Below, piece by piece: positions 1 through 48,728 of a DNA stretch of 48,728 nt. A program made the position numbers and the translations under genes. A model generated the notes under the pieces. It was not told the DNA's origin. It ran no database searches and saw only the letters and a program-made list of their open reading frames with translations. Position 1 is the stretch's first letter. Each line of letters starts with the position of its first letter. Source of the stretch: Porphyromonadaceae bacterium (GTDB taxonomy: Bacteria > Bacteroidota > Bacteroidia > Bacteroidales > UBA12481); the NCBI GenBank assembly GCA_007280905.1, contig QYQM01000084.1:1-48728 (forward strand). Direction: 5' to 3'.

Positions 1-1
1 G

Positions 2-31
2 TATTACGACGAACAATACCATAAGAGATAA
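2..31 (+). CDS. Possible 3' end of a gene cut by the left window edge
   Basis: Reading from base 2, nine sense codons (YYDEQYHKR) run without a stop into TAA at 29-31. That TAA overlaps the first heptamer unit (AAGGCTC begins at 30). The same stop-codon/repeat junction is seen at the ends of glmS and the DUF4270 gene, which is the main reason to suspect a real gene end here. The fragment is too short to assign any family. If real, it is convergent with glmS. Confidence 0.3.
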   Translation, partial: YYDEQYHKR

Positions 32-121
32 GGCTCAAGGCTCAAGGCTCAAGGCTCAAGGCTCAAGGCTCAAGGCTCAAGGCTCAAGTAAGGCGTAAGT
101 AAGGCGTAAGTAAGGCGTAAG
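30..121 (+). repeat. Heptamer array AAGGCTC x8, then an 11-mer x3
   Basis: Eight perfect AAGGCTC units occupy 30-85 (with AAG to 88). They are followed by three copies of TAAGGCGTAAG (89-121), which look like a mutated and re-amplified form of the terminal AAGTAAGGC sequence. The array is in inverted orientation to the one at 224-279, so the two could pair in single strands. Confidence 0.9.
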
Positions 122-223
122 TAATATAAGGCAGTAATAAGTATGTCAAAAATAAGGAACAAGGGGCTATGCAGAGGTCCGTACCTTGTATCTTACAACT
201 TGTGTCTTACTTATTACTTACTT
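122..223. other. Spacer between two inverted heptamer arrays
   Basis: About 100 nt with no ORF. It keeps traces of inverted symmetry (AGTAATAAGT near 131-140 against ACTTATTACTT near 210-220; ACAAGG against CCTTGT). It separates the array at 30-121 from the array at the end of glmS and would form the loop if the arrays pair. No promoter or RNA gene is apparent. Confidence 0.5.
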
Positions 224-279
224 GAGCCTTGAGCCTTGAGCCTTGAGCCTTGCGCCTTGCGCCTTGAGCCTTGAGCCTT
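224..279 (-). repeat. Heptamer array abutting the glmS stop codon
   Basis: Eight units read on the minus strand, six AAGGCTC and two AAGGCGC, beginning inside the glmS TAA stop (278-280) and ending in CAAGTAAG (217-224 region). The stop codon contributes the leading T of TAAGGCTC. Confidence 0.9.
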
Positions 280-2113
280 ATTCCACGGTAACCGACTTGG
301 CCAGGTTACGGGGCTGATCCACATCACAACCTCGCAGGACTGCAATATGATAGGCGAGCAATTGAAGGGGTATCACGGAAAGCAGGACCGAAAACTCTGG
401 CAATGAATCAGGTACGCTGATCACATAATCAGCCAAACGGGAAATCTCCTGGTCCCCCTCTGTAACGATGGCGATGACGGTGCCTTTTCGGGCTTTGATC
501 TCTTGTACGTTGCTAACCACCTTATCCAGAGTTTGGTCTTTGGCAGCAACAATCACCACGGGCATGTTTTCATCGATCAGGGCGATCGGACCATGCTTCA
601 TTTCTGCAGCAGGATATCCTTCTGCGTGTATGTAACTGATTTCCTTAAGTTTAAGTGCCCCTTCCAGTGCCACTGGGAAGAAAACTCCGCGGCCAAGATA
701 GATGGCATTTTTGGTATGCTGAAAAATTTTAGCTACTTCCAGGATCTCAGAATCCTTGTCGAGAACCTGCCGGAGTTTTTGCGGGATCTGAACCAGTTCA
801 CGGATCAGCTCCTCGTACCTCTCCTGGGTCAGTGTACCGTTGTTCCGGCCCGTCATCAGGGCCATCATGATCAGCACGGTGACCTGCGCCGTAAATGCCT
901 TGGTGCTGGCAACACCGATTTCCGGTCCGGCATGCGTATATACTCCGGCATCTGTTTCCCGGGCAATGGAAGATCCAACCACGTTGCAGATACCCAGAAC
1001 GGTTGCATTCCGCTTCTTCGCCAGCTTGATGGCTGCCAGCGTATCGGCTGTTTCACCGCTTTGGCTGATAGCCAAAACGATGTCATCCGGATGAATGATC
1101 GGGTTCCGGTAGCGAAATTCCGAACTGTACTCAACCTCAACGGACACGCGGGCCAACTCTTCAAAGAAATATTCCCCCACCAGGCCGGCATGCCAGGAGG
1201 TTCCGCAGGCGATGATGATGATCCTTTTAGCTGAATATAATTTCTGAAGAACATCGTGAAGTCCGCCGAGCTGGATACCAGAAAAATCCGGAAGTACCCT
1301 GCCCCTGAAGGTGTCCTGAATCGCGCGCGGCTGTTCAAATATTTCTTTGAGCATGAAATGGGCAAATCCTTCCTTGTCAAACTCTCCAATCGAAAGGTCG
1401 AGTTCGAGGATCTCAGGCTGGTGTTCAACATTGCGAAGCGTCCGGAGCAGAAGCTGATTACGGCTGATTACGGCGAAATCGTCGTCATTCAGGTAAATCA
1501 CATTCTGCGTATATTCCACCAGCGGTGTGGCATCGGAAGCCAGGAAATACTCACCATGACCGACACCGATCACCAGCGGGCTCCCTTTCCTGGCCGCGAA
1601 CAGCCGGTCAGGCTCATCCTTGCATGCCACTATGATCCCGTAAGCTCCCTCAACCTTGTTCAGTGCCATCAGGATGGCAAGGTCGGCCGTCAAATCGCCT
1701 TCAAGATACAGGTGCTCGATCAGGTTAACGAGAACTTCGGTGTCCGTTTCGCTTTGGAATTCCACCCCGCGGGTTTTAAGATGACGCTTGATGGATGCAT
1801 AATTCTCGATAATTCCGTTGTGAACCAGCACAAAATGACCGCGGAATGAACTCTGCGGATGAGCGTTCACTTCATTGGGTTCCCCATGGGTGGCCCAGCG
1901 TGTGTGCCCCATGCCTGTGGTACCGGTTTTAGGCCTGGAGATGCCGATCCGTTCCAGATCAGCCACCTTACCTTTGCATTTCTGAACGTTGAAACCTTCA
2001 CCGATCAAAGCAATCCCTGCTGAATCATATCCCCGGTATTCCAGTTTCTTTAATCCGTTGATCAAAATGGGATAGGCTTCGCGGGTACCAATATAACCGA
2101 CAATTCCGCACAT
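278..2113 (-). CDS. glmS: Glutamine-fructose-6-phosphate aminotransferase (isomerizing)
   Basis: Makes glucosamine-6-phosphate from fructose-6-phosphate and glutamine, the first step towards UDP-GlcNAc for peptidoglycan and surface glycans; cytoplasmic. The 611 residues match the family length. The N-terminus MCGIVGYIG exposes the nucleophile Cys2 of the class II glutaminase domain (about 1-220, with GHTRWATHG at 69-77 and HNGIIENY at 98-105). Two SIS sugar-isomerase domains follow, with SQSGETADT near residue 350, and the protein ends in the family signature DQPRNLAKSVTVE. No glmS-ribozyme-like leader is apparent in the 160-nt upstream gap. A weak -7-like TAACTTAG lies at 2141-2148 on the minus strand. 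The TAA stop is fused to a heptamer array. Confidence 0.98.
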   Translation of the reverse strand: MCGIVGYIGTREAYPILINGLKKLEYRGYDSAGIALIGEGFNVQKCKGKVADLERIGISRPKTGTTGMGHTRWATHGEPNEVNAHPQSSFRGHFVLVHNGIIENYASIKRHLKTRGVEFQSETDTEVLVNLIEHLYLEGDLTADLAILMALNKVEGAYGIIVACKDEPDRLFAARKGSPLVIGVGHGEYFLASDATPLVEYTQNVIYLNDDDFAVISRNQLLLRTLRNVEHQPEILELDLSIGEFDKEGFAHFMLKEIFEQPRAIQDTFRGRVLPDFSGIQLGGLHDVLQKLYSAKRIIIIACGTSWHAGLVGEYFFEELARVSVEVEYSSEFRYRNPIIHPDDIVLAISQSGETADTLAAIKLAKKRNATVLGICNVVGSSIARETDAGVYTHAGPEIGVASTKAFTAQVTVLIMMALMTGRNNGTLTQERYEELIRELVQIPQKLRQVLDKDSEILEVAKIFQHTKNAIYLGRGVFFPVALEGALKLKEISYIHAEGYPAAEMKHGPIALIDENMPVVIVAAKDQTLDKVVSNVQEIKARKGTVIAIVTEGDQEISRLADYVISVPDSLPEFSVLLSVIPLQLLAYHIAVLRGCDVDQPRNLAKSVTVE

Positions 2114-2241
2114 AACAGTGGTTCAAAAAATTAGATCACGCTAAGTTAATATTATCCTTCTAATGGACAGGAGAAAACAAAAAAAAGGCACAAGTGTCGG
2201 AGATGTGTTTTGATCTTGATTTTTTTTGTCTTTCTTACAAC

Positions 2242-2276
2242 TTACTTGAGCCTTGAGCCTTGAGCCTTGAGCCTTA
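2242..2276 (-). repeat. Short heptamer array at the end of the DUF4270 gene
   Basis: Three AAGGCTC units on the minus strand followed by AAGTAAG. The first unit overlaps the TAA stop (2274-2276) of the DUF4270 gene, the same junction as at glmS. The rest of the gap to glmS (2114-2241) is AT-rich with poly-A/T runs and no recognisable gene. Confidence 0.85.
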
Positions 2277-3572
2277 TTGAACCGGAGTGTAGGTGATTAC
2301 CAGTTTCATGCCGCCGTTAACCGTACCGTTTTTCAAAATCAGACGGTTTCCGCTCGTTCGTTCATTGGTTATCACCAGGAACAATCCATTGTTGGCGATC
2401 CGTTGATCCGGATCGGGATGTAGGATATTCTGAAGATGCCGGCCGATATTAAACCTGTAGGTTGAAGTTTTGGCGTTAAAAGTGCCTCCGTAATAGGCTT
2501 CACCCAGCAGAAGGTCGTCGATAAATTCGTTTTTGCCACTGGCCCCGGCATTGAAAACCCTCAGCGATGTTGGCCGTCCGAATGTGCTAACCGTCGGATC
2601 ATCAGGAATGGTTATAATCAGTTCTGCCTTGTTAATGGTGATCCTGTCATTAATCTTAGCCATAATGGCTTGCGGTATTTCCAATTTCAGATGTGATCGC
2701 AAACCGGCCATACTCTGCAGATATATTTCCGGATGGGTGTCGACGGAATCGTTGATCAGGTTCGCGATCGGTGTGCCCGAAAAATTATGATTAAACAGGT
2801 TGACCCAGCTGGAATTCGAATTGATAACCACATCATATTTAAGAGAATCGTTAGCAACATTATGATAATACAGGGTAAGTCTTGATTTCCCTCCCGTGAA
2901 GTCGAAATAGACTATAGAGCCACCCTGCTCTACCGGTTGAGATTCGAAATACAATCCTTTGAAAAAGGCCAGCCACGCGGTATTATTCGACAAGTTGGCG
3001 GTATCGGTATTGAGCAGTTTGTTGCCAAACTCGTCAGATAAACGGATCAGGATGGAATCCTGATCGGGCTTTGGGTAATAGGAAAAATCTCCAACCGTCA
3101 CTGCGGGATCATAAAAACCCGTCATATTCTGATTGGAATAGTAGGTTGAATCGAAAAAAAGATTCTGCGTCAGTTCAAAGATTCGCATACTCTGAAGTGC
3201 TGTTGTGTCCCCGTAATAACCCTGATATTTCAGAAGAAGCATGGCAGAGTCGATCTGCGGGTCTGCACCAAAATCAACATCATTCGACGACAATCGCAGC
3301 TGTGCGAGCAGGTTGGCTGTTGACCGCCCGAAAATCGGGTCATTCATGCAACCAAGCAGTGAAGAGGTCCTTTTCTCGGTAGTGACGGAATCCTGCCGGA
3401 GAGTACTTGCAGAGATGACTGCAGATGAATCCACGATATAGTGGAACCGGTCGCCCGGAGGGGTCAGGTTCCATCCGATCTCATCACTATTGGTACAGCC
3501 GTTAAACGACAAGAATACAAGGCTTCCGGATAACAGTCCTATGCCTGCTTTGCGTAAAAAAGTATTGATCAT
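2274..3572 (-). CDS. DUF4270 family lipoprotein
   Basis: A 432-residue exported protein of unknown function. The N-terminus has a hydrophobic segment followed by a lipobox ending at Cys26 (LSFNGC), so it is probably anchored in a membrane, likely the outer one. The following region (GWNLTPPGDRF, then SLLGCMNDPIFGRSTA) and the overall length match the DUF4270 family, which is typical of Bacteroidota and, as I recall, often sits beside glgA-like and glmS genes as here. It is rich in beta-type sequence with no catalytic motif that I can recognise. It lies 19 nt downstream of the glycogen-synthase-like gene on the same strand and is probably cotranscribed with it. Confidence 0.88.
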   Translation of the reverse strand: MINTFLRKAGIGLLSGSLVFLSFNGCTNSDEIGWNLTPPGDRFHYIVDSSAVISASTLRQDSVTTEKRTSSLLGCMNDPIFGRSTANLLAQLRLSSNDVDFGADPQIDSAMLLLKYQGYYGDTTALQSMRIFELTQNLFFDSTYYSNQNMTGFYDPAVTVGDFSYYPKPDQDSILIRLSDEFGNKLLNTDTANLSNNTAWLAFFKGLYFESQPVEQGGSIVYFDFTGGKSRLTLYYHNVANDSLKYDVVINSNSSWVNLFNHNFSGTPIANLINDSVDTHPEIYLQSMAGLRSHLKLEIPQAIMAKINDRITINKAELIITIPDDPTVSTFGRPTSLRVFNAGASGKNEFIDDLLLGEAYYGGTFNAKTSTYRFNIGRHLQNILHPDPDQRIANNGLFLVITNERTSGNRLILKNGTVNGGMKLVITYTPVQ

Positions 3573-3591
3573 GTATCTAAATGTAATAAAA

Positions 3592-4401
3592 TCAGACCCC
3601 TAGTACATCCTGATAAAAAGTCGAATAAGCCTCCACAAAACTTTCGGGTTCCTGGTACTCCAGAAATGGCTTACCCGATTTTCTCAGAAATGATTCGACT
3701 TCCGGGTTAAGCACTTTACTGCCGATCATCACCGCATCTGAATGGGTAATGGCCATCTGGCTGATATGCACAAAATCCGGTACTGTTATAACGTCGACAT
3801 CGGCCGGTTTGATACCCGGCATCAGAATTTTTTGCTTAAACAACTCATTCAGAGGTTTTTTAAAAGAATCCTGATATAAAGAATAGACCACTTTGGCGTG
3901 GCCGAACAAGGGGTCATCATAAAATACCTTTTTTAGGTATAGCGGGATCAATGCAGTAAACCAGCCATGGCAATGAACGAGATCGGGAGTCCAGCGCAAT
4001 TTCCTGACTGTTTCCAAAACACCCCGGGCAAAAAAGATAGCCCGTTCGTCGTTGTCCGGAAATTCAACTCCATGCTCATCGTTTAAGATTGCCTTCCGCT
4101 GAAAATAATCTTCATTGTCAATAAAATACACCTGCATCCTGGCGGCCTGAATGGAGGCCACCTTGATGATGAGGGGATGATCTGTTTCGTTTATAATCAG
4201 ATTCATACCCGAGAGGCGTATGACTTCGTGCAACTGGTTCCGGCGTTCATTGACCATACCGAAACGTGGCATAAAAGTTCGGATTTCCCGTCCGCGCTCC
4301 TGGATGCCCTGCGGCAGAAAACGGCTAATTGTAGCCATCTCATTTTCAGGTAAATAGGGCGTGATTTCCTGGGATATGTAAAGAACCCTGGGCTTTTTCA
4401 T
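3592..4401 (-). CDS. Glycogen/starch synthase N-terminal-domain protein (half length)
   Basis: 269 residues that match only the N-terminal Rossmann half of GT5 glycogen synthases, with VLYISQEITPYLP at the start and the conserved HCHGW (143-147). Full enzymes are about 470 residues or more and have a second domain, absent here; the ORF stops naturally and no second half lies downstream. The canonical KTGGL(A)DV ADP-glucose loop is replaced by residues ENEMATIS near 19-26. Catalysis as a glycogen synthase is therefore unlikely. A shortened protein of this kind next to panC and DUF4270 recurs in Bacteroidota, as I recall, which argues for a real conserved gene and not a fragment. Divergent from panC. 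Confidence 0.8.
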   Translation of the reverse strand: MKKPRVLYISQEITPYLPENEMATISRFLPQGIQERGREIRTFMPRFGMVNERRNQLHEVIRLSGMNLIINETDHPLIIKVASIQAARMQVYFIDNEDYFQRKAILNDEHGVEFPDNDERAIFFARGVLETVRKLRWTPDLVHCHGWFTALIPLYLKKVFYDDPLFGHAKVVYSLYQDSFKKPLNELFKQKILMPGIKPADVDVITVPDFVHISQMAITHSDAVMIGSKVLNPEVESFLRKSGKPFLEYQEPESFVEAYSTFYQDVLGV

Positions 4402-4499
4402 CCTGTCGGATTTTTCCTTTCTGAACGCAAAGGTAGTAATAATTGAAGTAAAACATAACTTGTTAACAATAGTAATGGGTTATGAACATCAATTATGGC

Positions 4500-4507
4500 T
4501 ACTTTCG
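4500..4507 (+). promoter_or_regulatory. Probable -7 element of panC
   Basis: TACTTTCG matches the Bacteroidota -7 consensus TAnnTTTG at 7 of 8 positions. Transcription would start near 4514, downstream of the first in-frame ATG (4482) and 13 nt before the ATG at 4527, supporting 4527 as the start. No clear -33 TTG is seen. Confidence 0.4.
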
Positions 4508-4526
4508 CAAACCATTTTTATATGAA

Positions 4527-5372
4527 ATGAAGATATTTGAAACTATAAATGCCACCCGGGAGCATGTTCATTCCCTTTCAAATCAACATCTGACAGTCGG
4601 TTTTGTTCCGACGATGGGTGCACTCCATGAAGGGCACCTCTCGCTCGTACGCCGGGCCACCCGGGAGAACGACCGGGTTGCCGTCAGCATTTTTGTGAAC
4701 CCTAACCAGTTCAATAATCCGGCCGACCTCGAAAAATATTCCCGGAATATTGGGGCCGATCTTGAATTGTTGAAACCTTTTTTAGAAGAAGATGATTTTA
4801 TTTTTGCCCCGTCAGTTGCTGAGATGTATCCCATAGCAGAAACCCAGGTGTATAATTTCGGATCTTTGGCCGAAGTGATGGAGGGCAGGTTTCGTCCGGG
4901 CCATTTTAACGGTGTTGGCGTGGTTGTGAACAAGCTTTTCAGGATAGTTGAACCCCTCACTGCCTATTTCGGGGAAAAGGATTTTCAACAGCTTGCGATC
5001 ATACGGCGGCTCGTCAGTATCGAACAACTTCCCATAATAATTATTCCCTGTCCGATCATGCGGGAACCCGACGGTCTCGCAATGAGTTCGCGTAATGTTC
5101 AGTTAATGCCGGACCACCGCCGTGCGGCCCCGCTGATCTTTGAAACTCTCACCAAGGCCGCTGGAAAAGTTATCTCAGCCAGTCCGGAACAACTCAGGCA
5201 ATTCATTATTTCAACCCTTAATCACACCGGACTTCTCGAGGTTGAATATGTAGAATTTGCCGATGAAGCTACCCTCAACCCGGTTACAAGCTGGGCGGAA
5301 TCAGAGAATATCCGATGCTTTATCGCCGTGCAGGCCGGTGAAGTGAGGCTGATTGACAATTTGCGGGTTTAA
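4527..5372 (+). CDS. panC: Pantothenate synthetase (pantoate-beta-alanine ligase)
   Basis: Joins pantoate and beta-alanine with ATP to give pantothenate, the coenzyme A precursor. From the ATG at 4527 the protein is 281 residues, the usual length. PTMGALHEGH (28-37) carries the nucleotidyltransferase HxGH-type motif, followed by FVNPNQFNNPADLEKYSR, GRFRPGHFNGV, FGEKDFQQL and REPDGLAMSSRN. The upstream in-frame ATG at 4482 would add 15 residues not typical of the family. The stop codon shares the palindrome TTTAAA with the stop of the convergent GH5 gene. Its partner panD lies 8 kb away at 13767, on the other side of a glycan-degradation block. Confidence 0.96.
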   Translation: MKIFETINATREHVHSLSNQHLTVGFVPTMGALHEGHLSLVRRATRENDRVAVSIFVNPNQFNNPADLEKYSRNIGADLELLKPFLEEDDFIFAPSVAEMYPIAETQVYNFGSLAEVMEGRFRPGHFNGVGVVVNKLFRIVEPLTAYFGEKDFQQLAIIRRLVSIEQLPIIIIPCPIMREPDGLAMSSRNVQLMPDHRRAAPLIFETLTKAAGKVISASPEQLRQFIISTLNHTGLLEVEYVEFADEATLNPVTSWAESENIRCFIAVQAGEVRLIDNLRV

Positions 5373-7318
5373 ATCGACGACATTTTGCAAAAACGGATTA
5401 TTTCACAGCCAAATACCTGCAAAAAATAAATTCCATCAGTAAACGCTGATACATTCAATTTTGCCCGCTGGGTTAGGCTACCGATAGACATAACTCTTCC
5501 CTGAAAATCTAATACCTGATAATTAACAGGTTGAATACCGGAGGTTTCGATATTTAAAAAATCCACTGCCGGGTTCGGCCAGGCATGGACATTATTCAGC
5601 TCCGCCTGAATCTGATTATAACCTGTATTATCAACAAATACTGACGTATCAAAAATTTGTGCGGTATCCTGGTCGGTTATTTGAATATTATCGAACCAGA
5701 ATCTACCCTTTCCTAATGCTCCGTTCTCTGCCACAATTTCAATCCGATCGATCGCTTTCCAGTCGAACTTTCCCTGGGGATTGTACCAGTTGTTATACCA
5801 GGCACCCAATTCCGCCAGCTCACTGAACGGGATGTAAAGATGGTGCCATTTTCGGTCCCACGGAGCCATCTGATCATTGATCGTGATCCCCATCCGCCAG
5901 GGATAATCGTATGCATCAGGTGTTTTGGAATCCAGGAACCGGATCTGAAAACTCAGTCCCGGCGTATCGCCCCTGACGATCATATCCAGGGCAAAGTTTT
6001 TTTTTACGAGTTCCGAAAAATCCCGGTCGGGCAGATAATCCAGCCCAATGGTGTTGTATTGAAGGGCTCCGGTCCACTTCAAACAAAATTTACCATTATT
6101 CGGTCGATCCATGGAGTAATAGTCGATGGTACCATTGTTATAACTCGATTCAAACAACCGGTCGCCGGGCAAATCAGAATAAATCATCGACCCGGTCGAA
6201 TCCGGAACAGCGGAATAATCGCTTTGATCGGGGATAATTAAGCCCAAAGCTCTTAAAAGCGGAACGTTCAGATCATGCTCAAACAAGCCGTTACTGCCGG
6301 CTTTAAACAAACCAAATCCGCCATGGTAATCCCAGGAGGTCCAGGCTATTTGCTTCTCTTCCAGATATTTTCTCACCACTTCATACCAGTAAACACGGTG
6401 GTTATTGTAGCTGTTTGGAATGTATACTCCAAATTCGCCGCAAAAAACAGGAACATTTCGCTCTGTTCTGAAACGTACTGCTATATCGATCAATTGCTTA
6501 ACCTTTTGCACGGTTCCATCATTCGCATAATTGCGGAAAGCATCCCCAACCCAGGTGGCGCTCAGCGAGGCCGGCAATACCGGCATGCTGTCAGCCCGGT
6601 ACGGGAAAGGCACCCCTGCAAGTAGTGCCATGGAAGGATCGACCCAGGTTGCACCCTGGTGGGTGAACAGGAAGGGATCATAGAAATGAAAGGTATAAAG
6701 AAGGTTACTATCTGTATAACGGGGAAGATTCGCCAGATTGTTGTAACTGTTCCAACTGGCAGGTCCAACAACGATCGTGTGCCGGGTGTCGACAGATCGG
6801 ATTTTATTGATTACGTTGAGCTGTATGGTGTTCCATAACTGATCGGCAATTCCGTGCGGTTCATTGAGAACCTCGTACAGGATGTATTGCGACCGGTCCT
6901 TGAAATGCAATGCCATCTGAAGCCATACTTTTTCGAGGATGGAACCGATATTCGGATCGGTATTGGCAGCAGGATCAAACGTATGATTATCCAAAATCAG
7001 AAACAGGTTAAGGTCCTCAGCCCAGGTGACTATCTGATCGAGAAAATCAAAAAACAGCGGATCGATCCGGTATTCCGGCTGACCGTTGGTCATGAAATGC
7101 AAATTGACTGGAAGCCGGATTACATCGCATCCCAGAGACTTGATGTTCTCGAAGTCCTTCCGGGAATAACGGTTAAATTGAATCTGCCTGACACCATCGG
7201 TCTGAAACCATCCCGTCAGGTTCACTCCACGATTGAACGGCGCCTGCTGAGCCACTGTGAAGCATGGCATTACCACGGCTACGATCAGGATAGAAACAAA
7301 GAACTTTAACTTTTCCAT
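5369..7318 (-). CDS. Secreted GH5 endo-glycanase with T9SS sorting domain
   Basis: A 649-residue extracellular enzyme. Signal peptide 1-23 (ends TVAQQ); GH5 catalytic barrel about 28-350 with the acid/base in LNEPHG (Glu153), HFYDP near 211, and the nucleophile in CGEFG (Glu295). A probable carbohydrate-binding beta-sandwich covers about 370-560 (ends FWFDNIQITD). The last ~75 residues form a type A T9SS sorting domain (AWPNPAVDFLNI, VLDFQGRVM, DGIYFLQVF). Family knowledge points to a beta-1,4-glucanase or beta-mannanase; the nearby GH2 mannosidase favours mannan, but the substrate cannot be read from sequence. It is 2 nt downstream of the GH3 gene, so an operon is likely. The gldKLMN products encoded in this window would export it. 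Confidence 0.9.
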   Translation of the reverse strand: MEKLKFFVSILIVAVVMPCFTVAQQAPFNRGVNLTGWFQTDGVRQIQFNRYSRKDFENIKSLGCDVIRLPVNLHFMTNGQPEYRIDPLFFDFLDQIVTWAEDLNLFLILDNHTFDPAANTDPNIGSILEKVWLQMALHFKDRSQYILYEVLNEPHGIADQLWNTIQLNVINKIRSVDTRHTIVVGPASWNSYNNLANLPRYTDSNLLYTFHFYDPFLFTHQGATWVDPSMALLAGVPFPYRADSMPVLPASLSATWVGDAFRNYANDGTVQKVKQLIDIAVRFRTERNVPVFCGEFGVYIPNSYNNHRVYWYEVVRKYLEEKQIAWTSWDYHGGFGLFKAGSNGLFEHDLNVPLLRALGLIIPDQSDYSAVPDSTGSMIYSDLPGDRLFESSYNNGTIDYYSMDRPNNGKFCLKWTGALQYNTIGLDYLPDRDFSELVKKNFALDMIVRGDTPGLSFQIRFLDSKTPDAYDYPWRMGITINDQMAPWDRKWHHLYIPFSELAELGAWYNNWYNPQGKFDWKAIDRIEIVAENGALGKGRFWFDNIQITDQDTAQIFDTSVFVDNTGYNQIQAELNNVHAWPNPAVDFLNIETSGIQPVNYQVLDFQGRVMSIGSLTQRAKLNVSAFTDGIYFLQVFGCEIIRFCKMSSI

Positions 7319-7320
7319 AG

Positions 7321-9504
7321 TTATTTTTTCTCCCTCGATGAGCTACCGATCCGGAGGGAGTATTCGCCGGATTCAAGTTTCCAGCCTTTTTCATTTTCAT
7401 CGTACCAGGAGAGTTCGTTGACACAAATCAGTATCTGTACTTTTTTTTCTTCTCCCGGCTGAAGGTGAACCTTGGCAAAACCCTTTAGCTCTTTTACCGG
7501 GCGGTTTTTTACCTGTTCTGGCAGTGACGAATACACCTGGACCACTTCCGAACCTGCACGGGTACCGGTATTTTTAATGGTACAGGCCAGGCTGATGGTG
7601 TCGCCTGATGCATAACGGGCCTTATCCGTCTGGCAATCGCTATATTCAAAGAAGTTATAAGATAAACCGAAGCCAAACGGATACATCGGTTCAATCCCCC
7701 TGTTATCAAACCAGCGGTAACCGACCCATATATCTTCAAGATAATCTGCCTTTTGCGAATCACCCGGGAATGCATTTAAAGCATGTGCCGGAGAATCTTC
7801 CAGTTTTCCGGGTATAGTAAAGGGAAGTTTCCCTGAGGGATTAACCCGGCCCAGGATGATATCAGCCAGCGCATTCCCATGTTCAGAGCCTCCGAACCAG
7901 GTCCACAGCAAAGCTGTTGCTTTCTCTTCGATCCCCCTCAGGTCAAAGGGTCCTCCTGCTATCACAACCACTATGGTATTTGGATTGACCCGGATAACCG
8001 CGTTTACCAGTTCATCCTGACCGAACGGCAGAAGCATGTCATGGCGGTCAGTCCCTTCCGTATCGAACCTGCGGTTGGTTCCGATGACTACGATGGCAGC
8101 ATCACAGGAGGCGGCAGTGCGGACGGCTTCCCTGATCAGTTCAGGATCCGGTTCCGGATCATCCTCCCTGCCAAAGACCCGGGTTGAGTCGCGGACCGGC
8201 AGGTACTGTTCCCTGTAACCTTGCGCGAACTTCAGACTAACCCGTTTGCCCAGGCGGTTCTGAAAGCCCTGTAAAACGGTCACTTCATAATTTGCCTTTA
8301 CTCCTGATCCGAAGCCCCCACCTGCGAAGGTTTCGGTTGCATTGTCCCCGATAATGGCCAATGACCGGATTGCGGCCGGTTCCAGAGGAAGGATTCCTGC
8401 GCTGTTTTTTAAAAGGACCACAGCTTCCGACGCAACATCATAAACCAGTTGGTGATTTGCGGGAGTGTTGATCTCACCGGCCGTCCTGCCTGCCTTGCCG
8501 GTCTTACAGTTCATCAGCACCCGGAGCAGCCGTCTGACTTTTTCATCGATGATTTTTTCGTCGATGACACCATTTTTAACAGCAATCACCAAACGGTCGC
8601 TGAAATAATAATCCTTGTAAGGAGCCTCAGTTCCCATTTCTATGTCGAGCCCGGCTAAGGCAGATTCAACAGTACTGTGAACCGCCCCCCAGTCGCTGAT
8701 CACCGCTCCTCTGAAGCCCCACTCTTTTCTCAATATCTCATTCAAAAAATATTCATTTTCACATAGATAGCTCCCACGGAATTTATTATATGCACCCATG
8801 ATGGTGTAGCTGCCGCCTTCCATTACTGCGGCCTTAAATCCGGGAAGGTAGATTTCCCTGACAGCTCTTTCGCTGGCTATTACATCGATATTTCCACGGT
8901 TGGTTTCCTGGTTGTTCACGGCATAATGCTTGACGCAAGCGGCGACATCCTGTTCCTGTACGCCGTGAATATAGGGTATTACCATTCGTGAGATCAGGAA
9001 GGGGTCTTCGGAAAAATATTCATAGTTGCGGCCGCAGAGCGGCGACCGGATGATATTGATGGCAGGAGCGAGGAGGATATCCTTATTCCGTGCACGGGCT
9101 TCCATTCCGATGGCAATACCATATTTATAAGCAAGGACGGTATTCCAGGTTGCGGCCAATGCACTGCTGGTCGGGAAAAAGGTTGCCGAATCGGTAGTCC
9201 AGCCGATCGGATTCCAGGAATCGCGTGAAATTTCTTCACGGATTCCCAGGGGGCCGTCGGTATATTGAACCTCGGAAATCCCGAACTGCGGAAGCCCGGC
9301 GGAGGTGAACTTTCCATTACCGTGCAGAAGGGCAACTTTTTCTTCGAGGGACAGCGCCTTAATGATCCGGGTGATCTCCTTTTCATAGGCCAAGCTCAAT
9401 GTTTTGGTAACCATAGCATTCTTCCCTTCCGTTGTTTTGCTGCAGTCCGGGGCCAGCATGTATAGACAATATCCGGCTATGCCTGCAATGATCCAACATT
9501 TCAT
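7321..9504 (-). CDS. GH3 beta-glycosidase (beta-glucosidase type)
   Basis: Hydrolyses terminal beta-linked sugars from oligosaccharides, likely in the periplasm. 727 residues: a hydrophobic N-terminus (about 4-18) that may be a signal or anchor, the GH3 N-terminal barrel with VISDWGA holding the predicted nucleophile Asp271, KHYAVNNQE (192-200), the C-terminal alpha/beta domain (GGGFGSG, WFGGSEHGNALADIILG) and a fibronectin III-like end (LSYNFFEYSD). PDCSK near residue 19-23 is not a clean lipobox. An internal Met31 is an alternative start that would remove the export signal. It lies 6 nt after the Nudix-type regulator and 2 nt before the GH5 gene, suggesting a three-gene operon. Confidence 0.93.
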   Translation of the reverse strand: MKCWIIAGIAGYCLYMLAPDCSKTTEGKNAMVTKTLSLAYEKEITRIIKALSLEEKVALLHGNGKFTSAGLPQFGISEVQYTDGPLGIREEISRDSWNPIGWTTDSATFFPTSSALAATWNTVLAYKYGIAIGMEARARNKDILLAPAINIIRSPLCGRNYEYFSEDPFLISRMVIPYIHGVQEQDVAACVKHYAVNNQETNRGNIDVIASERAVREIYLPGFKAAVMEGGSYTIMGAYNKFRGSYLCENEYFLNEILRKEWGFRGAVISDWGAVHSTVESALAGLDIEMGTEAPYKDYYFSDRLVIAVKNGVIDEKIIDEKVRRLLRVLMNCKTGKAGRTAGEINTPANHQLVYDVASEAVVLLKNSAGILPLEPAAIRSLAIIGDNATETFAGGGFGSGVKANYEVTVLQGFQNRLGKRVSLKFAQGYREQYLPVRDSTRVFGREDDPEPDPELIREAVRTAASCDAAIVVIGTNRRFDTEGTDRHDMLLPFGQDELVNAVIRVNPNTIVVVIAGGPFDLRGIEEKATALLWTWFGGSEHGNALADIILGRVNPSGKLPFTIPGKLEDSPAHALNAFPGDSQKADYLEDIWVGYRWFDNRGIEPMYPFGFGLSYNFFEYSDCQTDKARYASGDTISLACTIKNTGTRAGSEVVQVYSSLPEQVKNRPVKELKGFAKVHLQPGEEKKVQILICVNELSWYDENEKGWKLESGEYSLRIGSSSREKK

Positions 9505-9510
9505 TTCTGG

Positions 9511-10275
9511 TCAGGTTATCAATGTGAACTTCTCCTTTTTCTTTCTCTCATAAACATCCCTGCTGAACATGTAATAACGGGCAGGTGTATGCGCGACCCC
9601 CATTTGTTTTTCATTAAGGGAGACCACAAACTCGAGGTTGGCCAGCTTCTTCCTGAAATTGCGTTTATCCAGGGTTTTCCCCAATATGACCTCATACAGG
9701 TTCTGAATCTGAGAAGCGGTAAATTTTTCTGGCAGGAGCTCAAATATTACCGGTTTGGACATGATCTTCTCCCGAAGAAACTGCAGAGCCGAGTCCAGTA
9801 TCCGGGCATGGTCAAATGCCATGTTCGCGATGCGATCAAGTTGGTGCCAGCGGGGGTTTTTCCCGTACCAGTCGGGCATCGTATCATTCCCGTTCTGTTT
9901 CAGATAGTATTTCTCGAGCGGGATCAGGGAAAAATAACCAGCCGTGATGACGCGGGTCTGCGGATCCTTTCCAATGGCCGCCAGCCATTGCTGGTCCTTT
10001 GGGTTATCGAGCCGGTTGGGATCGCTGAAAACTGCAAATTGCTCCAGATAAATATCGTTGAGCCCCGTCAGTTCGAACAGGATACGCTGGGCAGCTGTAT
10101 CCAGATCCTCATTGTTGCGGATATGATTACCGGGCAGGGTAAGATCCTTAAAAATAAGATCCTTCCCACCGGCCTTATGAAGATGCCGCTCAAGGAGCAG
10201 AACTTTAAGGCTTTTCAGATCGTAACCAAAAATTACACAGTCAACCGAGATATTTTCGTTAAAAGCGGTATTCAT
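9511..10275 (-). CDS. Nudix-type transcriptional regulator (NrtR/AraR-like)
   Basis: 254 residues. The N-terminal half (about 10-150) has a Nudix fold, but the Nudix box region starting at GNHIRNNEDLD lacks the standard GX5E spacing and the REUXEE core (RILFELTGL instead), so hydrolase activity is probably lost. The C-terminal ~80 residues resemble a winged helix (EKFTASQIQNLYEVILGK, then RNFRKKLANL). This architecture is known for NrtR-family repressors and the Bacteroides arabinose regulator AraR, which sense sugars or sugar derivatives. It leads the GH3-GH5 operon and is divergent from a SusC leader; two matching dyads lie in the shared gap, so autoregulation plus control of both sides is likely. 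The ligand is unknown. Confidence 0.85.
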   Translation of the reverse strand: MNTAFNENISVDCVIFGYDLKSLKVLLLERHLHKAGGKDLIFKDLTLPGNHIRNNEDLDTAAQRILFELTGLNDIYLEQFAVFSDPNRLDNPKDQQWLAAIGKDPQTRVITAGYFSLIPLEKYYLKQNGNDTMPDWYGKNPRWHQLDRIANMAFDHARILDSALQFLREKIMSKPVIFELLPEKFTASQIQNLYEVILGKTLDKRNFRKKLANLEFVVSLNEKQMGVAHTPARYYMFSRDVYERKKKEKFTLIT

Positions 10276-10282
10276 CGGGTTC

Positions 10283-10297
10283 GTGTATTTTTTACAC
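10283..10297. promoter_or_regulatory. Dyad operator 1, GTGTA-N5-TACAC
   Basis: Perfect inverted repeat with a TTTTT spacer, 8 nt upstream of the regulator start codon and 17 nt downstream of its -7 element. It has the same format as the dyad at 10418-10432. Likely the autoregulatory site of the Nudix-type regulator. Confidence 0.65.
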
Positions 10298-10314
10298 TAG
10301 CCATATTCTGGAAT

Positions 10315-10345
10315 CAAAAATATAGATTAAGATACAACCTGCAAA
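10315..10345 (-). promoter_or_regulatory. Promoter of the Nudix regulator-GH3-GH5 operon
   Basis: On the minus strand, TTTG (10342-10345), 19 nt, then TATTTTTG (10315-10322), which matches the Bacteroidota -33/-7 pattern at consensus spacing. Transcription would start near 10308, just upstream of dyad operator 1. Confidence 0.65.
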
Positions 10346-10376
10346 AAAACGTAAATAATTTTTTTTAAGTATTTTC

Positions 10377-10407
10377 TTGTTTTTAATAAACCTGCTCAAT
10401 AACTTTG
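10377..10407 (+). promoter_or_regulatory. Promoter of the SusC leader and probably the GH2 gene
   Basis: TTG (10377-10379), 20 nt, then TAACTTTG (10400-10407), a perfect -7 element. The predicted start near 10414 lies directly before dyad operator 2. The remaining leader to the ATG at 10532 is about 115 nt with no hairpin that I can support. Confidence 0.65.
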
Positions 10408-10417
10408 GTACTTATTG

Positions 10418-10432
10418 GTGTACTTTATACAC
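10418..10432. promoter_or_regulatory. Dyad operator 2, GTGTA-N5-TACAC
   Basis: Perfect inverted repeat with a CTTTA spacer, starting 10 nt after the -7 element of the rightward promoter and thus covering the first transcribed bases. Same half-sites and spacing as operator 1, 121 bp away on the other side of the divergent promoters. Confidence 0.65.
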
Positions 10433-10531
10433 ACTCGATTCACAAATGTGGTACGGGCGGGGAAGGACACTGACACGATCTGTAAAGCTTTTATCTAAAC
10501 AAACAATAACTTGTTTCAAAAACTATCTTCT

Positions 10532-10861
10532 ATGAAAAGACTTTTGCTGTTTGCAATTGTTGCCGCGCTCGGGCTACAGCTATTTGCCCAGCAGCGTACG
10601 GTGACAGGGCGCGTTACGGCGGCTGAGGACGGAAGTCCGATCCCCGGCGTAACGGTCCTGGTAAAAGGAACAACCAGCATGGGGACTACCACGGGTGCGA
10701 ATGGGGATTTTTCCATTTCCGTACCTCAGACCGGAGCCACCCTGCGGTTTTCTTTCGTCGGGAAAATTCCCCAGGAGATACCGGTGGGTTCCCGGAGGAT
10801 TCCCTGGCAGGTTTCTGGAAATGCCCTTATCATAATACCCGGGCATGCCTTGAAGGAATAA
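10532..10861 (+). pseudogene. SusC/TonB-dependent transporter leader fragment
   Basis: 109 codons from the ATG at 10532. Residues 1-20 are a signal peptide ending in LQLFAQ. Residues 22-88 match the carboxypeptidase-regulatory-like domain that opens SusC proteins (VTGRVTAAEDGSPIPGVTV, GTTTGANGDFSIS, LRFSFVG, QEIPVG). After this the sequence departs from the family (SRRIPWQVSG...) and stops; the plug, barrel and any SusD partner are missing, where an intact SusC needs about 1000 residues. It looks like the left end of a deletion that fused the promoter and leader to the sequence before the GH2 gene. A small free-standing exported domain is possible but less likely. Confidence 0.75.
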
Positions 10862-10891
10862 AAAGATTGTCCAACTTGTAAAAAAAAATCC

Positions 10892-13471
10892 ATGTACCGA
10901 TTTATCTTCTTTTTGCTGGTGCTGATCTCATCGTTCCAGGTTCAGGCGCAGCAACTCATGAGAAAAGACATAGGCAGCGGCTGGCAATTCTCGCAAACCG
11001 GATTGAATGAATGGATGCGGGCAACGGTTCCCGGAACCGTCCAAACGGATCTGTTGGCCAATGAAAAAATCCGTGATCCCTATTTTGGCATCGAAGAGCG
11101 ATCGGTTCAGTGGATCGATAAGGTCGGCTGGAGTTATAAAACCTCATTCGATACCGATCCTGCCTGGCTGAAATCGGATCATGCCGAACTGGTTTTTGAA
11201 GGCCTGGATACCTATGCCACAGTCTGGCTCAACGGGGAAAAAATTCTTGAAGCCGATAATATGTTCTTAGCCTGGAGAGCAGATATCAAAAGTATTCTGC
11301 AGCTAAAAAACAACGAGCTTCTTGTCGCATTCCGGTCACCCATATTTGAAGGCCTGAAAAAACAATCGGAATACGGCCTGAGACTGCCGGCTAGCAACGA
11401 CCAGTCCGAAACCGGGCAGGCCGGCAACAACCAGGTCAGCATCTTCACACGCAAGGCAGGTTATCATTACGGCTGGGACTGGGGTCCGCGGCTGGTACCC
11501 AGCGGGATCTGGCGACCTGTTTACATCGAGGCCTGGAATGACATCAGGATTTCCGATGTATTCATATCAACTCTCACACTATCAGGCAAAACCGCACGAT
11601 TACAGGTTGATATGACAATATTGGCGGACAAGCCTTCACGTTTCAACCTGGTTTTGCAGAGCGGTGATCAGATCTGGCTATCAGTTCCGGTTGAATTGAC
11701 AAAGGGGAATAACCGGATCAACCGGGAATTTGAAGTAATAAAACCCAAACCCTGGTGGCCCAGGGGATATGGTGAACCATATTTATATCCTGTCACCTGC
11801 ACAATTGCTAATGAATCAGGCTCAATATCAGACTATTCCTTAAAAACCGGTATCCGTACAGTCAGGCTCGTTCAGGATCCTGATCCCGACGGCAACGGGC
11901 GAAGTTTCTATTTTGAAGTCAACGGTACACCGGTTTTTGCCAAGGGGGCCAACTACATTCCAAGCGATGTTTTCCTGCCCCGGATCACTCCGGATGAATA
12001 CCGGAAGATCGTGGGTTCGGCCGCATTTGCCAATATGAATATGCTCCGTGTCTGGGGCGGAGGAATCTATGAAAACAACCTTTTCTACGACCTGTGCGAT
12101 GAAGCCGGAATCCTGATCTGGCAGGATTTCATGTTCGCCTGCTCCATGTACCCGGGAAATAAGGAATTCCTGGCCAGCGTTACCGGAGAAGCCAGGCAGA
12201 ACATTATCCGCCTCCGGAACCATCCTTCCATTGCATTATGGTGCGGCAACAACGAGATTGAAGCTGCCTGGGGACAGTACGAGGAAAACATGGGCTGGGG
12301 ATGGAAACAGCACTATACCAAATCACAGCGCGACATGATCTGGCAAGCCTATGATACTATATTCCATTCCATCCTGGCGGGTGAGGTCGGAAAATTGGAT
12401 CCGTTGGTCCCTTACTGGCACTCATCACCGAGTGCCGGGATGGGCAAGCTGGCCACTAATGAAACCCGGTCAGGCGATAATCACTATTGGGGAGTCTGGC
12501 ATCAGAAGCATCCCTTCTCTGATTATAACCGCTACATCAGTCGGTTCATGAGCGAATACGGCTTCCAGTCGTTCCCCGAATTTGATGCGGTAAAACAGTA
12601 TACTGTACCCGGCGATTGGGATATCGAGTCGCCGGTAATGAGCTCCCATCAGCGGAGCGGGATCGGAAATCTGCGTATCCGCGAATACATGGATGCTGAT
12701 TACATTATTCCGAAAGAATTCAGTAATTTCCTCTATGTCAGCCAATTGCTTCAGGCCGAAGGGATTAAATCAGCCATTGAGGCCCACCGGAAGAACAAAC
12801 CCTACTGCATGGGGACGCTTTACTGGCAGCTCAATGATTGCTGGCCGGTGGCAAGCTGGTCGTCCACCGATTATTACCGGAACTACAAAGCACTGCACTA
12901 TTTTGCCAAAAAGGCTTATGAACCTGTCGTGGTCATTACCTCGGCATCTGGAGATAATGTTGAATTCCGGATCGTCTCCGACAGGCAGGTACGGATGAAA
13001 GGAACTCTGAATATCAGGGTTTATTCTCTGGATGGCAAGGTTTTGTCGGATCAGAGCCGGGCAGTAGCGGTAGAATCGTTTGGCAATGTGGTTGCCGCAA
13101 TACCGCCGATAAAGACTCTCCTGCAGGGCCATCCGGCAAGCGATGTAGTCATTGAAGCTACCCTGCTTGAAAAGGAGTTTCCCGTCCATCGGAGTCTATT
13201 CTACCTCGTAAAACCCAAGGATCTTTCTCTTTCAAAAGCAAAAATCAGTTTAAAAGCAGAAGACGGGGGATCGGAATGGATTATCCGGATCAATGCTGAT
13301 AAATTAGTTAAAAACCTGATGATTACTTATAATGGACGCACCGGGATTTTTTCAGATAATTATTTTGATCTGCTCCCGGGGGAAACAGCAATTATAAGGT
13401 TGGCGAAAAGCTGGACGCCAACTAACCCCGAAAGTAATCTGAAAATAAAATCGCTGGTTGATACCTATTGA
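10892..13471 (+). CDS. GH2 beta-mannosidase
   Basis: 859 residues, exported (signal peptide 1-20, ends VQAQQ). Releases terminal beta-mannose from mannan oligosaccharides. GH2 sandwich domains precede the barrel; SYKTSFDTDP and YHYGWDWGPRLVPSGIWRPV are typical of the mannosidase branch. The acid/base lies in WCGNNEIE (Glu455) and the nucleophile in FMSEYGFQSFPE (Glu555). LYWQLNDCWPVASWSS follows, also typical. The gene begins 30 nt after the broken SusC leader and probably uses its promoter. It ends before a CTCTGTGG inverted repeat. The GH2 label is secure; beta-mannosidase over other GH2 activities is well supported by motifs. Confidence 0.93.
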   Translation: MYRFIFFLLVLISSFQVQAQQLMRKDIGSGWQFSQTGLNEWMRATVPGTVQTDLLANEKIRDPYFGIEERSVQWIDKVGWSYKTSFDTDPAWLKSDHAELVFEGLDTYATVWLNGEKILEADNMFLAWRADIKSILQLKNNELLVAFRSPIFEGLKKQSEYGLRLPASNDQSETGQAGNNQVSIFTRKAGYHYGWDWGPRLVPSGIWRPVYIEAWNDIRISDVFISTLTLSGKTARLQVDMTILADKPSRFNLVLQSGDQIWLSVPVELTKGNNRINREFEVIKPKPWWPRGYGEPYLYPVTCTIANESGSISDYSLKTGIRTVRLVQDPDPDGNGRSFYFEVNGTPVFAKGANYIPSDVFLPRITPDEYRKIVGSAAFANMNMLRVWGGGIYENNLFYDLCDEAGILIWQDFMFACSMYPGNKEFLASVTGEARQNIIRLRNHPSIALWCGNNEIEAAWGQYEENMGWGWKQHYTKSQRDMIWQAYDTIFHSILAGEVGKLDPLVPYWHSSPSAGMGKLATNETRSGDNHYWGVWHQKHPFSDYNRYISRFMSEYGFQSFPEFDAVKQYTVPGDWDIESPVMSSHQRSGIGNLRIREYMDADYIIPKEFSNFLYVSQLLQAEGIKSAIEAHRKNKPYCMGTLYWQLNDCWPVASWSSTDYYRNYKALHYFAKKAYEPVVVITSASGDNVEFRIVSDRQVRMKGTLNIRVYSLDGKVLSDQSRAVAVESFGNVVAAIPPIKTLLQGHPASDVVIEATLLEKEFPVHRSLFYLVKPKDLSLSKAKISLKAEDGGSEWIIRINADKLVKNLMITYNGRTGIFSDNYFDLLPGETAIIRLAKSWTPTNPESNLKIKSLVDTY

Positions 13472-13492
13472 TCGCGAATCTTTAAATTATTA

Positions 13493-13597
13493 CTTCGTTC
13501 TCTGTGGCTCTCTGTGGTACTCTGCGAACCTCTGTGTAAAAAAAAGAAATTTCACAGAGAGCCACGGAGATCCAAAGAGAACCACAGAGAAAAAAAG
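13493..13597. repeat. CTCTGTGG-rich imperfect inverted repeat
   Basis: The left arm carries tandem variants of CTCTGTGG about every 11-12 nt, then an A-rich centre, and the right arm carries the reverse complement set (CACAGAG, CCACGGAG, CCACAGAG). The arms are about 42 nt each. It could fold into a long hairpin between the GH2 gene and panD and may end transcription in both directions. It marks the right edge of the glycan-degradation block. Confidence 0.8.
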
Positions 13598-13737
13598 AAA
13601 ACGGTCCTCAGATTCCCCATTTATGTAGCTTCTTTTAGATAGTTATTTTTTTGGGGCCATATAGTGACCTACTGAAGGACTAGTTTGCAACAAATTGTCC
13701 CCTTCGGCCGTTTAAAAATGACCTTAATTATTTTACG

Positions 13738-13745
13738 TACCTTTG
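13738..13745 (+). promoter_or_regulatory. -7 element of panD
   Basis: TACCTTTG is a full match to TAnnTTTG. Start of transcription near 13752, 15 nt before the ATG. The following bases GCAGCGG are shared with the -7 region of the penicillin-binding-protein gene. The rest of the 295-nt gap, apart from the inverted repeat, shows no gene. Confidence 0.55.
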
Positions 13746-13766
13746 CAGCGGTTTTAAAGGCAAAAA

Positions 13767-14120
13767 ATGTTTATAGAAGTCTGTAAATCAAAGATCCACA
13801 AGGTAACCATCTCGGAAGCCAACCTCCAGTATGTCGGGAGTATTACCGTCGATGAAGATCTGATGGATGCTGCCAATCTCATTGAAAATGAAAAAGTTCA
13901 GATCGTAAACCTGAACAACGGAGAACGTCTTGAAACATACGTCATCAAAGGAGTACGGGGCTCGGGTAATATTTGCATGAATGGTGCCGCTGCCCGCAAG
14001 GCTCAGGTTGGCGATGTAGTTATTATCATCTCGTATGCCATGATGGACTTCGAAGAAGCCAAAACCTTCAAACCGTCACTGGTTTTCCCCGACACCGCAA
14101 CCAACCGGCTGGTGATTTAA
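13767..14120 (+). CDS. panD: Aspartate 1-decarboxylase
   Basis: Makes beta-alanine from aspartate for pantothenate synthesis, supplying PanC. 117 residues, the normal length. The Gly24-Ser25 bond in [15 protein letters not shown] is the self-cleavage site that creates the pyruvoyl cofactor; [12 protein letters not shown] and [10 protein letters not shown] are also conserved. It has its own promoter. In many Bacteroidota, as I recall, panC and panD are adjacent; here they are separated by the GH block at 5369-13597. Confidence 0.97.
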
Positions 14121-14155
14121 GCGAAAGAAGTGACGAGTGACAACTATAAATTTCC

Positions 14156-14215
14156 CTCGGAGAATTGTCCTCCCGGCGAAAGCCGGGACCCTGTCCCTGA
14201 CAACAAACGCTTGCC
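14156..14215 (+). repeat. REP-like GC hairpin element, copy 1
   Basis: CTCGGAG, ATTGTC, then the hairpin CCCGGCGAAAGCCGGG and a conserved flank GACCCTGTCCCTGACAAC. Nearly identical to copy 2 at 17981-18039 over almost 60 nt. Lies in the panD-radA gap. Confidence 0.8.
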
Positions 14216-14232
14216 TGAAACCCTGAAACCAT

Positions 14233-15588
14233 ATGGCCACGAAAACCACATTCAGCTGTACCAATTGCGGCGCAAATTCCTCAAAATGGATCGGCAGATG
14301 CCCGAGTTGCGGAGAGTGGAATACCTATATCGAAGAGGTGATCGTTAAATCGGCACGGCCTGGAAAGCCAAAATCATTCATTCATTCAACCCCAAAGCGG
14401 CTTCCCGACATCGACCGGCTGGCTTTTCAGCGTATTAAAAGCGGTATCGGGGAATTCGACCGGGTAACCGGGGATGGATTGGTTCCGGGATCATTGGTTC
14501 TGATCGGCGGAGAACCCGGCATCGGAAAATCGACCCTCGTTTTGCAGATGGCCCTGCGCCTTAAGCATAAAAAGATATTATATGTATCGGGCGAAGAGAG
14601 TCTGGAACAGTTGAAACTCAGGGCTGAGCGCATCGGCGATGATCACGACGGATTTTATCTGTTAAGTGAGACCTCTTTAGAAAACCTGTTGAAGCAACTG
14701 GATGAATTTCAGCCCGAACTGCTCATTGTTGACTCGATCCAGACGCTTGTTACCGAACGCGTCGACGGATCAGCAGGCACCATCAGCCAGATCCGGGAGT
14801 GTGCCACCGATTTGATGAAATTTGCCAAGGAGAGCCAGACGCCGGTCATACTGATCGGACATATCAATAAAGAAGGTCTTCTGGCCGGGCCAAAAGTACT
14901 GGAACACATGGTTGATACGGTTCTCCAGTTCGAGGGCGATCTGCACCATCAATACAGGATATTGAGGGCCAGTAAAAACCGGTTTGGCTCAACCGATGAA
15001 CTCGGGATCTTTGAAATGAATTCCCAGGGTTTGCGCGAAGTGACCAATCCATCGGAGCTTCTGCTGGCTAACAGGGATCTGTCGCTTAGCGGAAACGCCA
15101 TTTCTGTATCCATGGAAGGACAGCGTTCTCTCCTGCTGGAAACACAGGCACTCGTAAGTTCCTCGGTATATGGCACCCCCCAGCGGTCGACCACAGGCTT
15201 CGATCCGCGCCGCCTGAATATGCTGCTGGCTGTTCTGGAAAAACGTGCCGGTTTCCGTCTCGCCACCAAAGATGTTTTTCTGAATATGGCCGGTGGGTTG
15301 CGGATTACTGATCCGGCAACTGACCTGGCCGTTATTGCCGCTATTCTTTCCTCAGATAAAAATCAGCCACTGGATCAACAATACTGCTTTACCGGAGAGA
15401 TTGGCCTTTCAGGCGAAGCACGCCCGGTAAACCGCATCGAAAACCGCCTCGCCGAAGCCAGCCGGCTCGGCTTTAAACGGATTTTTATTCCAGCCTTTAA
15501 TAAAAAGGGAATCGATCTGAAAAGATTCCAGATCGAAATCGTGCCGATCAGGCATCTGGGTGATTTATTGAAAGAGCTATTTTCCTAA
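14233..15588 (+). CDS. radA: DNA repair ATPase RadA (Sms)
   Basis: Promotes branch migration and processing of recombination intermediates. 451 residues, normal length. C4 zinc finger Cys9, Cys12, Cys23, Cys26; Walker A GGEPGIGKST (92-101); Walker B LLIVDSIQ (163-170); the RadA-specific KNRFG (248-252); a Lon-like C-terminal domain (from about 290) that lacks protease function in this family. The start codon follows directly after a REP-like element. The stop overlaps the stop of the convergent penicillin-binding-protein gene by 3 nt. Confidence 0.97.
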   Translation: MATKTTFSCTNCGANSSKWIGRCPSCGEWNTYIEEVIVKSARPGKPKSFIHSTPKRLPDIDRLAFQRIKSGIGEFDRVTGDGLVPGSLVLIGGEPGIGKSTLVLQMALRLKHKKILYVSGEESLEQLKLRAERIGDDHDGFYLLSETSLENLLKQLDEFQPELLIVDSIQTLVTERVDGSAGTISQIRECATDLMKFAKESQTPVILIGHINKEGLLAGPKVLEHMVDTVLQFEGDLHHQYRILRASKNRFGSTDELGIFEMNSQGLREVTNPSELLLANRDLSLSGNAISVSMEGQRSLLLETQALVSSSVYGTPQRSTTGFDPRRLNMLLAVLEKRAGFRLATKDVFLNMAGGLRITDPATDLAVIAAILSSDKNQPLDQQYCFTGEIGLSGEARPVNRIENRLAEASRLGFKRIFIPAFNKKGIDLKRFQIEIVPIRHLGDLLKELFS

Positions 15589-17924
15589 AGCTCGTCGAAA
15601 TCCGACTTTTTCCGCTTCCCTGGTTTAGCTCCCTGTGGCTGCATTCCGTCGCAATTCAGGGGATCCGACATATAGAGCGGGCGCTCAAAGGGTTCCTGTG
15701 AAACGCTCAGCGTACTGTCGGCATAAACTTTTTTCATGAAAAGGGCCCAGATCGGCAAAGCCATGTTCGCTCCCTGTCCGTTGTCATGATTTTGGAAATG
15801 GACCATCTTATCCTCTGCACCGGTCCAGGCGGCCCCGATCAGGTTGGGAACCATGCCAACAAACCACCCGTCAGCATAACTATTAGTGGTACCGGTTTTC
15901 CCGGCTATCGGGTTGTTAAATAAATATTTATTGCGCAAGCGCCGTGCTGTTCCTTCGGTACTGGTTACACCTTGCATCATGTAGAGCATCTTGTAGGCCG
16001 TTTCTTCACTCATGGCAACCTCTTCGTGTGTGCTGAAAGTAGCCAGCAGATTGCCGTTTTTATCCTCGATACGGGTTACCATGATCGGTTCCACCCATAT
16101 ACCTTTGTTGGCAAAAGCCGTGAAAGCTCCTGCAACCTCGTAAACCGGAAGATCGACTGCTCCAACGCAAATCGGGATTACCGGTTCGATGGGTGATTTT
16201 ATCCCCACCTTTCGGGCGACCTCGATTACTGCCTCAGGGTTGTATTGCTTCATGACCCAGGCAGATATCTGATTAAGGGATTTAGCTATTCCGGTCCTCA
16301 GGGTTACCATTTGACCATCGAGCTCTTTGGTGTCGGAAAACTGAGGCTCATACGAATTGCCTTCAACCCCGTTAAAATTACCTACAAAGCTGACTGACAC
16401 GTTTGGAACTTCATAGCAGGGTGAGAGACCATTTTCCATCGCAACGGTATAAACAAACGGCTTAAATACCGATCCCACCTGCCGCTTGCCCTGCATAATC
16501 TGATCGTACTGGAAATACCGGTAATCCGGACCGCCAACGTATGCCTTAACATATCCGGTTTGAGGGGTTATGGCCATAAAGGCCGACCGCAGGTATCGCT
16601 TGTAATATTTAATTGAATCCATTGGGGTCATTACGGTATCAATCTCACCTTTCCAGCTGAAAATACTCATCGGCGTAGGTGTATTGAAGAGTTTTCTAAT
16701 AGCCTCATCGGATAAATTTTGTTCTTTTTTAAGAATCCGGTACCGTTCGCTCCAGCCCCTGGCTGAATTCATTGATGTGGCAATGTTCTCATCTGTTGCA
16801 CTGTTGGAAAACGGGCTGCGCCGTAATCGCCGCAATTCCTTATCGAAAGTGGGCTGCAAATCTTTTTTCAGGTGCTCCACCACGGCCTCCTCAGCATATT
16901 GCTGCATACGGGAATCAAGGGTGGTAAAAATTCTAAGTCCATCGCGATATAAATTATAAGGCGTTCCGTCCTGTTTCAGATGTTTAAGGCAGAATCCCCT
17001 GAGCGGATTGGCATCCCAGGCAGCTGCACCTGCTGAGCTTTCAGGGCGTTTTTCGGTGAGTACCCCGCGGAGATATTCCCTGAAGTAGGTAGCCCTGCCA
17101 ATTTTATGGTCGACCCGGTGGTAATCCAATCCCAGTCCCAGTGCCTTGGCCCTCTCGATCGTAACCGCATCGGCATAACCACGGCCTTTCATTTTGTCGA
17201 GTACGGTATTCCGTCGTGGAAGGGTATTCTTCAACCCAAAACGAATAGGGTTATACAGTGAAGGGTTTTTGGCCATTCCCGCGAGCATAGCGGCTTCATG
17301 GATTTCCAGCTGACTGGCATCTTTATTAAAATAGACCCATGAGGCGGTCTGAATTCCTTCGGCATTGTTAACGAAACTGAGTTTATTCAGATACAGGGCA
17401 AGTATCTCCTCTTTGGTGAAAGTTTTCTCCAATTTCACTGCAATCACCCATTCGCGGAATTTCCGCACGGCAAAACTGATCGGATTGTGATAATCCTCCC
17501 GTGGAAACAGGTTTTTAGCCAGCTGCTGGGTTATGGTACTTCCGCCGCCTGTATCCTGCCGTAAAATCAGACTTTTTACCATCACTCTCAGCAATCCTTT
17601 GAAATCGATACCTGAATGCCTGTAATATCGCTGATCTTCAATGGATACGATTGCATCAATCATATAGGGATTGATCTTTTCAAAAGGAATAATTTCGCGG
17701 TTTTCCTGTGGAGAGAAAAAGGTACCCAATGTAACCCCGTCTTCTGAAATCACCTGCGTAGCTTCTATGATTGGGTTCTCCAAATCATCAAAGGATGGCA
17801 TGAATCCCAGTAAGCCTTTGGAAATCATGATAAAAAACAGAAAAACAAAAACGATGGCTCCTCCAAAAACCCACCAGAATATTTTGAGATATTTTCTTGT
17901 TTGATCAGATTGTTCCATATACAC
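15585..17924 (-). CDS. Class A penicillin-binding protein (PBP1A type)
   Basis: Bifunctional glycan polymerase and transpeptidase in the inner membrane. 779 residues. One membrane segment (about 13-36); GT51 domain with the catalytic Glu96 in SIEDQRYYRHSG and GGSTITQQLAKNLF (127-140); transpeptidase with SVFK (Ser485-Lys488), SLN (549-551) and KTGT (676-679). ATG codons at residues 1 and 3 are both possible starts. A -7 element lies 17 nt upstream. Divergent from topA and convergent, with overlapping stops, with radA. Confidence 0.96.
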   Translation of the reverse strand: MYMEQSDQTRKYLKIFWWVFGGAIVFVFLFFIMISKGLLGFMPSFDDLENPIIEATQVISEDGVTLGTFFSPQENREIIPFEKINPYMIDAIVSIEDQRYYRHSGIDFKGLLRVMVKSLILRQDTGGGSTITQQLAKNLFPREDYHNPISFAVRKFREWVIAVKLEKTFTKEEILALYLNKLSFVNNAEGIQTASWVYFNKDASQLEIHEAAMLAGMAKNPSLYNPIRFGLKNTLPRRNTVLDKMKGRGYADAVTIERAKALGLGLDYHRVDHKIGRATYFREYLRGVLTEKRPESSAGAAAWDANPLRGFCLKHLKQDGTPYNLYRDGLRIFTTLDSRMQQYAEEAVVEHLKKDLQPTFDKELRRLRRSPFSNSATDENIATSMNSARGWSERYRILKKEQNLSDEAIRKLFNTPTPMSIFSWKGEIDTVMTPMDSIKYYKRYLRSAFMAITPQTGYVKAYVGGPDYRYFQYDQIMQGKRQVGSVFKPFVYTVAMENGLSPCYEVPNVSVSFVGNFNGVEGNSYEPQFSDTKELDGQMVTLRTGIAKSLNQISAWVMKQYNPEAVIEVARKVGIKSPIEPVIPICVGAVDLPVYEVAGAFTAFANKGIWVEPIMVTRIEDKNGNLLATFSTHEEVAMSEETAYKMLYMMQGVTSTEGTARRLRNKYLFNNPIAGKTGTTNSYADGWFVGMVPNLIGAAWTGAEDKMVHFQNHDNGQGANMALPIWALFMKKVYADSTLSVSQEPFERPLYMSDPLNCDGMQPQGAKPGKRKKSDFDEL

Positions 17925-17940
17925 TTAAATTTTTCCGCTG

Positions 17941-17948
17941 CAAAGTTA
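17941..17948 (-). promoter_or_regulatory. -7 element of the PBP1A gene
   Basis: TAACTTTG on the minus strand, a full consensus match, followed by the bases GCAGCGG as at panD. A TTG lies about 22-23 nt upstream, slightly longer than the usual spacing. Confidence 0.5.
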
Positions 17949-17980
17949 ATATTAAACCGTGTACCAGCTACCAAGGCAAC

Positions 17981-18039
17981 CTCGGAGCATTGTCATCCCG
18001 GCGAAGGCCGGGACCCCGTCGCTAACAACGAATGCCGGC
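17981..18039 (+). repeat. REP-like GC hairpin element, copy 2
   Basis: Hairpin CCCGGCGAAGGCCGGG with the same flanks as copy 1 (CTCGGAGCATTGTC before, GACCCCGTC and ACAACGAATGC after). It sits in the divergent gap between the PBP gene and topA; it can be read as protein (HPGEGRDP) in frame with topA, which creates a false N-terminal extension. Confidence 0.85.
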
Positions 18040-18149
18040 CTTCGTCAACTTTTTCAGCCTCCTTTTTTCCTTTTTACAATAGTAAACGCGTCTATACTTC
18101 AGAAAATTATTTAATCTTTGTGCGATTTTTTAAAAGGAACCAATCCAAA

Positions 18150-20456
18150 ATGGCTGAGAATCTTGTAATTGTAGAGTCACCTGCTAAGGCTAAGACTATT
18201 GAGAAGTTTCTGGGTAAGGACTTCCTGGTAAAATCCAGCTTTGGGCATATCAGGGATTTAGCTAAAAAAGAGTTCGGAATTAATATCAAAAAGAATTACG
18301 AACCCCATTATATTATTTCCGCGGATAAGAAGAAGGTAGTTACTGAATTGAAAAAACTTGCCCAGGAATCGGCAAAGATATGGCTGGCGTCTGACGAGGA
18401 CCGTGAAGGGGAAGCCATTTCGTGGCACCTGGCAGAAGTTTTAGGCATTCCCGCCGATAAGGCGCAGCGGATTGTTTTTCACGAGATCACCAAGGAGGCG
18501 ATTCTGAAAGCCATCCGGAACCCAAGGCCGATTGATCAGAATCTGGTTAATGCACAGCAGGCCCGCCGTGTGCTCGACCGCCTGGTTGGATTCGAGCTGA
18601 GCCCGGTTTTATGGAAAAAAGTGAAACCATCTTTATCGGCAGGCCGTGTTCAAAGTGTTGCCGTCAGGCTTCTGGTTGAGCGGGAACGTGAAGTTCTTAA
18701 TTTTAATTCGATACCGGTTTACCGTGTTGTTGCGGTATTTGAAGTGGACGGCCAGGATGGTAAAATCACGGAGCTGAAAGCTGAACTCGACCGTAAATTT
18801 TCGACCCGCGAAGAAACTGCCGCATTTCTTGAAAGTTGTAAATCTGCTGATTTTCTGGTAGATGGAGTAGAAACCAAGCCTCTGAAAAAATCTCCGGCAC
18901 CACCATTTACAACTTCCACTTTGCAGCAGGAAGCCAGTCGGAAATTCGGTTTTTCCGTTTCGCAAACCATGTCACTGGCGCAAAAACTATACGAGGCAGG
19001 TAAGATTACCTATATGCGAACCGATTCAGTAAACCTGTCGGATCTTGCCCTCAATACCGCGAAAAAGAAAATCAGTAGCGAATTCGGGGAGAAATACCTG
19101 AAAACCAGGCAATATAAAACAAAATCCAAGGGTGCACAGGAGGCTCACGAAGCTATCCGTCCTACCTACATGGAACACCACGAGATCGCTGGACCGGCCA
19201 ATGAAAAGAAATTATATGAACTGATCTGGAAGCGGACCATTGCATCGCAGATGAGTGAAGCCTTGCTGGAAAAAACGACTGTCAATATCCGGATATCAAA
19301 CAGGAAGGAGTTGCTGGTCGCAACCGGTGAAGTTCTGCTCTTCGATGGATTTATCCGCGTCTATCGTGAAAGCTCAGATGATGAAAACGGCGAAAACGGA
19401 TCTGAACTCATTCCGCCGCTGACACAGGGGCAAGCACTGAAAATGGAATCCATCGAAGCCATGCAGCGTTTTCCGCATGCACCGGCCAGATATACCGAAG
19501 CTAGTCTGGTTAAAAAACTGGAAGAACTGGGCATCGGTCGGCCATCAACCTATGCACCAACGATTTCCACAATCCAGACCCGTGAATATGTAGTTAAGGA
19601 AGACCGGCAGGGAACGATCAGGGATATCGACGGGCTGAAACTGAAAAACGGAAAGATCACCGGTTTTACCAAGAACGAAAAAACCGGCTTTGAAAAGTCG
19701 AAACTCTTCCCGACAGATATCGGGATGGTAGTAAATGACTTTCTTACAGAGCACTTCGGCAACATCGTTGATTACAATTTTACCGCCAGTATTGAAGCGG
19801 AGTTCGATTCCATTGCCGACGGGAAAATGGTTTGGTATGAGATGATTCACCGGTTCTATAAGCCTTTCCATGAACAAGTTGAGTTAACCGAAAAAACCTC
19901 ATCACGCAGTTCCGGGGAACGATTGCTCGGCAATCATCCCGAAACAGGCCAGCCGGTTTTGGTGAAAATAGGCCGGTATGGCCCGATGGCCCAGATCGGC
20001 GAAGCCAATAACGATATAAAACCGCGATTTGCACGCCTGGCTAATGGTCTGCTGATTGAAACCATCACGCTGGAAGAAGCTATCAAACTCTTTGCCCTGC
20101 CCAGATCGGTCGGCGAATTCGAAGATTCGGCAATAACAGTGGGCGTTGGCCGTTTCGGCCCCTATATCAGACATAAAAGTGCATTCTATTCCCTAAAAAA
20201 AGGTGTCGATGATCCAATGACCATTGATCAGGATCGTGCCATAAAAATCATTACGGAAAAAAGAACCGCTGACCTGATGCGGGTTATCCGGGAGTTTCCG
20301 GAAGAGCCGGAACTGAAAGTATTGAACGGCCGTTTCGGTCCGTATATTTCTTATCAGAAGAAAAATTTTAAAATTCCAAAAAACCAGGATCCTGCCACAT
20401 TGAGTCTGGATGCCTGCAAAGCCCTGATTGCTAAGAGTTCAAGCGATAAAAAATAA
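18150..20456 (+). CDS. topA: DNA topoisomerase I
   Basis: Relaxes negative supercoils. Start at 18150 gives MAENLVIVESPAKAKTIEKF, the usual beginning of the Toprim domain; the frame stays open upstream to 17901 but that part runs through a REP-like element and is rejected. 768 residues: Toprim (about 1-130), core gates with the active tyrosine Tyr288 in YMRTDSVNLS, and C-terminal repeats of the form RFGPYI (three copies, the first as RYGPMA) in place of zinc fingers. The next gene begins 6 nt after the stop, suggesting cotranscription. Confidence 0.97.
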   Translation: MAENLVIVESPAKAKTIEKFLGKDFLVKSSFGHIRDLAKKEFGINIKKNYEPHYIISADKKKVVTELKKLAQESAKIWLASDEDREGEAISWHLAEVLGIPADKAQRIVFHEITKEAILKAIRNPRPIDQNLVNAQQARRVLDRLVGFELSPVLWKKVKPSLSAGRVQSVAVRLLVEREREVLNFNSIPVYRVVAVFEVDGQDGKITELKAELDRKFSTREETAAFLESCKSADFLVDGVETKPLKKSPAPPFTTSTLQQEASRKFGFSVSQTMSLAQKLYEAGKITYMRTDSVNLSDLALNTAKKKISSEFGEKYLKTRQYKTKSKGAQEAHEAIRPTYMEHHEIAGPANEKKLYELIWKRTIASQMSEALLEKTTVNIRISNRKELLVATGEVLLFDGFIRVYRESSDDENGENGSELIPPLTQGQALKMESIEAMQRFPHAPARYTEASLVKKLEELGIGRPSTYAPTISTIQTREYVVKEDRQGTIRDIDGLKLKNGKITGFTKNEKTGFEKSKLFPTDIGMVVNDFLTEHFGNIVDYNFTASIEAEFDSIADGKMVWYEMIHRFYKPFHEQVELTEKTSSRSSGERLLGNHPETGQPVLVKIGRYGPMAQIGEANNDIKPRFARLANGLLIETITLEEAIKLFALPRSVGEFEDSAITVGVGRFGPYIRHKSAFYSLKKGVDDPMTIDQDRAIKIITEKRTADLMRVIREFPEEPELKVLNGRFGPYISYQKKNFKIPKNQDPATLSLDACKALIAKSSSDKK

Positions 20457-20462
20457 TAGGAT

Positions 20463-21605
20463 ATGCCATCTTTACAGGAAATCCTGCTCTATTTTGATCC
20501 TGTGGGACCAATGGCTTTTCATACCGATGACCGAATACTCAATCCGGTAAAAGAGTCCACCGGGATCTATCGTAATCAAGGAAATCCACCCGATTTAGAC
20601 GGTGCAAAGATAATACTGGCCGGAATTGGCGACCTCCGGTTGGCCGATGAAATCCGTTCTTATTTATATGGTCTTTCAACGGTGCTGCCTCCAGGGGATA
20701 TGGTCGATTTAGGCAATCTCCGGGAGGGAAAAACCCCTGCCGATACTCGTATTGGACTCATGGATATGATCACCGAGCTGGGGAAAGTCCATAAAATTAT
20801 TGTACTGATTGGACGCGATACGCATGATGTGTTAACCTTCGGTAAGGCCTATACCCGGCTCGAAACTCCTTATAATCTTGCCGTTATCGATTCGGTTGTC
20901 GATATCATGCCGGAAGACCAGTCGTCCCGGAGTCATTACCTGAATGAACTGATTTCTGATCCGGATGGTTGCCTTTATGATTTCGTTCACCTGGGTTATC
21001 AATCTTATCTGAATGATGCCGGGAGTTTCGACCGGATGGGAGAATTATTTTTTGAATCTCACAGGCTGGGTGCTTTACGCGACGATCTGAGGGAATCAGA
21101 ACCGGTGTTCCGGAATTCCGATCTGCTGGTTTTTTCCATGAACGCTATCCGGCAGACCGAAGCCCCTGGTGTTACCTTCCCCTCAGCCAATGGTTTTACT
21201 GCTGAAGAATCCTGCCAACTAACGAGATTTGCGGGCCTGAGCGACAAACTCAGCCTGTTTGCTCTGGCCGGATTTCAGCCCGGGCGCGACCGTGGAGAAC
21301 AAACATCAGCATTAGCGGCTCAGATGATCTGGCATTTCCTGCAGGGAGTCAACCAACGTAAGTCGGATTATCCCTTCAGCGATATCAGGCTCTATCAGAA
21401 GTATTTGATCAACTTACCAAAAACGGGGTTTAATCTTACTTTTTATAAAAGTCCGGCCTCTGGCCGATGGTGGGTGGAGGTTCCTTACCAAGACACCAAA
21501 CATCCACGATCCCTGTATATAGCCTGTTCTCCAAGAGATTACCAGATTGCCGGTGATGGGGAAATCCCGGACCGTTGGTGGAATCATTACCGCAGGCTAT
21601 CATGA
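20463..21605 (+). CDS. Arginase/formimidoylglutamase-fold protein, metal site degenerate
   Basis: 380 residues related to the ureohydrolase superfamily. The family's three manganese motifs are all altered: GGDH appears as GRDTHD (117-122), DAHxD as DSVVD (143-147, both Asp kept, His lost), and SxDxD as SMNAI (225-229, both Asp lost). A binuclear manganese centre is therefore unlikely, and the protein probably binds rather than hydrolyses. The C-terminal ~60 residues (KTGFNLTFYKSPASGRWWVEV, then DRWWNHYRR) are not part of the enzyme fold. It lies 6 nt after topA and just before porP/sprF; this neighbourhood with T9SS genes recurs in Bacteroidota, as I recall. Function not known. Confidence 0.75.
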   Translation: MPSLQEILLYFDPVGPMAFHTDDRILNPVKESTGIYRNQGNPPDLDGAKIILAGIGDLRLADEIRSYLYGLSTVLPPGDMVDLGNLREGKTPADTRIGLMDMITELGKVHKIIVLIGRDTHDVLTFGKAYTRLETPYNLAVIDSVVDIMPEDQSSRSHYLNELISDPDGCLYDFVHLGYQSYLNDAGSFDRMGELFFESHRLGALRDDLRESEPVFRNSDLLVFSMNAIRQTEAPGVTFPSANGFTAEESCQLTRFAGLSDKLSLFALAGFQPGRDRGEQTSALAAQMIWHFLQGVNQRKSDYPFSDIRLYQKYLINLPKTGFNLTFYKSPASGRWWVEVPYQDTKHPRSLYIACSPRDYQIAGDGEIPDRWWNHYRRLS

Positions 21606-21647
21606 CACCTATTGCATACTGAATGCAAACCCTTTGCGTTATTGATA

Positions 21648-21679
21648 TTGCTGTGTATGTATTTTTTCACTTATCTTTA
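21648..21679 (+). promoter_or_regulatory. Promoter of the T9SS operon
   Basis: TTG (21648-21650), 21 nt, then TATCTTTA (21672-21679), one mismatch from the -7 consensus. Start of transcription near 21686, upstream of either plausible porP start. Confidence 0.5.
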
Positions 21680-21696
21680 CTGTCTTAAATTTGAGC

Positions 21697-22656
21697 ATGC
21701 ATAGTTTTCGGATGAAAATTCTCATTTTAGTTTCCCTGGCTGGATTAGCGGGTGTCAATGCTTTTACACAGCAAGATCCTCAATTCAGCCATAATATGTT
21801 TAATCATCTGGCTGTTAACCCTGGATTTGCCGGAAGTCAGGGAATGCTCAGTGCCGGTATGATCAACCGACAGCAGTGGATGGGATTCGAAGGAAATCCA
21901 AAAACCACGCTTTTCACTGTTCACACACCGGTTAAGCCTTTTGGAATCCCCAGTGGTGTTGGCCTTAGTTTTATGGACGACCGGCTCGGATTTGAAAAAA
22001 ACATGTCTTTTATCCTGGATTATGCCTACCGGCTCGAATTGGGCAAGGGAAAACTGGGAATCGGGCTGAATATTGGTATGCTTAGCAGGGCCCTGAATGG
22101 GAAATGGGTTATCCCCGATAGCGACAACCATATCCCGGCCAGTCAGGATCCTTCTATTCCGGATGAACAGGTTACATCAATGACCTTCGATATGGGTATC
22201 GGCGTTTTTTATAATACCGATAAATTATATGCCGGATTTTCCAGCACCCATTTGCTGGAACCCTTGGTGGATTTCGGTTCCGGCGCTATGATGCATATGC
22301 AGCGGCACTATTATGCAACAGCCGGTTACCTTTTTAAACTTTCGAACCCGATATTCGAAATTCAACCATCCATATTTGCAAAATCCGATGGAGCTTCGTT
22401 CCAGATGGATGTTAATATGTTGTTGTTATACAATAAAAGATTTTGGGGAGGCGTTTCTTACAGGCTTGGAGACGCAGTGGTCGTTATGGTGGGTACTGAA
22501 CTGCCAAATGGCCTCCGGGTGGGAATATCTTACGATTTTACCACTTCGGCTATCGGTGCCTACAGTAATGGAACCGTTGAATTCATGCTGGGGTATAACC
22601 TCGAAGTCGGAACGGATAAGTTCTCCCAACGTTACAAAAGTGTGAGATTTTTATAA
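21697..22656 (+). CDS. T9SS outer-membrane protein PorP/SprF family
   Basis: About 319 residues with a signal peptide ending NAFTQQ, followed by the family opening QDPQFSHNMFNHLAVNPGFAGS. Members form an outer-membrane beta-barrel associated with the T9SS and gliding machinery. In-frame starts are ATG 21697, ATG 21712 (gives the cleanest signal peptide, MKILILVSLAGLAG) and TTG 21691; 21697 is chosen conservatively. The end LGYNLEVGTDKFSQRYKSVRFL is typical. First gene of the porP-gldKLMN operon, 20 nt before gldK. Confidence 0.93.
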   Translation: MHSFRMKILILVSLAGLAGVNAFTQQDPQFSHNMFNHLAVNPGFAGSQGMLSAGMINRQQWMGFEGNPKTTLFTVHTPVKPFGIPSGVGLSFMDDRLGFEKNMSFILDYAYRLELGKGKLGIGLNIGMLSRALNGKWVIPDSDNHIPASQDPSIPDEQVTSMTFDMGIGVFYNTDKLYAGFSSTHLLEPLVDFGSGAMMHMQRHYYATAGYLFKLSNPIFEIQPSIFAKSDGASFQMDVNMLLLYNKRFWGGVSYRLGDAVVVMVGTELPNGLRVGISYDFTTSAIGAYSNGTVEFMLGYNLEVGTDKFSQRYKSVRFL

Positions 22657-22676
22657 CTGACTCGGTATAAAATATT

Positions 22677-24020
22677 ATGAAGAAGCTAGTTTTCCTTGGT
22701 TTGATCGCAGCCTTTGTCCTGTCTGGATGCAACAGTTCCAGCACTGGTAATGGCGAGCTGATTGGTGTACAAAAGAGGGAAAAATGGTTCGAACCCGATC
22801 CATATGGCATGGTGAAAGTACCTATGGGTTCATTTGTGGTTGGGCCGAACGACGAGGATCCCACATTTGCCATGAATTCTCAGTCGAAAACCATTTCCGT
22901 GGATGCTTTCTGGATGGATGAAACTGAAATCACCAACAACGAATATCGCCAGTTTGTGCACTGGGTGATCGACTCCCTGACGCGCAAAACCCTCGGTGAA
23001 CAGTTCCCGGATGAATACCTGATCTCGGAAGATAAGAATAAGAACCCCATCGATCCCCCTTACATCAACTGGGATACCAAGATCGATACCCGTGATGCTG
23101 ATGTACTTACGGCCCTCGAGCAACTTTATATCCCGCAAAATGAACGTTTTTTCCGCAGGAAAGAGCTCGATACCAGGAAACTGGTCTATTCCTATCAGGA
23201 TATTAATTATCAGGAAGCAGCCAAAGAAAAGCGCAATTTCAAGCGTTCCATTCAGAATTCCGATAAATCGACCACCTTCTACCAGGATACTGAACTGGCA
23301 TCTGACCGGTCGAAATTCGTAAAATCTTACTCGATCAATATCTATCCGGATACCCTTTGCTGGATCTCGGATTTTACTTATAGCTACAACGATCCGATGG
23401 CCAAAATGTATTTCTGGCACCCGGGATTCGATGATTATCCTTTGGTTGGCGTTACCTGGGAACAGGCACAAGCCTTCTGTGTTTGGAGAACTCAACTATA
23501 TAATAATTACCTCGTACAGGGGAAAGGCGGTGCCTTTGTCCAGAATTACAGGTTGCCAACCGAGTATGAATGGGAATATGCCGCACGCGGAGGCCGCAAC
23601 CTCTCCATGTATCCGTGGGGCAGCCCCTATACCCGCAATGCTAAAGGATGCTTCCTCGCTAATTTCAAACCGCTAAGGGGAAATTATGTCGATGACGGCT
23701 TCCTGAAACCTTCACCGGTAGGATCCTTTGAACCAAACGATTACAACCTGTACGATATGTCAGGTAATGTCGCCGAATGGACCATTTCAGCATTCGATGA
23801 GGCTGCCTATAGTTTTACACATGATATGAATCCGAATTACGAATACAGCGCATTGCCAAACGAATCCCCGGTATTGAAAAGGAAAGTAGTCAGGGGCGGT
23901 TCCTGGAAAGACATCGCCTATTATCTGCAAGCCGGTACCCGTTCTTATGAATACCAGGATTCAGCAAAATCCTATATCGGCTTCCGTTGCATTCGGTCAA
24001 CCATGGGTATTGAAAAATAA
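22677..24020 (+). CDS. gldK: T9SS/gliding lipoprotein GldK (PorK)
   Basis: 447 residues; lipobox LSGC with Cys18, so an outer-membrane lipoprotein facing the periplasm, where PorK/GldK forms a ring with PorN/GldN. The body is a formylglycine-generating-enzyme-like (SUMF1) domain: VPMGSFVVGPNDEDP near the start, DEYLI, NYRLPTEYEWEYAARGG, and VVRGGSWKD ... YIGFRCIRS at the end. An insertion of about 130 residues (roughly 100-235) within the fold is normal for GldK. 17 nt precede gldL. Confidence 0.96.
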   Translation: MKKLVFLGLIAAFVLSGCNSSSTGNGELIGVQKREKWFEPDPYGMVKVPMGSFVVGPNDEDPTFAMNSQSKTISVDAFWMDETEITNNEYRQFVHWVIDSLTRKTLGEQFPDEYLISEDKNKNPIDPPYINWDTKIDTRDADVLTALEQLYIPQNERFFRRKELDTRKLVYSYQDINYQEAAKEKRNFKRSIQNSDKSTTFYQDTELASDRSKFVKSYSINIYPDTLCWISDFTYSYNDPMAKMYFWHPGFDDYPLVGVTWEQAQAFCVWRTQLYNNYLVQGKGGAFVQNYRLPTEYEWEYAARGGRNLSMYPWGSPYTRNAKGCFLANFKPLRGNYVDDGFLKPSPVGSFEPNDYNLYDMSGNVAEWTISAFDEAAYSFTHDMNPNYEYSALPNESPVLKRKVVRGGSWKDIAYYLQAGTRSYEYQDSAKSYIGFRCIRSTMGIEK

Positions 24021-24037
24021 TAAAACCTCTTTATACG

Positions 24038-24895
24038 ATGAAGATCAGAGAATTTGTTCAGCAAAAGTGGTGGAGAAACTATATGGGTTATCTCTACAGC
24101 TGGGGTGCCAGTGTGGTAATGATCGGAGCTCTAATGAAACTGGAGCACTTTCCACTTTCAAGTTATTTCCTTATTGCCGGATTAGGAACTGAAGCAATTA
24201 TTTTTTTCTTTGCAGCATTTGAACCACTGCCGGAAGCATGGGAATGGGACCGTGTTTACCCGGAACTGGCTGATAAAAAAACCAAAATTGAGAAAAAAGT
24301 TGTCCACCCGTCATTTGGAGGCACTCCTACACAACGTTTCGATGAAATGCTTGCCAAGGCCGAAATCTCGCCTGAACTCTTCGCCAAACTTGGAAACGGC
24401 ATGCAGAAACTGGCCGAATCTTCAAATAAAATGTCGGAAATTTCGCACGCTCACATCGAAACCCAGCAGTTTATGCACAGCATAAAAAAGGCATCGGATA
24501 ACCTGAACAGCTTTGGTGATGCATATAAGCACTCAACTGAAGAACTTAATCGCTCGTCTTCGACTTTAACTCAATCGTACACTAAAACAGCCGAACTGAT
24601 CAGCAAGCTGAGTACATCCAGCCATGGTTATACTGAACAGCTTGAAAAAATAAACAAGAACATGGGCGCGCTCAATTCGGTTTACGAATTGCAGCTCAGA
24701 AGCGAAGATTCACATCTGAAAACTTCCAAAGCAGTTTATCAAGGCCTTGATGCTATGATCGAAAACCTTCAGGAGTCGGTGCAGAATACCAGACATTATC
24801 GTGACGAGGTTGAAAAACTTGGCAAAAAACTTTCGGCACTGAACAAGGTGTATGGTAACATGCTTACCGCAATGAATGTTAAAGAAAACGTTTAA
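24038..24895 (+). CDS. gldL: T9SS/gliding motor protein GldL (PorL)
   Basis: 285 residues. Two inner-membrane helices near the N-terminus (about 17-33 and 43-61) with the charged residues Lys34 and Glu52 (LMKLEHFP, LGTEAIIFFF) that are expected in a proton-driven motor; a cytoplasmic coiled-coil-rich tail follows (long runs in which SNKMSEISHAHIETQQF and KLGKKLSALNKVYGNML are typical). GldL and GldM together form the proton-motive-force-driven motor of the T9SS. Confidence 0.96.
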   Translation: MKIREFVQQKWWRNYMGYLYSWGASVVMIGALMKLEHFPLSSYFLIAGLGTEAIIFFFAAFEPLPEAWEWDRVYPELADKKTKIEKKVVHPSFGGTPTQRFDEMLAKAEISPELFAKLGNGMQKLAESSNKMSEISHAHIETQQFMHSIKKASDNLNSFGDAYKHSTEELNRSSSTLTQSYTKTAELISKLSTSSHGYTEQLEKINKNMGALNSVYELQLRSEDSHLKTSKAVYQGLDAMIENLQESVQNTRHYRDEVEKLGKKLSALNKVYGNMLTAMNVKENV

Positions 24896-24910
24896 TCTGC
24901 TGAATAGCTG

Positions 24911-24926
24911 ATATATATATATATAT
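24911..24926 (+). repeat. (AT)8 dinucleotide repeat before the gldM start
   Basis: Eight AT pairs, then T, then the ATG of gldM at 24928. No Shine-Dalgarno sequence is present. The repeat lies in the 32-nt gldL-gldM gap. Confidence 0.9.
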
Positions 24927-24927
24927 T

Positions 24928-26499
24928 ATGGCACAACCCAGGCTGACCCCCAGGCAACGAATGATCAATATGATGTATTTGGTGCTGACGGCTTTGCTGG
25001 CATTGAATGTTTCAAGAGAAACCCTGGATGTTATCGCAAGAGTTAATAGAAGTCTTAACCAGTCTGTTGAAAGCTTTGCATCCAAAAATAATCTGACTTA
25101 CGCCGCTTTCGATTATGCATACCAACTGAACAAGGTTAAAGTAGGTCCCTACAAAGCAAAAGCCGATTCCGTTAAAGTCCGGTCGCAGAAAATGATCGAT
25201 AAAATTACCGAGTACAAATGGGCAATCGTTCGCGTAGCTGATGGCAAAAATGCTAACCTCGATAGCATCAAGTCGCAGGACCAGTTGAACATCCCGGCTC
25301 AAATCATGTTGGTAGACCAGATTCAGGTTAATGGTCAACGGATGAACCGGGCAAAAGATCTGAGAAATTCCATCGAAGACTATAGTAAATTCCTCCTGAC
25401 TGAAGTTGGCCAGAGTGATAGCGTTCTGATCGGTTCCATCCGGAAAAGTTTAACGGTTTCTGATCCAACCCCTACTACTTCCAGAGACAACGGACGTACC
25501 TGGGAACAGGATAACTTCGAATACCTGCCGCTAATCGGCGTAATCACGCTGATGACCAAAATGCAGTCCGATGTTCGCAATGCCGAATCTGATGTGCTGA
25601 ACTACCTTTACAGAAACATCGATGCACAATCCTTTAAGTTCAATATGCTTCAGGCTGTTGTGATCCCCACGACATCCAAAATGGTAGTTCAGGGAAATCC
25701 CTACGAAGCAAATATAATTCTGGCCGCTTTTGACTCGACTATTAATCCCAAAATCACAGTTGGCGGCCAAACGCTCCCTTACCGCGAAGGCCATGGGGTT
25801 TATACCGTAAACACCAGTAAACCAGGCAGTGTTAAATGGAATGGCAGAATCGATTACACGGCTCCCGATGGTACAATCAAAGGCTACACTTTTGATGAGG
25901 AATATGAGGTTATTCCCCCGACACTGATCTCTGCACCGACCAAAATGAATGCATTTTATAAAGGGGTCTCCAATCCTCTTATGATCAATGCAGTCGGAGC
26001 ATCAGCCAAGGATATTCATGTTGAAATGACCAATGCCGAAATTCGTCAGGTCGGCGATTTTCAATACGAAGTTTTTCCTAAGAAAGCAGAAGGCGTAGCG
26101 GTACTGACAGTTACAGCGATAATGAATGGCCGTACCCAGACTTACCCGACCCAGTCTTTTCGTTTATTTAAAGTGCCCGATCCAACTCCCAAAGTGGGAG
26201 GAAAGAACGGCGGCAGAATCGAGAAAAATGTGCTGCAGGCTCAAACAGGGGTTGTTGCAGATCTGGAAAACTTTCTGTTTGATATGAAATTTAAAGTCAA
26301 AGGATTTAAAGTCCTCGTTTTTTCCAGCGGCAACTTTGTTCAGGATGTAGCCTCCACCAGCGAACTTTTTACTGCTGAGCAGAAAAAGCTGATCAGTAGC
26401 AGAAAGAAAGACGACCTTGTGATCATCAACAATATCACTGCTTTAGGACCTGACGGAATTCCCCGTCAGCTTAATTCCATCACCTTTACAGTACAATAG
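24928..26499 (+). CDS. gldM: T9SS/gliding motor protein GldM (PorM)
   Basis: 523 residues: one inner-membrane helix at about 12-30 (MINMMYLVLTALLALNVS) that sits in the GldL pentamer, then a long periplasmic part of four domains that reaches the GldK/N ring (ending FSSGNFVQDVAS ... PRQLNSITFTVQ). Transmits proton-driven rotation across the periplasm. Length and order match the family. Translation starts right after an (AT)8 tract. Confidence 0.97.
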   Translation: MAQPRLTPRQRMINMMYLVLTALLALNVSRETLDVIARVNRSLNQSVESFASKNNLTYAAFDYAYQLNKVKVGPYKAKADSVKVRSQKMIDKITEYKWAIVRVADGKNANLDSIKSQDQLNIPAQIMLVDQIQVNGQRMNRAKDLRNSIEDYSKFLLTEVGQSDSVLIGSIRKSLTVSDPTPTTSRDNGRTWEQDNFEYLPLIGVITLMTKMQSDVRNAESDVLNYLYRNIDAQSFKFNMLQAVVIPTTSKMVVQGNPYEANIILAAFDSTINPKITVGGQTLPYREGHGVYTVNTSKPGSVKWNGRIDYTAPDGTIKGYTFDEEYEVIPPTLISAPTKMNAFYKGVSNPLMINAVGASAKDIHVEMTNAEIRQVGDFQYEVFPKKAEGVAVLTVTAIMNGRTQTYPTQSFRLFKVPDPTPKVGGKNGGRIEKNVLQAQTGVVADLENFLFDMKFKVKGFKVLVFSSGNFVQDVASTSELFTAEQKKLISSRKKDDLVIINNITALGPDGIPRQLNSITFTVQ

Positions 26500-26510
26500 A
26501 AAACGGCAAT

Positions 26511-27407
26511 ATGAAAAAAGTACGTGTTTTAATCTTAGCCCTGCTGGTTTTGGCAGTTACCCTGCCTTTATCGGCCCAGGTAAAAGATACAACCAAAACG
26601 ACGGATCCGTCGACCTGGTCGGGTTTGGATCTGGTCTATAAAAAGGAACATATCTTTAATAAAAAGCCTATCGAATATCCGCATGTCAGGGAAGCTGACA
26701 TCATGTGGTCCAAAGTGGTTTGGCGCATGATCGATCTGCGCGAAAAAATGAACCAGCCGCTCTATTATCCAACCAAAGTAGTTGGCGACCGCACGAACCT
26801 GATTGACTTGTTGCTGCAATCCATCAAGGACGGCGGACTCCAGGCTTATTCGGCACCACTCGATGATCCCAATGAATTCAAAGAGCCGATAAGTTATGAC
26901 CAGGTTATGACCAATTTCGATGTTAAAGACAGAATGATCGGTGTGTTGAATGTGGCAACAGGTTTGACTGACTCCACCAAAATTAAAGGAGAGATCAACT
27001 TAGATGAGGTTTTGCAGATTATGATAAAAGAAATGTGGTTCTTCGATCGCAAACGTTCAGTTCTCGATGTCAGGATCATAGGAATATGCCCGATCCGTGT
27101 ATTTTTTGAACCGGAAGATATCAACAAAGAGAATATTCAGAAGAAAAAACTATTCTGGGTAAAATACCCTGAAGCACGTCCTTTCCTGGCTCAGAAAGAA
27201 GTATTCAATGCTTTTAATGATTCTGAAATGCGGAGCTTTGACGAGATCTTTTATAAGCGGTTTTTTACCGGATTCATCGTTCAGGAAAGCAACGTCTATA
27301 ATAACAGGATTGTGGCTGACTATACCCTTGGCGTTGAATCGCTTCAGGAAGCTGAACGGATCGAAAACCTGATTTTCCAGTTCGAACACGATCTGTGGGA
27401 GTATTAA
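26511..27407 (+). CDS. gldN: T9SS/gliding protein GldN (PorN)
   Basis: 298 residues with a signal peptide (1-22, ends LPLSAQ). Periplasmic partner of GldK in the T9SS ring. Family features include WSKVVWRMIDLREKMNQPLYYP (about 66-87) and DRMIGVLNVATGL, and IIGICPIRVFFEPE. Last gene of the operon; its stop is 3 nt from the stop of the convergent manC, with no visible terminator hairpin between. Confidence 0.96.
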   Translation: MKKVRVLILALLVLAVTLPLSAQVKDTTKTTDPSTWSGLDLVYKKEHIFNKKPIEYPHVREADIMWSKVVWRMIDLREKMNQPLYYPTKVVGDRTNLIDLLLQSIKDGGLQAYSAPLDDPNEFKEPISYDQVMTNFDVKDRMIGVLNVATGLTDSTKIKGEINLDEVLQIMIKEMWFFDRKRSVLDVRIIGICPIRVFFEPEDINKENIQKKKLFWVKYPEARPFLAQKEVFNAFNDSEMRSFDEIFYKRFFTGFIVQESNVYNNRIVADYTLGVESLQEAERIENLIFQFEHDLWEY

Positions 27408-27410
27408 GAT

Positions 27411-28502
27411 TTAAATAAATTTTTCGCCTCCCCGCAACTTCACCTCATCCACAATCATCCGGATCTGCTGTTCGTCCTGCTTACGGCAAATCATGAGCAC
27501 GTCATCGGTATCCACGATAATATAATCATCGAGGCCCTGCACAACCGTCAGTTTTCCTTTGGGTGTATGAATAACATTACGATTTGCCTGAAAGGTGATG
27601 GCCTGGCCATTGCCAATACCGTTTCCCGATTCATCATGGATCAGATGGTCATACAGACTTCCCCAGGTACCTAAGTCGGACCAGCCAAAATCTGCACATA
27701 AAACAAATACATTATCAGCCTTTTCCATGATTCCATAATCTATGGATATCTTGCCGCAGGCTCCGTAAACCTGCCGGATGAAAGGGGTTTCTTCCGGGGT
27801 TCCGTACAAGTTGAGTCCATCATGGAATAATCCCTGAATTTCGGGGAGATATTTTTCAAAAGCCCGTGTGATCGATCCCAGCGACCAGATAAATATTCCT
27901 GAATTCCAGAAGAAATCGCCGCTTTCGACGAAAATCCGGGCCAGCTCAATATTCGGTTTTTCAGTAAAGGTTTTTACCGGCCGGAGGCACTTGTTTCCAT
28001 CGATGTCCTCATGCCCGTTCACCTGGATATAGCCATATCCGGTTTCCGGCCTGTTTGGCATGATTCCGAGGGTTAGCAGTACATCGCGGTTTTTAACAAA
28101 GTCGATCCCTTGCAGGATAATCCGGTTAAATTCCTGCTCATCTCCGATCAGATGATCAGATGGAGCTACGATAATGTTTGCATTGGGATTGATCATGGCA
28201 ATCCGTTGGTTAGCATAGGCTATGCAAGGTGCAGTGTTGCGGCGAAGCGGTTCAAGCAAAACCTGACTGGCTTTGATTTCCGGCAATTGTTCAAGAATCA
28301 GCGAACCATATTCTTCATTACTCACAATCAGGATGTTTTCTATCGGACAAATATCTCTGTAGTGGCGAATAGTTTGCTGCAGAAGGGTTTGACCGGTACC
28401 CAGAATGTCGAGGAACTGCTTAGGCTTGTTGGTGCGGCTGTAAGGCCAGAACCGGCTGCCGATTCCTCCTGCCATGATAACACAAAAATTATTCTTGTCC
28501 AT
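27411..28502 (-). CDS. manC: Mannose-1-phosphate guanylyltransferase
   Basis: Makes GDP-mannose from mannose-1-phosphate and GTP for surface glycans. 363 residues from the ATG at 28502; an upstream TTG at 28517 would overlap the sprT-like gene and is less likely. Nucleotidyltransferase signature MAGGIGSRFWPYSRTNKPKQF near residue 11, VAPSDHLI, FTEKPN and NSGIFIW. It lacks the C-terminal isomerase domain of bifunctional enzymes. Begins 4 nt after the SprT-like gene, so the two form an operon. Confidence 0.92.
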   Translation of the reverse strand: MDKNNFCVIMAGGIGSRFWPYSRTNKPKQFLDILGTGQTLLQQTIRHYRDICPIENILIVSNEEYGSLILEQLPEIKASQVLLEPLRRNTAPCIAYANQRIAMINPNANIIVAPSDHLIGDEQEFNRIILQGIDFVKNRDVLLTLGIMPNRPETGYGYIQVNGHEDIDGNKCLRPVKTFTEKPNIELARIFVESGDFFWNSGIFIWSLGSITRAFEKYLPEIQGLFHDGLNLYGTPEETPFIRQVYGACGKISIDYGIMEKADNVFVLCADFGWSDLGTWGSLYDHLIHDESGNGIGNGQAITFQANRNVIHTPKGKLTVVQGLDDYIIVDTDDVLMICRKQDEQQIRMIVDEVKLRGGEKFI

Positions 28503-28506
28503 GACT

Positions 28507-29112
28507 CTAAGATACAATTGTTTCTTTTACTTCTGCCATCGGATGCACAGAATATATCCTCGATGAAACAGGATCACAGCATTGATATCGCTTCCTGAGT
28601 TTTCGCCCCTTGATAAAGGTTTTTCCGTTTCGCAACGTGAACTGTGTTCCTTCGGGAAGGTCGGCAACACGAAGAACTCCGATATCTTCCACCGTTTTTC
28701 CCAGCAACCGGTTCAACTGTTCTGAGGAGCCTGACCCAATCAGTTTCCGCTTAAAATAGAACTGAACAATTGCAGCAGCAATCTTCCTATCCAGTAAACC
28801 GGCTTTCAGAACCTCCACCAGCAAATCCCTGAATTCATTTCTCCATGCAGGACCATGGGGACGAACCCTTCGTCCATATTTTTTCCAATTCCGGAAATGA
28901 GCAATCTCGTGCGCCAGAGTAATCAGAAATTCAACCGGATGCAGATCATGATTAACCGTTATATAAGCAGGACGACCATTACGGGGTACCCTGAAATCGC
29001 CATGTTTGCTGCGTCGGGTTTTAGACATCACTACGGATACAGGTGATGCAATCAGCCAACTGTTAACCAGCTCCTCTGATCCTTCCAATAAACGCGTTTT
29101 CCAAGAATCCAT
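28507..29112 (-). CDS. SprT-like zinc metalloprotein
   Basis: 201 residues with the zinc motif HEIAH and, downstream, HGPAW, the usual third-ligand region of SprT/Spartan-like proteases. The C-terminal part (about 110-200) has the shape of a small SH3-like or zinc-ribbon region with Cys-Cys (YQCCDP), not a full four-Cys ribbon. Substrate unknown; Spartan relatives cut DNA-crosslinked proteins, but that role is not shown for this branch. ATG 29112 is preferred over the ATG at 29118 only weakly. Confidence 0.82.
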   Translation of the reverse strand: MDSWKTRLLEGSEELVNSWLIASPVSVVMSKTRRSKHGDFRVPRNGRPAYITVNHDLHPVEFLITLAHEIAHFRNWKKYGRRVRPHGPAWRNEFRDLLVEVLKAGLLDRKIAAAIVQFYFKRKLIGSGSSEQLNRLLGKTVEDIGVLRVADLPEGTQFTLRNGKTFIKGRKLRKRYQCCDPVSSRIYSVHPMAEVKETIVS

Positions 29113-29162
29113 CGGCAATATTAAGTAATTTATTACTATCTTGGTTTAAAATTAGGTTGGTT

Positions 29163-29903
29163 ATGGGGATTCTGATAAGCCTCGGAAGATATATGGTTTT
29201 TGTACGGCGCATTTTTTCGAAACCCGAAAAACACGGAATTTATTTCCGCCAGATTTTTCGTGAGATTGATAAATTAGGAGTATCCTCGCTCGGAATCGTT
29301 GCCATCATCTCCTTCTTTATCGGGATGGTGGTCATCATCCACATGACTTCCAGTATTGGAAATCCCCTCATTCCAGTCTATTACTTTTCCTACACCACCC
29401 GTGATGTGCTGGTACTGGAATTCTCATCAACCGTTCTGTGCCTGATTCTTGCCGGAAAAGTCGGCTCCAATATCTCCTCGGAAATCGGCACCATGCGGGT
29501 TACTGAACAAATTGACGCACTGGAAACCATGGGGATCAACTCAGCATCATTCCTGGTTCAGCCAAAAATAATCGGCATGATGATCACCACCCCGGTTCTC
29601 GTAATACTGAGTATTTTTATCGGACTCATTGGTGGCTGGATTGTTTCCATTGCCGGCCACCTGATGACCAGTGCCGATTATATCCACGGAATCCGTTTTA
29701 AATACGACTCCTTTAAGGTTTTGTATACCCTGATCAAATCAGTGGTATTTGCTTTTCTGATCACTTCGATTTCGGCATATTTTGGATATTACACAAAAGG
29801 CGGGGCCCTTGAAGTTGGCCGGTCCAGTACGCTGGCAGTGGTTTACAGCATGATCATGATACTGATATCCAACTATCTGATTACACAAATCATGCTGGGA
29901 TGA
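29163..29903 (+). CDS. mlaE: ABC transporter permease, MlaE family
   Basis: 246 residues with about five or six membrane helices, beginning at the ATG at 29163 (the TTG at 29157 is an alternative). LGIVAIISFFIGMVVIIHM, SSEIGTMRVTEQIDALETMGIN (the coupling-helix region) and YFGYYTKGGALEVGRSST are MlaE signatures. Moves phospholipids between membranes with MlaF. The usual MCE substrate-binding partner (MlaD) is not encoded in this window. Overlaps mlaF by 4 nt. A -7-like TATCTTGG lies upstream. Confidence 0.94.
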   Translation: MGILISLGRYMVFVRRIFSKPEKHGIYFRQIFREIDKLGVSSLGIVAIISFFIGMVVIIHMTSSIGNPLIPVYYFSYTTRDVLVLEFSSTVLCLILAGKVGSNISSEIGTMRVTEQIDALETMGINSASFLVQPKIIGMMITTPVLVILSIFIGLIGGWIVSIAGHLMTSADYIHGIRFKYDSFKVLYTLIKSVVFAFLITSISAYFGYYTKGGALEVGRSSTLAVVYSMIMILISNYLITQIMLG

Positions 29904-30643
29904 TCAGAGTGGACAACATATCGAAATCATTCGACAAGAACGAAGCTCTGCTCGAAGTTTCAGCCGTGTTCGCTGAAGCCAAAACAAACCTGGTCATCGG
30001 TCGCAGCGGTTCGGGTAAAACCGTTCTGCTGAAATGCCTGATTGGCTTGCTTGAACCCGATAGCGGAGACATCTGGTATGGAAACGACCGGTTTACCGGA
30101 CTGGATTCCGATCAGCAAAGGAATTTCAGGCAGCAGATGGGTGTGGTTTTCCAGGGCGGAGCGCTGTTTGATTCGCTTACCGTTGAGCAAAATATCCGGC
30201 TACCCATGGATTTCTTCACCGATTGGACCCGTGATCAAAAACTGGAAAGGGTGAATTTCTGTCTCCAGATGGTTCACCTGCCGGACTCAAATAAGCTATT
30301 ACCGGCCGAACTCAGCGGCGGCATGAAGAAAAGAGTAGCCATTGCACGGGCTATTGCATTGAATCCCAAGTATCTGTTTTGCGATGAGCCCAACTCGGGC
30401 CTCGACCCGCAAACGGCCATCGTGATTGATAACCTGATCCATGAAATAACACTCGAATTCAAAATAACCACGGTGATCAATACCCATGATATGAATTCGG
30501 TGATGGAAATTGGCGATAACATCCTTTTCCTGTCGGAGGGACATAAGTGCTGGGAAGGCTCGCGCGAAGAAATCCTCACCAGCGATAACAAAGTGCTTAA
30601 TGATTTCGTTTTTGCATCAGAACTGATGAAAAAATTCAAATGA
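29900..30643 (+). CDS. mlaF: ABC transporter ATPase, MlaF family
   Basis: 247 residues. Walker A GRSGSGKT (about 34-41), Q-loop VVFQGGALFDSLTV, signature LSGGMKKRVAIARA, Walker B YLFCDEPNSGLDP and H-loop NTHDM, all intact. The ALFDSLTV segment is typical of MlaF. Energises phospholipid transport with the upstream permease. ATGA overlaps at both ends (with mlaE and the DUF4296 gene) indicate translational coupling. Confidence 0.95.
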   Translation: MIRVDNISKSFDKNEALLEVSAVFAEAKTNLVIGRSGSGKTVLLKCLIGLLEPDSGDIWYGNDRFTGLDSDQQRNFRQQMGVVFQGGALFDSLTVEQNIRLPMDFFTDWTRDQKLERVNFCLQMVHLPDSNKLLPAELSGGMKKRVAIARAIALNPKYLFCDEPNSGLDPQTAIVIDNLIHEITLEFKITTVINTHDMNSVMEIGDNILFLSEGHKCWEGSREEILTSDNKVLNDFVFASELMKKFK

Positions 30644-31005
30644 GTAAAATACGGATATACTCGCTGTTACTGATTCTTCTGGCACTGAGTTCCTGCGGAA
30701 ACAACCGGTCCGGATCTCAGGCAGGAATCTTATCTGAAAAGAAAATGGTTGAACTGCTTGTGGATACACATCTTACCGATGCCATTCTGTTTGCTGACAA
30801 CTCCCGGTCGGATGAGAAACGCGATAAAGCTCTGTTCTATTACCCGTCACTTCTTGAAAAACACGGAATCACCAAAACCCAGATGGACTCATCGGTGGCC
30901 TGGTATATGAGAAATCCTGCAGCTTACGCGCGGGTCTATGAACAGGTGATGAAGGATCTGGAAAAACTGCAGGCCGCTGACAAAAAGAAAGAAATAACCG
31001 AGTAA
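30640..31005 (+). CDS. DUF4296 lipoprotein
   Basis: 121 residues; lipobox LSSC with Cys19. The helical body (KMVELLVDTHLTDAIL, then YYPSLLEKHGITKTQMDSSVAWYMRNP) matches the DUF4296 family found across Bacteroidota. Function unknown; the start overlaps the mlaF stop by 4 nt, so a link to the lipid transporter or envelope upkeep is possible but is only inferred. Confidence 0.85.
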   Translation: MSKIRIYSLLLILLALSSCGNNRSGSQAGILSEKKMVELLVDTHLTDAILFADNSRSDEKRDKALFYYPSLLEKHGITKTQMDSSVAWYMRNPAAYARVYEQVMKDLEKLQAADKKKEITE

Positions 31006-31014
31006 CATTCCGGA

Positions 31015-32187
31015 ATGCGAAAATTCTCAGCCCACAGGATCTACCCGGTCAGCGGCCTGCCCATCTCCTTTGGTATTATTGAGACAGCCGACGACGGAAC
31101 CATCCTGAACATCCGGAACACAGGCGGGCAGCCGATAGAGGAAGCCGGGCTCGAATTCTATTCGGGTATAATCATTCCCGGACTGGTTAATGCCCATTGC
31201 CATCTTGAATTGTCACATCTCGCCGGTTTGATCCCTCAGCGTACCGGTATCACCGGCTTTGTTTCGGCGGTAAGCAAAATTCGTTCATCCGATCCGGAAA
31301 AAATCCGGCAGGCAGCAAACAACGCCGATCGAAAAATGTACCGGGATGGAGTATCCGGTGCCGGAGACATCAGTAACACTGGTATCACCTTATCAACCAA
31401 GCAGGACAGCCGGCTTCAGTACCATACCTTCGTTGAAGTGTTCGGACTGGATAAAGCAAACGCAGCGATCAGGTTTGAGCAGGCACTCCAATTGGCAAAA
31501 GCATTTAACGATGCCGGTCTGCCCCACTCTATCTCTCCCCATGCTCGCTATTCTGTAGGGGTTGACCTTTGGGAACTTATAACCCGGGAAATTACGCTGA
31601 CCAGGCGCATCAGCATTCATCTAGACGAGAGTCCGAATGAGCGTGAGCTTCTGGAACACCGCACCGGTATTATGGCTGAGAATTTCCGGCAAGCCGGTTT
31701 CGATCTGACCAGCATACCCGATGAAGCCTCCGACGTTTTCAAATTACTTGGCAAATATTTGCCCGATTCGGATTGGATCCTGGTGCATAATACAATCACG
31801 GATCCCCTGCCAGCACCGGGCAGTCTGAAGTCTGGGGTCTATTGGGTTCTCTGCCCCCGGTCAAACCTATACATCGAAAACCTTTTACCGGATATTGAGG
31901 GGTTTGCAGCCAGCGGGCTTACCGTTTGCCTGGGAACCGACAGCCTCGCCTCAAACCTTAACCTTTCGGTGTTGGATGAGATGAAAACGATCATGGAAGT
32001 GGTGCCAGGAATTGCCTTTGATACCGTTTTACGGTGGGCCACCTTAAATGGAGCCTGTGCATTAGGGATGGAGAAAAATCTGGGCACCATCGAAAAAGGC
32101 AAGAACCCGGGCCTGGTAAATATTCCGGTTTTTGATTGGAACAAGGACCGGCTATCTGCCGAAAGCAAGTCCATCCGCTTGATTTAA
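31015..32187 (+). CDS. Amidohydrolase (cytosine/aminofutalosine deaminase-like)
   Basis: 390 residues of the COG0402 metal-dependent hydrolase group. Metal and catalytic motifs: NAHCHLELSH near 60-69, SPHARYSVG, HLDESPNERELL, LVHNT, and LGTDSLASNLNLSVLDEM. Members deaminate purine-like or triazine compounds; the set of residues fits a one-metal deaminase, and aminofutalosine deaminase is one possible role, but no other futalosine-pathway gene is in the window. 9 nt after the DUF4296 gene, so likely in the mla operon. Confidence 0.8.
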   Translation: MRKFSAHRIYPVSGLPISFGIIETADDGTILNIRNTGGQPIEEAGLEFYSGIIIPGLVNAHCHLELSHLAGLIPQRTGITGFVSAVSKIRSSDPEKIRQAANNADRKMYRDGVSGAGDISNTGITLSTKQDSRLQYHTFVEVFGLDKANAAIRFEQALQLAKAFNDAGLPHSISPHARYSVGVDLWELITREITLTRRISIHLDESPNERELLEHRTGIMAENFRQAGFDLTSIPDEASDVFKLLGKYLPDSDWILVHNTITDPLPAPGSLKSGVYWVLCPRSNLYIENLLPDIEGFAASGLTVCLGTDSLASNLNLSVLDEMKTIMEVVPGIAFDTVLRWATLNGACALGMEKNLGTIEKGKNPGLVNIPVFDWNKDRLSAESKSIRLI

Positions 32188-32190
32188 GGC

Positions 32191-32598
32191 TTATTCAAAG
32201 CCCTTCGACCGCATATAATCCGGAGCCTCTGAACCAAACACGGTGATATAGTTTAGAAACCATCCCATCATGAATTCAATCAATTCTAAGCAGATATCAG
32301 TTTCACCCTGGCTAAATCGCTGCTGAAAACGGGATATCCCGGAGGTAAAACGCTGATGCTCTTTCTTATAGTCGGAAAACGGAATGGCAGGTGCTTCCCT
32401 GATGGCCATCTCCTTTTTCGCAAAATAGTCCTCAATATAAAAAGCCAGCCTATGAACGACCAACGGCAACCGTGTAGCGCAGTTTTTTGAGTTGCAGATA
32501 TCAATCAATTCATTGACAATATCCAGATAGTTTCTCCGGTGATTATCCAGATAATTTAAACCCGAAGAATACTCCTTTTCCCACCTGATCTTTTCCAT
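32191..32598 (-). CDS. Hemerythrin-like protein with lost iron ligands
   Basis: 135 residues with the bacteriohemerythrin four-helix layout (starts KIRWEKEYSSGLNYLDNH). Aligned by eye with canonical bacteriohemerythrin, only His20 and His81 remain of the seven iron ligands. The HxxxE position reads Tyr58 and Lys62, the first His of HxxxH is Tyr77, and the last His is Tyr118 with the Asp missing. A normal oxygen-binding di-iron site is therefore unlikely. It is convergent with the amidohydrolase (3-nt gap) and stands alone on its strand. Confidence 0.7.
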   Translation of the reverse strand: MEKIRWEKEYSSGLNYLDNHRRNYLDIVNELIDICNSKNCATRLPLVVHRLAFYIEDYFAKKEMAIREAPAIPFSDYKKEHQRFTSGISRFQQRFSQGETDICLELIEFMMGWFLNYITVFGSEAPDYMRSKGFE

Positions 32599-32696
32599 TG
32601 TTAAGGTTATTAAAGTAAACAGGAAATGTCTGGAAAAGGTAATCCCTGGTTAACCTCCTCAAAATGATAAATATCACCATATCGTGGCAAATCCAC

Positions 32697-32704
32697 TATC
32701 TTTA
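32697..32704 (+). promoter_or_regulatory. Probable -7 element of the radical SAM gene
   Basis: TATCTTTA, one mismatch from consensus. Transcription would start near 32711, after the first in-frame ATG at 32684 but before the ATG at 32729, supporting the shorter protein. No clear -33 is seen. Confidence 0.4.
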
Positions 32705-32728
32705 TTCCCCCAATGGATACTGCTTATT

Positions 32729-33505
32729 ATGGCTACTTTTTTGTTTGACGATATCATTTTCGGTCCTGTAAAAAGCAGGCGACTTGGTGCTTCGCTGGGC
32801 ATCAACCTCCTTCCCACAACCGGAAAATTCTGCAATTTCAATTGCATTTACTGCGAGTGCGGGTGGAGTTCCGGATCAGATCTAAGAACCCGGCTGCCCT
32901 CGCGTGAAGAGTTACGTATTCGCCTTGAAGAAAAGCTCTTACAAATTCAAGGCCTTAGAACCAAACTCAACCGGATCACATTTGCCGGGAACGGAGAGCC
33001 TACCCTTCATCCCGATTTTCCGGGTATCATAGCAGATACCATCGGGATACGCGACCGGATTGTCCCCGGTGTTAAAATTGCGGTTCTGTCAAATGCGTCT
33101 AATCTGGATAACCCGGAAATATTTGATTCGCTCGGAAGGATCGAAATGAACATTCTGAAACTGGATTCAGCGAATGAACAGACAGTAAAACTGATGAACC
33201 AACCGCCCTTAGGTTATCGTGTCGACCGGGTGATTGAAGGAATGATGCGGTACAAAGGCCGTTTCGTCCTCCAAACCCTCTTTGTGAAAGGTGAGTTCGG
33301 CGGAATTCACGTGGATAATTCCGGAGAAAAAGAGGTTAAGGGTTGGTTAGAAGTGGTTAAGAAAGTGAGGCCGGAAATGGTAATGATTTATACGATCGCC
33401 AGGGATACACCGATACAAACCCTTCAGAAAATAAAGCCGGAAATCCTGGATAATATCGCCGGTGAGGTCCGTCAGCTCAATATCCCTACGCAGGTTTCGT
33501 ACTAA
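32729..33505 (+). CDS. Radical SAM protein, COG0731 (Tyw1-like) family
   Basis: 258 residues from the ATG at 32729, where the family opening FDDIIFGPVKSRRLGASLGI follows directly. The cluster motif is CNFNCIYCECGW (CxxxCxxC plus an extra Cys). THFAGNGEPTLHP-type sequence (ITFAGNGEPTLHPDF) is the glycine-rich SAM region, and KLDSANEQT follows. The group is named after wyosine-tRNA enzymes, but the bacterial members have no proven reaction. Followed after 9 nt by a glycosyltransferase gene. Confidence 0.87.
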   Translation: MATFLFDDIIFGPVKSRRLGASLGINLLPTTGKFCNFNCIYCECGWSSGSDLRTRLPSREELRIRLEEKLLQIQGLRTKLNRITFAGNGEPTLHPDFPGIIADTIGIRDRIVPGVKIAVLSNASNLDNPEIFDSLGRIEMNILKLDSANEQTVKLMNQPPLGYRVDRVIEGMMRYKGRFVLQTLFVKGEFGGIHVDNSGEKEVKGWLEVVKKVRPEMVMIYTIARDTPIQTLQKIKPEILDNIAGEVRQLNIPTQVSY

Positions 33506-33514
33506 TTCATAAGC

Positions 33515-34582
33515 ATGACCGCAACCCGGAAAACTATACTCGTCAGTCCTCTAGAATGGGGGCTCGGTCATACCGTCAGGCTGGTACCTTTCATCCGTAA
33601 AGCTCTCGGCCATGGTCATCAGGTTATCCTCGCCTCCGATGGTGTTTCCCTTGATTTTTTGAGATATCATTTTCCGGATCTTTTATGGATACGGATGCCC
33701 TTTTATACGATTCAATATCCGGAAAACGGGAGATTTTTCAGAAAACTGATCCCGCAGATTCCCGGCATTTTACGGGCCATCCGGAAAAATCATAAACAGG
33801 TTGACGAAATCGTTGCGAAATACAATATTTCCGAAATAATTTGCGACCATAAGTATGGGTTATATCACAAGAATGTGCATAGTATATTTATTACCAACCA
33901 GTTGTGGTTAAAAGCACCGAAAGGCTGGTGCTTTGGCGAAGGGTTCATGTACCGGCTTCACCGGATGGCCCTCAGAAAATTTTCTGAGATCTGGATAGCC
34001 GATTATTCAGGAAAACCAAACCTGTCGGGACTGCTGACCCACCCACCGCACATTCCTAAGAATGCGAAATATATCGGGCCTGTTTCACGGTTTCAGGACG
34101 TTGTTCCTGAACGTCCTGAGTATTCAAAACCATTTGAGGTTCTGGCACTCGTTTCGGGACCTGAGCCTCAACGCACCCTGTTCGAGAACCTGCTGAAAGA
34201 ACGGTTTATGAGCAATGAAATTCCTTCGGTGATATTCCGTGGCTTACCGCCATCGTCTCCGGATGAAAACCCAGCCATCACCCAGGAGGGGACAGTTTTG
34301 CTGATTAATCATGCCCGCGACGAACATCTTGTCTGGTATATTCTGCAGGCCCTTGAGATTATTTGCCGCCCTGGTAACTCAACTTTATCAGATCTGGCCT
34401 ATCTCGGTAAAACTGCGTTGCTTGTGCCAACACCCGGCCAAACCGAACAGGAATACGTAGCGAGGCACCTGGAAAAGCAGGGGCTGTTTCGCGTTTGCAG
34501 CCAGAAGTCTTTGAATGATGAGATTCGAGCTAAGGCTCAGGGCTCAAGAAGGCTCAAGGCGCAAGTAAGTGAAAAGGTTTAA
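33515..34582 (+). CDS. Glycosyltransferase (MurG/GT28-like) with repeat-encoded tail
   Basis: 355 residues with a GT-B fold: LVSPLEWGLGHTVRLVPF at the start is a GHxxR-type donor-acceptor loop, and CRPGNSTLSDLAYLGKTALLVPTPGQTEQEYVA near 288-320 is the nucleotide-sugar-binding C-terminal domain of MurG-like enzymes. The acceptor is unknown. The last ~16 residues (AKAQGSRRLKAQVSEKV) are translated from a degenerate AAGGCTC array, so the native C-terminus has been replaced or extended. Convergent with rnr. Confidence 0.85.
   Translation: MTATRKTILVSPLEWGLGHTVRLVPFIRKALGHGHQVILASDGVSLDFLRYHFPDLLWIRMPFYTIQYPENGRFFRKLIPQIPGILRAIRKNHKQVDEIVAKYNISEIICDHKYGLYHKNVHSIFITNQLWLKAPKGWCFGEGFMYRLHRMALRKFSEIWIADYSGKPNLSGLLTHPPHIPKNAKYIGPVSRFQDVVPERPEYSKPFEVLALVSGPEPQRTLFENLLKERFMSNEIPSVIFRGLPPSSPDENPAITQEGTVLLINHARDEHLVWYILQALEIICRPGNSTLSDLAYLGKTALLVPTPGQTEQEYVARHLEKQGLFRVCSQKSLNDEIRAKAQGSRRLKAQVSEKV
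34532..34568 (+). repeat. Heptamer array inside the glycosyltransferase 3' end
   Basis: TAAGGCTC, AGGGCTC, AAGA, AAGGCTC, AAGGCGC, then AAGTAAG. Same start and end sequences as the intergenic arrays, but here read in frame as protein. Inverted relative to the array at 34636-34716. Confidence 0.85.
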
Positions 34583-34635
34583 AAGCAAGAAAGGACACTA
34601 AGAATTTTCGGGACTTAAGTATTACACAAAGCTCC

Positions 34636-34716
34636 TTGAGCCTTGAGCCTTGAGCCTTCTGCCTTACTTGAGCCTTGAGCCTTGAGCCTTCTGCCTTACT
34701 TGAGCCTTGAGCCTTT
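34636..34716 (-). repeat. Heptamer array with a 32-nt higher-order repeat, at the rnr stop
   Basis: On the minus strand the array starts at the rnr TAA stop. Three blocks of two or three AAGGCTC units are joined by AAGTAAGGCAG linkers. The 32-nt block (three heptamers, one variant, TTAC when read on the plus strand) is repeated twice, then partly a third time. Together with 34532-34568 it forms inverted arms between convergent genes. Confidence 0.9.
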
Positions 34717-36853
34717 ATATGAGCTTAAAGTCCATCTGCCTCTTGGCCAGATTAGTGCGGGCAATTTCAATGGTCACTTTCTGTCCAATTACAAAGCGCC
34801 TCCGGGTATGTGCGCCAACCAGGCAGTAATTCTTTTCATCGTATTCGTAAAAATCATCATCCATATCGCGCATCGGGACCATTCCTTCACAATGATTTTC
34901 GGTTAATTCCACAAAAAAGCCCCATTCACTGATTCCTGAGATGATGCCTTCCAATTTTTGACCCACTTTATCCTGAAGAAATTCAACCTGCTTGTATTTT
35001 ACACTCGCCCGTTCAGCATTGACTGCCCGGTCTTCCATCATGCTCGATTGAATGCACATGCCCTCAACCTTTTGCTGATTTTCGGAGGGTTCATTATGCA
35101 GATACATATCGAGCAAACGATGAACCATCAAATCAGGATAGCGCCTGATCGGGGAAGTAAAATGGGTGTAATGCTCGAATGACAGCCCATAGTGACCGAT
35201 ATTCTGAGTGGAATATTTAGCCTTGGCCATCGTTCTGATAGCCAGGCTTTCAATAATATACTGTTCGTTTTTACCCTGGATATCAGCTAGGAGCTGGTTC
35301 ATGGAATCGGCGATCGCCTTATGGCTTGCCGTTTTGATGGAATAGCCGAATTGGTGAATAAAATTCGAGAAATTATGCAGTTTCTCTGCATTTGGCCGGT
35401 CATGGATGCGATACACAAAGGTTTTTGCACGTTGTCCCTGCTTAACTTTACCGATTCTTTCTGCCACTTTTTTATTAGCCAGCAACATGAACTCCTCGAT
35501 CAGCCAGTTAGAGTCCTTAGCCTCTTGAAAATAGACTCCTGTTGGTTTCCCTTTGTCGTCGATATAAAACTTCACCTCCACACGCTCAAAGGAGAATGAT
35601 CCCCGCTTAAACCGGTTCACACGCAAGATCGAAGCCAGTTTGTGGAACTGTAAAATTTCGGTTGAAAGATCTCCTTCGCCTGTTTCAATAATCTGTTGTG
35701 CTTCCTCATAAGAAAAGCGGCGGTCGGAATGAATAACTGTTCTGCCAAACCATTGATTCACAACCTCTGCCTGTTCGTCCATCTCAAAGACTGCTGAAAA
35801 ACAGAGCCGGTCCTGATGAGGTTTGAGTGAGCAAAGGTCATTGGACAGGTGTTCCGGCAGCATCGGCACTACCCTGTCGACCAGGTAGACTGATGTACCG
35901 CGGGCAAATGCTTCTTTATCGATTTCTGAAAATGGTTTCACATAATGGCTAACGTCGGCAATATGCACCCCGATTTCCCAGTTTCCGCTGGCCAGTTTGT
36001 TCAGCGAAAGGGCATCATCAAAGTCCTTGGCATCACCGGGATCGATGGTAAATGTGGTTATCTCCCTGAAATCCCTTCTCGATTTTATATCCTGATCGGT
36101 GATCTCTCCCTGTACCAGTTCTGCCTGGCGGAGGACATTTTCGGGGAATTTGTACGGGAGTTCAAATTCAGCCAGAATGGCATGTGTTTCTGTTTCATGA
36201 AGACCTGCAGCGCCCAATACATCAACCACTTCACCGAAAGGATTTTTAGCACTCGGCGGCCAATCGGTAATACGGGCAACCACTTTCTGCCCCTCTTCGG
36301 CACCCTTCAGATTGCGCGGATGAATGAATATATCGTAAGGCATGTCGCGGTTATCAGGGATCAGGAAATAATAGCCGGATGACCGTTCAATCGTTCCGAC
36401 AAAAGTGCGTTCCCTCTGTTCGAGGATCTCCACAATCTCACCCATCAGGCGCTGGCCTTCCCTGCGGGCATACAGATATACCTTTACCTTGTCGCCGTTC
36501 AACGCCCGGTTCACATTGCGGTTATTTATATAGACATCCTCCTTGACCTCATCGGTAATTATATATGCTGCACCCGAACGGGTCATCTGTACCGTACCGA
36601 TTATGTGTCCGCCATGAACTTTCAGTTTGAACTTACCACGCTCAACCTCAATCAATTGACCACTACGGAGCAGCTCTTCCAAAACATCTGAAATCAATTT
36701 CCGCTGATCCGAATCAGTTAACCCCAGCTTTGCACTGATCTGTTTGTAATTCAATACCTGTGCTGTATTCTGATTGAATAGTCCGAGAATCTTACTCCGG
36801 AGGATTTTTTTAGTGGCTGATTTGGGATTCTCTTTTTGGGTTCTTCTTACCAT
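34715..36853 (-). CDS. rnr: Ribonuclease R
   Basis: 3'-to-5' exoribonuclease for structured RNA. 712 residues: N-terminal winged helix (LRSKILGLFNQN), cold-shock domains (GKFKLKVHGGHIIGTVQMTRSG), RNB catalytic domain with TIDPGDAKDFDDALSL (acidic metal ligands present), and a C-terminal S1 domain (GIISGISEWGFFVELTENHCEGMVP). Complete and of family length, though it lacks the Lys-rich tail of the E. coli enzyme. The TAA stop touches a heptamer array. Divergent from the LytS-type sensor. Confidence 0.96.
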   Translation of the reverse strand: MVRRTQKENPKSATKKILRSKILGLFNQNTAQVLNYKQISAKLGLTDSDQRKLISDVLEELLRSGQLIEVERGKFKLKVHGGHIIGTVQMTRSGAAYIITDEVKEDVYINNRNVNRALNGDKVKVYLYARREGQRLMGEIVEILEQRERTFVGTIERSSGYYFLIPDNRDMPYDIFIHPRNLKGAEEGQKVVARITDWPPSAKNPFGEVVDVLGAAGLHETETHAILAEFELPYKFPENVLRQAELVQGEITDQDIKSRRDFREITTFTIDPGDAKDFDDALSLNKLASGNWEIGVHIADVSHYVKPFSEIDKEAFARGTSVYLVDRVVPMLPEHLSNDLCSLKPHQDRLCFSAVFEMDEQAEVVNQWFGRTVIHSDRRFSYEEAQQIIETGEGDLSTEILQFHKLASILRVNRFKRGSFSFERVEVKFYIDDKGKPTGVYFQEAKDSNWLIEEFMLLANKKVAERIGKVKQGQRAKTFVYRIHDRPNAEKLHNFSNFIHQFGYSIKTASHKAIADSMNQLLADIQGKNEQYIIESLAIRTMAKAKYSTQNIGHYGLSFEHYTHFTSPIRRYPDLMVHRLLDMYLHNEPSENQQKVEGMCIQSSMMEDRAVNAERASVKYKQVEFLQDKVGQKLEGIISGISEWGFFVELTENHCEGMVPMRDMDDDFYEYDEKNYCLVGAHTRRRFVIGQKVTIEIARTNLAKRQMDFKLI

Positions 36854-36865
36854 TATATTTAATTT

Positions 36866-39800
36866 GTGGTAAAATTAACCAAATTCAAAGGGATTCTTTT
36901 GATTTACATTAAATTTGGATTAATTAACCATCTCACCGTGAGTTCACGATGCCTGTTTTTCTTATTCCTGACCTTTGGTCTGACTGTTTCAAAGCCCCTG
37001 CTGATCCATGCCCAGGATTTGAATTATACTCATTATACCGTTGAATCCGGACTCTTGCTCCCTTCCAACGAGGTATACGGGATCCTGTTTGATAAAAATA
37101 AGGTATTGTGGGCGACTACTGACCGGGGCGTCTGGCGATATGACGGATATTCACCCAGGCAATTTACCGTTGCCGATGGGCTAAAAGAAAATGCCAATTT
37201 TCGGATTTTCTCGGATACTTTAGGCCGGATATGGGTTTCATCCATAAATAATTACCTGTATCAAATCGCCGGAGATTCTGTTCAGATGCATCCAATGAGC
37301 GAGAGCATTCATAAAATGGGTAGTTCCAGCGGATTTATCCAGCAAATCACAGAAAACACCGATAGCTCTATTTATCTGAGTTTTAACCGCCCTGGCTTAA
37401 TCCGTTTCAAGTACGGGGAACTGCCCTACAAGATTAATTCGCATAGAATAAATCATGAGAATGCATCAGTGGGTATTCACTATAAACCGGATGAATATTA
37501 CTGGGATATGATCAAAATACCAGATACAAACCAGCATCTGAAGACCACGGTTACTGCTCAAAAGGACTGGATCTACCTGACATGCGGACTGTTGGATCCC
37601 AAAAACAACTACCGTAAGGACCTCTCTCCGATTGGCGAAAATGAATTCCTTTTCAGTTACTCTAATAAGGTTTTCCATATCAAAGACGGCAAATTAAAAG
37701 GGGAACATGCCTTTTCCAACGATATTATAGCTCTATATACCGATAAAAAAGGCAACTTCTGGATCGGTCTTGAAAAAGAGGGGGTCCTGCGGTACCTGAA
37801 ACGTGATCTGAAATCTGTACCACAGCGATATCTGCAAGGGGAATCCGTTTCAGGAATTGCCGAGGATCATGAAGGAAATTATTGGTTCGCTACCACCACC
37901 AATGGTGTTTTTCAGGCCAATACCCTGGACATCTCTGTCTTTCAGAATGTGACCACAAATGTAAAAGACAATATTATCACTGCCATGACCTCAGATGGAG
38001 AAAATGTCTATCTGGGTACTCAAACCGGCCTTCTTTTAAAAGGAACAGAACTCCTGAATCAAAATTACTTTTTCCACCCGATTAACATTCCAGATGTCGA
38101 TGGTCCGATCAGAAAATTGTTTTTTACTCCTGAAAAACATTTGATTGTATATAATAATCATCTTATGGAAATTGACACCCTTGGTCAGTTCCGGGGAATA
38201 AGAAAAATAGAAGCCTATCCCTATGATTATATCAGACAACAAAATGGAGAATGGCTGGCCAGTTTCACCAGTGAAATAGATGTCATTAAGAATAATCGAA
38301 TAATCAGAAGGTGGGATAAGGAGACCATTAAAAAACAATACCCCACTGATAGCAGCCTGGTACCTGGATTAAACAGGGTTCGAACCCTGTTTTTGGATTC
38401 AGGCGGCAGACTATGGACGGGATCACAGAAATCGGGCCTTTTCACGTATCAGGATTCGATAATCTTTCATTGGGAGAAAAAAGACAGTTTGTTTGGGAAA
38501 AGGATTCATGATATAGTTCAGGCGGGAGAAAATATTTGGGTCAGTATAGCCGATTATGGCCTTGCGGTTATACGCCCCGATTCGTCATTCTTCCGAATTA
38601 CGCAGAAAGATGGCCTATCCAGCGATATTATCGATGTGATGTTCGCCGAAAATGATTCGGTTGTATGGGCCGGGACCAACAATGGTTTAAACCGGATTAC
38701 GCTGAAACACGGTTCCAAAAAGCCCGATAGTATCGCTTATTATACGATGCGAGAAGGGTTGCCATCCAATCGTATTTTTCAGATCATCAAGCATAAAAAC
38801 AATATCTGGATTAGTACCACCCACGGTGCAATCCGTCTCAATCCTGAATTTACGAAACCGCTGGATATTCCCCCGAAGCTGGTACCTGGCCCATTGCTGG
38901 TAAATGGCAAGTCAAGGGAACTTACTGACTCAATAGTGTTGGGCCGGTACGATAAAAATCTGGTTTTCAAGTATAAAGCCATTACCTATCGAAAACCCAG
39001 TACGCTGAGGTATCGATACAGACTGATCGGTATTGACAATGAGTATATTATCACGAATAACCTGGAGTCACAATACCCCGACCTGACCTACGGAAATTAC
39101 ACATTTTGCATAAATGCCTCATACAACGACACTTTCGATCCGGCAACGGAAAAAAAATTCAGCATCCAAATCCAGAGAAACTGGTATGAGACACACCTCG
39201 CCCGGGTTCTTTCTGGGTTATTATTGTTAGGGTTGATTTTCATCGTATTCAGGCTGATTCTTAAAGAGACTAAAAAGCGGGAACTGGAAAAACGCCAGCT
39301 TCTGCACGCTGAAAAACGTTCGCTGCTGTCACAAATGAATCCTCATTTTATATTTAATTCATTGAATTCCATTCAACATTTTATCATTCAAAATGATCAA
39401 TTTCAGGCTAATAATTACCTGACGAATTTTTCGGGGCTAATCCGCAGAATCCTTGAGAATTCGAAAAAAAATCTGATTCCGCTGAATGAAGAGATTTCCA
39501 CCTTAACGCTGTATCTGAGCATGGAAAAACTGAGGTTTGAAAATGAGTTCGAATATCAGATCATCAAAGATAACCGTATTGATTATTGCGAAACGATGAT
39601 TCCTCCGATGCTTCTCCAGCCGTTTGTGGAAAATGCCATCTGGCACGGGTTGATGCCCTTGAAAACTAAAGGATCGTTGATCATTTCCTTCACATTCAAT
39701 GATGATTTTTTCCAATGTCGCATCGAGGATAATGGAATCGGACGGGAAAAGGCATCAAAGATAAAAGGGAAAAAGGAACCCCATGTGTCCACGGGCATTC

Positions 39801-39943
39801 AGAACGTTCAGGAACGAATTGAACTGTTAAATAAAATGAATAAAAAGAAAATTCATCTTACGATAACCGATCTCCGGCGAGCTAATGGAACTCCTTCGGG
39901 CACCCTTGTTGAAATAGTGTTACCCATTGACATTAAACTTTAA
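36866..39943 (+). CDS. Reg_prop/Y_Y_Y sensor histidine kinase, LytS type
   Basis: Up to 1025 residues. Signal segment, periplasmic beta-propeller of Reg_prop repeats (for example LWATTDRGVWRYDGYS, FWIGLEKEGVLRY, VWAGTNNGLNRI, IWISTTHGAIRLN), a Y_Y_Y domain (about 690-765, LRYRYRLIGIDNEY), a membrane helix (about 774-796), then a His_kinase/HATPase module with MNPHFIFNSLNS (His827) and ENAIWHG and IEDNGIGREKA. The first start is GTG 36866; GTG 36938 gives a better signal peptide, and TAAATTTG at 36910-36917 could be its -7 element. Ligand unknown. Pairs with the LytTR regulator 10 nt downstream. Confidence 0.93.
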   Translation: MVKLTKFKGILLIYIKFGLINHLTVSSRCLFFLFLTFGLTVSKPLLIHAQDLNYTHYTVESGLLLPSNEVYGILFDKNKVLWATTDRGVWRYDGYSPRQFTVADGLKENANFRIFSDTLGRIWVSSINNYLYQIAGDSVQMHPMSESIHKMGSSSGFIQQITENTDSSIYLSFNRPGLIRFKYGELPYKINSHRINHENASVGIHYKPDEYYWDMIKIPDTNQHLKTTVTAQKDWIYLTCGLLDPKNNYRKDLSPIGENEFLFSYSNKVFHIKDGKLKGEHAFSNDIIALYTDKKGNFWIGLEKEGVLRYLKRDLKSVPQRYLQGESVSGIAEDHEGNYWFATTTNGVFQANTLDISVFQNVTTNVKDNIITAMTSDGENVYLGTQTGLLLKGTELLNQNYFFHPINIPDVDGPIRKLFFTPEKHLIVYNNHLMEIDTLGQFRGIRKIEAYPYDYIRQQNGEWLASFTSEIDVIKNNRIIRRWDKETIKKQYPTDSSLVPGLNRVRTLFLDSGGRLWTGSQKSGLFTYQDSIIFHWEKKDSLFGKRIHDIVQAGENIWVSIADYGLAVIRPDSSFFRITQKDGLSSDIIDVMFAENDSVVWAGTNNGLNRITLKHGSKKPDSIAYYTMREGLPSNRIFQIIKHKNNIWISTTHGAIRLNPEFTKPLDIPPKLVPGPLLVNGKSRELTDSIVLGRYDKNLVFKYKAITYRKPSTLRYRYRLIGIDNEYIITNNLESQYPDLTYGNYTFCINASYNDTFDPATEKKFSIQIQRNWYETHLARVLSGLLLLGLIFIVFRLILKETKKRELEKRQLLHAEKRSLLSQMNPHFIFNSLNSIQHFIIQNDQFQANNYLTNFSGLIRRILENSKKNLIPLNEEISTLTLYLSMEKLRFENEFEYQIIKDNRIDYCETMIPPMLLQPFVENAIWHGLMPLKTKGSLIISFTFNDDFFQCRIEDNGIGREKASKIKGKKEPHVSTGIQNVQERIELLNKMNKKKIHLTITDLRRANGTPSGTLVEIVLPIDIKL

Positions 39944-39953
39944 TCGACCAATC

Positions 39954-40727
39954 ATGGAAGGCAAAATCAGAACCATAATCTTGGAAGATGAGCATAAAAG
40001 CATGCTCACATTGCAAACCTTGCTGGAACGTTATTGCCCTGAAATAAAGGTGATTGGTACCGGCAATTGCGTAGAAGCGGGCATCCGGGTATTGGAAGAA
40101 TTAAAACCCGAATTGGTTTTCCTGGATATCGCCATGCCAGACGGCGATGCATTCGATCTGCTGAACCGGATCGGAAAGGTGGAATTTGAGATCATTTTCA
40201 TTACTGCCTATAATGATTTCGCGCTTAAAGCATTCGAGTTTTCAGCATTGCACTATTTACTCAAACCGATCAATTACTTGGAGCTTCAGGATGCAGTGCA
40301 GCGATATCTGAAAATCCGGCCCGTAAGCCATATACAATCCAGGCTCGATATTCTGAACAGTTCTTTGAAAAACCATTTCGACAAAATCAGCCTGCCTTCA
40401 AATGATGGCATTATCATTGTGGAAATTCAGGATATCGTTCGCTTTGAAGCTGCCGGCAATTATTCAACTGCTTTTCTTTCAAAAGGCGAAAGCATTATTG
40501 TTACCAAAACGCTCAACCAGTTTGAAGAGACACTCATGGGGCTGCACTTTATCCGGATCCACAATACCCACCTGATTAATTTACGGTATGTGAAAAAATA
40601 CCAGCGCGGACAGGGGGGGGTGGTCACCATGAACGACGGTACCCAAATAGCGGTATCCCGAACCCGCAAACATGAGTTTATCGAAGGACTGAGAAACCTC
40701 AGTCTGACCATGGGGCATTCCATCTAG
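39954..40727 (+). CDS. LytTR-family response regulator
   Basis: 257 residues from the ATG at 39954 (an in-frame TTG at 39927 would overlap the sensor gene). Receiver domain with Asp58 (LVFLDIAMPDGD) and the switch lysine in HYLLKPINYLE; LytTR DNA-binding domain about 145-250 (IVEIQDIVRFEAAGNYS, HNTHLINLRYVKKYQRG). Partner of the upstream kinase. The gene ends before a 297-nt gap that contains a 22-nt-period direct repeat and a hairpin. Confidence 0.94.
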   Translation: MEGKIRTIILEDEHKSMLTLQTLLERYCPEIKVIGTGNCVEAGIRVLEELKPELVFLDIAMPDGDAFDLLNRIGKVEFEIIFITAYNDFALKAFEFSALHYLLKPINYLELQDAVQRYLKIRPVSHIQSRLDILNSSLKNHFDKISLPSNDGIIIVEIQDIVRFEAAGNYSTAFLSKGESIIVTKTLNQFEETLMGLHFIRIHNTHLINLRYVKKYQRGQGGVVTMNDGTQIAVSRTRKHEFIEGLRNLSLTMGHSI

Positions 40728-40732
40728 ACGAT

Positions 40733-40776
40733 AAACCCAGCAACTTATACAGTCAACCCAGCAGTATACACAATCC
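40733..40776 (+). repeat. Direct repeat, 22-nt period, after the LytTR gene
   Basis: Two copies starting AACCCAGCA at 40733 and 40755, each followed by TATACA. LytTR proteins bind direct repeats about two helical turns apart, so this could be a binding site, but it lies 3' of the regulator gene. The other bases of the gap to cysS show only the hairpin at 40862 and a weak -7-like TACTTTTA at 40993-41000. Confidence 0.4.
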
Positions 40777-40861
40777 TGATTTTTTTCTGGATCCGGAAAT
40801 TTATTTTTGAATTCACTAATACGAATAATGTTAAAGTCAACCAAATATAGCATTAACAAAA

Positions 40862-40883
40862 AAGGGGAGACTTACTCCCCCTT
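40862..40883. terminator. Hairpin, possible terminator of the sensor-regulator operon
   Basis: Stem GGGGAG / CTCCCC with loop ACTTA, flanked by AA and TT. On the plus strand the T tract is weak; the minus strand has a better T run. A bidirectional terminator or a REP-like hairpin are both possible. Confidence 0.4.
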
Positions 40884-41024
40884 CATCCTTTCAGTTTTAC
40901 CCATTAGGGTCCGCCCGGATTCCTGACACCGCACTTTGCCGACTTCCAAATTAGCCAGGTTTCCCTTCCCTTCCCCCTGGCTAATTTTTTTTTACTTTTA
41001 CCGGAGTAAAATTACCCCTGATTT

Positions 41025-42494
41025 ATGGTTGAGTTTATTGTATACAACACGCTTACCCGCAGGAAGGAGATATTTGAACCTCTCCATCCGCCGTTTGTCG
41101 GACTTTATGTGTGCGGCCCCACGGTTTACAGTGATGCACATTTGGGCCATGCCCGGCCGGCCATCACCTTCGACCTGCTTTTCCGGTATCTCCGCTATAT
41201 CGGATATAAGGTCAGGTATGTACGCAACATAACGGATGTCGGTCATCTTGAAAACGATGCCGATGCCGGGAGGGATAAGGTTGCAACCCAGGCATTGCTC
41301 GAACAAATTGAACCGATGGAGGTGGTTCAACGGTACTCCGATAATTACCACCACAATATGGATCAGCTGAACGTACTGAAACCCAGCATCGAACCGCGTG
41401 CATCGGGACATATTCCGGAGCAGCTGGATATGGTGGCCAAAATCCTCGACAAGGGATTCGCATACATCAGCAACGGATCGGTCTATTTCGATGTCGAAAA
41501 ATATAACCTGAACAATCATTACGGAAAACTCTCGGGCCGCATTGTCGAAGACCTTCTGGCCAGCACCAGGGATCTCGACGGGCAAGAGGAAAAGAAAAAT
41601 ATGTATGATTTTGCTCTTTGGAAAAAGGCTCTTCCGGAACATATCATGCGATGGAATTCTCCCTGGAGCATTGGCTTCCCGGGGTGGCATATCGAGTGTT
41701 CAGCCATGAGCACCAAATACCTGGGAGATGTGTTTGATATTCATGGAGGCGGAATGGATCTTATGTTCCCGCATCATGAATGTGAAATCGCTCAGTCGAA
41801 GATTGCTAACGGCAATGATTCGGTCCGGTACTGGATGCATAATAACATGATCACCATCAACGGCCAGAAAATGGGGAAATCGCTGGGAAACGGGATATTG
41901 CTCGACCAGCTGTTCTCGGGGAACCATCCTTTGCTCGAGAAACCATATGACCCCATGACCATCCGTTTTTTTATTCTCCAGGCTCATTACCGGTCGACAC
42001 TCGATTTCTCCAACGAAGCCTTGCAGGCCTCAGAAAAAGGCCTGGCCAGGCTGATGAAATCTGTGGCGATGCTCCCGGGATTGCCGGTGTCGGATGAAAC
42101 CACCATAAATCTCGCGGAATGGAAGGCGAATTGCTATAATGCCCTTAATGATGATTTGAATACTCCGATCCTGATTGCCCATCTGTTTGATATGGTCAGG
42201 CTCATCAACCTGATGTCTGAAGGCAGAGAAAAGATCACCACGGCAGACCTGGAAACCCTGGTTCAGCAATTCCGCCAGTTCACCTTAGATATTCTGGGCC
42301 TTCGCGAAGATCCTGAATCGGGACCGGACTCTCAGATGCTACCCAAGTTGATGGAACTGATCCTCGACCTCCGCCAGGAAGCCAAAAAAAACAAGGATTT
42401 TGCACTCTCCGACCGCATCCGCGACGAACTTGGGAAACTCGGTATTGTGGTGAAGGACAGGAAGGACGGCGCGGACTGGGAAACCTTAAAATAG
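41025..42494 (+). CDS. cysS: Cysteine-tRNA ligase
   Basis: 489 residues, normal length. Class I synthetase with the zinc Cys30 and the HIGH motif as HLGH (39-42) in [25 protein letters not shown] and [15 protein letters not shown] with further zinc ligands, and KMSKS as KMGKS (282-286). The C-terminal anticodon-binding DALR-like domain is complete. The TAG stop is directly followed by an octamer repeat array. Confidence 0.98.
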
Positions 42495-42526
42495 AATGCG
42501 CTAATGGGCTAATGTGCCAGTGTGCA
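42495..42526 (+). repeat. Octamer array AATGNGCY x4 abutting the cysS stop
   Basis: Units AATGCGCT, AATGGGCT, AATGTGCC, AGTGTGCA begin at the first base after the TAG stop. It is the second repeat family in the window found exactly at a stop codon. Confidence 0.8.
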
Positions 42527-42575
42527 ATTAATAATTGCCACTATCTTTAGCTAGTGATTTGATTGTGAGTTAGTT

Positions 42576-42598
42576 AAATGGGCTTTAGCCCAATTTTT
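42576..42598 (+). terminator. Probable terminator after cysS
   Basis: TGGGCTTTAGCCCA (42579-42592) forms a tight hairpin, followed by ATTTTT, the form of an intrinsic terminator. The same palindrome type is common as a repeat in Bacteroidota, so it may serve both ways. Confidence 0.55.
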
Positions 42599-42636
42599 CA
42601 GAAATTGAAGAGTGGAAGAAAGGTTAGGGGTTATTT

Positions 42637-42664
42637 GTAGGGGCGGACCCTTGCGGCCGCCCTG
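42637..42664. repeat. GGGCGG/CCGCCC inverted repeat
   Basis: Arms GGGCGG and CCGCCC around a 10-nt centre (ACCCTTGCGG). A GC-rich island in a less GC-rich context; likely a short interspersed hairpin element. Confidence 0.6.
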
Positions 42665-42684
42665 CCAGGACTTACGCTGGTGCT

Positions 42685-42730
42685 ATTGTCATCCGGGCGA
42701 AGGCCGGGACCCCGTCACGCTAAACGAAAG
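42685..42730 (+). repeat. REP-like GC hairpin element, copy 3
   Basis: ATTGTCATCC, hairpin with one mismatch (CCGGGCGAAGGCCGGG), GACCCCGTC and AACGAA, as in copies 1 and 2. Lacks the CTCGGAG lead-in of the other two. Confidence 0.8.
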
Positions 42731-42767
42731 TTTCCAGGCGGGGAACTCTACCCTGACCGCGGTACTC

Positions 42768-42793
42768 CTTTGAGCCTTGAGCCTTGAGCCTTT
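42768..42793 (-). repeat. Heptamer array upstream of asnS
   Basis: Three AAGGCTC units on the minus strand without the AAGTAAG end. TTG trinucleotides recur every 7 nt on the plus strand, one of them 19 nt before the asnS -7 element. Confidence 0.85.
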
Positions 42794-42806
42794 TTCTCTA
42801 TATTTG
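42777..42806 (+). promoter_or_regulatory. Promoter of asnS, -33 inside the heptamer array
   Basis: TTG (42777-42779), 19 nt, TATATTTG (42799-42806), a full -7 match. Start of transcription near 42813, 17 nt before the ATG. The -33 part is repeat sequence. Confidence 0.6.
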
Positions 42807-42829
42807 TCCCCTGATTTAACGGTAAAACG

Positions 42830-44227
42830 ATGATACATCTGGCTCATTCCAAGGTTAAAACACTTCTTGCCACACCTCCGGCAGGGCAGGAGGTTACAGT
42901 AAAAGGCTGGGTCCGAACCAAACGCGGGAACAAAAAGGTTGCATTTATTGCATTGAACGATGGTTCAATAATTCATACGATCCAGGTAGTAGCCAATCCC
43001 GATAATTTTGGTGAAGAATTAATGAAATCCATTACCACCGGAGCTTGTTTAAAGGTAACCGGCAAACTGGTTGAAAGCCTCGGAAGCGGCCAACCGGTTG
43101 AAATCCTGGCCACTGAAATAGAATTGTACGGAACCGCTGATCCCAATACCTATCCGTTGCAGAAAAAAGGCCATACCATGGAGTTTCTTCGTGATATCGC
43201 CCATCTGCGCCCGCGCACCAATACCTTTAGTGCGGTGCTGCGTGTCCGGCATGCGATGGCTTTTGCGGTTCATAAGTATTTTAACGACCTGGGCTTCTGC
43301 TATCTTCATACCCCGATCATTACCGGTTCTGATGCGGAAGGTGCCGGCGAAATGTTCCGGGTTACCACTCTCGACATCAAAAATCCTCCGCGCACTCCGG
43401 AAGGACACATAGATTTCAATCAGGATTTTTTTGCCCGTGAAACCAATCTGACGGTTTCAGGTCAGCTGGAAGGAGAACTTGGCGCCATGGCGTTGAGCGA
43501 CATCTATACATTTGGCCCCACTTTCCGCGCTGAGAACTCCAATACACCCCGGCATCTGGCGGAATTTTGGATGATCGAACCGGAAATGGCCTTCTATGAG
43601 ATCAAGGAAAACATGGACCTGGCCGAGGATTTCGTGAAATATCTTGTCCGGTATGCCCTCGAAAATTGTGCCGATGATCTGGCATTCTTCAATCAGATGT
43701 ATGACGGTGAACTGATCGATCGATTGAAGATGGTGGTTGAGAATGACTTTATCAGGATGACCTATACCGATGCAGTTGAAATCATTGTGAATTCAGGTCA
43801 GCAATGGGAGTTTCCGGTATCCTGGGGAAGCGACCTCCAAGCCGAACATGAGCGATATTTGGTTGAAAAGCACTTTAAAAAACCGGTTATCCTCACCAAC
43901 TATCCTAAAAAGATCAAGGCATTTTATATGTACCAGAACGAGGATAACCTTACCGTAAGGGGAATGGATGTGCTTTTCCCAAAAATCGGCGAAATAATCG
44001 GCGGATCGCAGCGCGAGCACCGGCTCGAAAAACTGGAAGAGCGCATGCGCGAACAAAATCTGTCGGAAAAAGATATGTGGTGGTACCTCGATACCCGGCG
44101 CTTCGGCACAGCTCCGCACAGCGGTTTCGGACTTGGTTTCGAACGCCTGATCCTGTTTATCACCGGAATGGGGAATATCAGGGATGTAATCCCTTTCCCC
44201 CGTACTCCCCGCAATGCTGAATTCTAA
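42830..44227 (+). CDS. asnS: Asparagine-tRNA ligase
   Basis: 465 residues, normal length. OB-fold anticodon domain ([25 protein letters not shown], about 22-46), class II core with motif 2 [22 protein letters not shown] and motif 3 [22 protein letters not shown] supports the Asn over the Asp enzyme. Own promoter. Separated by 99 nt from rpoN. Confidence 0.97.
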
Positions 44228-44326
44228 AAATTGCGTAACTTTCAGCAACAATAGCTCAACGTCACCAGACTGATCTGAATCTTATCCGATTCTGGTCTTA
44301 ATTTGATTCTGTCTTAATTTAACATT

Positions 44327-45799
44327 ATGCTCAAGCAACGTCTCCAGCAAAAACTACTGCAAAAGCTCTCACCGCAGCAAATCCAGCTGATAAAACTGCT
44401 GGAGGTGCCTACCATGCAGCTTGAACAGCGTATTAAGAAGGAACTTGAAGAAAATCCGATTTTAGAGGAGGGCCGTGAGACGAATCCTGAAACTGATGAT
44501 ACGCGCCTCGATGAAGATGAACCGGAAAAGGAAAAAGATGAGATCTCTCTGGAAGAATTCAAGGATGAATACGACATCCCCGCCTACCGGCTAAATCCCA
44601 GAAACCGGTCGCACGAAGATGAAAAGGTGGTTGAAATCCCCTTCTCTGCCGGCATCTCCTTCCGCGAAAACCTTACCAACCAGCTCGGTATGCGCATCAT
44701 GGACGAGCATAAACAGGCACTTGGGCACTATATACTGGGAAATATTGACGATGACGGTTATCTCCGTCGCGACCTCGGAAGTATTGTCGACGATCTGGCC
44801 TTTTCCCTGAATATCTCTACCACTTTTGAGGAACTCAAGGAAATTCTGCTGATGATCCAGGAATTCGACCCGCCGGGCGTGGGAGCCCGGAACCTCCAGG
44901 AATGTCTTATCCTCCAGCTCGACCGGCACACGCGTGAAGGCAGATGCAATGAGGATACAAAAAATGCCCGCATTATCCTGACAGACTTTTTTGAAGAATT
45001 CACGCGAAAACACTACGATAAAATCCAGAACCGGATGAATCTCACTGATCAGCACCTGAAATCATCCATTAATGAGATCATCCGTCTGAATCCAAAACCG
45101 GGCGGCGATTACGGTGATTCAACCATGCAGTCGTATCACCAGATTGTACCCGATTTTGTTCTCGAAGATAACGACGGGATTCTCGAGCTCAGCCTGAATT
45201 CAAAAAACGCTCCCGACCTGCGCATCAACTCGTTGTATGCAAACATGCTTAAAACCTATAACCAGGAGCGGAAAACCCGGCTCCAGAACCGGAATCAGAA
45301 AGAAGCCGCCACATTTGTGAGACAAAAAGTGGAGTCGGCCAAGTGGTTCATGGAGGCCATCCGCCAGCGCCAGCATACCCTGATCCTGACCATGAACGCC
45401 ATCATGGAATTTCAGAAAGAATATTTCAAAAGCGGTGGGGATGAGATGCGCCTGAGGCCTATGATCCTTAAAGATATCAGCGAACGGACCAGTTTGGATA
45501 TTTCAACCATCTCAAGGGTAGCCAATTCCAAGTATATTCAAACCGATTGGGGCATCTTCCCGCTCAAGTATTTCTTCTCTGAAGGCCTTCAAACGAATTC
45601 AGGCGAGGAGGTATCGACACGGGAAATCAAGAAAATCCTTGAGGAATGCCTTGAGAATGAAGATAAGCGGAAACCCGTTACCGACGATAAACTGGCATTG
45701 ATCCTGAAGCAAAAAGGATACATGATTGCGAGAAGAACAGTTGCCAAATACCGCGAACAACTCAACATCCCCGTTGCGCGCCTCAGAAAGGAACTATAG
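44327..45799 (+). CDS. rpoN: RNA polymerase sigma-54 factor
   Basis: 490 residues. Region I at the N-terminus (KLSPQQIQLIKLLEVPTMQLEQRIKKELEENP segment, about 13-44) binds activators; an acidic linker follows (about 45-85); core-binding domain; C-terminal DNA-binding part with the RpoN box ARRTVAKYRE (468-477). Directs enhancer-dependent transcription; no sigma-54 activator gene lies in the window. The TAG stop overlaps the GTG start of the next gene by one base. Confidence 0.97.
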   Translation: MLKQRLQQKLLQKLSPQQIQLIKLLEVPTMQLEQRIKKELEENPILEEGRETNPETDDTRLDEDEPEKEKDEISLEEFKDEYDIPAYRLNPRNRSHEDEKVVEIPFSAGISFRENLTNQLGMRIMDEHKQALGHYILGNIDDDGYLRRDLGSIVDDLAFSLNISTTFEELKEILLMIQEFDPPGVGARNLQECLILQLDRHTREGRCNEDTKNARIILTDFFEEFTRKHYDKIQNRMNLTDQHLKSSINEIIRLNPKPGGDYGDSTMQSYHQIVPDFVLEDNDGILELSLNSKNAPDLRINSLYANMLKTYNQERKTRLQNRNQKEAATFVRQKVESAKWFMEAIRQRQHTLILTMNAIMEFQKEYFKSGGDEMRLRPMILKDISERTSLDISTISRVANSKYIQTDWGIFPLKYFFSEGLQTNSGEEVSTREIKKILEECLENEDKRKPVTDDKLALILKQKGYMIARRTVAKYREQLNIPVARLRKEL

Positions 45800-46401
45800 T
45801 GAGGCCTGCCAGAATAATATCCGTTCTGTTTCACCCGGTCATCATGCCGCTGGTTGGAGTTTTCATCCTGCTGACTTATGGCGGCTGGCTGAATCTGCTG
45901 CCTTCAGAAGGTAAAAAATATATTTACCTGATTGTCCTGCTCACCACACTTGTCCTGCCGTTGGCTATCATGCCCATCCTCCTTAGAACAAAAGTCATAA
46001 ACAGCTACCTGCTCACCGATAAAAACGAGCGCCGTATCCCTTTACTGATGATCGCCTTACTGTACCTGATCGGAGCCTTTGTACTGCAGAAAGTGGATGC
46101 TCCGGTCATTCTCTCACTTTTCCTCAATGGTTCATCAATGGTCATTCTGGCCGTGGCGATATTTAACTGGAGATGGAAAATAAGTATCCACATGGCCGGT
46201 ATCGGCGGGATAACCGGAATGGTTCTGGCCATCTCGATGCGGTGGATGCTGAATGAACAACTGATAATCGCGATTCTGTTTCTGGTGGCAGGCCTTACCG
46301 GTTATGCCCGTTTGAAGGATGATGATCATACCCCGGCTCAGGTTTATGTGGGCTACCTGGTTGGTTTGTTCATTAATTTCCTGCTGATCAGACTGATATA
46401 A
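45799..46401 (+). CDS. PAP2-like integral membrane protein
   Basis: 200 residues with about six membrane helices. SIHMAGIGGITG (about 115) and DDDHTPAQVYVGYLVG near the end resemble the last two phosphatase motifs of PAP2 proteins, though the first (KxxxxxxRP) is unclear, so activity is uncertain. GTG start overlapping the rpoN stop (TAGTG) means translational coupling; this pairing recurs in Bacteroidota, as I recall. Convergent with the response regulator gene. Confidence 0.7.
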   Translation: MRPARIISVLFHPVIMPLVGVFILLTYGGWLNLLPSEGKKYIYLIVLLTTLVLPLAIMPILLRTKVINSYLLTDKNERRIPLLMIALLYLIGAFVLQKVDAPVILSLFLNGSSMVILAVAIFNWRWKISIHMAGIGGITGMVLAISMRWMLNEQLIIAILFLVAGLTGYARLKDDDHTPAQVYVGYLVGLFINFLLIRLI

Positions 46402-46409
46402 ATCCAGAT

Positions 46410-47102
46410 TCAGGAAATAAAGGTGTATCCAACCCCTTTTATCGTCCGGATATGTTCATCGCCGATTTTCTCCCTCAATTTGCGGATATGAACATCAATG
46501 GTGCGGTCGCCGACAATCACATCATCCCCCCAAACCGACCGGTAAATTTCTTCACGGGTGTAAACTTTTCCAGGCCGGCCTGCGAGAAGGTTCAGGAGTT
46601 CAAATTCCTTGCGGGGCAGATGAAGTTCCTCGCCCGAATGGATCACCAGATACCGGTCCTGGTCGATTTCAAGGTCCCCAACCCGTATAATCTTAAGTGA
46701 ATCAGCGTTCTCACCGACGGGCCGCACTCTTTTCAGTAATGCTTTTATCCGGCTGATCAGGACTTTTGGCTTGATCGGTTTGGCGATATAATCGTCGGCA
46801 CCGGCATCAAATCCGGCCACCTGGGAATAATCCTCCGCCCTGGCTGTCAGAAAGGCAATCATTACCTCATTCAGTTCCGGTATGGCACGAAGTTGTTCGC
46901 ATGTTTCCATGCCGTCCATTCCGGGCATCATCACATCCAAAAGAATGAGATGAGGTAAAAACTTCCGGGCTATCCGCACAGCCTCAACACCATTTTTCGC
47001 CACTTCAACCGTGAACCCTTCTGACCGCAGACTATAGCCCAGAAATTCCAGAATATCAGGCTCATCATCAACCAGCAGTATACGGGCTTCCTGGGGATTC
47101 AT
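46410..47102 (-). CDS. OmpR/PhoB-type response regulator
   Basis: 230 residues: receiver domain with Asp56 (LILLDVMMPGMDG) and the switch lysine in DDYIAKPIKPKVL; winged-helix DNA-binding domain from about 130 (RKEFELLNLLAGRPGKVYTREEI, VDVHIRKLREKIG). No histidine kinase is adjacent. The start codon overlaps the stop of the upstream RACo-like gene by 4 nt, so the two are translationally coupled. Confidence 0.94.
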   Translation of the reverse strand: MNPQEARILLVDDEPDILEFLGYSLRSEGFTVEVAKNGVEAVRIARKFLPHLILLDVMMPGMDGMETCEQLRAIPELNEVMIAFLTARAEDYSQVAGFDAGADDYIAKPIKPKVLISRIKALLKRVRPVGENADSLKIIRVGDLEIDQDRYLVIHSGEELHLPRKEFELLNLLAGRPGKVYTREEIYRSVWGDDVIVGDRTIDVHIRKLREKIGDEHIRTIKGVGYTFIS

Positions 47103-48559
47103 ATAGAGGATTCAAAAGTCATTTCCCACATAAACAAATCATTAAATTCCGGATGATCGGATAATTCCACATACCGGATGCGGCCGGCCAGTTCGCGGGT
47201 ATAATCCCGGAATTCGCCCGAATGAAGCCACAAACGGGCACCCAATCCTGATGTATTTCCTGCTCTGATCTGCCGTTTTTCCAATCCCCCTGGGATCAAC
47301 CCGATTCTCCCGGCCGACCAGTCGTGCAGTGCATAGCCGAATCCTCCCGCTATAAAAACCTGTCTGACTTCTTCTGCAACGATACCTGCTTCCAGCATCA
47401 ATACCTTGATTCCGGCAGCAATGGCTCCTTTGGCGAGTTGAACTTCGCGGATATCCTGGGGAGTAAGAAAGAGGCGAACGGCAGATATCAATTCTTCATT
47501 TTCTGCCAGATATCCCATGTCATCAATCTTCCCGGCATCCAGCAAACGTGCGACCGCATCAACCAGGCCCGAGCCGCAGAGGCCGATGGCCGGTTTCCCG
47601 CCTATGGTTTCATATCCGTCAGGGCCGATGGCACATACTGCACCTTCGATCCCGGCCATTCCGCAGGAGATGCGGGCTCCTTCGAATGCAGGGCCTGCAG
47701 CCGTTGCGCAAGCCAGAATTTCGCTTCCATTCCACAATACCATCTCACCATTAGTACCAATATCAAGAAACAGGCTCCATCCCGTTGGTGGATTCAGTGA
47801 AACAGTAGCTAACCCGGCCACAATATCTGCCCCGATATAAGAAGAAACCGAAGGAACCATTTCGATTCCGGTCGCAGAAAAATCGCTGAAACCGATTTCA
47901 GCTCCGGAAAGGTTTTGTTCTTCTAAAAAAACAGGAGTAAACGGATATACCGCCAGACTCTCCGGATTGACTCCTTTAAAGAGATGCAACATGGTAGGAT
48001 TGCCGGTCACAACCATCCGTCCGGCCAAACCGGGAACAAATCCATTTTGTGCACACAATCCGGCAGCGGCCTGTTCAATGGCCGATACAATTTCTTTGTT
48101 AAGACGTATGGTTCCTTCCCGATTTTCCCTGCAAAACTGGATCCGGCTGACTACATCGGCACCATAAGCATGCTGCGGATTAGGAAAACTCCTGATCCCG
48201 ATATTCCGGTGACTGCGCAGGTCGTCGAGAAAAACAACCACGGTGGTCGTGCCCAGATCTACTGCCAGTCCCAGAAAGCGCGGATCCTCTGATGAAAAAA
48301 CATCACGGGCTGGTTCCGGATCCGGCCAGAAACTCTCGGTTAATATTTGCATCACTGAGGGTTCCGGAACATTTACCACAACATCATGATCAGGGTAAAA
48401 TCCGCACGCACGTAACACCCCCAGACCCTCCACATCGACCTTACACTTACCGCATATTCCTTTGCCGCCGCAAGGCGATGGAATAAACGAACCCTTTTCC
48501 CGGATGGCCTCGAGCAGGGACTCGCCGGGGGTGCATGTTATGCTAATTTTCGTAGACAT
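47099..48559 (-). CDS. RACo-like 2Fe-2S/ASKHA ATPase (DUF4445)
   Basis: 486 residues. N-terminal 2Fe-2S ferredoxin domain with Cys30, Cys36, Cys39 and Cys52 (PCGGKGICGKCKV); then a domain of the ASKHA ATPase fold with AVDLGTTTVVVFLDD, FLDIGTNGEMVL, and the C-terminal FIAGGFG. This arrangement is that of reductive activators of corrinoid proteins. It is shorter than many (the linker domain is reduced). No corrinoid protein or methyltransferase is in the window. A -7 element is almost at the start codon, suggesting a leaderless or very short-leader mRNA. Confidence 0.88.
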   Translation of the reverse strand: MSTKISITCTPGESLLEAIREKGSFIPSPCGGKGICGKCKVDVEGLGVLRACGFYPDHDVVVNVPEPSVMQILTESFWPDPEPARDVFSSEDPRFLGLAVDLGTTTVVVFLDDLRSHRNIGIRSFPNPQHAYGADVVSRIQFCRENREGTIRLNKEIVSAIEQAAAGLCAQNGFVPGLAGRMVVTGNPTMLHLFKGVNPESLAVYPFTPVFLEEQNLSGAEIGFSDFSATGIEMVPSVSSYIGADIVAGLATVSLNPPTGWSLFLDIGTNGEMVLWNGSEILACATAAGPAFEGARISCGMAGIEGAVCAIGPDGYETIGGKPAIGLCGSGLVDAVARLLDAGKIDDMGYLAENEELISAVRLFLTPQDIREVQLAKGAIAAGIKVLMLEAGIVAEEVRQVFIAGGFGYALHDWSAGRIGLIPGGLEKRQIRAGNTSGLGARLWLHSGEFRDYTRELAGRIRYVELSDHPEFNDLFMWEMTFESSI

Positions 48560-48563
48560 GGCG

Positions 48564-48594
48564 CTAAGGTAGGGAAAAAAGGCTCAAGGCTCAA
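48564..48594 (-). promoter_or_regulatory. Promoter of the RACo-like gene, -33 inside the heptamer array
   Basis: On the minus strand TTG in the heptamer array, 20 nt, then TACCTTAG (48564-48571), one mismatch from consensus. Only four bases separate the -7 from the ATG, so the message is probably leaderless. Confidence 0.5.
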
Positions 48595-48668
48595 GGCTCA
48601 AGGCTCAAGAGAAGGCTCAAGGCGCAAGGCTCAAGGCGCAAGGCTCAAGGCGCAAGGCGCAAGTAAGG
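48579..48668 (+). repeat. Heptamer array with alternating variants at the right edge
   Basis: Four AAGGCTC, a 5-nt interruption, then AAGGCTC and AAGGCGC alternating three times, one more AAGGCGC, and the AAGTAAGG end. The 14-nt dimer implies expansion in steps of two units. The rest of the window (48669-48728) is A-rich with no visible gene. Confidence 0.9.
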
Positions 48669-48728
48669 AAAAAGGAGAAAGGAGAAAAAAAGTTTGGTTA
48701 ATTTTTCCATAGGGGTTGAGTTTTAACA

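Follow-up and report, generated by a model that had tools for sequence, protein, structure and literature searches.

A conserved hemerythrin-fold protein of Bacteroidales with a replaced iron-ligand set and an FNR/CRP-like motif upstream of its gene

Hemerythrin, an iron protein that binds oxygen, is a textbook diiron fold. We describe a hemerythrin homologue, encoded in a contig of a Porphyromonadaceae bacterium (the window, that is, the whole stretch of 48,728 nucleotides that was analysed), in which six of the seven iron-ligand positions are changed and a single ligand, H81, is kept. Altered hemerythrins are already known; what is new here is a motif that lies upstream of 35 of the 37 members of the wider family to which this protein belongs, compared with none of 18 canonical domains. 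The gene does not look moribund: it seems to encode a functional protein put to a new use, since its relatives hold near-identical replacements and the same probable control site.

The gene lies on the minus strand, and the plus-strand frame over 32191-32598 is interrupted by stops on frame translation. Its 135-residue product scored 53.2 bits against the NCBIfam model TIGR02481, above the cut-off of 51.75, and remained below the cut-offs of NCBIfam NF033749 (64 bits; cut-off 84) and Pfam PF01814 (15.4 bits; cut-off 25.3). An AlphaFold2 model, computed from the window protein together with four named Bacteroidota relatives (five close sequences), reached a pLDDT of 74.9 and a pTM of 0.62. When this model was compared with the PDB using Foldseek, the first matches were bacterial hemerythrins (seven entries, TM 0.68-0.79), with E-values of 2e-3 to 1.4e-2 and thus none at 0.001 or better. 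VIA-align gave Z-scores of 14.4-16.1 against eight bacterial hemerythrin entries, and 12.9 for the best other helical bundle. The window protein is a hemerythrin homologue by its sequence, with a four-helix hemerythrin fold according to the model, and the view taken in a preliminary description of this DNA that the fold is kept agrees with the TIGR02481 score, the presence of Trp6 and the structural matches. The gene and the codons discussed below are as follows.

32191..32598 (stop codon included), minus strand: hemerythrin-fold protein with a replaced ligand set, 135 aa (open reading frame call, homology and model)
32536..32538, minus strand: R21 codon, in the slot of the first canonical His ligand (4xpw H22); R in 9/9 orthologues, as CGG, CGT, AGG or AGA
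32479-32481, minus strand: C40 codon, second hallmark Cys; C in 8/9 orthologues and 22/28 other wider-family members
32425..32427, minus strand: Y58 codon, at ligand His58; Y in 9/9 orthologues and 20/28 other members
32413..32415, minus strand: K62 codon, at the bridging Glu ligand; K in 9/9 orthologues, with three changes on the tree
32368..32370, minus strand: Y77 codon, at ligand His77; Y in 9/9 orthologues and 0/28 other members
32356..32358, minus strand: H81 codon, the sole ligand kept; H in 43/43 rows of the tree set
32290..32292, minus strand: C103 codon, wider-family hallmark; C in 9/9 orthologues, 27/28 other members and 0/6 canonical rows
32248..32250, minus strand: Y117 codon, at ligand His117; Y in 9/9 orthologues and 2/28 other members
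32233..32235, minus strand: G122 codon, at the bridging Asp ligand; G in 7/9 and D in 2/9 orthologues (L011, L012)

The ligand positions were assigned from a phmmer alignment with the bacteriohemerythrin 4xpw, which contains one gap of a single residue and pairs R21 with H22, Y58 with H58, K62 with E62, Y77 with H77, H81 with H81, and Y117 with H117. We take these aligned positions of 4xpw to be its iron ligands. The hemerythrin ligand motif H-HxxxE-HxxxH-HxxxxD, as given in one published account (PMC9388753), agrees with the 4xpw positions and sets G122 on the Asp. The seven positions of the window protein are then R21, Y58, K62, Y77, H81, Y117 and G122. The preliminary description had correctly placed Tyr58, Tyr77 and Lys62 at ligand positions and had noted that His81 and Trp6 are retained. 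Its third Tyr, given as residue 118, is Tyr117 in the alignment, and His20, which it had counted with His81 as a second remaining ligand, is paired with Q21 of 4xpw; the six canonical rows all have Q20 followed by H21. Because H20 falls on the Gln before the ligand His, whose slot is taken by R21, only one ligand is left rather than two, and H20 is ruled out as a ligand. The final Asp had been described as missing, which is true of the window protein, with G122, and not of the two orthologues that still carry Asp.

The search of the genomes of the window's own family recovered the gene in nine of twelve, its own included, and in all seven of those with completeness of 90% or more and contamination of 5% or less. 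Three of the twelve show no copy, among them G011 (99% complete, contamination 6), so the gene may be dispensable in the family. The eight other copies share 51-82% identity with the window protein and the reading frame is intact in all nine. R21, Y58, K62, Y77, H81 and Y117 are unchanged throughout, so that five of the six replacements are invariant; the conservation of the three Tyr in the nearest family, which had been proposed as a check, is thereby confirmed. Silent codon turnover is seen at these conserved sites, at R21 (four codons, listed above) and at Y117 (TAT and TAC). Between the window gene and its three nearest relatives, L005, L006 and L007, dN/dS is 0.093, 0.055 and 0.051, respectively. 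For farther pairs dS is mostly saturated, and four distant same-family pairs with usable dS give 0.14-0.26. These ratios show purifying selection on the coding sequence, less strict between distant pairs than between near ones.

The preliminary description had concluded that the changes are not random decay, arguing from the repeated replacement of His by Tyr. By a codon-table argument, the H-to-R, the three H-to-Y, the E-to-K and the D-to-G changes can each arise by a single transition in a codon for the canonical residue. A bias towards Tyr is by itself what mutation would yield, and we set aside the claim that H-to-Y changes cannot be decay. Its conclusion stands on other grounds, namely the conservation of the replacements alongside synonymous changes, the low dN/dS and an upstream motif kept in all nine orthologues.

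To place the protein among its relatives we searched 393 genomes of the order, of which 100 matched a profile of the nine sequences at E 0.001 and 117 matched a wider profile at 1e-12. The nine orthologues score about 231 bits or more, and the next best match in the order scores 112 bits. The wider family was sampled by 28 further rows (L020-L041 and others), drawn from 15 families of the order besides the window's; a fragment, L085, was left out of the tree and the counts, and identical rows and rows with fewer than 90 aligned residues were left out of the tree set. Most of these 28 keep the canonical ligands: H21 occurs in 21, E62 in 24, H77 in 25, H81 in 28, H117 in 24 and D122 in 23. Tyr58 is found in 20, in 12 of them with the other six ligands (four His, two acids) intact, and all seven ligands are present in three. 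The hallmark cysteines C103 and C40 are present in 27 and 22, respectively.

In the tree of 43 rows, which was built with the ligand columns excluded and whose change counts do not orient the direction of change, the nine orthologues form one clade (support 93/95) within the 37-row family, and the family is split from six canonical rows at 100/100. C103 and the upstream motif in 9/9, together with a position apart from the canonical rows, place the window protein within the wider family. The tree row nearest to the nine is L026, with six of seven ligands (99/93), although on a long branch that makes its placement unsure. Tyr58 is present in 20 of the 28 other rows, and 12 of these have the remaining six ligands unchanged, so the forerunner was probably a Tyr58 hemerythrin, beyond which the window's family would have gone further. 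The order-wide family with Tyr58, C40, C103 and the upstream motif (for example L021, L034 and L035) probably consists of Tyr-ligand diiron proteins outside mycobacteria. K62 occurs in three separate groups, the nine orthologues, L042/L053 and L058/L059, for which the tree needs three changes. In the latter two groups (L042:1396-1890, L053:1675-2172, L058:3786-4166 and L059:7533-8003) further ligands are gone and H81 has stayed. Fifteen columns are family-specific, four of them at ligand positions and one being the start Met, where other rows have no letters; the enrichment for ligand positions is modest (hypergeometric P 0.003, with columns treated as independent).

Outside the order, the changed ligand set was not recovered in the class search, where 3 of 395 genomes match at all, the window's own included (best other 63.9 bits), or in the phylum search, where 36 of 395 match, again including its own (best other 73 bits). 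Twelve domains from 11 loci retrieved elsewhere in the phylum all read HHEHHHD, without C40, C103 or the motif. Ligand sets were read from retrieved loci, with the order's lower-scoring matches mostly outside this reading, and further variants may exist.

The local genomic context of the gene is shared with other members of the family. Two conserved neighbours flank it in the window:

31015..32187, plus strand: amidohydrolase gene (PF01979), convergent; in 7/8 neighbourhoods of the window's family and in other families
32729..33505, plus strand: radical SAM gene (PF04055), divergent; in 5/8 neighbourhoods of the window's family and in several others

The start of the radical SAM gene is assumed to be the ATG at 32729; the open reading frame list gives a GTG at 32684. 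This gene is divergent in several families and has a common upstream region with the hemerythrin gene, with which it may be co-regulated. We scored the 28 wider-family rows for at least one adjoining gene of the set amidohydrolase, DUF4296, radical SAM and GT28. Such neighbours adjoin 15 of the 28, a lower bound, as many loci have only 1.5 kb of flank. At least five of the seven ligands are kept by 14 of these 15, and ten have Tyr58. The preliminary description had held that orthologues with intact ligands would mean simple decay. Taken literally, such orthologues exist in these 14; simple decay is nevertheless not indicated, because orthologues that keep both neighbours and ligands indicate an ancestor with a more complete ligand set, and after it a change that became fixed and was then constrained.

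Upstream of the gene lies a further feature common to the family:

32662..32676, minus strand: FNR/CRP-like operator candidate, TGATATTTATCATTT, 64-78 bases before the ATG; family-wide motif

All nine orthologues carry TGATNTTT(A/G)TCATT upstream. Across the family, TGA(T/C)N4(A/G)TCA occurs within 200 bases upstream of 35 of 37 genes, compared with 0.64 expected from Markov-resampled upstream regions, with the distance counted from the first aligned codon rather than from a mapped start. In all 35, TT follows directly, which extends the motif to TGA(T/C)N4(A/G)TCATT. The two members without the motif within 200 bases are L043 and L063. Upstream of canonical domains it was found in none of 18 cases (0/6 tree rows and 0/12 elsewhere in the phylum), of which L060 has just 74 bases of upstream sequence. 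Among 163 open frames in 21 loci, 22 have the longer motif in the 200 bases that precede them, each a family gene or a divergent neighbour sharing its upstream region. It is also present in loci of 5-12 kb (L052-L055, L062) for which tblastn gave no hit to the radical SAM or GT28 neighbours, so the motif appears to follow the hemerythrin gene. A promoter motif known for Bacteroidetes has a full match in only one of the nine upstream regions. Published HcpR sites, as given in one source, have other outer bases, TTGACnnnnGTCAA and GTAACnnnnGTTAC (PMC1274295).

We then counted TGAYWWWWRTCATTD in the twelve genomes and found 94 sites, compared with 54 for a reversed-pattern control (palindromic places entered once per strand); the reversed control outnumbers the motif sites in G291 and G353. 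Sixty other motif places were retrieved, from ten of the twelve genomes, and their genes were clustered by blastp, with one representative of each cluster named. The recurring downstream genes encode a Crp/Fnr regulator (six loci), aldehyde ferredoxin oxidoreductase, AOR (six), DUF364 (four), glycine C-acetyltransferase with a divergent epimerase gene (four), multihaem cytochrome c (three), methylmalonyl-CoA mutase (three), phosphotransacetylase (three), NuoE (two) and glutamate dehydrogenase (two), with one further unnamed cluster of two members. Of the 64 motif hit lines, 20 fall within open frames and presumably arose by chance. Three of the six Crp/Fnr regulators, all from the window's genus, contain CX2CX3C and two further Cys (C108/C111) about 90-100 residues on, which we take to resemble the [4Fe-4S] cysteines of FNR, and an ESVSR helix that presumably resembles the FNR recognition helix. 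One of them, which has the CX2CX3C at its N-terminus and lies on contig 167 of the window's own genome (L126:751-1446), is divergent from a multihaem cytochrome c gene, with the motif between the two. An operator-like site is common to the upstream regions of the hemerythrin genes and of Crp/Fnr regulator genes. From these sequences we infer that an FNR-type protein binds the motif, and TGAYWWWWRTCATT is a candidate operator of a putative autoregulated FNR-type anaerobic regulon (Crp/Fnr, AOR, cytochrome c, Pta, methylmalonyl-CoA mutase, NuoE and glutamate dehydrogenase).

The window's own genome encodes three other HHE proteins, which belong to other classes as judged from their translations: one is RIC-like, one has a PAS-like region and one lies beside a NorB-like gene. 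None has the motif in the stretches retrieved. The last, a 150-residue HHE-type protein (L001, also on contig 167), adjoins a gene whose translation resembles NorB-type NO reductase.

With bacteriohemerythrins (4XPX, which we take to be that of M. capsulatus, and DcrH-Hr, 2AVK) the window protein shares the fold, the length, Trp6, Asp18, H81, Trp113 and the single-domain architecture; it differs in the six replaced ligands, in C103 and in the FNR/CRP-like motif, and its family mostly has C40 as well. With the rest of the wider family it shares C103, the upstream motif, Tyr58 in 20/28 and the same neighbours in 15/28, whereas most of those members keep H21, E62, H77, H81, H117 and D122. The hemerythrin-like protein (HLP) of M. 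kansasii is described as a diiron protein that has a fifth helix and whose ligands are four His, two Glu and one Tyr; the same source attributes a Tyr ligand to mycobacterial HLPs and reports that it does not occur in other groups (PMC8913304). A Tyr among the ligand residues is common to the HLPs and the present family, in which 12 of the 28 other members combine one Tyr with four His and two acids, a likeness in composition. The window protein itself, in which three Tyr and just one His occupy ligand positions, lies outside the HLP composition, and no mycobacterial HLP structure was among the PDB matches of the profile or among the fold matches listed.

A 2008 survey reports that 58 of 327 bacterial hemerythrin sequences deviate, with His most often changed to Gln, that 11 of 59 deviant sequences are altered in two helices, and that Tyr belongs to a group of hydrophobic residues replacing ligand His (PMC2556348). 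Literature searches on metal-free hemerythrin and on hemerythrin with Bacteroidales returned no title or abstract describing the present case, with most subscription journals outside their scope. Class Ie R2 proteins of ribonucleotide reductase, from a superfamily different from hemerythrin, offer an analogy. In these, three metal-binding glutamates are reported to be substituted (VPK or QSK) and function continues metal-free (PMC11846895). The likeness lies in a diiron fold whose metal-binding residues are substituted, with Lys among the replacements; DOPA chemistry finds no support in the present data.

We judge it a little more probable than otherwise that the window protein belongs to an anaerobic regulon and has a hemerythrin fold without metal, in which an Arg/Lys-Tyr-His network refills the iron cavity. 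It cannot bind iron in the hemerythrin manner, because both bridging acids are gone in seven of the nine orthologues and K62 and R21 add positive charge; these changes, together with the class Ie R2 analogy, favour a metal-free bundle, and we count on the same side that each of the three separate K62 groups has further ligand losses. Counted against it are H81, which is never lost in the 43 rows, and Y77, H81 and Y117, a three-donor set at the old Fe1 site fit for a ferric-tyrosinate metal. A new metal site is thus possible, with a metal-free role the more likely. The ferric-tyrosinate/anion manner of metal binding is that of transferrins and intradiol dioxygenases. Stated broadly, a three-Tyr/one-His site with Arg and Lys, converted from a five-His diiron O2 site and working either in that transferrin-like manner or as a class Ie R2-like metal-free Tyr-Lys redox site in an oxygen-responsive anaerobic regulon, is doubtful but conceivable. 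Its mononuclear form, in which Y77, H81 and Y117 (the old Fe1 triad) with Y58 would bind one Fe3+, is unlikely: the Tyr, His and Tyr donors are present in 9/9, H81 persists throughout the tree set, D122 persists in 2/9 and R21 and K62 could hold a synergistic anion, yet K62 stands at the former bridging carboxylate, beside the metal, and the other two K62 groups also lose further ligands.

The iron site might instead simply have been lost with nothing taking over, the protein being kept for its surface (as a dimer or for a partner) and Tyr, Lys and Arg being the packing residues that arose first. The ease of all six changes by single transitions fits such a course, as does their place in a wider shift of 15 family-specific columns. 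We nonetheless consider it doubtful: five replaced residues are invariant across 51-82% identity despite silent codon turnover, which suggests that the replacements themselves matter, and the enrichment at ligand positions, though modest, points the same way. That the protein binds haem or some other cofactor through an axial Tyr is very unlikely, as the conserved Tyr and His are all that speaks for it, and a protein that keeps the length and fold of hemerythrin would have no obvious room for haem. A pseudogene or an assembly artefact is scarcely credible; the sub-threshold Pfam score and the missing ligands could be read that way, but the frame is intact in 9/9, dN/dS is well below 1 and the upstream motif and neighbours are conserved, and these data refute it.

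In the preferred metal-free reading, the window protein would descend from a diiron, probably Tyr-ligand, bacteriohemerythrin that gave up its iron, took on an internal polar network in its stead and retained gene position, upstream control motif and a selected function. K62 and R21 would each put a positive charge at a former iron-holding position, that of the bridging carboxylate and that of the first His, respectively, and Y58, Y77, Y117 and H81 would hydrogen-bond around them, allowing the bundle to fold and present its surface without iron. The gene would be expressed alongside anaerobic-metabolism genes under an FNR-type regulator, and the protein would serve as a metal-independent binding or structural partner, acting through a putative partner. 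Its iron-binding orthologues are presumably redox-sensitive modules, of which the window protein may be a version fixed for good in a 'loaded-like' state.

The upstream motif ties this hemerythrin family to anaerobic metabolism. If the three-Tyr/one-His site is real, the hemerythrin bundle, known for its diiron site, would have a second kind of chemistry. With the ligands exchanged and then held, and with gene position and a probable oxygen-response motif constant, the family poses directly the question of what the hemerythrin fold does without iron.
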